DNA of 39,622 bases, taken from assembly GCA_913044165.1 (NCBI GenBank), contig CAJWMY010000008.1:1-39622 (forward strand). Reading direction: 5' to 3'. Source of the stretch: an uncultured Puniceicoccaceae bacterium (lineage in GTDB: Bacteria > Verrucomicrobiota > Verrucomicrobiia > Opitutales > Coraliomargaritaceae). The notes beneath the pieces are model-generated. The model was not told where the DNA came from and made no database searches. It saw nothing but the letters and a program-made list of their open reading frames with translations. The position numbers and the translations under genes were made by a program. Shown here piece after piece: positions 1-39,622 of this stretch (its first letter is position 1; every line of letters begins with the position of its first letter).

Positions 1-497
1 GAGAATCATTTAAAAAGTATAACCCCAATCACCTTTTCTTTGGTGACAAAATCCATGGAAATACAAACGGATTAGATGCAGTCCTAAAAGTAACTAGTCG
101 CTATACAGATTTAGTTAATTTTCAATACTATGCGGAGCTTGATGAACATATAAAAAGCATGGCTCGTTGGTCTAATATGAAAGTAGTAGACCAACCATTA
201 TTAAATGGTGATTCAGCTTTTACTGTTCCTACAGAGACAATGCCGAATCCTTACGGACCTCACTGCAAGTGCCAACGCCAAAGGGCATCTAGGACTATAA
301 AATACATGAAGGACTCATTAGCTAGACCTGATTTTGTTGGCTGGCATATGTGCGGAATAATTGATACTATAAACACAATGCCAACTAAGGAATTTAATCA
401 GCATCAAGGTTTAATGACTATAAAAGGCGAGTATTACCAAGAGATGGAAGATGCTCTTCGGGAGATTTCAAAAAACCTTTATAACTATGCCCTTTAA
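1..497 (+). CDS. Agarase-like glycoside hydrolase (clan GH-A type), C-terminal fragment
   Basis: The reading frame is open from the left edge (first full codon at base 3) to a TAA at 495-497, so this is the last 164 residues of a longer enzyme. The fragment reads like the end of a beta/alpha barrel: NHLFFGDKI, then VNFQYY, then LLNGDSAFTVPTETMPNPYG, then FVGWHMCGIID. This order resembles proteins annotated as beta-agarases or agarase-like hydrolases in marine bacteria (from memory of family patterns). The internal ATG at 159 falls within the conserved domain and is not a real start. An aspartate stands in NGDSAF, where many GH-A enzymes carry the strand-7 nucleophile glutamate; whether it is the equivalent site cannot be judged from a fragment. 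It converges on the - strand operon downstream. The family assignment is moderate and the substrate is unknown. Confidence 0.6.
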   Translation, partial: ESFKKYNPNHLFFGDKIHGNTNGLDAVLKVTSRYTDLVNFQYYAELDEHIKSMARWSNMKVVDQPLLNGDSAFTVPTETMPNPYGPHCKCQRQRASRTIKYMKDSLARPDFVGWHMCGIIDTINTMPTKEFNQHQGLMTIKGEYYQEMEDALREISKNLYNYAL

Positions 498-559
498 TAA
501 TAATGGCTATATCAATAGGACGCTTTAGTTTCTTCAAATTGAAAATAGATTAAATAAAT

Positions 560-757
560 CTAAGACTTGTAATATCGAAGTGCCATTGATATAAATGTCG
601 GTGCCCATAGCCCAACATATATAGTAGTTAATTCTCTATCAGATTCAGGAATAAAATCAATCATATCAAACCATACAAGATTAGAAAGAACCATGGACAC
701 AAAAGCGCATACAACTAAAATAACAAATCTGCTATATATTTTTCTTCTGTAACCCAT
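560..757 (-). CDS. Small two-helix membrane protein, paralogue of its upstream neighbour
   Basis: A 65-residue protein with two predicted membrane helices (about residues 9-28 and 44-61) separated by a short acidic loop. It carries the pattern LSN-x-x-WFD-x-x-D, then IYVGLWAPT and a Ser. The 94-residue protein encoded just upstream has the same pattern, so the two are tandem duplicates. Only 8 bases separate them, which suggests one transcript. I do not recognise a named family. Its position after the GH3 gene says nothing firm about function. The conserved pattern in a paralogue supports a real gene despite the small size. Confidence 0.6.
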   Translation of the reverse strand: MGYRRKIYSRFVILVVCAFVSMVLSNLVWFDMIDFIPESDRELTTIYVGLWAPTFISMALRYYKS

Positions 758-765
758 AATATTTA

Positions 766-1050
766 TTACTTATATTCCAATTTAGACTGACTAGATTTTC
801 TAGTTAATTTCCTAGATCTAAATATGTATGAAAGTGACATTGTAGTAGGCACCCAAACCCCAATATAGATAGCTAACAGCTTATTTCTTTCACCGAAATA
901 GTCAAAAAAATCAAACCATATAATATTTGAGAGAATTATAGCAAAAAGTGAAAATAAAAAGAAAAATTCACTGATAAATGTTTTATTTCCTGGATATTTT
1001 AATGGTGTAGATTTGGCAGAAATCTTATTATTTTGCGCGAAATTATTCAT
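766..1050 (-). CDS. Small two-helix membrane protein with SNIIWFD motif
   Basis: A 94-residue protein with a polar N-terminal tail (about residues 1-26), two hydrophobic helices (about 28-47 and 60-78) and a basic C-terminal tail. The core ILSNIIWFDFFDYFGE, followed by IYIGVWVPT, matches the 65-residue protein encoded 8 bases downstream. The upstream region is A/T-rich without a ribosome binding site, as elsewhere in this window. It lies 79 bases downstream of the GH3 gene on the same strand and could be the distal part of that operon. Function is unknown. The conserved Asn, Trp and Asp at the end of the first helix are the residues to note. Confidence 0.6.
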   Translation of the reverse strand: MNNFAQNNKISAKSTPLKYPGNKTFISEFFFLFSLFAIILSNIIWFDFFDYFGERNKLLAIYIGVWVPTTMSLSYIFRSRKLTRKSSQSKLEYK

Positions 1051-1129
1051 TCGGAATTAATATTTTATGATAATGAAAATTAAAATTCATACAAAATTTT
1101 TAACTAATAAATTCATATCAATATAATTA

Positions 1130-3448
1130 TTAATTAATAGTAAAGTCCTTATTTACTACTATTGATGCCTTTTGTAAATCTTCTTTTGATGATGAACCAC
1201 CTACCATAAATATGAATTCTCCAGCCTCCACTACATAATTCATCTCATGATCAAGATAGGCTAAATCCTTTAGTTCAATTTTAAATTCAACTAAAGTAGA
1301 TTCACCTGCAGGCAAATAAACTCGTTTATAATCCACTAATTCCTTAACTGGACGAGTTATTTTACTAGTTGAATCTCTAAAATAAACTTGAACGATTTCT
1401 TCTCCATCAGCTGTACTATCATTCAATAGCCCAATGCTTATTTTGACATTAGATCCTAAACCATCTCCTTCCATTTCTAATTTAAGATCAGAATAAATAA
1501 AATCAGAATAACTTAATCCGTAGCCAAAAGGATACAATGGCTTTACTGATTCAAAAGCATACTTTTTAAAATACTGGGAAGGCTTATGATTGTAAATCAT
1601 TTGAAGCTGTCCTACGGAACGAGGAACTGTAATTGGTAACTTGCCACTTGGATTAATTTTGCCGAAAAATATTTCAGCAACTGCTTGCCCACCAAATAAA
1701 CCTGGCTCCCATGCTTCAATAATAGCAGGTATATTATCCGATATCCAGGGTTCTGAAATCGGCTTTCCGTTAACCAAAACAATGGTCATGGGTTTACCCA
1801 AAGAGTGAATTGCTTGAACAAGTGCTAATTGATTTCCAGCAAGATTTAGTTCAGCACGAGCAACATTTTCTCCAGACACCTTCCCTTTTTCTCCTAGATG
1901 TCGCATTGAGTTATCCCCTACAACCATAATTACATGATCGTAATCTTTTGATTTTGATACTGTATTCAATATATCATACTCGCTTATAGCCCTAATATTT
2001 TCATTAGAGTCATAAAAATCAACTTGATAGCCTAATTGCCCCCCTATATCCCTAAATCCTTCATATATGGTAATAACATTTGCGTCTGGTTGATTAATAG
2101 CCCAATCACCCAAAATTGTGTGATTATTAGCATTAGGCCCCGTCACTAATATTTTCTGTGGAGATTTATTTCTAAAGGGCAAAACTCCGTCTTTATTTTT
2201 TAATAAAACTATTGATTTTCTAGCTATTTCGAGAGCAGTTGATTTATGCTCATCAGTATACACAGATTCAGATATACCTTCTAAATCTACTAAAGAATTT
2301 TCAAATAGCCCCAACTTAAATTTAGCCAAAAGGATTTTCTCACAAGCTTCATTGATTCTACTTTTTGGAACTTTACCTTCCTTTACTAAAGATACCACAT
2401 GATCAATGAATTTTGGTCCATGCATATGCATATCTGTACCCGCATTTACTGCATACTTACATGCCTCCTTAAAGTCTTCTGCAACATGGTGTAAATCAAC
2501 TAGGCGCTCAATATCTAACCAATCAGTAACAAAGAATCCCTCAAAACCTAATTCATCTCGAACGATTTCTTCCATAAGATATGAATTCATAACGCAAGGT
2601 ATACCATTAACCTCATGATGGGCAGACATCATTGTATAAACCCCAGCCTCTATTGCACTTATATATGGTTTTAAGAAAATCTCCCTCAATGTTCTTTCAG
2701 ATAAATCCATAGGTGAAAAATTTAGTCCATTAATTGGTTCCGAACCGGCTATTAAATGTTTTGCACATGCAATTACTCGATCCGTACCAGTGTAATTATC
2801 TGATTGAAAGCCTCTTATTGTTTGAGCACCAAAATTACTTACTAATGTAGGGTCTTCACCAAAGGTTTCTCCAACCCTTCCCCAGCGAGGATCTCTAGCG
2901 ATGTCAATATTAGGAGTAAATGCCCAATGCGAGCCTGTAGAACGCATCTCAATAGCGGTTTCTCTAGCAACTTTATAAGCAAACTCATCAGTGAAACTTG
3001 ATGCCATTGTAATTGGAGACGGGTAGACAGTGCAGCCTGTAACCATTCCATTTCCATGAATTGCATCTATACCAATTAAAATTGGTATTTTTAAACGAGA
3101 CCTAAGTGCTAATTTCTGTATTTGATTTGCTTCAAGAGGATCAAGCACATGTAAAAAAGATCCAACTTCTCCTTTAGTTACCATATCTGCAATATCTTTC
3201 GGCTTAAATCCTTTATAATCAGCCTGGGAGTCACTATTTAAAATTTCCTCGGCAGTCATACCTCTTACCGAAGAAGCAATGTAATTAAACCCAACGTATT
3301 GGCACATTTGCCCAACTTTTTCTTTCAGGGTCATTCTATTGATTAAATCAGAAACTCTAGCCTCGGGACTTAATTCTGAATTAAGATAGGGGTGATCAGC
3401 ATTCAGGGCAATTTGTAAAAGAAGAGGAATGAAAAGAAGAAACTTCAT
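1130..3448 (-). CDS. Exported glycoside hydrolase family 3 beta-glucosidase (BglX-like)
   Basis: A 772-residue enzyme that would release terminal beta-linked glucose, or a related sugar, from oligosaccharides in the periplasm. Residues 1-17 form a signal peptide ending ALNA. The GH3 N-terminal barrel follows, with GIDAIHGNG near 126-134, PNIDIARDPRWGR near 179-191 and AKHLIAGSEP near 229-238. The nucleophile Asp is in FVTDW (Asp309). The GH3 C-terminal alpha/beta domain and a fibronectin-III-like domain (EEIVQVYFRD, then RPVKEL) complete it. Length and order match E. coli BglX (765 residues). It is the fourth gene of a likely operon behind the esterase, ribulokinase and isomerase genes, with 67 bases to the isomerase stop. 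The family is certain; the exact glycoside is not. Confidence 0.93.
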   Translation of the reverse strand: MKFLLFIPLLLQIALNADHPYLNSELSPEARVSDLINRMTLKEKVGQMCQYVGFNYIASSVRGMTAEEILNSDSQADYKGFKPKDIADMVTKGEVGSFLHVLDPLEANQIQKLALRSRLKIPILIGIDAIHGNGMVTGCTVYPSPITMASSFTDEFAYKVARETAIEMRSTGSHWAFTPNIDIARDPRWGRVGETFGEDPTLVSNFGAQTIRGFQSDNYTGTDRVIACAKHLIAGSEPINGLNFSPMDLSERTLREIFLKPYISAIEAGVYTMMSAHHEVNGIPCVMNSYLMEEIVRDELGFEGFFVTDWLDIERLVDLHHVAEDFKEACKYAVNAGTDMHMHGPKFIDHVVSLVKEGKVPKSRINEACEKILLAKFKLGLFENSLVDLEGISESVYTDEHKSTALEIARKSIVLLKNKDGVLPFRNKSPQKILVTGPNANNHTILGDWAINQPDANVITIYEGFRDIGGQLGYQVDFYDSNENIRAISEYDILNTVSKSKDYDHVIMVVGDNSMRHLGEKGKVSGENVARAELNLAGNQLALVQAIHSLGKPMTIVLVNGKPISEPWISDNIPAIIEAWEPGLFGGQAVAEIFFGKINPSGKLPITVPRSVGQLQMIYNHKPSQYFKKYAFESVKPLYPFGYGLSYSDFIYSDLKLEMEGDGLGSNVKISIGLLNDSTADGEEIVQVYFRDSTSKITRPVKELVDYKRVYLPAGESTLVEFKIELKDLAYLDHEMNYVVEAGEFIFMVGGSSSKEDLQKASIVVNKDFTIN

Positions 3449-3515
3449 AACGAATATATTAAAAGATTTTTAAATAAAAATAGAAATAATAATTTCAATT
3501 TGAGAAAAGTATAAA

Positions 3516-5144
3516 TCATAATATTGGGGAATTATCTTTTTGCGTTCCGCATAAATAAACTTCTATGCCAAGGCGATGTGCGAGTTCAGATTTTGCTAAA
3601 ATACACTCAAGTGCTGAGTCTGAATCTTTAATGTAAACAACATTTAGGTGGTTTGCTTTATGCCTAGCCATCATTTGATCCCTAGATACTCCATGAGTAA
3701 CCGCATGCATAATTGGCCATTCAGGAGTGCTTTCTTTCAATCGACGTTGTGTCTCAGATTTGGGTAATTCAATAACTTCAGCGAGGCCCAAATCCATTTT
3801 TAATCGTTTGTCCTCGATATAAATTCGACTCCAAATAATAGCACCTGGTTTTGCTACTCCATGTAGAGTACTTCCTCCCTTAGGAAAATACATGGCAGGC
3901 TGGCGGTAGCCATGGCTTCCCTGCCAACCACCTATGTGATGTTCAATTGGAGCAGCCCCTGATATCAAAAACACCCAAACATAGGCATCGGTACTTCCAC
4001 TTCTATCGAAATCTCCCCACCGAAGATCATGAAGAGTTATTTCAGTGGGTTGACCTAATGCTTTGTGCAAACGCTTTGTTAGTAAAGCATCTAAGCCAGA
4101 ACATTCATCTACTTCATTAAAATGTGGATAAGGCTCTCCTTGAAAAATAATCTCACCTTCATTGTTCTTCACTGGCGGGCGATCAGAGCTATTGAGCATT
4201 CCTTCTACTAAGTCAGATGCCGGGCATAAATCTTTAAGACCTTGTTGATACTGTATGCCAATAGCATCACATCCAAAACTATCACCTATTCGGCAAGCTG
4301 CAATATACATTCGGCATTGCTCAATTACTTGTTCTTTTGTTAATTCAGAGTTTTCATCTTTTCCAAAATGAAAATTAAATCCCTTTGCTTTAATCCATTC
4401 AAACACTGAATAAGCATCTTCATCTTTCACCACTTGCATTTCAGCAAAAAGCGCACTTTGACTTAAGCGCTCCTTGTAGACTCCCAGTGGAAATAAATAT
4501 TCATCTGGGATTGTTGCATTATACATACCCATACAAAATTCATCAAAAACACCCAATATAGCTTTTTTAAAATCTAAATCATGAATAATACGATCTATTG
4601 CAGAAACAGATTTTTTCTGTAAATTTGCAACTGAATAATAAGCTTTAACATGACTTATGTCATGGCAAACTTTTCCATTTTTAAGCCATTCTAATAATTT
4701 AGCTTGAAAAGCTTCATCTTCTGAAAACTTTTCACTCCACAACGAAGAATAGCTAACTCCAGCTTTTGTCAAAGATCCATTTAAATTAAGCATTCCAACC
4801 AAGCCTGGCCATTTCCCACTCCAATTTGCTAACGTTAAGATTGGACCTTCATGCGAAATTAATCCTGGTAAAACATGATGCGAATACTGCCAAACTGCTT
4901 CTGCTACAATAATAGGTGCATTACGATCGATTCCACAAAAAACATCCATACCTTCTCTCTGACTTGAAATAAATCCATGATTTTTTTCTATATCATAAGA
5001 GTGAGAACGCTTCAAAGAGTATCCTAAAGATTTTAGAACATTTTCCAAATCAGCCTCCATTAAGGCCTGCTCATTCCAGCAATTTTGATTTGCACTTAGT
5101 CGAAGATCTCCACTAGCAATAAGTTGAATGAATTTATTTTTCAT
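3516..5144 (-). CDS. L-fucose/D-arabinose isomerase-family protein (FucI-like)
   Basis: A 542-residue cytoplasmic protein without signal peptide. It has features of the FucI/AraA sugar isomerase fold: an N-terminal domain with [19 protein letters not shown], a central [18 protein letters not shown] followed by [13 protein letters not shown], and a later acidic [17 protein letters not shown]. FucI enzymes interconvert L-fucose and L-fuculose and usually also D-arabinose and D-ribulose, using a divalent metal. I could not assign the metal ligands with certainty. The next gene upstream, 36 bases away, encodes a D-ribulokinase-type kinase, so the simplest pathway is aldose to D-ribulose to D-ribulose 5-phosphate. 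The protein is shorter than E. coli FucI (591 residues). The family is fairly secure; the substrate is inferred from context. Confidence 0.75.
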
Positions 5145-5180
5145 AATATAAATTTAAAAGATTAATTTATGCGTAATAAT

Positions 5181-6827
5181 TCATGATTCCATAATAGCCT
5201 TATATTCTATTTGGTTCTTATAGAGTTGATGGAAAATTTTATATTTTCTATTATGATATTTAGCTGTTACTTTTGAAGCTTCAATTGCACTGCCAAAATG
5301 CGACATCGATTCCATAGCTTTTTTCAAATTTGGGTAAATACCTGAGGCTACTGAACCGATCATTGCTGAACCTAGCAAAACGGACTCCATTTCCTTAGGC
5401 AAAATTAATCGACAGGCTGTTATGTTTGCATGTTGCTGAAGAAAAAGCGAGTTCTTAGTTCCACCGCCACAACAAATTAAAGTGTCTATTGTATAGCCTT
5501 TTTCATTCATTGCTTCAATAATATGACGAGTACCATACGCAATCGCCTGAATAGTGGCTAGATATAACATTGATAAGTCATCAATTGAAGCTGATAATTT
5601 CAATCCGCTTACCATTCCTCTAAGGCTAGGGTTAGCTCTAGGAGAACGATTACCAAGGAAATAAGGGCATACATGCAAAGATTTGGTCAAGAAGTCGATT
5701 TGGCAATTCGAAGCTATTGAAATCTCTTCTAACCTTTTGTTTAGGAAAGTATAAATTGACTGCTTTCGTGAAGTTGCGTCTTCCAATGCTTCAGCATAAG
5801 CACCATGGCTTCTAATTGAGTGATCTAAAAGTGAACCAGTTGCAGATTGTCCTCCCTCATTAAGCCACATGCTGGGAACCATTGCTGAATTATATGGACC
5901 CCAAACGCCCTTAATAAATCTCTCTTTATTAGATACAGCCATATGACAAGAGGAGGTTCCTCCAATAAGGGCTATACGCCTATTATAATCAACTGAATCC
6001 ATGCCCTCTTTTAATCCAATCATACCTAATCCACCAGCATGTGCATCAATTATTGAAACTCCAACAGGAGTACCTACATTAAGCCCCAATTCTTTAGCAG
6101 ATTCTTCAGTTAATCCATTTCCAATTCTACTGCCCATTGGCTTTACTGAATTACCTATCGAACAAAACCCTTCATCGGGAAAATCCTCTAATCCAATTTT
6201 TTCAAAGAATTCCAAATCCCATCCTTTCACCTTTGAATCTTCGAAATCTTTTTGATATGTCCATTTACAGGTTAAAGAACATAAAGAACGTGTTTTTGAA
6301 CCAGTCGCTCGAAAAGAAAGATAGTCCGGTAAATCAAAAAAATCGGAAGCTTTTTTGAAAGATTTAGGTAAATTTTTCTTAAGCCATAATAACTTTGGAA
6401 TCTGCATTTCAGGAGATATTTTACCTCCTAAATATCTAAAAAGAGAAAATTCTCTACTATATTGATTGATAAACTCTGTTTCATTTATAGCACGATGATC
6501 CATCCAAACAATAATATTTCTTTCTGGATCTCCATTAGGATCGACTGTAACAGGCCTCTCATCGGAATCCAAAAGAACCAAAGAACAAGTTGCATCAAAA
6601 CCAATACCTTTAATCTTATCAGGATGGACTTTAGATTCTTCTAAAATATCATGACAACAATAGCAAATAGACTGCCAAATATCCTTGGAGGATTGCTCTA
6701 CAAAGTTGGCCTTAGGTTTCCATATTTGAATGTCCCTAATTGCATGGGATATTAACGACCCCCCAACATCAAACAAGCCAACACGTGCACTGTTAGTTCC
6801 TACATCAATCCCAATAAAATATTCCAT
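5181..6827 (-). CDS. FGGY-family carbohydrate kinase, D-ribulokinase type
   Basis: A 548-residue sugar kinase that would phosphorylate a ketopentose with ATP in the cytoplasm. The N-terminus YFIGIDVGTNSARVGLFD is the FGGY phosphate-binding strand. GFDATCSLV, IVWMDHRA and FFDLPDYLSFRATG follow in the first domain. GGTSSCHM, LNEGGQSATG and CGGGTKNSLFLQQHA are in the second, and MESVLLGSAMIG is near the end. The whole reads closely like the eukaryotic-type D-ribulokinases (human FGGY, yeast YDR109C) and less like AraB or XylB, judged from remembered sequence. Length fits that group (about 550). It lies 25 bases downstream of the esterase and 36 bases upstream of the FucI-like isomerase, consistent with a pentose catabolic unit. 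Confidence 0.88.
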   Translation of the reverse strand: MEYFIGIDVGTNSARVGLFDVGGSLISHAIRDIQIWKPKANFVEQSSKDIWQSICYCCHDILEESKVHPDKIKGIGFDATCSLVLLDSDERPVTVDPNGDPERNIIVWMDHRAINETEFINQYSREFSLFRYLGGKISPEMQIPKLLWLKKNLPKSFKKASDFFDLPDYLSFRATGSKTRSLCSLTCKWTYQKDFEDSKVKGWDLEFFEKIGLEDFPDEGFCSIGNSVKPMGSRIGNGLTEESAKELGLNVGTPVGVSIIDAHAGGLGMIGLKEGMDSVDYNRRIALIGGTSSCHMAVSNKERFIKGVWGPYNSAMVPSMWLNEGGQSATGSLLDHSIRSHGAYAEALEDATSRKQSIYTFLNKRLEEISIASNCQIDFLTKSLHVCPYFLGNRSPRANPSLRGMVSGLKLSASIDDLSMLYLATIQAIAYGTRHIIEAMNEKGYTIDTLICCGGGTKNSLFLQQHANITACRLILPKEMESVLLGSAMIGSVASGIYPNLKKAMESMSHFGSAIEASKVTAKYHNRKYKIFHQLYKNQIEYKAIMES

Positions 6828-6852
6828 GAGAACGCCTTATTTTATGTCTTTT

Positions 6853-7704
6853 TTAATTTAGCCAATCTAGACCATTCAGAAATTCATCCGTATACTCTAA
6901 AGTTTTGCTATAATCACTTTCGCTGAGGTGCTTACCATGATTAAAAAATCCGTGACCTCTTCCCTCAAAAGGTATTAATTTTGAAAAATTCCCCATCTCT
7001 AGCATTTTATTATGAAACATTTCCGCAGTTTCATAAGGTACTAATTTGTCCGCTGTACCATGGTATATTATTGTTGGGGGGACATTTAAGCCTACATTGT
7101 GATATGGAGATATTTCCGTACCTTTTACTCCTAATCGTTCAACATTATATCGTTTTGGATTTTTTTGTGGGTCTACAACACATACAGGGTTAAAAAGTAT
7201 AAGAGCATTTGGCCTAGAAAAATCATCAATTTTAATGTCTTTTAAAGTTCCTAATGAAGCAGCCAAATGTCCGCCGGCAGATCCACCTGATGCTGCAATT
7301 CTTCCGGGATCTATGCCAAATCTTTCTACATTTTGTTTTACGTAAGAAAATGCATCCATGGCATCTTTTACTGAATCAATAGCTTGAGATCCATCCGTAT
7401 TTCTTACTCTATAGTTTGGAATAAAGCATACTATCCCCCTAGAAGCATAATACTGAGCATAAGCTACAAACTGCGTTATGTGCCTCGAGTTCCAACCACC
7501 CCCAAAATAAAAAACGATAGCAGGTCTTTCATCTGAAGCCTTCCACATTTTTGGCTTAAATACATAAATTTTTAGGTCGACTCCATTCGCCTGCTTAAAA
7601 ATATAATTTTCAGTTTCATCTAAAGTTTTCTGATTAGGGTTAGCAGTACAAGGGTTAAGAATCAAAAAAAAGATTAGGGGTAGTAAAATTCTCATAAATA
7701 ACAT
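6853..7704 (-). CDS. Exported alpha/beta-hydrolase, carbohydrate-esterase-like
   Basis: A 283-residue esterase of the acetyl-esterase/lipase type, probably removing acyl groups from carbohydrate in the periplasm. A signal peptide covers about residues 1-21. The oxyanion strand reads FYFGGGW (about 65-71). The nucleophile elbow is GGSAGG with Ser142. The later HGTADKLVP supplies the likely acid Asp, and GRGHGFF carries the His. ATGs at 7704 and 7695 (giving MRILLPL) are both possible; neither has a ribosome binding site. It is the first gene of the likely esterase-kinase-isomerase-GH3 operon. Exported esterases like this often accompany polysaccharide hydrolases. The substrate is unknown. Confidence 0.8.
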   Translation of the reverse strand: MLFMRILLPLIFFLILNPCTANPNQKTLDETENYIFKQANGVDLKIYVFKPKMWKASDERPAIVFYFGGGWNSRHITQFVAYAQYYASRGIVCFIPNYRVRNTDGSQAIDSVKDAMDAFSYVKQNVERFGIDPGRIAASGGSAGGHLAASLGTLKDIKIDDFSRPNALILFNPVCVVDPQKNPKRYNVERLGVKGTEISPYHNVGLNVPPTIIYHGTADKLVPYETAEMFHNKMLEMGNFSKLIPFEGRGHGFFNHGKHLSESDYSKTLEYTDEFLNGLDWLN

Positions 7705-7782
7705 GAAAGATAAATTAATCTTTATTACAAAACTTTTTTATTGAGAAACATAAAAAAGCTAAAATAGTAGATTTACTGAGTA

Positions 7783-7788
7783 ATTATA
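7783..7788 (-). promoter_or_regulatory. Possible -10 element for the esterase operon
   Basis: On the - strand a perfect TATAAT lies about 80 bases upstream of the esterase start, with a weak TTACTG 16 bases further upstream as a possible -35. In such AT-rich DNA this could occur by chance. Confidence 0.3.
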
Positions 7789-7843
7789 CTATTTAATAAC
7801 TTTACAGTAATCTGTATTTAATTTCTTAATTATCGAATAATAA

Positions 7844-7920
7844 GGGGGCGTAGCTCAGTTGGATAGAGCAACGGTTTTCTAAACCGTAGGTCACAGGTTC
7901 GAGTCCTGTCGCCCCTGCCA
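7844..7920 (+). tRNA. tRNA-Arg (anticodon TCT)
   Basis: A full 77-base cloverleaf. The acceptor arms GGGGGCG and CGCCCCT pair with a G-T at the first position. The D-arm is GCTC...GAGC. The anticodon stem ACGGT/ACCGT encloses the loop TTTCTAA, giving anticodon TCT for AGA codons. The T-arm is ACAGG-TTCGAGT-CCTGT, the discriminator is G, and CCA is encoded. A weak inverted repeat follows at 7927-7959 without a good T-run. Confidence 0.97.
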
Positions 7921-7975
7921 CTTTAAAACTAATTTTGAAATATAAAAACTAAATTAGTTATTCGAGGTAATAGAC

Positions 7976-8001
7976 AAAAAAGCCATCTAAAAATAGATGG
8001 C
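7976..8001 (-). terminator. Rho-independent terminator of the 213-residue barrel gene
   Basis: The arms GCCATCTA (7982-7989) and TAGATGGC (7994-8001) form a perfect 8-base-pair stem. On the - strand it is followed by a run of six T. It starts 27 bases past the stop codon. The same stem recurs at 8812-8833. Confidence 0.85.
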
Positions 8002-8027
8002 CTTTAAATTGTTAAATCTAAATTATT

Positions 8028-8669
8028 TTAGAAATTTATACTCATCCCAATACTATAAGAATTAATTCCGTCAGCAAAATCAGCACCATAAATTATAGCT
8101 GTATTCTCATTAATTTTATTTTCAATATCAAAACTAAAGGATGTTTCGGCACTAGAATAAACAGGCACATTACTTCCTACTACTGTAACATCATCTAGGC
8201 TGGTATTGATTATATCAAATGTCAGAATTGCCGAAGGGCTAATTTGCTTCCTAAACATAATTCCAAATGCGGTACTATCTGCTTCTCCTGCACTAAATCC
8301 CTGAACCCCAAGTTCTAATTTTGAGAATCCATAATAAGGGATTATGTGCATATCGTCCGCTTTAAAAATATAACCTATACCTAAAGTGTAGGCAAAAGCC
8401 TCAACATCTGCAGCAGAAACATTAACACCAAGATATTCATCTATAGATAGATATTCAAAATTTCCAAGAAGAGCAATACCATCTTGGCCATCTTTGGCTA
8501 GCTGATTAATTGCTCCAAAAGAAAATCCTGTAGCGTCAATATCGCCAGTTGCTATATCAAATCCAGCATTAAATGAAGAGTATCTATCCTCCATATTTGC
8601 TTCTTCAGAAGCGCACAAGTTTAGTAGAGAGTATACAAAAAATAAGATTAAAGGTAAAATTTTGTTCAT
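8028..8669 (-). CDS. Small outer-membrane beta-barrel protein, unknown function
   Basis: A 213-residue protein with a signal peptide (about residues 1-20, ending NLCA). The rest alternates short amphipathic strands and ends in a terminal Phe (MSINF), as outer-membrane barrels do for BAM recognition. Examples of strands are FAYTLGIGYIF, MHIIPYYGFSKLEL, AFGIMFRKQI and YSIGMSINF, which suggests an 8-10 strand barrel. It follows the ZnuD-like receptor gene on the same strand, but a terminator lies between them, so it probably has its own promoter. No ligand can be inferred. Confidence 0.7.
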   Translation of the reverse strand: MNKILPLILFFVYSLLNLCASEEANMEDRYSSFNAGFDIATGDIDATGFSFGAINQLAKDGQDGIALLGNFEYLSIDEYLGVNVSAADVEAFAYTLGIGYIFKADDMHIIPYYGFSKLELGVQGFSAGEADSTAFGIMFRKQISPSAILTFDIINTSLDDVTVVGSNVPVYSSAETSFSFDIENKINENTAIIYGADFADGINSYSIGMSINF

Positions 8670-8803
8670 GATATTTCTTTTATAATAATATTGAATTTTG
8701 TAAAGCTATTATAGGATAAAGTCGAAAGATAAAAATAATAGTTCAATTTCCATAATCCTAAATAAAATATTATATGAAATGATCTCGACTTATACTTCAG
8801 TAT

Positions 8804-8833
8804 ATAAAAAAGCCATCTATAATAGTAGATGGC
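8804..8833 (-). terminator. Rho-independent terminator of the ZnuD-like receptor gene
   Basis: The arms GCCATCTA (8812-8819) and TAGATGGC (8826-8833) are followed on the - strand by a T-run. The hairpin lies 35 bases after the receptor stop. The stem is identical to that at 7982-8001; only the loop differs. Confidence 0.85.
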
Positions 8834-8867
8834 TTTAAAATATAAAGAGATTTAGTTCTTTGGAATC

Positions 8868-11144
8868 CTAAAACTTGTAATTCATGCCAAGCTCAAAGCT
8901 TCTTCCAGGTAGCGGAGCAGCATTCTTTAAGAATGAAGTATGAGAAAAGCCTAATTCATCAGTTATGTTTTTAGCTTTAATATAAATCTCCGAACTATTT
9001 TCTTCATTTAGAACAAAACCAAGGCGCGCATTCAAAATAGTAAATTCACCAGTCTTGCTCTCATTCGAAGATAAAGCCCTAGATGACTTATTATGTATAG
9101 AATTTAAGTTAAAACGAAAATCTTTATTATTATAATAATAACCTATACCGAATCTCCAGGGTGGAATTCTAGGAAGAACTCTATCATTAGTAGTATCCTT
9201 GGTTGAGATTAAATCGGCAAAGCCTTTAATGTAAGATCTGTCACCTAATTGATATTTATACTCATACTCTAGGCCATATATACGAGCTTCCGAACCATCA
9301 TAATTCCTAATGATGAAAGTTTCGCCATCTCCAACTGTATTTTCGCCACTAGAGTTTTGATAGATAAAATTATCATAATTATTATAATAAGCTGAAAGTT
9401 TTTGGCCAAAATTTCCTCTTTTATTACGTATTGAGATCTCAATACCAATAGATTCCTCATTTTCTAAAGAACTATTTCCTATTTCAAATGCCTCAGTAGC
9501 ATGATGGGCGCCTGAGCTATAAAGCTCTGATGTCTCAGGAATTCTCTCAGAATAATGAAAGTTCCCACTTAGTGAAGTTGAGTCATTTGTACTGAATACA
9601 AAACCAATTGATCCATTTACGGAAGAATCATCTCGGTCGATATTAACATTACCTAATCCATCTCTTGATAGCGCATCATAATCTCTATTGGATATATCGT
9701 ATCTAATGCCACCATTAATTGTTAAATTAGAAGAAATATTCTGTTTTTGAAGTAATCCAATACCAAAACTTTCACTTGAATCATTTTCAATCCTAGGATT
9801 GGTACTCTCAGGAACAGAATTGTTTCCATGATCATTAGCTGAAAGATAGCTTTCATCGCCATCTATTTTCATGTCATAATTTGTATAATTAACACTCAAA
9901 GCTAATAATGAGGCATCTGTTTTCCTTGAGAAAATAAATCTGCTATCAATTCCATCATATAGAAAAACAGCATGGTGGTGGTCATCATGACCATCGTCAT
10001 CATCGTGGCCATCTTCACCATCATCATCATCGTGGCCATCTTCACCATCATCGTCATGGCCATCTTCACCATCGTCATTATCGTGGTCATCGTGGCCATC
10101 GTGATCATCTGATCCACTAGATTCTGAATGAGAATAATCTCCAAAAGTCATCGCATAATTTACATTATCAAAATATCCATCATCAAATTGGTGAAAACCT
10201 TGTATTGAGGTTTTATCCCTTTGAATGGCTACTATTGAACTTTCGTGATTAGGGACTCCATACGTTGAATCATATGTAGAATAACTAACACCAACATAAC
10301 CATCGTCATACAAGTATGAACCACCTACACCAGATGTTTGAGTACTACTTTGGGTATTATCTACACTATTCTTAACAAGTACAGCCCCATTGTCGCCATC
10401 ATGATCGTCGTGGCCATCTTCACCATCATCGTCATCATGATCATCGTGGCCATCTTCACCATCATCGTCATCATGATCATCGTGGCCATGAGAATCTACA
10501 GGTATGAAATCAGGCACATCATAATTTTCAGTACTAAGAGAAGAACCATTTATCTGGAAAATAAAATTACCTAATTGATGGAATAAAATGCCACCTCTCT
10601 GCCAGCCTTCATCCACGCTACAATAGCGAACACTAATCTTATTATCAAAAGATTTGCTAAGATAAGGATTTGGAATAGTATTATTAAACACATTCACAAC
10701 GCCTCCGATTGCATTTGATCCATATAGTAATGCCGAAGAACCTTTTAGCACTTCAATACGATTGATTAATATAGGATCTACTGAAACCGCATGATCCGCC
10801 GATGTAGAAGATAAGTCAAAAGCCCTCAATCCATTTTCCAAAACGCTCACCCTAAACCCACCCAATCCTCGTATAATCGGCCTGTTAGCATTTGGTCCAT
10901 AGAAAGTTTGTGAAATACCAGCTTGATTAGCTAAAGTCTGTGCAATTGTAGTGGAACTTAAATCAGACAATGCAGTCTTTTGAATGACATTAAATGATTG
11001 AGTGCTATTGGTTTCATCAAATAGCAAAGGAGATGATTGTACTACTAAATCATCTAGCTCGTAATTTGGCAAATGCTCACCATCTGCCCATAAGTTGCCT
11101 ATTGGCAAAAATAAAATAAATAATAAAAAGTTTTTTGTGTTCAT
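8868..11144 (-). CDS. TonB-dependent receptor, ZnuD-like, with His/Asp-rich repeats
   Basis: A 758-residue outer-membrane receptor. A signal peptide spans residues 1-20 (ending NLWA). A TonB-box-like ELDDLVVQSS follows, then a plug domain (about 45-160) with IIRGLGGFRVSVLENGLR and IEVLKGSSALLYGSNAIGGV, then a barrel ending in Phe (LGMNYKF). The plug resembles ZnuD-type zinc receptors. Two extracellular-type insertions, residues about 219-253 and 346-391, consist almost only of His, Asp, Glu and Gly in repeats such as DDHDDDDGEDGH, as expected for divalent-metal capture; ZnuD also has His-rich loops. A small Cys/His exported protein is encoded just upstream. Zinc is the best guess; another divalent metal is possible. 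Confidence 0.88.
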   Translation of the reverse strand: MNTKNFLLFILFLPIGNLWADGEHLPNYELDDLVVQSSPLLFDETNSTQSFNVIQKTALSDLSSTTIAQTLANQAGISQTFYGPNANRPIIRGLGGFRVSVLENGLRAFDLSSTSADHAVSVDPILINRIEVLKGSSALLYGSNAIGGVVNVFNNTIPNPYLSKSFDNKISVRYCSVDEGWQRGGILFHQLGNFIFQINGSSLSTENYDVPDFIPVDSHGHDDHDDDDGEDGHDDHDDDDGEDGHDDHDGDNGAVLVKNSVDNTQSSTQTSGVGGSYLYDDGYVGVSYSTYDSTYGVPNHESSIVAIQRDKTSIQGFHQFDDGYFDNVNYAMTFGDYSHSESSGSDDHDGHDDHDNDDGEDGHDDDGEDGHDDDDGEDGHDDDDGHDDHHHAVFLYDGIDSRFIFSRKTDASLLALSVNYTNYDMKIDGDESYLSANDHGNNSVPESTNPRIENDSSESFGIGLLQKQNISSNLTINGGIRYDISNRDYDALSRDGLGNVNIDRDDSSVNGSIGFVFSTNDSTSLSGNFHYSERIPETSELYSSGAHHATEAFEIGNSSLENEESIGIEISIRNKRGNFGQKLSAYYNNYDNFIYQNSSGENTVGDGETFIIRNYDGSEARIYGLEYEYKYQLGDRSYIKGFADLISTKDTTNDRVLPRIPPWRFGIGYYYNNKDFRFNLNSIHNKSSRALSSNESKTGEFTILNARLGFVLNEENSSEIYIKAKNITDELGFSHTSFLKNAAPLPGRSFELGMNYKF
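9972..10109 (-). repeat. In-frame His/Asp repeat tract, second cluster
   Basis: A degenerate in-frame repeat encoding about residues 346-391 of the ZnuD-like receptor, with units of the DDDDGEDGH and DDGEDGH kind and a final DDHHH. Unit length varies, consistent with slippage between units. It lies in an external-loop position. It makes long antisense reading frames that are not genes. Confidence 0.85.
10386..10490 (-). repeat. In-frame His/Asp repeat tract, first cluster
   Basis: About two copies of a 36-base unit encoding DDHDDDDGEDGH, plus a partial copy, at residues about 219-253 of the ZnuD-like receptor. The two copies are nearly identical in DNA, which indicates recent duplication and possible length variation between strains. 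Confidence 0.85.
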
Positions 11145-11235
11145 GTATTTGGAAAAAAGTTTAATAAAAAATCTTTAAATGCTAGATTTTTTATCGATTA
11201 AAAGATAAGCAACGAAACAAATCGACGCCAAGTAA

Positions 11236-11631
11236 TTAAGCACCAAAATTAGAGGGTGGTCCTCTTGCAAAATTACTAAATCTTAATTCATGAGAAATAT
11301 ATTTATCAGAATTAATTTTTTTTCCAATACCACTTTTAACAAGCATTGTTCCAATCTCAATTTCATTGATAAAATCTAGATTGGCGTGAGACAAAACAGA
11401 TATTGAACAAGTAAAAGAATTGCAATCACTTCTCTCACTAGAGTTCGGATCTGGGACTTCAGATTCAGCCTGACAACTCCCTGCATGTGCAGTGCAGCTT
11501 CTATCTAATTCCGAAATTTCATCATGGCATATGTTCGAAGCACATAAGAGATTGTGCAAGTAATCATTTACCGAAGAAAGGCTTACTAAAACAACAAGTA
11601 GAGATAAGACTATGGATAAAAACTTGTTCAT
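11236..11631 (-). CDS. Small exported Cys/His-containing protein, DUF2946-like
   Basis: A 131-residue protein with an N-terminal hydrophobic segment (about residues 4-20). A soluble part follows with six Cys, at LLCASNICH, SCTAHAGSCQ and DCNSFTCS. It ends RGPPSNFGA. The combination of a signal segment, a Cys/His middle and an Arg-Gly/Ala-Pro-Pro near the C-terminus recalls DUF2946-type proteins encoded beside metal-related TonB receptors; this match is tentative. It lies 91 bases upstream of the ZnuD-like receptor on the same strand, so co-transcription is likely. A role in periplasmic metal binding is inference only. Confidence 0.6.
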   Translation of the reverse strand: MNKFLSIVLSLLVVLVSLSSVNDYLHNLLCASNICHDEISELDRSCTAHAGSCQAESEVPDPNSSERSDCNSFTCSISVLSHANLDFINEIEIGTMLVKSGIGKKINSDKYISHELRFSNFARGPPSNFGA

Positions 11632-11643
11632 CTAAAATTTAAA

Positions 11644-11657
11644 GATATTATATTATC
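11644..11657 (-). promoter_or_regulatory. Possible Zur/Fur-type operator upstream of the metal-uptake pair
   Basis: The imperfect palindrome GATAATATAATATC (- strand; 6 of 7 arm positions pair) lies 13-26 bases upstream of the start of the 131-residue protein. It resembles the AT-rich core of known Zur boxes. A TTGACA lies a few bases upstream on the same strand. The background is very AT-rich, so chance is possible. Confidence 0.3.
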
Positions 11658-11745
11658 AAATCTGTCAATACGTCCGTTAATTTAAATTCCCATCGACAAC
11701 ACTTGACAAATTTAATAGAAAGACTTGTTTTTAGCAATTTGGTAT

Positions 11746-11821
<76 letters not shown>

Positions 11822-11869
11822 AATAAATGTTAGGATTTGAAACTACTTTTTAAGGAGCGTATTTCATTT

Positions 11870-11891
11870 GAGCCTTAAGAATATAAGGCTC
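11870..11891 (+). terminator. Hairpin after tRNA-Lys, overlapping the GH16 stop
   Basis: The arms GAGCCTTA (11870-11877) and TAAGGCTC (11884-11891) are followed on the + strand by a T-rich stretch, so it may end the tRNA-Lys transcript. It also overlaps the stop codon of the convergent GH16 gene and could act in both directions, though the - side lacks a T-run. Confidence 0.5.
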
Positions 11892-12747
11892 ATTCTTCTA
11901 TTTTTTCAAATACTCTAACATAGTCAATTTCCATCCAATAAGGAAGAACACTTTGTGACTTACGGATACCCTTTTGACCGCCCCATCCACCACCTACCGC
12001 AATATTTAAAATAATATGATAATAATCATCTTTCATAAAAGGCCAATTATTGTCATCTCGATCACCTCTTTTTAAGATGTGATAAACATTGCCGTTTAAA
12101 GAAAACTGAATTTCATTTTCTGTCCACTCAACAGCATAAATATGGAAATCTTTAACTGAACCAACTTTAGTTGTTTTAGTGGAGTGCTTCCATCCCTTAA
12201 AGTTATAGTCTTTAGTATGAACTGAAGAATGGATTATATTAGGATTATATCCGACGTGCTCCATAATATCAATCTCACCGCAATCAGGCCATGGCTTCTT
12301 TGATTCATCACCGAGCAACCAAATTGCCGGCCAAGTACCTCTGGTATCGCAGAATCGTGCCCTAACTTCTACCTTTGCGTTTGAAAATTCCTTTTTTCTA
12401 TAACTAACCATACGGGCAGAAGTCACTTCTTGATTACTTAACTTTTTATAATCTGCGTCAAAGGATTTAAGAATTTCCTTAATTTGCTTAAAACGACTAA
12501 AAGAAATTCTATCAATATGCGCTTCAATCCTAAGCACGCCATCCTTAACATAGGCATTCCTTAAGTCACTAGTATAACGTTGAAGCTCTTTATTAAAACC
12601 AAGATATCCTTCAAGGAGTGTCCAGTTTTCTGAAGAGGGAGCCCCCTCATAATCAAATTCATCCGACCAAGATAAGTGCCATTGAGATTCGGCTGATAGC
12701 GAAACTAAAAAATAGAACAAAACCAATAAACAGAAAAAGGATTTCAT
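11890..12747 (-). CDS. Exported GH16 endo-beta-1,3-glucanase-like (laminarinase)
   Basis: A 285-residue enzyme with a signal peptide (about residues 1-19). A GH16 jelly-roll runs from LSWSDEFDYEG to the last strand MEIDYVRVFE. The catalytic motif is GEIDIMEHVG: Glu158, Asp160 and Glu163. The extra residue (E-x-D-x-x-E) is typical of laminarinases, which cut beta-1,3-glucans. Conserved WPAIWLLG and the late NIAVGGGWGG support the family. There is an unusual insertion of about 30 residues at 80-108 (FSRFKQIKEIL onward), just before VTSARMVS. A weak AAAGG lies 9 bases before the ATG, the only ribosome-binding-site-like sequence I found. The start lies 12 bases from the COG1579 stop on the same strand. 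Confidence 0.9.
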   Translation of the reverse strand: MKSFFCLLVLFYFLVSLSAESQWHLSWSDEFDYEGAPSSENWTLLEGYLGFNKELQRYTSDLRNAYVKDGVLRIEAHIDRISFSRFKQIKEILKSFDADYKKLSNQEVTSARMVSYRKKEFSNAKVEVRARFCDTRGTWPAIWLLGDESKKPWPDCGEIDIMEHVGYNPNIIHSSVHTKDYNFKGWKHSTKTTKVGSVKDFHIYAVEWTENEIQFSLNGNVYHILKRGDRDDNNWPFMKDDYYHIILNIAVGGGWGGQKGIRKSQSVLPYWMEIDYVRVFEKIEE

Positions 12748-12759
12748 ATATTCAAACCT

Positions 12760-13467
12760 TTACCCGCGAAAAACGACTCTTGAACATTGATCACAAATCA
12801 CAATCACTTGTTCTGAATTACATTGGCTTAGGACATCATTTGAAACCCTCAAGTGACATCCTCCACAGATATGACCATCAATTGGTACAATATAAGGCGT
12901 TCTCTTTACTTGATTTCTAACCCTATCGTAATCTTCTAGGAAATTTAGCTCAACTTCCTTCCGGGAGTTAGCATAATCATTTTCAGCAATTTCTACCAAT
13001 GCTTTAAGCTCAACGAGTCTAGATTCAAGTAATTGCATTTGTAATTTTTGCTCACTAATTCTGCTTTCTATCCTGACTTTCTCTAAATTGTACTCCTTAA
13101 AAGCTTCATCTATTGTATACATGAGGGAAATTTCTTCTTCTTCCAATACTCCAATATCAGACTGTGCCTGCTCGATTTGTAAAGCTAAAGCACGATACTC
13201 GTCATTTTTTTTAACTTCTAATTGTTGATTCTTAAATTTAGATACTTCAGCTTCTCTACTAAGAACCTTGGCGTCTATATTCTTTCTCTCTATTTCCCTA
13301 TCATTCAAATCCCGGCGAGCAAATTGAATTGCCTCTTCTTCCATATTAATCATATTTTGTATTTTCGAACGCTCTAAAGGAATACGACTAACTTCATGAA
13401 GATACTTTTGAAGATTCAGATCTTTCTCTTGAACGATCAATAACTTTTCTAATTGAGGATTTATCAT
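12760..13467 (-). CDS. COG1579-type coiled-coil zinc-ribbon protein
   Basis: A 235-residue cytoplasmic protein. Residues about 15-185 are almost wholly helical and charged, forming a long antiparallel coiled coil. The C-terminus has a zinc ribbon with two CxxC pairs, Cys201/Cys204 (ICGGCHLRV) and Cys225/Cys228 (CDQCSRVVF). This architecture is COG1579 (zf-RING_7, the former DUF164), found across many bacteria; its members are poorly defined and are thought to bind nucleic acids. It is transcribed divergently from the TPR gene across 41 bases and directly upstream of the GH16 gene. Confidence 0.85.
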   Translation of the reverse strand: MINPQLEKLLIVQEKDLNLQKYLHEVSRIPLERSKIQNMINMEEEAIQFARRDLNDREIERKNIDAKVLSREAEVSKFKNQQLEVKKNDEYRALALQIEQAQSDIGVLEEEEISLMYTIDEAFKEYNLEKVRIESRISEQKLQMQLLESRLVELKALVEIAENDYANSRKEVELNFLEDYDRVRNQVKRTPYIVPIDGHICGGCHLRVSNDVLSQCNSEQVIVICDQCSRVVFRG

Positions 13468-13484
13468 AAAAAAATAAATTGTAT

Positions 13485-13490
13485 TATAAT
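13485..13490 (+). promoter_or_regulatory. -10 element for the TPR gene
   Basis: A perfect TATAAT lies 18 bases before the chosen ATG at 13509. Transcription would begin near 13497, which argues against the earlier in-frame ATG at 13479 as the start. The -35 is poor (TTATCA at 13461-13466). Confidence 0.4.
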
Positions 13491-13508
13491 ATAAACAATA
13501 ATTACACT

Positions 13509-13865
13509 ATGAATATCAAAAAAGCCATTCAAAATGAAATTGATGAAGCAATTTTTAATTTTACTATTGGTGATAACTCTCAGGCAAAGGCTCAAATAAG
13601 CAAGATTTTAGAAAGCTACCCAAAAATTGCCAATGCTTGGCATGCTTTAGCAGAAATTTTACTTTCAGAAAAACAATACCAACAGGCAATTGAAGCTGCA
13701 AACAAAGCACATGATTTAGAGCCTAAAGACCTTCACATAAACACTACTTTATCAAGAATATGGGTACAGATTGGAGACCAAAAGAAAGCTGAATATTATA
13801 ACGCTCAAGCTCGCATGATGAGTTGGAAGGAACAGCTTCAAGAACCCCCAGTCGAAAAAAATTAA
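13509..13865 (+). CDS. Small TPR-repeat protein
   Basis: A 118-residue soluble protein with about three tetratricopeptide-like helical pairs: IFNFTIGDNSQAKAQISKIL, AWHALAEILLSEKQYQQAIE and an imperfect TTLSRIWVQIGDQKKAEYYN. It ends in a short polar tail. The Ala, Tyr and Pro spacing fits TPR folds, which bind partner proteins. An in-frame ATG 30 bases upstream (13479) lies before the TATAAT at 13485, so 13509 is the preferred start. The neighbours are the COG1579 gene (divergent) and accA, 66 bases downstream. The partner is unknown. Confidence 0.8.
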   Translation: MNIKKAIQNEIDEAIFNFTIGDNSQAKAQISKILESYPKIANAWHALAEILLSEKQYQQAIEAANKAHDLEPKDLHINTTLSRIWVQIGDQKKAEYYNAQARMMSWKEQLQEPPVEKN

Positions 13866-13931
13866 TAATTTATTGAGTTTTACTTAACGCGTAGAATTGA
13901 CACTTATGATTGTATAAATAATTTGAAAAAA

Positions 13932-14909
13932 ATGGATGATATTACATATACACTAGAATTTGAAAAACCAATTAGGGAGCTTGAAAACCAATTATTAACA
14001 TTACAAAAAGTTTCGGAAGAAACAAGGGTTGATGTTAGTTCTGAAATTAAAGCTATTGAGTCAAAACTCGAGCAATTAAAATCAAATATCTATACCGATC
14101 TTTCCCCATGGCAAAGAGTACAACTCAGCCGTCATCCTAAGCGTCCGTATACATTAGATTATATTGATCGGATTGTGTCAGATTTTGAGGAACTACACGG
14201 AGATCGACGCTTCAACGACGATCCTGCAATTATAGGAGGAACAGCATTCTTAGATGAACAGCCTGTAATGATAATTGGTCAGCAGAAAGGACGTAATACT
14301 AAAGAAAATTTAAAACGAAATTTTGGATGTCCTAACCCTGAGGGTTATAGGAAAGCTATGCGACTTATGAAAATGGCAGAAAAATTCAAACTGCCTGTAA
14401 TCACCTTAGTTGATACACCTGGAGCATACCCAGGAATCGGTGCTGAGGAGCGTCACGTTGCAGAGGCTATCGCTGCTAACATTAGAGATATGAGTTCGTT
14501 ATCTGTCCCCATTTTATCTATTGTTATAGGCGAAGGAGGATCTGGAGGAGCCCTTGGAATTGCCGTTGCCGATGTTGTAATGATTTTAGAAAATAGTTAC
14601 TATTCTGTTATATCTCCAGAGGGTTGTGCAGCAATTCTATGGAAAGATAGAGCTGCTGCCCCAAAAGCAGCTGAAGCATTAAAATTTAGCCCTAAAAATC
14701 TTAAAGAATTTGGTGTAGTAGATATTATTATTCCTGAGCCTGCCGGTGGAGCTCATAGAGATTACGATCTAGCAGCAAAGAATCTTAAAAAAGAAATAAA
14801 GCATAAGCTTCAAAGACTTTTAAAATTAAGTACAAAAAACCTACTAGAAAAACGCTACCAAAAATTCCGTAATATAGGAGTATTTGAAGAGGTTAATACT
14901 ATAGATTAG
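13932..14909 (+). CDS. accA: Acetyl-CoA carboxylase carboxyltransferase subunit alpha
   Basis: A 325-residue alpha subunit of the carboxyltransferase. With AccD it moves CO2 from carboxybiotin to acetyl-CoA, giving malonyl-CoA for fatty acid synthesis in the cytoplasm. The N-terminal helices (YTLEFEKPIRELENQL) and PWQRVQLSRHPKRPYTLDYI are standard. The crotonase-like core has TKENLKRNFGCPNPEGYRKA, VDTPGAYPGIGAEER, GEGGSGGALGIA and SPEGCAAILWKD. A TTG at 13923 is also in frame, but the ATG at 13932 gives the family-typical MDDITYTLEFEKP start. Length fits the family (about 320). accD is not in the window. Confidence 0.97.
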   Translation: MDDITYTLEFEKPIRELENQLLTLQKVSEETRVDVSSEIKAIESKLEQLKSNIYTDLSPWQRVQLSRHPKRPYTLDYIDRIVSDFEELHGDRRFNDDPAIIGGTAFLDEQPVMIIGQQKGRNTKENLKRNFGCPNPEGYRKAMRLMKMAEKFKLPVITLVDTPGAYPGIGAEERHVAEAIAANIRDMSSLSVPILSIVIGEGGSGGALGIAVADVVMILENSYYSVISPEGCAAILWKDRAAAPKAAEALKFSPKNLKEFGVVDIIIPEPAGGAHRDYDLAAKNLKKEIKHKLQRLLKLSTKNLLEKRYQKFRNIGVFEEVNTID

Positions 14910-15053
14910 CATCAAATTATAATATGCCCCGAAGAATTTTACTTATATTTGATTAATTAGAAATATTAATTTTTTTGAGTTAAGGTATATTACAAAAAAT
15001 TATTTGAATAATGTTGACTATTGCGACGTTATTTTTTTTTGTAAAAGTTCTTA

Positions 15054-15076
15054 TTGAAAATGAGTCTCATTAACAA
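15054..15076 (+). promoter_or_regulatory. Fur-box-like operator of the heme operon
   Basis: The 13-base core AATGAGTCTCATT (15059-15071) is a perfect palindrome around one centre base. It extends with two mismatches on each side to 15054-15076. It matches 10 of 13 bases of the Fur-box core AATGATAATCATT. It abuts the start codon of the heme receptor. A TTGACT at 15014-15019 could be the -35, with a weak -10 near 15038-15044. Iron-dependent repression by Fur is the likely meaning. Confidence 0.6.
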
Positions 15077-17320
15077 GTGAAAAACTTTACATACTTTTAT
15101 TTATTCCTGCTTAGTGCTTTTGCTATATTGAAAGGCACTATATTTGGTATAGATAATATTCATCAACTTCCCGACTACTATGTCTACGGAATAAATTTCT
15201 ACGATTTTGGTTCAAACCAATCCTTATCCTCGGATGAATTAGACGACTTTGGCCTTATATCTCTTAAGGATATGACTCGCTATAGTGTAAATGTTGAGGT
15301 CCCGTTTGATTTTGGTTCATCAGATGGACTTGTTCCCTACCTTGGTGCTGGAAGTAATAGTATAAATATAAGAGGTATAGAAGGAAATAGGATTAGCTTA
15401 TATATTGATGGGATTCCTCAGACTCAAAGCTTCATCGCCAATTCTTGGAATCAATCAAATAGTGGCCCAGGTGGTACTGGTAGAAATTACTTCGATCCTA
15501 GCATCTATGAAAATATTAGTATAAATAAAAGCGCTCAAAAAGGTAATAACTGCCAAATGGGATTTTCAGGTTCTGTGAACTTTAGAAAACCAAGGCCTGA
15601 CTCATATTCGAATGATAAGGGTAAACAGCTCTATGTTAAAAATTCATTTAATTCGTTAAGTAATACTATTTCTAATCAATTGCAGTTCATAAAAGGAACT
15701 GGAAAATTTAATTACTTAGCTAAGCTTTCTATTAAGAATGGTGAGGAACGTGAAAATAATGGCTATATTAAACCTAACCCATCTGAATCTTCATCATTAG
15801 CGAGCTTATTAAATACAGTTTTTCATAAAAACGACTCTACAATCGACCTTAACTATGAACATTATGAATCCGATGTATCAATAGAATTAGACAGCGCAGA
15901 AAATACTGTAGTTTCTAATGAAAGAGTTTACTTAGAAGATTCAAAAAACAGAGATACAATATCTTTTCAATATTCCAAAAATAATTTTCTTTCTGATTCA
16001 AACAATGCAATTGTTAAACTATATTACCAAGAAACATCCAGTAAGGTTTTTAACATACAAAAAGGAAGTCTAATCATAGATGATAATATAATTTCCCAAA
16101 GAGACAGGGATCAAACAATTACGCACGATGTTGCTTCTAAAGGTCTTAGCATAAGCAACAAATATAATTCAGATTTCAAGAAAGGAAAAAATGTCATCGA
16201 TTTCGGAATTAATATACGGGATGAAAAAAGCGAAAATAGATTTTTAAGGAACGACTACGCACTACCTCTAAACGTTGCTCAAAAACTAAATGGTTTCTGC
16301 CCATCAAAATTCACTAATAATGGCATTTATTATGATTTTGAATATATCTTTGGAAGTAACAATGCATGGTATATTAATTTTTATGCGGATATTTACAAAT
16401 ATAGAGTAAGCCCTTCGCCCGATAATGACTATAATAACAGACTAGATGAAATATCTACTCAGTACCAAATTGATCGGCCATTAATAAAGGACTTTAATAC
16501 AACTAATTCTTCAAGTTTATTCAAAATAGCTAGAAAATTTAATAATGATTTCATTATTACATACTCACTATCTAAAGGTTATAGAAACCCTACCCCAGAA
16601 GAGCTAAGTTTAATTTTTACACATGGAGAACAATTTGTATTGATACCGAATCCTGAATTAAATGCTGAAGAAAGTATACAAAATGAGCTATCATTAAGTC
16701 TTCAGAGTCCAAATTATTTTATAAGTGCAAATCTATTTTACAATTCATATAAAGATTTCATTGACCCCTCGTATATTTTAAGACCAGCAGATATAACCGA
16801 TCCATATAATCCTGTTGCTGCGGTCCACCAAGTAACGAATAGAGGCTCTGTAAGAACTCATGGCTTAGAATTAAATGCTTCTTTGAATTTAGATAGGGTT
16901 TATTCAAAATTCAAAAACTACAAAATTGGAACTTCATTAGGAAGAACTATAGGGATCGATAAAACGAATAATGAATGGCTAGATACAATAGACCCTTTCA
17001 AGTATGTCTTTTGGATAGAAAATACAAACACCAAAAGGAAACTTTACAACCAAAGGTTAACACTTTCAGGTAACTTTAAAAAATCACACTTATCAAGTAA
17101 TACATTTCCTGCGACAAAAGCTTTTAGCATATTTGATTATACCGGAAAATTTAAATTTAATTCCAAAACAATTATAACTTTTGGAATTAATAATATTCTA
17201 GACAAGAAATACTATAAGTGGTCCACAATTCGACGGGCAGTTGGTCACGGAAACCCATTCACAGATCGATTAACCGAACCAGGGAGAACTTTTTTCCTTA
17301 GTGCTATAATTAATTTTTAA
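15077..17320 (+). CDS. TonB-dependent heme receptor
   Basis: A 747-residue outer-membrane receptor starting at GTG. A signal peptide (about residues 1-24) is followed by a plug domain with SINIRGIEGNRISLYIDGIP, and by a barrel ending in Phe (LSAIINF). The barrel contains SKGYRNPTPEEL and NPELNAEES near residues 497-530, matching the FRAP and NPEL/NPDL signatures of heme/hemoglobin receptors. Energy would come from TonB-ExbBD, not encoded here. It is the first gene of the operon that continues with two DNRLRE-type proteins, a heme ABC importer and a HugZ-like oxygenase. The Fur-like palindrome ends at the base before the start codon. No ribosome binding site is visible. Confidence 0.9.
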   Translation: MKNFTYFYLFLLSAFAILKGTIFGIDNIHQLPDYYVYGINFYDFGSNQSLSSDELDDFGLISLKDMTRYSVNVEVPFDFGSSDGLVPYLGAGSNSINIRGIEGNRISLYIDGIPQTQSFIANSWNQSNSGPGGTGRNYFDPSIYENISINKSAQKGNNCQMGFSGSVNFRKPRPDSYSNDKGKQLYVKNSFNSLSNTISNQLQFIKGTGKFNYLAKLSIKNGEERENNGYIKPNPSESSSLASLLNTVFHKNDSTIDLNYEHYESDVSIELDSAENTVVSNERVYLEDSKNRDTISFQYSKNNFLSDSNNAIVKLYYQETSSKVFNIQKGSLIIDDNIISQRDRDQTITHDVASKGLSISNKYNSDFKKGKNVIDFGINIRDEKSENRFLRNDYALPLNVAQKLNGFCPSKFTNNGIYYDFEYIFGSNNAWYINFYADIYKYRVSPSPDNDYNNRLDEISTQYQIDRPLIKDFNTTNSSSLFKIARKFNNDFIITYSLSKGYRNPTPEELSLIFTHGEQFVLIPNPELNAEESIQNELSLSLQSPNYFISANLFYNSYKDFIDPSYILRPADITDPYNPVAAVHQVTNRGSVRTHGLELNASLNLDRVYSKFKNYKIGTSLGRTIGIDKTNNEWLDTIDPFKYVFWIENTNTKRKLYNQRLTLSGNFKKSHLSSNTFPATKAFSIFDYTGKFKFNSKTIITFGINNILDKKYYKWSTIRRAVGHGNPFTDRLTEPGRTFFLSAIINF

Positions 17321-17338
17321 AATTTTCTCATACGATAA

Positions 17339-17989
17339 ATGAAAACTACAAAATACACATACACAATAATAAGCATATTCATTGGCCTAGCTTTTGCTAC
17401 CCAATCTTATGCATTAACACTAAATCCAATCGCAGATTCGGATGTCTACCATTACTATGGAAGCGTCGATTCTACTCCTGAAACATTAGGAGTTTCATAT
17501 GCGGCCTTTGGTGAAAGCGACCATAGTCAAACTTCAGCTATTAAGTTTGATTTATCTGGCGTATCACCAGGCTCATTTGCAACTGCTACCCTAAGACTCA
17601 ATGCATTACCATTCACTCCTGGATTCGCTAGTTTCTCAACTGGTGCAGGAATGAATATTGGCATGTCTGCAAATGAATGGGTAAGTTCAGGCTTAACAAC
17701 CGCCACTGCAGATGATGCTGTAGTGATGGGTGCACCACTACAGGTGTTTAGCGAAAGTGGCTGGGTAAATTATGATATTACCTCCATTGTAAATGCTCAG
17801 GCTTCAAACCCATTTGCAAACAATGGATTGATATTGTCTGCATTACCTGGCGCAAGCTACCAGTTCGCTTCTAGCGAAACTGATTTCGCCCCACAGCTTG
17901 TGCTTGCAGCCATTCCTGAACCATCTACATATGCCTTAATTTTAGGATTATGTAGCTTAGGTTTTCTTGCCTTAAAAAGAAAAAAGTGA
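17339..17989 (+). CDS. PEP-CTERM-anchored DNRLRE-type protein, candidate surface heme-capture protein
   Basis: A 216-residue exported protein. The signal peptide covers about residues 1-25 (ending SYA). One DNRLRE/CBM96-like beta-sandwich follows, with IKFDLSGV near 68-75, ATLRLNALP and WVNYDITSIV. A PEP-CTERM tail closes it: IPEPSTYALILGL, a hydrophobic helix, then KRKK. Exosortase normally processes such tails; none is encoded here. Residues 34-66 are rich in Tyr and His (DSDVYHYYG, TLGVSY, SDHSQTS) and recur in the next protein. It lies 18 bases after the heme receptor gene, ahead of the heme transporter genes. The domain call is moderate. A heme-binding role is inferred only from operon position and these residues. 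Confidence 0.8.
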   Translation: MKTTKYTYTIISIFIGLAFATQSYALTLNPIADSDVYHYYGSVDSTPETLGVSYAAFGESDHSQTSAIKFDLSGVSPGSFATATLRLNALPFTPGFASFSTGAGMNIGMSANEWVSSGLTTATADDAVVMGAPLQVFSESGWVNYDITSIVNAQASNPFANNGLILSALPGASYQFASSETDFAPQLVLAAIPEPSTYALILGLCSLGFLALKRKK

Positions 17990-18015
17990 TCTACTAGGTC
18001 ATTAATGAACATAAT

Positions 18016-18048
18016 TGCTTCCTGTCTAAATAATATAGGCAGGAAGCA
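18016..18048 (+). terminator. Intercistronic hairpin, possible attenuator in the heme operon
   Basis: The arms TGCTTCCTG-t-CTA and TAG-g-CAGGAAGCA form a strong stem with one mismatch and a 7-base loop. TATTTTCT follows, which is only moderately T-rich. It lies between the PEP-CTERM gene and the second DNRLRE gene. It is more likely a partial terminator or an mRNA-stabilising end than a full stop, since the downstream genes have no other clear promoter. Confidence 0.65.
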
Positions 18049-18060
18049 TATTTTCTAAAT

Positions 18061-18921
18061 ATGAAGATTTTAAAACTATCCTTATTTATAATTATTTCTT
18101 TAAACGTTAATTCAGAAACTATCCTATATCCAACTTTTGATTCAGACGTTTATCACTTCTTAGGTAGAACAACCTCTACCACTAACACACTTGGAGTTTC
18201 TTACGGAGTATCTACATATAATGGTTATCCATCAGACCATAGCCAAACTTCATTAATAGTTTTCGATACAACAAGCTTTACTAACCCAATACAGTCTGCA
18301 TCACTAAGCTTATACAACCTTCCTATTGTACCTGGTGGATATGCATCTTTTAGCCCGGGTGCTATTAATCTTCATGAACAAGGGAAAGCCCACGAAGGAG
18401 CCTCATTTTACGGAGTTTACTATGATATTGTTTTAAGTGATTTTCAACAAGGTGATTTAATTCAAACTTTTCAAGTTACAGATGAAGGGTCATGGATTGA
18501 TTTAGATGTAACTGATACAGTAAATAAATGGATATCTAGCCCTGAAAATAATCATGGATTTCTTTTAGTGCCTCTATCCGATAATCCGTTCACTGAAGAA
18601 GAAAATGATTCTGTTGGAGCAAATTTTGCATCTACTGAAAACCTAGAAAATATCCCTCAGCTAAGCATTACGAATCAACCACTAGAACTCATATGCCAAA
18701 GTTATAATAAAATTCAGCATGCTAATATTTCCCCTAATGAAAATATATCGTACCAATGGTCAATAGATTTACAAAATTGGAATAATGAAACAGATGTTGA
18801 ATCTGATATACTTTTAAGCTTTGAAGAAAATGAAAACGAGAGTTCTAACTCCACAGAAATTACTGTAATCTTTGATGGAAACATTCCTAATGCACTTTAT
18901 TATCGTGCTGTTATTGATTAA
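18061..18921 (+). CDS. DNRLRE-type exported protein without anchor, paralogue of the PEP-CTERM protein
   Basis: A 286-residue protein with a signal peptide (about residues 1-18, ending VNS). The N-terminal domain matches the previous protein in order: DSDVYHFLG, TLGVSYG, SDHSQTS, then IVFDTTSF, ASLSLYNLP, SWIDLDVTDTVNKW and HGFLLVPL. After about residue 200 it diverges: no PEP-CTERM tail, but a segment with YQWSIDLQNW that resembles a C-terminal domain common in verrucomicrobial secreted proteins, ending YYRAVID. It lies 71 bases after its paralogue, and hmuT starts 3 bases past its stop, implying translational linkage to heme uptake. If it binds heme, it would be a soluble partner. Function is unproven. 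Confidence 0.75.
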   Translation: MKILKLSLFIIISLNVNSETILYPTFDSDVYHFLGRTTSTTNTLGVSYGVSTYNGYPSDHSQTSLIVFDTTSFTNPIQSASLSLYNLPIVPGGYASFSPGAINLHEQGKAHEGASFYGVYYDIVLSDFQQGDLIQTFQVTDEGSWIDLDVTDTVNKWISSPENNHGFLLVPLSDNPFTEEENDSVGANFASTENLENIPQLSITNQPLELICQSYNKIQHANISPNENISYQWSIDLQNWNNETDVESDILLSFEENENESSNSTEITVIFDGNIPNALYYRAVID

Positions 18922-18924
18922 TTT

Positions 18925-19773
18925 ATGTTCAGCCTTAAAACATTTAAATATATCTTATTAATAGCCTGCTTGATTTTCCAATCTTATGCATTTGCAGATA
19001 GATTAATTACAATTGGTTCAACATCTACTGAGCTTGTTTTTGCTCTAGGTTTAGGAGAAAAAGTTGTTGCTGTTGACCAATCAAGCTTGAACCCCCCTGA
19101 GGCTAGAAAGCTTCCCCAGGTAGGATATATTCGAATGATATCTCCCGAAGGAATACTTGCTCTAGATCCAACACATATAATAACTGGCAATGAAATAGGC
19201 CCTAAAGCAACACTTGATAAATTAAAAAAAACAGGGATTCCAATAACAATAGTCCAAACACCCAATTCAATAGATGAATTGATCGATCAAATTAAATTCC
19301 TTTCAAAAGATCTTAAAGTAGCTGAGAAAGGAGAAAAGATTACACTAAATATCCTAAACGATTATCAAAAGATTCAATTTCCTGAAAAAGCTGCTAAAGT
19401 AATTTTTCTAATGCATCACCCTTTTACTCAAACAGGATTAAATGCAGCTGGAAAACATACAAAAGCAGATAAAATCATTAAACTTGCCGGTGGTGAAAAC
19501 CTTATTAAAGAGCATAGTGGATATAGAAGTATATCAAAAGAAACTTTATTTGAAATTAATCCAGAAATTATCCTTGTTGGCGTTCCAGAAAATCTTACAA
19601 CTAACAAAGAGGAAATAATGAAAATATTATTCGAAGATAGAATTTTCGATAAAGTCCCTGCTATTAAAAATAATAATGTTTTACTACTACCACTTTCTAA
19701 AACACTTAGCTTTAGCCACACAATAACTGAAACAATCAGCAAGCTAACCGAAGCTTTTTCAAGCGTTCCGTGA
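18925..19773 (+). CDS. hmuT: Periplasmic heme-binding protein of heme ABC importer
   Basis: A 282-residue substrate-binding protein of the cobalamin/heme/siderophore class (fold with two lobes and a helical backbone). A signal peptide ends near residue 24 (QSYAFA). The N-lobe begins RLITIGSTSTELVFALGLG. The segment KLPQVGYIRMISPEGILAL corresponds to the region holding the heme-ligand Tyr in ShuT/HmuT, here Tyr68. It would hand heme to HmuUV. The start is 3 bases after the preceding stop. The family is strong; the heme specificity is supported by Tyr68 and the neighbours. Confidence 0.9.
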   Translation: MFSLKTFKYILLIACLIFQSYAFADRLITIGSTSTELVFALGLGEKVVAVDQSSLNPPEARKLPQVGYIRMISPEGILALDPTHIITGNEIGPKATLDKLKKTGIPITIVQTPNSIDELIDQIKFLSKDLKVAEKGEKITLNILNDYQKIQFPEKAAKVIFLMHHPFTQTGLNAAGKHTKADKIIKLAGGENLIKEHSGYRSISKETLFEINPEIILVGVPENLTTNKEEIMKILFEDRIFDKVPAIKNNNVLLLPLSKTLSFSHTITETISKLTEAFSSVP

Positions 19774-19788
19774 ATTTAAGCCCATAAA

Positions 19789-20808
19789 ATGAATAAAAAG
19801 ATATTTATATTAACTTCAGTAATTTTATTAGTATCTTTTTATTTAAACATTTCTTTTGGGGATGCTTCCATAGGAATAAATAAAATTCTACTTTCTCTCT
19901 TTGGAATTGATTTTAACATCCCTGAAGTATCAAAATTCATATTCTACGAGATCAGATTACCTCGGGTAATTATAGCATTTATAGTAGGAAGTATACTTGC
20001 TCTATCCGGCACAATCATGCAGGCAATATTCAGAAATCCACTTGCAGATCCAGGGCTAATAGGCGTATCATCTGGTGGTGCAGTAGGAGCAATTTTATTT
20101 ATAATCTCAGCCAATTACCTAAATGCCCATACCTTTATGTGGCTTCAAGATTCTGGAATGATTATATTCCCTATGATAGGAGCGATGGCTACCACTTTTC
20201 TTGTATATAAATTATCTCAAAGTAACGGAAAAACAAATGTGGCGGTAATGCTTCTTACTGGATTAGCTATCAATGCAATAGCAGGCACGATTATAGGTTA
20301 TGCAACATATTTCTCTACCGATGATCAGCTAAGAAGTTTTACCTTTTGGTCCCTAGGCTCATTAGGAAGAGCTGATTGGGGTCTCGTTCAAGTTTTATTT
20401 CCTCTTACAGTAATTGCTATAATTTATAAAATATCATTGAGAAGAGAATTAAATCTAATGCTATTAGGCGAAAGAGAGGCTCTCTATTTAGGTGTAAATA
20501 TTGAAAAAACAAAAAGAAATTTAATTATAGTAACATCAAGCATTGTAGGTCTTACTGTATCCATTTGTGGCATGATTGGCTTTATCGGATTGATAACCCC
20601 TCATATATGTAGGCTAATATTTGGCCCCAATCACAATCTGTTATTACCATTATCTGGTATGGTAGGAGGTATTATTCTTGTAAATGCAGATCTTGTATCA
20701 AGAATATCGATTCCATATTCAGAGCTACCTATAGGGATTGTTACCTCTTTAATAGGAGCGCCATTTTTCCTTTATCTTATAATAAAAACCAAAAAAGTAC
20801 TTTTTTAA
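19789..20808 (+). CDS. hmuU: Heme ABC importer permease (FecCD family)
   Basis: A 339-residue inner-membrane permease with about ten hydrophobic helices. It has FecCD landmarks: RLPRVIIAFIVGSILALSG, then MQAIFRNPLADPGLIGVSSG, then FWSLGSLGRADWG, and near the end the cytoplasmic LITPHICRLIFGPNH loop that couples to the ATPase. It would work as a dimer with HmuV. Length matches BtuC/HmuU (about 330). It starts 16 bases after hmuT, and hmuV follows after 3 bases. Confidence 0.93.
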   Translation: MNKKIFILTSVILLVSFYLNISFGDASIGINKILLSLFGIDFNIPEVSKFIFYEIRLPRVIIAFIVGSILALSGTIMQAIFRNPLADPGLIGVSSGGAVGAILFIISANYLNAHTFMWLQDSGMIIFPMIGAMATTFLVYKLSQSNGKTNVAVMLLTGLAINAIAGTIIGYATYFSTDDQLRSFTFWSLGSLGRADWGLVQVLFPLTVIAIIYKISLRRELNLMLLGEREALYLGVNIEKTKRNLIIVTSSIVGLTVSICGMIGFIGLITPHICRLIFGPNHNLLLPLSGMVGGIILVNADLVSRISIPYSELPIGIVTSLIGAPFFLYLIIKTKKVLF

Positions 20809-20811
20809 TAT

Positions 20812-21597
20812 ATGTTAGAAGTTGATGACCTAACAGTTAAATTTGGCAAAATAAAAATATTAGATCAAATCTCCTTCAAATTAAATGCTGGAGAATTTAC
20901 AAGTATAGTAGGCCCAAACGCTAGCGGGAAATCTACACTAATAAAAGCAATTAACGACGAAGTGAAATTATCAGGAGGTAAAATCATATTAAATGGTAGG
21001 GACATAAATGAGTACAGAAAGAACCCTCAGTCTATATCTAAATGGAGAGCTGTTCTCCCTCAAAAATCTAGTTTAAATTTTAATTTCAAGGTTCTAGATG
21101 TTATTAAAATGGGAAGAAACCCATATTATAATATAAAGTCTGAAAAAGAAAACGAATCTATAGCCATTAAATACTTAGAAGAATTAGAGCTATCTAATTT
21201 AAAAGAAAGGTCATTTTTGTATTTATCAGGAGGAGAACAACAGCGAGTTCAATTTGCTAGGATATTAGCACAAATGCATGAATCTTTTATCAGTGAAAAT
21301 CCTAGCGTGATATTTCTTGATGAGCCAACTTCTAATCTAGACATTAAGCACCAAATACAAATACTTAAGATACTTAAAAAACTTAAAGGCAACAATCTCT
21401 CTGTAGTTATTGTTATTCACGATCTTGAACAAGCATTAAATTTCTCTGATAAAATCATACTACTTAATAATGGAAGACTGGTTTCCTGCGGTAACCCTAA
21501 AACTGTTCTGTCAAATAAGCTAATCAAAAATACTTTTGGCATAGATAATGAATGGCTAGCCGATGGAGATAAGAAATTCCTTAAAATCAATTACTAA
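20812..21597 (+). CDS. hmuV: Heme ABC importer ATP-binding protein
   Basis: A 261-residue cytoplasmic ATPase. Walker A is GPNASGKST (residues 34-42), the signature is LSGGEQQR, Walker B is VIFLDEP with the D-loop TSNLD, and the switch His is in VVIVIHDLEQAL. Length and order are those of HmuV/FecE proteins. It powers heme import with HmuU. Confidence 0.93.
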   Translation: MLEVDDLTVKFGKIKILDQISFKLNAGEFTSIVGPNASGKSTLIKAINDEVKLSGGKIILNGRDINEYRKNPQSISKWRAVLPQKSSLNFNFKVLDVIKMGRNPYYNIKSEKENESIAIKYLEELELSNLKERSFLYLSGGEQQRVQFARILAQMHESFISENPSVIFLDEPTSNLDIKHQIQILKILKKLKGNNLSVVIVIHDLEQALNFSDKIILLNNGRLVSCGNPKTVLSNKLIKNTFGIDNEWLADGDKKFLKINY

Positions 21598-21606
21598 ATT
21601 ATTATA

Positions 21607-22416
21607 ATGAAAAATATACTTAAAGAAGCAAATGAGGAATATTTATCCCTATTATCATCTTTCAAATCAGTTGAAATTGCTACGATCAATAAAAATGGCA
21701 CCCCAGAAGTTAGCTACTCTCCAGCTATAGTAGATAAAGAAAAAAATTTTTATATTTATGTAAGCGAACTATCCAAACATACAGAAAACTTTTTAAACTC
21801 TAAAAAAGCTTCTGTAATGTTGATAGAAGACAATGCAATAGCCGACTCAGTATTCGCTAGAAAAAGAATAACATTTGATTGCGAGTCATCAGAAATTGAA
21901 CGCTCTAACAATGATTGGGGTAATCTTTTCGATAGGTTTGAAGAAAAGTTTGGATCTTTAATGAAACAGCTTAAGAAAATGACTGACTTCCATTTAATAA
22001 AACTATCTCCCCTAAACGGAAGGTTAGTTTATGGATTTGGTAAGGCATTCGATATTAAAGGGGAAAACTTGGATGAAGTTACTCACTTGAAGGGATTTGG
22101 GAATAAAGGACACAAAATGGAAAAATCAACGGATGAAGATGAAAAACTTAGTGATGATGATATAAAACGAATTATCAACCACATGAATGAGGACCATGAA
22201 GATTCCATAATCGATTACCTAAGATATTACGGAAAATTAGAAAATTGTACCTCGGCTAGTATAGTCAAAATGGATAGTCTCTCTATGGAAATAGAATACT
22301 CTAACGAAGTTGATCATAATAAAATTACACAAATTAAATTTGATCATGAAATATCGAGTGCCCACGATGCCCATATGACAATGGTTAAAATGGCTAAAAC
22401 TGCCAAATTAAATTAA
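21607..22416 (+). CDS. hugZ: HugZ/HutZ-type heme oxygenase (split-barrel fold)
   Basis: A 269-residue cytoplasmic protein. Residues about 8-150 form a flavin-reductase-like split barrel (VEIATINKNGTPEVSYSPAI, then FYIYVSELSKHTENF). Residues about 185-265 form a DUF2470 domain (IINHMNEDHEDSIIDYLRYY). This is the arrangement of HugZ and HutZ, which degrade imported heme to release iron. The C-terminal HDAHMTMVKMAK segment holds His residues of the kind that ligate heme in HugZ. Position as the last gene of the heme operon fits. Its stop codon overlaps the stop of the convergent protease gene. Confidence 0.88.
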   Translation: MKNILKEANEEYLSLLSSFKSVEIATINKNGTPEVSYSPAIVDKEKNFYIYVSELSKHTENFLNSKKASVMLIEDNAIADSVFARKRITFDCESSEIERSNNDWGNLFDRFEEKFGSLMKQLKKMTDFHLIKLSPLNGRLVYGFGKAFDIKGENLDEVTHLKGFGNKGHKMEKSTDEDEKLSDDDIKRIINHMNEDHEDSIIDYLRYYGKLENCTSASIVKMDSLSMEIEYSNEVDHNKITQIKFDHEISSAHDAHMTMVKMAKTAKLN

Positions 22417-23681
22417 TCTTCATTTAATGCACTCTCTCTTTCTACTATTGTAGGATGAGAATAATAAAAGGTACTGTAAATTGGATGAGGAATAAGATTA
22501 CTTAGATTTTCTTTATATAGTTTTCTGAGAGCTGATTTTAATGAAACAGGGGAACCTATTGCACTTTTAGCAAAAGAATCAGCTTCATATTCATGCTTTC
22601 TCGACCAAAGACTATCCAAAGGAGAAAACCAAAAGGTAAAGAGACCACCAAATAGTGATAATAGTAAAAAAGCCGGCACAAATGGGGGTACAATATTGAA
22701 TGAATTAATCATTTCTGGAGAAAATCCAAGGTCTATAAATAGAGATTCGCTCTGTATTAACCATGCAATAAACGCGAACATCAGGAAACTAGATATAGCT
22801 GAAAATGCTAAGCGTTTCGGAATATGTCCGCATTTATAATGCCCTATCTCATGGGCTAGCACTGCTTCAATTTCATTAATTTCCATTTGATCAATCAATG
22901 TATCATAGAGAACTATTCTCCTGAAACTACCAAAACCAGTAAAAAAGGCATTTGAATGGCCTGACCTCTTACTTCCGTCCATCACTAAAATTGTTTTAGA
23001 CTGAAATCCACAGCGGTTCCCTAATTCTAAAAGACGATCTTTTAATTCCCCGGATTCCATGGGCTCTAACTTATTAAATAGAGGCATAATATACATGGGA
23101 TAAATCACTATCATTAGAATTTGAAAGCCCCAAAAAAATAAAAACGCCCAAATCCACCATAAATTCCCCATCTGATTAACAATCCACATTAAAGCCATAA
23201 AAAGTGGAGTGCCAATTATTATCGCTAACGTAAAACCTTTAAATTGATCTGTAATCCATAATTTCAATGTGCTCTTATTAAAACCAAATGCCTCCTCAAT
23301 TTTAAATGTACTCCACCAACTGAAGGGAAGACTTGGAAGTCCAAATAAAGATACGCTAATAATAAAAACTAGGGACTGCCCTAGGTATCCTTGACCAAAA
23401 TAATTCGTTAAAACTTCATACAGCCAGGGTATTAATGAAAAAATAAGAACTAAACATAAAATTGCCGAATCATAGATTGAACTGATACAAGAGAACGTAG
23501 ACTTAGTTCTAGTATAATTTACAGATTTAACAAAAGTATCATTATCCATAATGCCTTCTACCGTAAGAGGAAGGTCCTTACTATTCTTAGATAAATAATT
23601 AAGATTAAGACATTCCAAAGATAGAAAGGCAGATGCCTTTAAAACCAAAAAAAATAAAAGTATAAAAACGATATCTGCCAT
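22413..23681 (-). CDS. M48-family membrane metalloprotease (Ste24/CAAX protease-like)
   Basis: A 422-residue integral membrane zinc protease. It has about seven hydrophobic helices, the zinc motif HEIGH at 277-281 (LAHEIGHYKCGH) and the third ligand Glu in the later HEYEADSFA. The CAAX-protease segment FGFNKSTLKLWITDQFKG is typical of Ste24. In bacteria these enzymes act on membrane or exported proteins; the substrate here is unknown. Its stop overlaps the hugZ stop by 4 bases. Its start is 95 bases past the GspF stop on the same strand. Confidence 0.9.
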   Translation of the reverse strand: MADIVFILLFFLVLKASAFLSLECLNLNYLSKNSKDLPLTVEGIMDNDTFVKSVNYTRTKSTFSCISSIYDSAILCLVLIFSLIPWLYEVLTNYFGQGYLGQSLVFIISVSLFGLPSLPFSWWSTFKIEEAFGFNKSTLKLWITDQFKGFTLAIIIGTPLFMALMWIVNQMGNLWWIWAFLFFWGFQILMIVIYPMYIMPLFNKLEPMESGELKDRLLELGNRCGFQSKTILVMDGSKRSGHSNAFFTGFGSFRRIVLYDTLIDQMEINEIEAVLAHEIGHYKCGHIPKRLAFSAISSFLMFAFIAWLIQSESLFIDLGFSPEMINSFNIVPPFVPAFLLLSLFGGLFTFWFSPLDSLWSRKHEYEADSFAKSAIGSPVSLKSALRKLYKENLSNLIPHPIYSTFYYSHPTIVERESALNED

Positions 23682-23776
23682 ATTAGAAAGAGAATTAATA
23701 GTTAACTAAAAACTGTTCCTAAACAATAATTAATTCTTAAATAATTTAGTATATACTAAAACTAGAAAAATAGAAA

Positions 23777-25030
23777 TTAGCCAGTTAACTGCTTAATAAT
23801 TTCAACAATCGGAAGGAAAAGTGCTATTACAATAAAGCCAACAGCTAGCGCTAAAAAAACAATCATTATAGGCTCAATAATTGAGGTGATTCCTGCTACA
23901 GCATTATCTATATCCTCATCGTAGTTATCGGCAATACGGTTTAGCATCTTATCTAATTCTCCAGTTTCTTCTCCAACATCAACCATACTAGTAACCATGT
24001 TGGGGAATACTGATTCTAATTCCATTGGCTTGGATAAAGATTGTCCATCACGAACTTTATCGTGAATTTTACTTAATGCGCTAGAATAATAATAATTACT
24101 AGTAATGTCTTTTGTAATATTTATTGCTTGTAGAATTGGTACTCCACTCGAAAGAAGTGTGCCAAAAGTTCTAGTGATCCTTGCTATATTAACTTTTCTA
24201 ACTAAGTCTCCAACCTTAGGCATATTAATAGCACACCAATTGAATATCTTCGATCCGAATTGAGATTTTAAAAATAGCTTAAAGGTAAAAAATAAAGAAC
24301 CAACAATAATCAACGATATGATAATTTGCTCTTGAAGAAAATTACTAATATTAATGACCAATTGTGTAGGAGCAGGTAATGCAGCACCATCTAACATATC
24401 ATCAAAGATAGTTTGGAATTTAGGAACTACTACCACCATTAACATAACAACAATAGCTATGGCTACACTAACAACTACAAAAGGATATACCATAGCTGAT
24501 TGAACTTTTTTCTTTGTTTTAAGGGCTTTCTCTTTAAAGCCAGATAGCCTAGCTAAAACTAATTCTAAAACTCCACCAGCTTCACCTGCTTTAATCATAT
24601 TGATATATAATCGATCAAAAACTTTTGGATGCTGAGACAAGCCATCAGAAAAAGAACTACCTGACTTAACTGTTTCAGACAATTTTTCTAAAACAAGCTT
24701 AAAGCGCTTATTTGGCTCTTGGCGCGTCATCACTTCTAACGAACGCAATAAAGGAAGTCCTGCCTCAAGAAGCGTTGCAAGCTGGCGAGTGAATACCGTG
24801 AGTTCCTCTTCCTTTATAATATTCCCGAAGGTAAAGCCAGAAGATACTTTTGTGCCTCTAGATTTTTTCTTTGAAAGCTTCCCGCTTGATGATGAAACTG
24901 CAGAGAGGCTCATTACAATATCTCCTGAAGCAGATAGTCTAGATTTAGCATCTGAAGCTGAGCTAGCTTCAATCGAGCCTGACTTATTTTTACCGCTTTT
25001 AGTAATTATTTTGTAATTAAATTTTGGCAT
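23777..25030 (-). CDS. Type II secretion / type IV pilus inner-membrane protein (GspF/PilC family)
   Basis: A 417-residue platform protein. An N-terminal linker (residues 1-65) has a Ser/Ala/Lys-rich stretch. Two repeated cytoplasmic T2SSF domains follow, the first starting near [20 protein letters not shown] and the second near [19 protein letters not shown], with hydrophobic helices near 180-200 and 235-250 and at the C-terminus. It anchors the assembly ATPase and pseudopilin machinery in the inner membrane. It starts 14 bases after the second GspE gene stop. Pilus versus secretion use cannot be decided here, as no pilins or secretin are nearby. Confidence 0.92.
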
Positions 25031-25044
25031 AAGGGGAATAAGAT

Positions 25045-26733
25045 TTAAGTATACTTTAATACCTCCTCAATTGTTGTATTTCCGTCAAAAATAGCTCTCA
25101 GTCCATCATCTCTAAGGCCACGCATTCCTTGTTCTAAAGCTTTTTGACGAATTTGTAATGTTGGTGCTTTTTGATTAATTAGTTCACGAATACCATCAGA
25201 TGCCATAACCATCTCAAATAAACCTATTCTTCCCTTATAGCCAGTTTTACTACATTCTTCACAACCTTCTCCGTAATAGAAATTTTTGTCTGCAATTTTC
25301 ATTGGGTCAACATCAAGCATATCTATAATTTCCTGGGATGGCTCATAGGCACATTTACATTTGCTGCAAATTCTGCGAACTAATCTTTGAGCAAGGATTG
25401 CTTCTAAAGAAGCTGAAATCAAGAAAGGCTCTAAGCCCATATCTATTAGACGAGTAACGGCACCTGGAGCATCATTAGTATGCAAGGTACTCAAAACAAC
25501 GTGGCCTGTAAGAGATGCTTGAACCGCTATCTGTGCAGTTTCAATATCACGAATTTCTCCAACCATTATCTTATCAGGGTCTTGTCGTAAAAAAGACCTT
25601 AAAGCACTTGAGAAATCAAGACCAACCTGATGATTCACTGCTACCTGCATTATACCATCAATTTCATACTCTACTGGATCTTCGGCTGTTAATATTTTTG
25701 TTTCAACTTTATTAACTTCTCTAAGCGCACTATATAAAGTGGTAGTTTTACCAGATCCTGTAGGTCCAGTAACAACAAAAATCCCATTAGGTCGAGCAAC
25801 TAAATCTCTTATACATTGAAGAATATCTGATGGTAAACTTAAAGCATCAAGATCAAGATTAACTACTGATTTATCCAAAACACGGAGTACTACACTTTCT
25901 CCGTATGCAGTTGGCAAAGTTGATACACGCAAGTCGACTGGCCTTCCTGCTATTGTCATCTTTATACGGCCATCTTGGGGAACCCTTGTTTCAGAAATAT
26001 TCATACTCGATAAAACTTTTATGCGAGAAATAACTGGTACCGCCAGATTTTTTGGCGGAGGGGCCATTTCATATAAAGCTCCGTCAATACGATAGCGTAT
26101 TCGAAAAACATCTTCATATGGCTCAAAATGAACATCGGATGCTTTATCTTTAATTGCTTGCTGAAGAACTAAATTCACAAATCGAACAATTGGAGTCTGA
26201 TTAGCAAGATCTGACAATTCATTATCTGAAAGATCTTTTTCTTTAACATTAAATGAACCGCCAATTTCACCTAACAATTCCCCTACTGATGAATTTTCAT
26301 CTTCATATGTTGATTCGAGTAATTTCTGAACCTTTTCCGGATCCGCAACTTTAAGAATTACATCTTTCTTAAGGCTAAAAGTAAGGTCATCTATAATCTG
26401 ACCATTGAAAGGATCAAGGGCATATAAGACTATACTTTTATCATTAATTTGATTTGGAACTACTCCGTACATAAGAGCAACAGATGGCTTTAGTATTTTT
26501 GCTAACTCAGAATCAACAAACTCTGGTATTAATGGCTCGTAATCAGAGTCCAAGTAATCAGCTACCATACCAAAAAGATCTTCCCTATTAAGGTATCCGG
26601 AATCAATGACGGCATTAGCTAACGATTTTCCAGACTGAATAAAAGATTCATTTAATTCAGCCAACTGCATCGGGGTAATATCCGCAGCCTTTTTCAAAAT
26701 TTCGTATATAGAATCGTTATGGTCTTCAAACAT
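25045..26733 (-). CDS. GspE/PilB-family assembly ATPase (second copy)
   Basis: A 562-residue hexameric ATPase. An N-terminal MshEN-like domain (about 30-140) is followed by a linker and by the N2 domain with [10 protein letters not shown]. Walker A is [10 protein letters not shown] (323-332), with an Asp box AEDPVEYE, a Walker-B region [14 protein letters not shown] and a His box TLHTND. Zinc-type cysteines CSKCKC and CEEC follow. All motor motifs are intact. It is encoded between its paralogue and the GspF gene, with gaps of 35 and 14 bases. It drives pilus or pseudopilus assembly. Confidence 0.93.
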
Positions 26734-26768
26734 CTTTTATCGTGTTAAAATTAAATAGCTTTAGTAAT

Positions 26769-28475
26769 CTAAATAGGATCAGAGACAGTTGTTTTGAGGA
26801 CTTCATCTGGAGTTGTAACACCTGCAAGAACTTTCCGAATTCCATCCTCCCGCATTGATCGCATACCTATCTCTTTGGCCCGCTCCCTTAAAGAAACCAA
26901 ACTAGACTCCTCATAAATCATCTGTTGTAATTCCTCATTAACATTAAACATTTCAAAAATCCCTACGCGGCCCCTAAAGCCAGTATTATTACAATGTTCA
27001 CAACCAGCTCCAATCATAAAGCTTGCTTCTAAAATTTGATCCGGACGAATTCCCAATGAATTAAGTAAGCGAGGATTTGGTTCTGTTTTCTCCTTACATT
27101 TTGGACATATTCTACGAACTAATCGTTGGGCTAGAACCGAACGTATTGATGCTGATACTAGAAACGGTTTAATGCCTATATCGATTAATCGGCTAACTGC
27201 ACTAGGGGCATCATTAGTGTGCAATGTGCTAAAAACCATATGTCCAGTCAAAGAAGCATTAATAGCAATCTCAGCCGTCTCTTTATCACGAATTTCACCA
27301 ACCATAATAATATTTGGGGCTTGACGAAGCATCGATCTAAGTGCGGCAACAAAGGTCATTCCTACATCTCTTTTTACTCCAACTTGGTTTACGCCACTCA
27401 TCTCATACTCAACGGGATCTTCTACAGTGATGATTTTTTTATCGGGATGATTGATACAATTTAGAGCAGAATATAAAGTTGTTGATTTACCAGAACCCGT
27501 TGGCCCTGTAACAAGAAATACACCATCAGGCATTGCTATAATCCGCTCAAAATTCGCTTGGTCATCACTAAAGAATCCTAGCTGGGGCAGACCTAAATTT
27601 AAACCTTCTTTATCAAGGATACGCATAACAATGCTTTCCCCATGAGCAGTTGGTAAAACAGAAACTCTTAAATCAATTGATTTCTTGCCAATATTAATAG
27701 CAATCCTCCCATCTTGAGGAATGCGCTTTTCAGCAATACTAACATTAGCCATTAATTTAATTCTTGATAGCAAAGTTGGTTGTAATCGCTTAGGGGGATT
27801 TTCAATTTCATGAAGAACCCCATCAATTCGATAACGAATACGAAAACGCTTCTCAAGTGGTTCCATATGAATATCAGATGCCCTCCGACCTAATGCCTCT
27901 GCAATCACAGTATGAACATAGCGAACGATAGGGCTATCATCTCCATCACCTAATTTCGAACTTAAAGAATCTCCTCCGGCCAGTGCTTCGGTTGCTTCTG
28001 CGAAGGCAGCATTTATAGAGTCTGAACTTTCCTCATAGTTTAGACTAATTGCATTTTCTATATCCCCAAGAGAGCTTAAACGAACAATCAAAGGACGATT
28101 TAATAAATGGCTAATTGTATCAATTACATCTAAATTAAAAGGATCAGAGATTGCCACCTCTGCTTCTGATTCATTAAAACTTAATGGAAATACCTTGTAT
28201 TTATCAACAACTTCGTAAGGGAATAATTCTTTAATAGGTTCTTCGAGCTCGATCTCATTGACATGACCAACCTCCATATTTAACTCTTCAGCTATGATGC
28301 CTAATACTTGCTCCGAAGGAATATTTAATTCATCTAATAGATGCCCTAAAACTATAGTATCTGTAACAGCTTCATCGCCTTCGTTGAGAGCCTCGCGAGA
28401 TGAACTGACAGCAGCCTCAGTCACTGCATTCTTCTCTATCAATAAATCAATTACAAATCCGTCGTCCGAGGTCAT
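26769..28475 (-). CDS. GspE/PilB-family assembly ATPase (first copy)
   Basis: A 568-residue ATPase paralogous to the next gene. It has an MshEN-like N-domain (about 45-145), then [10 protein letters not shown], Walker [11 protein letters not shown] (324-333), [28 protein letters not shown] and cysteines CPKCKEK and CEHC. All catalytic motifs look intact, so it is not a degenerate copy. The usual RQDPD is RQAPN here, a small change beside Walker B. It is the first gene of the three-gene set, and an A/T-rich 121-base spacer separates it from rho upstream. Confidence 0.93.
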
Positions 28476-28596
28476 TTAATTGGGTTTCAAATAAGTTAAG
28501 GTAAAAGCAAAATACGAGATTACGAATTTAATCAAGTAAATGTGTAATTTTATGTAATTTTTTTTAAAATCTGGAATTAATTTCTGAATAAATCAA

Positions 28597-30399
28597 TTAA
28601 CGAGCCACACTCATTAAGAATTCTACATTAGTTGAAGTTTTCTTTATTCTTTGAATGAGCATCTCCATAGCATCTTCGGATGGAATTCCCTTCATCGCCC
28701 TCCTTAAAGAATAAATCTTTTGTATTTCGTCGGGGTGATAGAGTAGTTCTTCCTTACGGGTGCCACTCTTGTCCATGCTGAGTGCTGGAAAGATTCGTTT
28801 CTCAGAAAGGGCTCTATCCAAGTGAAGCTCCATATTGCCAGTTCCCTTGAATTCCTCAAATATAACTTCATCCATCTTGCTCCCAGTTTCAACTAGTGCA
28901 GTTGCAATAATAGTTAAGCTACCACCATCTTCAATATTCCGCGCGGAACCAAAGAATCTTTTTGGCAACTGAAGCGCATTTGCTTCAACACCACCTGATA
29001 AAATCTTTCCAGAGCTTGGCATTGAAGTATTATAAGCCCTTGCCAATCGAGTTATTGAATCAAGCAATATAATTACATCTTTCCCTGCTTCTACCATACG
29101 ACGTGATTTTTCAATGACAACTTCTGCAGCTCTTACATGACTATCTGCAGATTCATCGAAAGTGGAACTTATTACTTCCCCTTCTACTTTTCGTTTAAAA
29201 TCAGTCACTTCCTCTGGTCGCTCATCAATTAATAAAACAATCAAATGCGCATCAGGACAATTGATTTGTATAGAGTTAGCGATACCCTGCATGAGTATTG
29301 TTTTTCCTGTTCTTGGTGGTGCAACAATTAGGCCACGCTGACCAAATCCAATCGGAGTCAAACAATCTACTACTCGCATTGGAAGATTTTCTTTATCTGA
29401 AACAATATCCGATTCTAAAATAATCCGATCTAACGGATAATAAGGAATCAAATCAGTGAAAGCTTCCCATTCAGAGACCTTTTCAGGCGACTCGTCCATA
29501 ACTGTTTTAATATCAACAACAAAAGCACAATTAGTATCTTCAATCCTTCCATGTAATTCAGCCTTAATTATGTGACCTTTTTTAAGACCAAAATGCTCAA
29601 TTATTTTCTGAGGCAAATATGCATTTAATAGCTTAATCCTATAGCTATCTAATTCATACACTAGAAATCCCCCCATGCCCTCTTCTGGAATATCAAGAAT
29701 ACCTGTAGTTATAATAGATTGCTTTTCTTCTATAGCTTTATCAAAGAGAGCTTGAACCATGCTATTACGATTTTTGTGCCCATCTAAATCAATTGATTTG
29801 GATTTTAAGGCTTCTCTCAATTCATTTAAATCCATGGCATAGATCTTATCATATTCAAATACTGAGTCTGATGTCTCAATGCTAGCATACAAAGCTTTAA
29901 TACCTTCAAAACTTTGGAAAGATCCATGATCAATATAAGCTTCAAAATCGATCAAATCATAATCACTAGAATTAGTCCGGTTTCTCCTATTTGGCCTCCG
30001 AGAACCTTGTTTTTTAGCACCTCGTTTATTATTTGAATTTTGACTGCGCTTAAAGCGATTATTTTTACCATTTCTTGAAGAACTACGATTGCCACGCTCA
30101 TGGTTCTTTAAATCATTTGATTTATGAGTTTTCTCATTGTCAGAATTTGAATCTCTTTCCGGCACAATATTTGTTGAATTTTCCTCTATAGAATTATTTT
30201 TTTCTGGTGCATGTTCATTACCCTCATCAGGAGAAAACTCCATACGGCCTACATAATCGGCGTTAGAAATCTCATCACTATTAGCATTATTACCCTCTAC
30301 TAACTTTTTGCGTGATGCTATTTTGCGTGTTGATTTTTTTTTAACCGAATCTAATGATTCAGAGGTATCTTGATTGTGCACTAAATCTTCGTTGCTCAT
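28597..30399 (-). CDS. rho: Transcription termination factor Rho with long disordered N-terminus
   Basis: A 600-residue hexameric RNA helicase that ends transcription. The canonical part starts near residue 185 (helical [15 protein letters not shown]), then the RNA-binding cold-shock-like domain (about 235-305), then the motor with Walker A PPRTGKT (361-367) and [16 protein letters not shown]. The C-terminal region has [18 protein letters not shown], the Q-loop/R-loop area. The first 150 residues are low complexity: acidic and Asn/Ser-rich to about 95, then strongly Arg/Lys/Asn-rich ([20 protein letters not shown]). E. coli Rho has 419 residues. Extended N-termini in other bacterial Rho proteins affect RNA binding and condensate formation. 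It is encoded 51 bases downstream of coaE. Confidence 0.96.
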
Positions 30400-30450
30400 A
30401 TAATTTTTGTTTAAGAATAATAAAATTCAAGTAAGTTTTTTTTAATATTA

Positions 30451-31038
30451 TCAGCATTTGTTATGCTCAAGGGTATGAATCAATTTGTTTATCTGAATAT
30501 CTAAAAATTGAGTAGATCCGTCATTGGCGAGGACAAAATTAGAAAGTTCTTCTTTGATAGAATTTTGAAATTGCTGATTTCGGCGAAGTAAAAAGTCCGA
30601 TTGCGACAAGCCTTTTTTACTTAGTCTTTCATTTGAAATGAAATCAGAACAAGTAACACTAACAACGAAATCGAATTCTTTTTCAAGTCTTTTTTCAAAT
30701 AATAATGGGATTTCTACACAGGCAAATACATCACTATGTTCTTCCAAAAACCCTCTCCACACCTCAGATACTTTCGGATGCAAAAGAGATTCTAGCCAAT
30801 GCAGACGAGTTTCATCTAAAAAGACAGTCTCGGCAAGAAGGCTACGATCTATTACTTTATTTTTGTTAAGTATAGTATCTCCAAATCTCTCAACAATTGA
30901 CTCTACAAGTTTATTATCCTCCGATAAAAGCTTATGGACAATTAAATCAGCAGATATACAAGGCCATCCGTGATTCTTTAAAAGACCTAGAACTGTTGAT
31001 TTTCCGCAACCTATTCCACCTGTTAGAGCTATTTTCAA
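30451..31038 (-). CDS. coaE: Dephospho-CoA kinase
   Basis: A 195-residue kinase for the last step of coenzyme A synthesis. The P-loop GGIGCGKST is at residues 7-15. ISADLIVH follows, then LLAETVF, LLHPKV and EIPLLFEKRLEKEFDFVV, which carries the CoA-binding lid. Length is typical (about 200). It is the gene before rho on the same strand. A possible promoter on the - strand (TTGAAA, 17 bases, TTTATA) would give almost no leader. Confidence 0.94.
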   Translation of the reverse strand: MKIALTGGIGCGKSTVLGLLKNHGWPCISADLIVHKLLSEDNKLVESIVERFGDTILNKNKVIDRSLLAETVFLDETRLHWLESLLHPKVSEVWRGFLEEHSDVFACVEIPLLFEKRLEKEFDFVVSVTCSDFISNERLSKKGLSQSDFLLRRNQQFQNSIKEELSNFVLANDGSTQFLDIQINKLIHTLEHNKC

Positions 31039-31046
31039 AATATTTG

Positions 31047-31075
31047 TATAAAATTAAAGTAGTATATAATTTCAA
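31047..31075 (-). promoter_or_regulatory. Possible sigma-70 promoter of coaE-rho
   Basis: On the - strand TTGAAA (31075-31070) and TTTATA (31052-31047) are separated by 17 bases. A start near 31040 would lie only a couple of bases before the coaE ATG. The spacing is ideal, but the match is in AT-rich sequence. Confidence 0.35.
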
Positions 31076-31130
31076 TAATTAACTGCTTGCAAGTTCTCTA
31101 ACAATCTCTAGCTGTAATATTTTATGGATA

Positions 31131-31218
<88 letters not shown>

Positions 31219-31285
31219 TTTTAGAAAAATTACTACATTGAGAAATGTTTTTGACATTATCAAAAATTTAACGTCATTAATGTTT

Positions 31286-31804
31286 ATGAAAGTAGAAAAA
31301 AATTCAGTAATATCTATACACTATACATTAAAGAATTCTGATGGAAAAGTGATTGACCAGTCATCTGAAGGCAATCCTTTAGAGTATTTACATGGTCATA
31401 AAAACATAATTCCTGGACTAGAATCCGCGCTCATTAATCAATCAGTAGGAGATGAATTAGATGTCACAATCGAACCAGAAAATGCATATGGCACCATCAA
31501 CCCATCACTAATACAAGAAATACCTAAAGAACATTTTCAGGGAGTGGAAACACTAGAAATAGGAATGCGTTTTCAAGCTAGTACTGAGCAAGGTCCTGTT
31601 CCTGTTGTCATTTCTAAAATTGAAGATAATAAAGTTACAGTAGATGGAAATCATCCGCTAGCTGGAGAAACTTTACACTTCTCAGTAAAAGTAGATGCTA
31701 TTCGAGAAGCGGGAGAGGAAGAACTAGCTAATGGACACATTAATTCTTCAGAGGGTTGCTGCGGCGGCGGGGAAGGCTCACAGGGTAGCTGTGGGTGTAG
31801 TTAA
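31286..31804 (+). CDS. SlyD-like FKBP-type peptidyl-prolyl isomerase
   Basis: A 172-residue chaperone and prolyl isomerase. The N-terminus MKVEKNSVISIHYTLKNSDG and the motif LEYLHGHKNIIPGLESAL match SlyD, with the inserted flap domain between about 70 and 125 and the return DGNHPLAGETLHFSV. The C-terminal tail has CCGGG and CGC clusters, like the metal-binding tail of SlyD but shorter. In-frame TTG (31238) and ATG (31280) lie upstream; 31286 gives the family-typical start. It begins shortly after tRNA-Ser on the same strand. Confidence 0.9.
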   Translation: MKVEKNSVISIHYTLKNSDGKVIDQSSEGNPLEYLHGHKNIIPGLESALINQSVGDELDVTIEPENAYGTINPSLIQEIPKEHFQGVETLEIGMRFQASTEQGPVPVVISKIEDNKVTVDGNHPLAGETLHFSVKVDAIREAGEEELANGHINSSEGCCGGGEGSQGSCGCS

Positions 31805-31859
31805 ATAGATTTTAAAATATAATATTTGAATCAACTCCAACAACTCTCGATTATTTTGG

Positions 31860-33353
31860 CTATCTGAAAATAATTGTTTGAAGTGACTGGGCATCAACCC
31901 CTACTTTGATCTTATCTCTACCTTTTGCACTTAGATCAAAACTTAGAGCTTTTTCTTCCGGGTTAAAAACAACGAAAATTAATGACCCATCTTCATTTTT
32001 AAAAGCAGTTTTCCACAAAGGGGAATCCTTATCTTGCTTAATTTCAATACGTCTAGCATTTGGCCGAACGTATTTGCTAAAATGAGTAATAGCATAATAG
32101 AGCGGTGTATAGTATGCTGTATCTGTTCCACTATCGACTAAGATTGGAGCCCCGCAGAAATTGAATGCATGATTTGGACCGCCACGTGTATTGAGGATTA
32201 AATTCCAATCTATCCAGCCATTTAAATTGTGATTAAATCCATTTATTAAATCACGAACATACCGATAAAAAGGACGATATTTAGGATGATTCGATTTATC
32301 TAAAGCCCAAAAATATCCCCAGTCAGTAGCCTCCGATCGCCAATACCAATCATCTTCTAACATATTGCCTATAGGCTCATCATTACCAATATTATCAAGG
32401 CAACCTTCGGAATGAATAATGCCCTTATTAGGAAACTTATTATTCAAGGCATCAAGATTTTTTCCACCAACATCGACAGTGCTTTGATACCAATGGACCG
32501 CTAGTCCATCTACATAAGATTCAGCTTTATCGTCAGCATAAATAGTTTCTGCCCAATGTAACATCTCATGGTCCCTATTTTGATCAAACGCCCATATGCT
32601 TAAGTCAAGCCCTGCATACTCAAGAGTAGGGCCTAAATATTCCCCAATAAATTCTCTCATCTCATCAGCAGAAAAATGAACAGATTCCCAACTAGAATTA
32701 TTTCCTAAGGGTTCGTTAGTTGGAGTTAGGCCCCATATATCAACACCCTCCTCTTTATATGCTTTAATATATTTAACAAAATAATCAGCAAAAACAGAGT
32801 AATACTCTTTCTTAAGTTTACCGCCATTCCAGTGATTATTTGTTTTCATCCAAGGCGGACATGTCCAAGGCGAAGCCATAATTCTAAACTTCGCACCCTC
32901 TACTTTCAAAGCATCTTGTATCATTGGTAAAAGAAACTTATAATCAGGCTCAATACTAAAATGGCTCAATTCAACATCTCCTGGGACAGGAGCATAAGTG
33001 TAATTCTTTAGCGAAAAGTCACAGCTAGCAATATGCGTCCTAGTTAAGCTTAAATGAGCCCCTTCAGGAGAGAAATAATCTTTTAAGACCTGCGATCGCT
33101 TTGAACCCGATAACTCACTTAATGCGTGAGCTCCTGCCTCAGTAAAAGCGCCACCAAATCCTAAAATTGCTTGATATTCTTTTGTAGAATCTAAGTAAAA
33201 ACTGACATCTGATTTTACAAAATAACTTAATGTTTCTACTGCTTTTAAACGATCACCATTTCGCCCAGTTTGGTAAATTTCAACAGACGCATAAGCAATG
33301 GAAGTAAATACTAAATTAAAAATAAAAATGGAAAATATTGATAAATAATTCAT
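31860..33353 (-). CDS. Exported GH30-family beta-glycosidase
   Basis: A 497-residue enzyme with a signal peptide (residues about 1-22). The GH30 fold begins QAILGFGGAFTEAGAHAL. The acid/base Glu214 is in LTPTNEP and the nucleophile Glu316 is in IIHSEGC. SPWTCPPWMK and the C-terminal beta-domain (SLIFVVFNPEEKAL) are typical of the glucosylceramidase-like subfamilies. Such bacterial enzymes include endo-beta-1,6-glucanases that remove laminarin branches. With the GH16 and GH3 enzymes in this window a beta-glucan route is plausible. The exact substrate is not shown by the sequence. It is transcribed toward the SlyD-like gene. Confidence 0.9.
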   Translation of the reverse strand: MNYLSIFSIFIFNLVFTSIAYASVEIYQTGRNGDRLKAVETLSYFVKSDVSFYLDSTKEYQAILGFGGAFTEAGAHALSELSGSKRSQVLKDYFSPEGAHLSLTRTHIASCDFSLKNYTYAPVPGDVELSHFSIEPDYKFLLPMIQDALKVEGAKFRIMASPWTCPPWMKTNNHWNGGKLKKEYYSVFADYFVKYIKAYKEEGVDIWGLTPTNEPLGNNSSWESVHFSADEMREFIGEYLGPTLEYAGLDLSIWAFDQNRDHEMLHWAETIYADDKAESYVDGLAVHWYQSTVDVGGKNLDALNNKFPNKGIIHSEGCLDNIGNDEPIGNMLEDDWYWRSEATDWGYFWALDKSNHPKYRPFYRYVRDLINGFNHNLNGWIDWNLILNTRGGPNHAFNFCGAPILVDSGTDTAYYTPLYYAITHFSKYVRPNARRIEIKQDKDSPLWKTAFKNEDGSLIFVVFNPEEKALSFDLSAKGRDKIKVGVDAQSLQTIIFR

Positions 33354-33455
33354 GGGATTATAATATCTTAACTATAAGCATAGATTCGGAAAGTTGATTT
33401 TCGACAAATTAATTATTATTTAAAAGTAAAAGCGTCTGATACTTTATATTTTAAG

Positions 33456-34514
33456 TCACCAGATACCATTATCTCCTTCTGAGAGAGATTCTGCAAAGGC
33501 TACAAGTAGTTTTACCGTATTCTCAATATCCTCTAAATCAACCATTTCACTCGGCGTATGCATGTAACGTAATGGAATAGATAGCAAACCAGTCGCAATT
33601 CCAGATTGTGAAACTTGGATTGCACGGGCATCTGTACCTGTGGGACGCGCTTCTGCTTCGATTTGATAGGGGATTTTATGGGTTTGGGCTAGGATTTCTA
33701 ATTTTCTAAAAACAATAGGATTAATATTAGGTCCTTTGCAGATGATTGGACCCCCACCTTGTATAAATTTCCCGTATTTTCGGTTATCACAATCCGGAGA
33801 ATCAGTTGCATGACCGACATCTACAGCAATTGAAAAATCGGGATTTTCAGAGTGAGCTGCAGTTATTGCCCCACGGGTCCCGATTTCTTCTTGTGTTGTA
33901 GCTACCGCAATTACTTTAGCTTTAATTTTATCTTTATTCTTAGCAAGCCTTCGAGTCGCTTCTAGAATTGCATACGCACCAGCTTTATCATCAAACGCCC
34001 TGGCCACTCCTATTGTTCCATTAATGAGCTCAAAGCTTTGATCATAGACAGCTGGGTCTCCTATAGATACTAATGCCTCTGCCTCTGCTTTTGTTTTCAC
34101 TCCTATATCGATCCAAATTTGGTGAGACTGAGGAACCTTTTTGCGATCTTCAGGGCTCATTAAGTGTATTGCACGTTTACCAGTAACACCTTTAATAACA
34201 GAATTTGAGTTTAAGATAGAAACTCTACGCCCAGAAATCATACTCAAGTCATGACCACCCAATGGCTCAAAATAAAGAAATCCTTTTTCGTCAATATAGC
34301 TTATAAGAAGGCCTATTTCATCAATATGACCAGCGAAAAGAACACTCGGTGACCCTTGTGGACTTATTGTAGCAAAACGATTTCCCATAATATCTTTACG
34401 ATAAATATCAGAAATAGGCTCCATCCATTTATCAACAACTGCTTGTGCTTCATTTTCTGAGCCGGTTGGTGAACGAGCATCGAGAAGTTCTTTTAAAAAT
34501 TTTGGTACGATCAT
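33456..34514 (-). CDS. M42-family metallo-aminopeptidase
   Basis: A 352-residue cytoplasmic aminopeptidase of the tetrahedral TET type. The likely two-metal site residues are visible: His63 in AGHIDEIG, Asp175 in AFDDKAG, Glu209/Glu210 in TTQEEIGTRG, Asp232 in AVDVGHATD and His319 in YMHTPSEM. Length is typical (about 350). It trims peptides; side-chain preference (Glu, Leu or Lys) cannot be read here. It stands alone, with a terminator upstream at 34539-34575 that insulates it from the amt operon. Confidence 0.93.
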   Translation of the reverse strand: MIVPKFLKELLDARSPTGSENEAQAVVDKWMEPISDIYRKDIMGNRFATISPQGSPSVLFAGHIDEIGLLISYIDEKGFLYFEPLGGHDLSMISGRRVSILNSNSVIKGVTGKRAIHLMSPEDRKKVPQSHQIWIDIGVKTKAEAEALVSIGDPAVYDQSFELINGTIGVARAFDDKAGAYAILEATRRLAKNKDKIKAKVIAVATTQEEIGTRGAITAAHSENPDFSIAVDVGHATDSPDCDNRKYGKFIQGGGPIICKGPNINPIVFRKLEILAQTHKIPYQIEAEARPTGTDARAIQVSQSGIATGLLSIPLRYMHTPSEMVDLEDIENTVKLLVAFAESLSEGDNGIW

Positions 34515-34538
34515 TTAGATTTTAAAGTTTAATAATAT

Positions 34539-34575
34539 AAAAAAATCGCTTATTGAGCATAGTCAATAAGCGATT
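34539..34575 (-). terminator. Rho-independent terminator of the second amt-PII pair
   Basis: Arms at 34544-34556 and 34563-34575 form a perfect 13-base-pair stem (AATCGCTTATTGA) with a 6-base loop. On the - strand it is followed by a T-run. It lies 29 bases past the PII stop. Confidence 0.9.
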
Positions 34576-34603
34576 GCATAAAGCTTCAAAAGAATGCCTA
34601 TAA

Positions 34604-34987
<384 letters not shown>

Positions 34988-36277
34988 TTAATCTAAATTA
35001 TAAGCTTTTTCGCCATGCTCTGACTCATCAAGCCCAATAGTTTCTTCTTCTTCTGTAACACGTAATCCAGTCAAAGCCTTACATACAGCTATAATTATAA
35101 TAGAAGCTATAGCAGACCAGGCAACAACTACAAGAACACCTATTAATTGCACTTTAAATTGAGCCAACATCGAATAACCATCTGAAGCATTTCCACCAAA
35201 CTGAGATCCAGCTAAAAATGCAACTAATAAGGTGCCAAGGATTCCCCCTACTCCATGGACAGCAAAAACATCCAGGGAATCATCGATTTTTAATACCCCT
35301 TTTACTACTCCGCACATATAATAACATACAACACCTGCAGAAAATCCAATTATAACAGCCCCAATAGGACCCACACTTCCAGAAGCAGGCGTTATTGTAG
35401 CTAATCCAGCGATCGTTCCGGTTACAATCCCAACGAGTCCTGGCTTTCCATTCTTCTTCCATTCAATAGCCATCCAAGTTAAACTTGCAACAGATGCTGA
35501 GATATGAGTCACAAGTAAAGACATAGCAGCTTGTCCATCAGCTGCAAGTTGACTACCCGCATTAAAGCCAAACCATCCAACCCAAAGCATACAAGCACCA
35601 ATCATAACCATTGCAGGTTGGTGAGGCACAGATAAACGATTAGGAAATCCATTTCTAGGCAATAATGCTTTAGCTAAAATTAAAGCGGAAATACCTGCGG
35701 TCGCATGCACAACTAGTCCACCGGCAAAATCGATTACACCCATCTGAGAAAGCCAACCTCCACCCCAAACCCAGTGTGTTACTGGTGCGTAAACTAAAAA
35801 TAGCCATAAACCAGTAAAAAGCAAAACTGATGTAAACTTCATACGCTCAACAAAAGCGCCAATTATCAAAGCCGGAGTAATTATAGCAAAGGTCATTTGA
35901 AAACCAACAAATAATAATTCCGGAATTGATCCACTAACGGAATCTTGAGTAATTCCACTGAGAAAAGCTCGAGATAAATCACCTATATATGCATTGCCTT
36001 CAGAAAAGGCTAAACTATAAAGGCAAAAAACCCAAAGAACAGACGCAAGACAAGCAATAACTACATTGTGCATTAAAACAGACAAATAGTTCTTGGATCT
36101 AACCAAACCGCCATAAAATAAGGCGAGTCCGGGTAAGGTCATAAATAAGACCAAGGCGGTAGCTGTAATAATCCATGCAGTATCGCCAGAATTAATATTA
36201 GCACCCTCAGAACAAAAGAGAGAGGATGGTATGGCTAATATAAACAATAAGGTAATTTTAGTTAAGTTGGTAAACAT
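34988..36277 (-). CDS. amt: Ammonium transporter (Amt family), second copy
   Basis: A 429-residue channel with a signal peptide (FILAIPSSLFCSEG) and about 11 helices. The family core is LALFYGGLVRSKN, then FVERMKF, then APVTHWVWGGGWL with the first channel His, then MLWVGWFGFNAGS, and FAVHGVGGILGTL with the second channel His. An in-frame ATG at 36343 would add 22 residues before the signal peptide and overlap the upstream terminator; 36277 is preferred. It is paired with a PII gene. It differs clearly from the other Amt here, so the duplication is old. No sigma-54 promoter is seen upstream. Confidence 0.94.
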   Translation of the reverse strand: MFTNLTKITLLFILAIPSSLFCSEGANINSGDTAWIITATALVLFMTLPGLALFYGGLVRSKNYLSVLMHNVVIACLASVLWVFCLYSLAFSEGNAYIGDLSRAFLSGITQDSVSGSIPELLFVGFQMTFAIITPALIIGAFVERMKFTSVLLFTGLWLFLVYAPVTHWVWGGGWLSQMGVIDFAGGLVVHATAGISALILAKALLPRNGFPNRLSVPHQPAMVMIGACMLWVGWFGFNAGSQLAADGQAAMSLLVTHISASVASLTWMAIEWKKNGKPGLVGIVTGTIAGLATITPASGSVGPIGAVIIGFSAGVVCYYMCGVVKGVLKIDDSLDVFAVHGVGGILGTLLVAFLAGSQFGGNASDGYSMLAQFKVQLIGVLVVVAWSAIASIIIIAVCKALTGLRVTEEEETIGLDESEHGEKAYNLD

Positions 36278-36341
36278 GAAACGAATAAATTTAGAGCAAC
36301 TTAATATTTCAAGAGAATTTTTTTTGATAATTTTAAAAAAC

Positions 36342-36377
36342 AAAAAAAGGCAGCCTCTTTCTAAAAGAGACCGCCTT
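36342..36377 (-). terminator. Terminator between the two amt-PII pairs
   Basis: The arms 36347-36360 and 36364-36377 pair at 12 of 14 positions (AAGGC...CCTCTTT with AAAGAG...GCCTT) and are followed on the - strand by a long T-run. It begins 44 bases past the first PII stop and ends transcription before the second amt gene, at least in part. Confidence 0.85.
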
Positions 36378-36420
36378 CCTGTTTACCCTTAACTAAGTAA
36401 TTATTTGTAACACTAGGTTA

Positions 36421-36777
<357 letters not shown>

Positions 36778-36786
36778 TTAATAAAA

Positions 36787-38157
36787 TTAGGAAGTATATG
36801 CAGTTTGACCATGCTCAGCCAAATCAAGTCCTTCAGCTTCCTCTTCAGGTGACACTCGCACTCCCATAGTAGCTTTTATTATTGAGAATACAATATAAGC
36901 GAAGATAAAGGCTGCAAGAGACACGGAAATGGTACCGATAAATTGAGTAAATAAATTGGCGCCACCGAATATACCAACTGCAAGTGTTCCCCATATTCCA
37001 CACACTCCATGAACAGAGATAGCCCCAACAGGGTCATCAATTTTAATAGAGTCAAAGAAAATTATGGAAGCAACAACGATAATACCAGCAATAGCACCGA
37101 CAATAACTGCATCCCAAGGACCCATAGAATCAGCGCCTGCAGTTATACCAACTAGGCCAGCAAGGATACCATTGAGTGCCATTGAAAGATCTGGCTTCTT
37201 TAGCCAAACCCATGAAGTTATTATTGCAGCAAGACTGCCTGCAACACCAGCTAGTGCGGTTGTAGTGAAAACAAGACCTAGTGGACCAGGATTAGCTGAA
37301 AGCACTGAGCCTCCATTAAAACCAAACCAACCTAGAAATAGCAAAAATACACCAATAGTTGCTAAAGGAAGACTAGATCCTGGAATAGGCTTAATCTTAC
37401 CATCAACATATTTACCTGATCTAGGCCCCAGAATCATAACACATGCAAGTGCAGCAAAACCACCAAAAGCGTGTACTACTGAAGAACCAGCAAAATCATA
37501 AAAACCATCAGTTAGGTTACCTAACCATCCGCCTCCCCAATGCCAAGAACCGATCACTGGATAAGCCACCCCAACTAGGAGTGTTACGAATATCATGAAT
37601 GGGAGTAATTTAACTCTTTCCGCTACAGCACCAGATACAATTGTAGCACCAGTTGCCGCAAACATTGCTTGGAAAATAAAATCACCATATCCAGTCATAG
37701 CCAGACCAACTCCGCCATAAGCGAAAGTATCATCTACATTGCCTGCTCCAAGAGGAGATCCAAATGAGAGCCAATTTTCTATTAATGACCATTCACCGCA
37801 CGGATAATGTGTATTAAAACCAAGTAATGCATATGTAAAAATACCCATAGATATAATAAATGTATTCTTAAATAGAATATTTACTGTATTCTTAGATTGA
37901 GTTAATCCACATTCTAGAGTTGCAAAGCCAAGGTGCATTAAAAACACTAAAGCTGCAGCAATAACGGTCCACAACATACTAGTTGTGAAAAAATCAAAGG
38001 CGTAGGCACTTTCACCTTGTTCCTCTAATAGGGCAATGTAATCCTCATCGCCTGATGCGAGAGGATCTAAAAGAACCTCTGCTCCTAAATTGGCGGAAAA
38101 ACAAAAAATTGTTAATCCACTAAATAATAATGTTAAAAAGATGTTTTTGATCTTCAT
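36787..38157 (-). CDS. amt: Ammonium transporter (Amt family), first copy
   Basis: A 456-residue channel with a signal peptide (about residues 1-26, ending SANLGA), an acidic N-terminal periplasmic stretch (about 28-50) and about 11 helices. The core motifs are ATLECGLTQSKNTVNIL, GAVAERVKLLPF, GSWHWGGGWLGNL with the first channel His, FLGWFGFNGGS, and ISVHGVCGIWGTL with the second channel His. The longer N-terminus and ECGLTQSKN place it in a different Amt subgroup from the second copy. A perfect sigma-54 promoter lies 48-62 bases upstream of the ATG, so it should be induced on nitrogen limitation by an NtrC-type activator. Confidence 0.94.
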   Translation of the reverse strand: MKIKNIFLTLLFSGLTIFCFSANLGAEVLLDPLASGDEDYIALLEEQGESAYAFDFFTTSMLWTVIAAALVFLMHLGFATLECGLTQSKNTVNILFKNTFIISMGIFTYALLGFNTHYPCGEWSLIENWLSFGSPLGAGNVDDTFAYGGVGLAMTGYGDFIFQAMFAATGATIVSGAVAERVKLLPFMIFVTLLVGVAYPVIGSWHWGGGWLGNLTDGFYDFAGSSVVHAFGGFAALACVMILGPRSGKYVDGKIKPIPGSSLPLATIGVFLLFLGWFGFNGGSVLSANPGPLGLVFTTTALAGVAGSLAAIITSWVWLKKPDLSMALNGILAGLVGITAGADSMGPWDAVIVGAIAGIIVVASIIFFDSIKIDDPVGAISVHGVCGIWGTLAVGIFGGANLFTQFIGTISVSLAAFIFAYIVFSIIKATMGVRVSPEEEAEGLDLAEHGQTAYTS

Positions 38158-38204
38158 ATATATAATTGATTAGTTAATTGTTCAATTTGAACTAATTATT
38201 TAAA

Positions 38205-38219
38205 GCAATTGCCGTGCCA
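38205..38219 (-). promoter_or_regulatory. Sigma-54 (RpoN) promoter of the first amt-PII pair
   Basis: On the - strand TGGCAC (38219-38214), 5 bases, then TTGC (38208-38205) exactly matches the -24/-12 consensus TGGCAC-N5-TTGC. Transcription would start near 38194, giving a leader of about 36 bases before the amt ATG. Sigma-54 promoters need an enhancer-binding activator such as NtrC. Confidence 0.88.
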
Positions 38220-38237
38220 ACTATGTGAAGATTGTAC

Positions 38238-38289
38238 AAAAAAAAGCCCCCTAGTTAAAAACACGTTAAAATGTTAAAAACTAGAGGGC
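38238..38289 (-). terminator. Terminator of tRNA-Gly
   Basis: The arms GCCCCCTAGTT (38246-38256) and AACTAGAGGGC (38279-38289) pair at 10 of 11 positions around a 22-base loop. On the - strand they are followed by a run of eight T. It lies 5 bases past the encoded CCA of tRNA-Gly. Confidence 0.85.
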
Positions 38290-38370
<81 letters not shown>

Positions 38371-38428
38371 AAGTGATAGAATTCGCTAGGATCTCAATGG
38401 AAAGATCCATGTCAACGCGTTTTTGTGT

Positions 38429-39310
38429 TTATTTTACAACTCTCTTACTACGTAAAGTCAGATCCATCTGTAGTTGTTGGCGCACATTATATGGAATCGG
38501 TACAAAATGAGAATCGGACAATACGTTAGCAACAGAATCGCTTAACAGAGCTTCCACTACATGTGCTAGATTGGGAACTTCCGATTTTAGAAGCGCAATA
38601 TAGAATGAAAGACGAAATGGGTAATCTCCATAATGTATATTATCATCAGAAGGTTCGAAGGCGGGGGAATCCTGCTCTTTAGCAACTGATAAAACTTTTA
38701 TATATCTATCCTGCGGATTAGTAGGAAGTATAGCGATGGCAGCAACATCATTTGAAATAATGGAAAGTGCGGCATTATTTTTGAGCAGACTAACTGTAGA
38801 CCTAATTTTACCATCTTCTAAGGCTACATGCTTAAATAGCTCAAGAGATATACTTCCCTCTAATTGCCCTACTATAGGCTTAATGCTTCGATTACCCCAT
38901 CCACTAAGACCAATCTCGCTCCATTTACTTAGGCTAAGTTCCTCATGTGAACCAAAAGTGCCGCTTAAACGATTAATACTAATTTCATCAAGTGGGTTAT
39001 TAACGTTTACAGCTATTATGGAGGTACTATAAGCAAATGGGTACAGCTGATAATTGCTGCTTGGCTGAGTAGATCGACTTGGAATCGCTATTAATGCCAT
39101 GTCCAATTCACCTGCATTGAGCTTATCAAGCGCTGGTAAACTACCGATGCTATCGATCTTGAATTGTAGGTCCTTCTCCTGGGCATGAAGCATTAATGTA
39201 TCGACTACTGTATCCGCTAATAAATCGGAAACTGCTATACGTACCTCCTTAGCATTAATGCAGCAGATTAATACACTGAAAAATATGGGTAATTTAAGAT
39301 AGACGCTCAT
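38429..39310 (-). CDS. PstS-like periplasmic substrate-binding protein
   Basis: A 293-residue exported protein of the phosphate-type binding superfamily (PBP-like). The signal peptide is MSVYLKLPIFFSVLICCINA. The mature start EVRIAVSDLLADTVVDTL and KLNAGELDMALIAIPSR fit a two-lobe binding fold. IIAVNVNNPLDEISINRLSGTFG resembles the hinge region of PstS-like proteins, and GDYPFRLSFYIAL is also typical. An in-frame ATG at 39349 lies inside a possible promoter (TTGACA, 39360-39355), so 39310 is preferred. It lies 80 bases downstream of the NtrC-family gene on the same strand. No transporter genes follow, so a sensing role or an orphan role is possible. The ligand is unknown. Confidence 0.7.
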   Translation of the reverse strand: MSVYLKLPIFFSVLICCINAKEVRIAVSDLLADTVVDTLMLHAQEKDLQFKIDSIGSLPALDKLNAGELDMALIAIPSRSTQPSSNYQLYPFAYSTSIIAVNVNNPLDEISINRLSGTFGSHEELSLSKWSEIGLSGWGNRSIKPIVGQLEGSISLELFKHVALEDGKIRSTVSLLKNNAALSIISNDVAAIAILPTNPQDRYIKVLSVAKEQDSPAFEPSDDNIHYGDYPFRLSFYIALLKSEVPNLAHVVEALLSDSVANVLSDSHFVPIPYNVRQQLQMDLTLRSKRVVK

Positions 39311-39331
39311 GCCAATCACAGACTTATAAAA

Positions 39332-39360
39332 ATTACGTATTGCTTGCATATTTATGTCAA
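39332..39360 (-). promoter_or_regulatory. Possible sigma-70 promoter of the binding-protein gene
   Basis: On the - strand a perfect TTGACA (39360-39355) is followed after 17 bases by CGTAAT (39337-39332), a weak -10. A start near 39325 gives a short leader to the ATG at 39310. Confidence 0.35.
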
Positions 39361-39390
39361 ACCAATAGCTGTAAACATACTCTATGACGC

Positions 39391-39622
39391 TTACCGAGTA
39401 ACATCTAATTCAGGCCATTGGATTAATTTTCTGTGTAAAGTACGCCGACTAATCCCCATTAAATCTGCAGCTTTTGTACGATTACCATTCGACTTAATTA
39501 GTGCGTTACGCAGTAAGCGCTTCTCATTTTCAGATTTACTTAACATTGAGTGATTCGATACCCCTACGTCCTGATTCTCAGAAGATAGAGAAGTAGGATT
39601 TAATTGATAAATAGGGTCTAAG
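39391..39622 (-). CDS. NtrC-family sigma-54 response regulator/activator, C-terminal fragment
   Basis: The frame is open to the right edge. The visible 76 residues end in a Fis-type helix-turn-helix: EKRLLRNALIKSNGNRTKAA, then DLMGISRRTLHRKLIQW, then a short tail ending DVTR. This is the standard DNA-binding end of NtrC/AtoC-type activators, which turn on sigma-54 promoters by ATP hydrolysis. The AAA+ and receiver domains would lie beyond the window. About 1.2 kb away a consensus sigma-54 promoter drives amt-glnK, so this could be its activator, though it may instead control other genes. The small + strand reading frame over this segment is an antisense shadow. Confidence 0.85.
   Translation of the reverse strand, partial: LDPIYQLNPTSLSSENQDVGVSNHSMLSKSENEKRLLRNALIKSNGNRTKAADLMGISRRTLHRKLIQWPELDVTR

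Follow-up and report, generated by a model that had tools for sequence, protein, structure and literature searches.

Two exported DNRLRE-domain proteins of a verrucomicrobial heme-uptake operon as candidate hemophore-like partners of a TonB-dependent receptor

Two related exported proteins of the DNRLRE type, encoded within a heme-uptake cassette of an uncultured Puniceicoccaceae bacterium, are best explained as dedicated extracytoplasmic, hemophore-like partners of the heme TonB-dependent receptor whose gene precedes theirs, a reading to which we give a probability of about one half. That the receptor-linked DNRLRE protein is a functional partner of the receptor is considered highly probable, and binding of heme through Tyr37 and His62 (protein 1 numbering is used throughout) is predicted from residue conservation at even odds. 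Exported proteins that capture heme for a TonB receptor are a known kind; new here would be the fold, the placing of an invariant triad where sugar was once bound, and anchoring by PEP-CTERM. No connection between DNRLRE and heme was found in the searched literature (the sole co-mention was unrelated), nor was any described hemophore for Verrucomicrobiota. To our knowledge, glycan binding is the one function known for the DNRLRE domain. If correct, the reading would add a fold for heme capture and a way of anchoring that have not been described before, and would tie PEP-CTERM/exosortase anchoring to nutrient capture; the single invariant Tyr, His and Asp of the receptor-linked subfamily make this a specific and cheap prediction.

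The DNA studied, hereafter the window, is the whole 39,622-nt contig CAJWMY010000008.1 of assembly GCA_913044165.1 (1.26 Mb in 78 contigs, 87% complete). The first-pass annotation of this sequence had placed two related exported proteins between a heme TonB receptor and hmuTUV-hugZ, with hmuT starting 3 bases past the second gene; both open reading frames are present, and the second ends at 18921 with hmuT starting at 18925 (Table 1). The top NCBIfam match of the window receptor is TIGR01786 (hemoglobin/transferrin/lactoferrin receptors) with 205.7 bits, below the cut-off of 323.75, which is counted against the hemophore-like reading. The best NCBIfam matches of hmuT are BtuF/IsdE, below their cut-offs, and the HugZ/HutZ models are likewise below cut-off for the oxygenase (TIGR04109, 172 bits vs 240).

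Table 1. Features of the heme-uptake cassette, in window coordinates
Feature	Coordinates	Strand	Remarks
Fur-box-like palindrome GAAAATGAGTCTCATTAAC, core AATGAGTCTCATT at 15059-15071	15056..15074	.	Immediately before the receptor start
Heme/hemoglobin-type TonB-dependent receptor, 747 aa	15077..17320	+	Plug and barrel domains; NCBIfam TIGR01786
Receptor-linked DNRLRE protein 1, 216 aa	17339..17989	+	Signal peptide, DNRLRE/CBM96 at about residues 26-189, PEP-CTERM tail
Protein 1 stretch from invariant Asp35 and Tyr37 to invariant His62	17441..17524	+	
Terminator-like hairpin, 13 bp stem	18016..18048	+	Between the two DNRLRE genes
Receptor-linked DNRLRE protein 2, 286 aa	18061..18921	+	Signal peptide, DNRLRE at about residues 20-205
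hmuT-like heme ABC transporter binding protein	18925..19773	+	Peripla_BP_2, 102 bits
hmuU-like permease	19789..20808	+	From sequence and order; 70% identity with the orthologue in L025
hmuV-like ATPase	20812..21597	+	From sequence and order; 59% identity with the orthologue
HugZ/HutZ-type heme oxygenase (PNPOx_N + DUF2470)	21607..22416	+	TIGR04109 and Pfam domains

Both proteins were assigned to the DNRLRE family by curated thresholds: scores for NF033679 were 52 bits (protein 1) and 49.5 bits (protein 2) for a cut-off of 34, and scores for its Pfam equivalent CBM96 (PF24517) were 36.6 and 34.2 bits for a cut-off of 26. Each is a homologue of the other (E 8e-20, 40% identity), and both contain the segments DSDVYH(Y/F), TLGVSY and SDHSQTS, as first reported; the DVYH and DHSQTS segments are no part of the general DNRLRE consensus, being absent from 26 DNRLRE proteins of other contexts. 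The Pfam and NCBIfam hits of the two proteins included no match to the HmuY, HasA, HphA or NEAT families, searches of PDB sequences gave chance-level or TGF-beta-propeptide matches only, and scanning of viral contigs with both proteins and the profile gave no relative. AlphaFold models built on four-sequence alignments had a mean pLDDT of 49.9 and 45.5, values too low to judge a binding pocket.

A PEP-CTERM signal had been claimed for one protein of the pair, and it was recovered in protein 1 (23.8 bits, cut-off 20.7), while protein 2 ends in another domain, without PEP-CTERM. Exosortase genes were found in the genomes searched, with two matches in the bacterium's own, so that protein 1 has both motif and exosortase and is probably held at the surface by this anchor. 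Protein 2, which has no anchor motif, may be soluble or receptor-bound; that no surface route is known for it is counted against the hemophore-like reading. Identity of its C-terminal domain with that of proteins from a second family of the class (f29, see below) was considered and gained no support (hhalign probability 0.2%).

The cassette was found again in a second uncultured Puniceicoccaceae bacterium of the same genus (CAJWRZ010000002.1, locus L016), with all seven genes in unchanged order. These seven, at about 35-70% identity, are the only genes common to the two contigs (39.6 kb vs most of 43.6 kb); as the flanking genes are unrelated, the DNRLRE pair travels with the heme genes. In the tree, the window proteins and their orthologues group together (support 91/88), and the duplication predates the split of the two species. 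The palindrome core precedes the receptor in L016 as well as in the window. The window site has 15/19 consensus matches to a Fur box, a score equalled in 1/300 shuffles; exact copies of the core number two in the bacterium's own genome, the other one lying inside a sulfatase gene, and one in the relative, that before the receptor. A SOUL-family heme-binding protein gene (L016:2050-2583, minus strand) is divergent from the relative's receptor and shares its Fur-like site; it is not present at the equivalent place of the window. The hairpin between the DNRLRE genes is strong (z = -6.2), and L016 has a hairpin of unrelated sequence at the equivalent place. Its terminator-like character, directly after the first DNRLRE gene, suggests that protein 1 may be made in excess of the downstream products. 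In L016, HugZ appears as two adjacent open reading frames (9344-9868, the PNPOx part, and 9877-10161, a DUF2470-like part), which may be a real split or a sequencing error.

Across the order, 81 of 373 genomes encode DNRLRE domains, and the standalone DNRLRE genes of 16 inspected loci, several of them with PEP-CTERM, adjoin other genes. A narrow profile made from the four cassette proteins matched nothing in the order sample beyond the two cassette genomes, and two heme loci of the same order (L021 and L023) have no DNRLRE gene. Elsewhere, L062:468-4628 encodes several PEP-CTERM proteins close together, three of them DNRLRE-like, away from heme genes. The first-pass annotation had held that homologues lying mostly away from heme genes would speak against a heme role; this describes the broad DNRLRE family of the order and does not describe the receptor-linked subfamily.

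The linkage recurs outside the order's two cassettes. In a phylum-wide sample, four strong profile matches were obtained, all in f29, and each of these DNRLRE genes directly follows a TonB receptor. The family was then covered by a profile search of 155 genomes, with flanks of 1.5 kb read on each side. All 14 strong hits (141-253 bits) lie directly downstream of the receptor, separated from it by about 2-12 bp in the cases with a clear start. The next-ranked hit (G705; 48 bits, E 2e-12) lies divergently to the receptor and has a PEP-CTERM-like tail, and a receptor of this kind is missing from the flanks of all 11 hits that score 45 bits or less. Searching from the receptor side, a DNRLRE gene was found downstream of 13 of the 13 best receptors. 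It is also present beside one paralogous receptor (G773), and in one genus (g270, 4 receptors) a PEP-CTERM-like version lies divergently upstream, the g270 proteins tested matching the linked profile and not Pfam CBM96, so that their membership rests on a profile which the G705 protein had joined. The gene is absent beside three inspected receptor paralogues and ten distant receptors (about 35-39% identity), and these, with the heme loci that have no DNRLRE gene, are counted against the hemophore-like reading.

The proposed survey for this domain beside heme receptors in other Verrucomicrobiota thus came out positive, for the subfamily only: two families of the class have it linked to the same type of heme receptor, in three gene arrangements. 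Receptor and DNRLRE identities correlate (r = 0.83 over 20 loci, 0/2000 permutations), as is expected of a co-inherited pair, so that the correlation by itself does not show function; the linkage partly reflects shared ancestry of one cassette.

Several other features of these loci were recorded. The distant receptors (L124-L133, e.g. L127:169-963, minus strand) are mostly accompanied, in the DNRLRE position, by an exported protein, about 264 aa long, that matches nothing in Pfam and has the motifs HAEWDIFTEA ... SGNIYSFQ ... TFFRL; it is possibly a second, unrelated partner family. Genes of DUF6607 (PF20311), of which no mention was found in the searched literature, adjoin the receptor type in most f29 loci (L074-L077, L106-L133), and a gene that looks DUF6607-like (L022:12727-13926) lies near a receptor and ExbB/ExbD-like genes. 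None of the f29 loci tested had a Fur-like site upstream.

The cargo of the system bears on a first alternative, an improbable one, by which Asp35, Tyr37 and His62 would form a site for non-heme metal or another ligand, such as a transferrin-like ferric-iron site, with the receptor taking up iron or a chelate. All three residue types are classical ligands of ferric iron, TIGR01786 also covers transferrin and lactoferrin receptors, and the f29 loci that were read had no hmuTUV next to the receptor. Against this, the operon of both window and L016 carries hmuTUV and a HugZ-type heme oxygenase, which makes heme the likeliest cargo, and the f29 receptors are best matched by heme/hemoglobin models: the two tested scored 340 and 359 bits for TIGR01786, above cut-off, and one of them also passes TIGR01785.

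Within an alignment of 22 receptor-linked proteins, which are not independent of one another, eight residues are invariant in 22/22: Asp35, Tyr37, His62, Phe70, Asn161, Gly163, Pro185 and Leu187. The last five are usual in unlinked DNRLRE proteins too, and the first three are not; Tyr37 and His62 are the only invariant Tyr and His of the linked set. Among 26 unlinked proteins, whose alignment in the loop of Asp35, Tyr37 and His62 is uncertain, 7 have Asp35, 5 have Tyr37 and 2 have His62, and none has Tyr37 together with His62. A pocket of Tyr37, His38, Tyr54 and His62 had been suggested for the pair; its Tyr37 and His62 stand, and the four-residue site was rejected, His38 and Tyr54 each being retained in just 4/22.

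Such conservation has also been weighed against a second, unlikely alternative, that the proteins are hemoprotein-binding co-receptors which present a hemoprotein to the receptor, Tyr37 and His62 being a protein-contact or structural site. The model for this is the lipoprotein HpuA. As the co-receptor of HpuB it offers a precedent, since it binds hemoglobin itself (PMC4703857) and is likewise a partner whose gene adjoins that of a hemoglobin-type receptor; TIGR01786 includes hemoglobin receptors; and protein 2 evolves fast (35% identity vs 69% in the comparison of the window with its relative), as binding partners often do. The window proteins differ from HpuA in their domain, in their invariant Tyr and His, and in having no lipobox, the mark of surface lipoprotein co-receptors: no Cys occurs in the signal region of either. 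That one Tyr, one His and one Asp stay strictly invariant where the proteins otherwise diverge also suits a small-ligand site better than a protein-contact surface.

The place of these residues in the domain was examined by alignment to 7VBO, the CBM96 module TM6-N4 of Dp0100, which holds alginate in a shallow groove with Lys10, Lys22, Lys25, Lys27, Lys31, Arg36 and Tyr159, with Lys10, Ser33 and Asp34 forming one wall and Arg36 essential for alginate binding (PMC9971899). The window proteins belong to the same domain family by profile (as does PDB 8WAB), and their groove region can be aligned to that of 7VBO, which was reached via an unlinked relative; the alignment was anchored through this relative and repeated jointly. 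The correspondences obtained were Val36=Val7, Tyr37=Glu8, residue 39=Lys10, Gly51=Lys25, Ser53=Lys27, His62=Asp34, Gln64=Arg36 and Phe70=Phe42. The alginate residues Lys10, Lys25, Lys27 and Arg36 are thus replaced by Tyr39, Gly51, Ser53 and Gln64, so that the pair does not classify as alginate binders. By this alignment, the alginate chemistry is gone from the linked subfamily, whose invariant Tyr and His, together with the invariant Asp, fall in the groove region; its proteins, unlike the CBM96 alginate modules, are exported beside a heme receptor and are not modules of a lyase.

The same comparison weighs on a third alternative, that the proteins are carbohydrate-binding or surface-anchoring modules holding polysaccharide, placed next to heme genes by the descent of one operon. 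The characterised CBM96 member does bind alginate (PMC9971899), and in the order, DNRLRE proteins, of which many carry PEP-CTERM, are encoded apart from heme genes; however, Lys10, Lys25, Lys27 and Arg36 are replaced in the linked subfamily, whose association with the receptor persists across three arrangements and follows the cassette. This explanation is regarded as having little probability.

Under the hemophore-like reading, the sugar-binding groove of the DNRLRE/CBM96 beta-sandwich would have been re-equipped for heme. Heme, free or released from hemoproteins, would be held by Tyr37 as iron ligand, with His62 close by as second ligand or hydrogen-bond partner, and with Asp35. From there it would pass to the receptor of the adjacent gene, with HmuTUV then importing it and HugZ opening it. 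Protein 1 would act from its PEP-CTERM/exosortase anchor at the surface, possibly overproduced through the hairpin, and protein 2 in soluble or receptor-bound form. Tyr/His heme ligation occurs in known hemophores. The wider proposal, that the DNRLRE/CBM96 fold was converted to a heme-capture family of Verrucomicrobiota with its Tyr37/His62 (Asp35) site in the old sugar groove, is tentative and falls somewhat short of even odds, whether the proteins are used singly, as an anchored and free pair, or as an exosortase-anchored hemophore.

Two traits of hemophores are found here, namely export of a protein whose gene accompanies that of a heme TonB receptor, and conserved candidate ligands (Tyr37 and His62). 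The first is common to HmuY, HasA, HphA/hemophilin and IsdX, of which HmuY and HphA are all-beta, and all of these use Tyr and/or His as heme ligands (PMC8560813). Unlike them, the window pair combines a DNRLRE beta-sandwich with a PEP-CTERM anchor, and its heme binding is predicted.

Ferrochelatase was not found in the bacterium's own genome and is present in 5/6 relatives of the genus; heme auxotrophy cannot be claimed from this, since in an assembly of 87% completeness the absence may be a gap. About 4 kb upstream of the cassette, on the opposite strand, the window encodes a second TonB receptor (8868-11144, minus strand) with small exported proteins nearby, and at 34604-38157 (minus strand) two tandem pairs of apparent P-II regulator and ammonium transporter genes.
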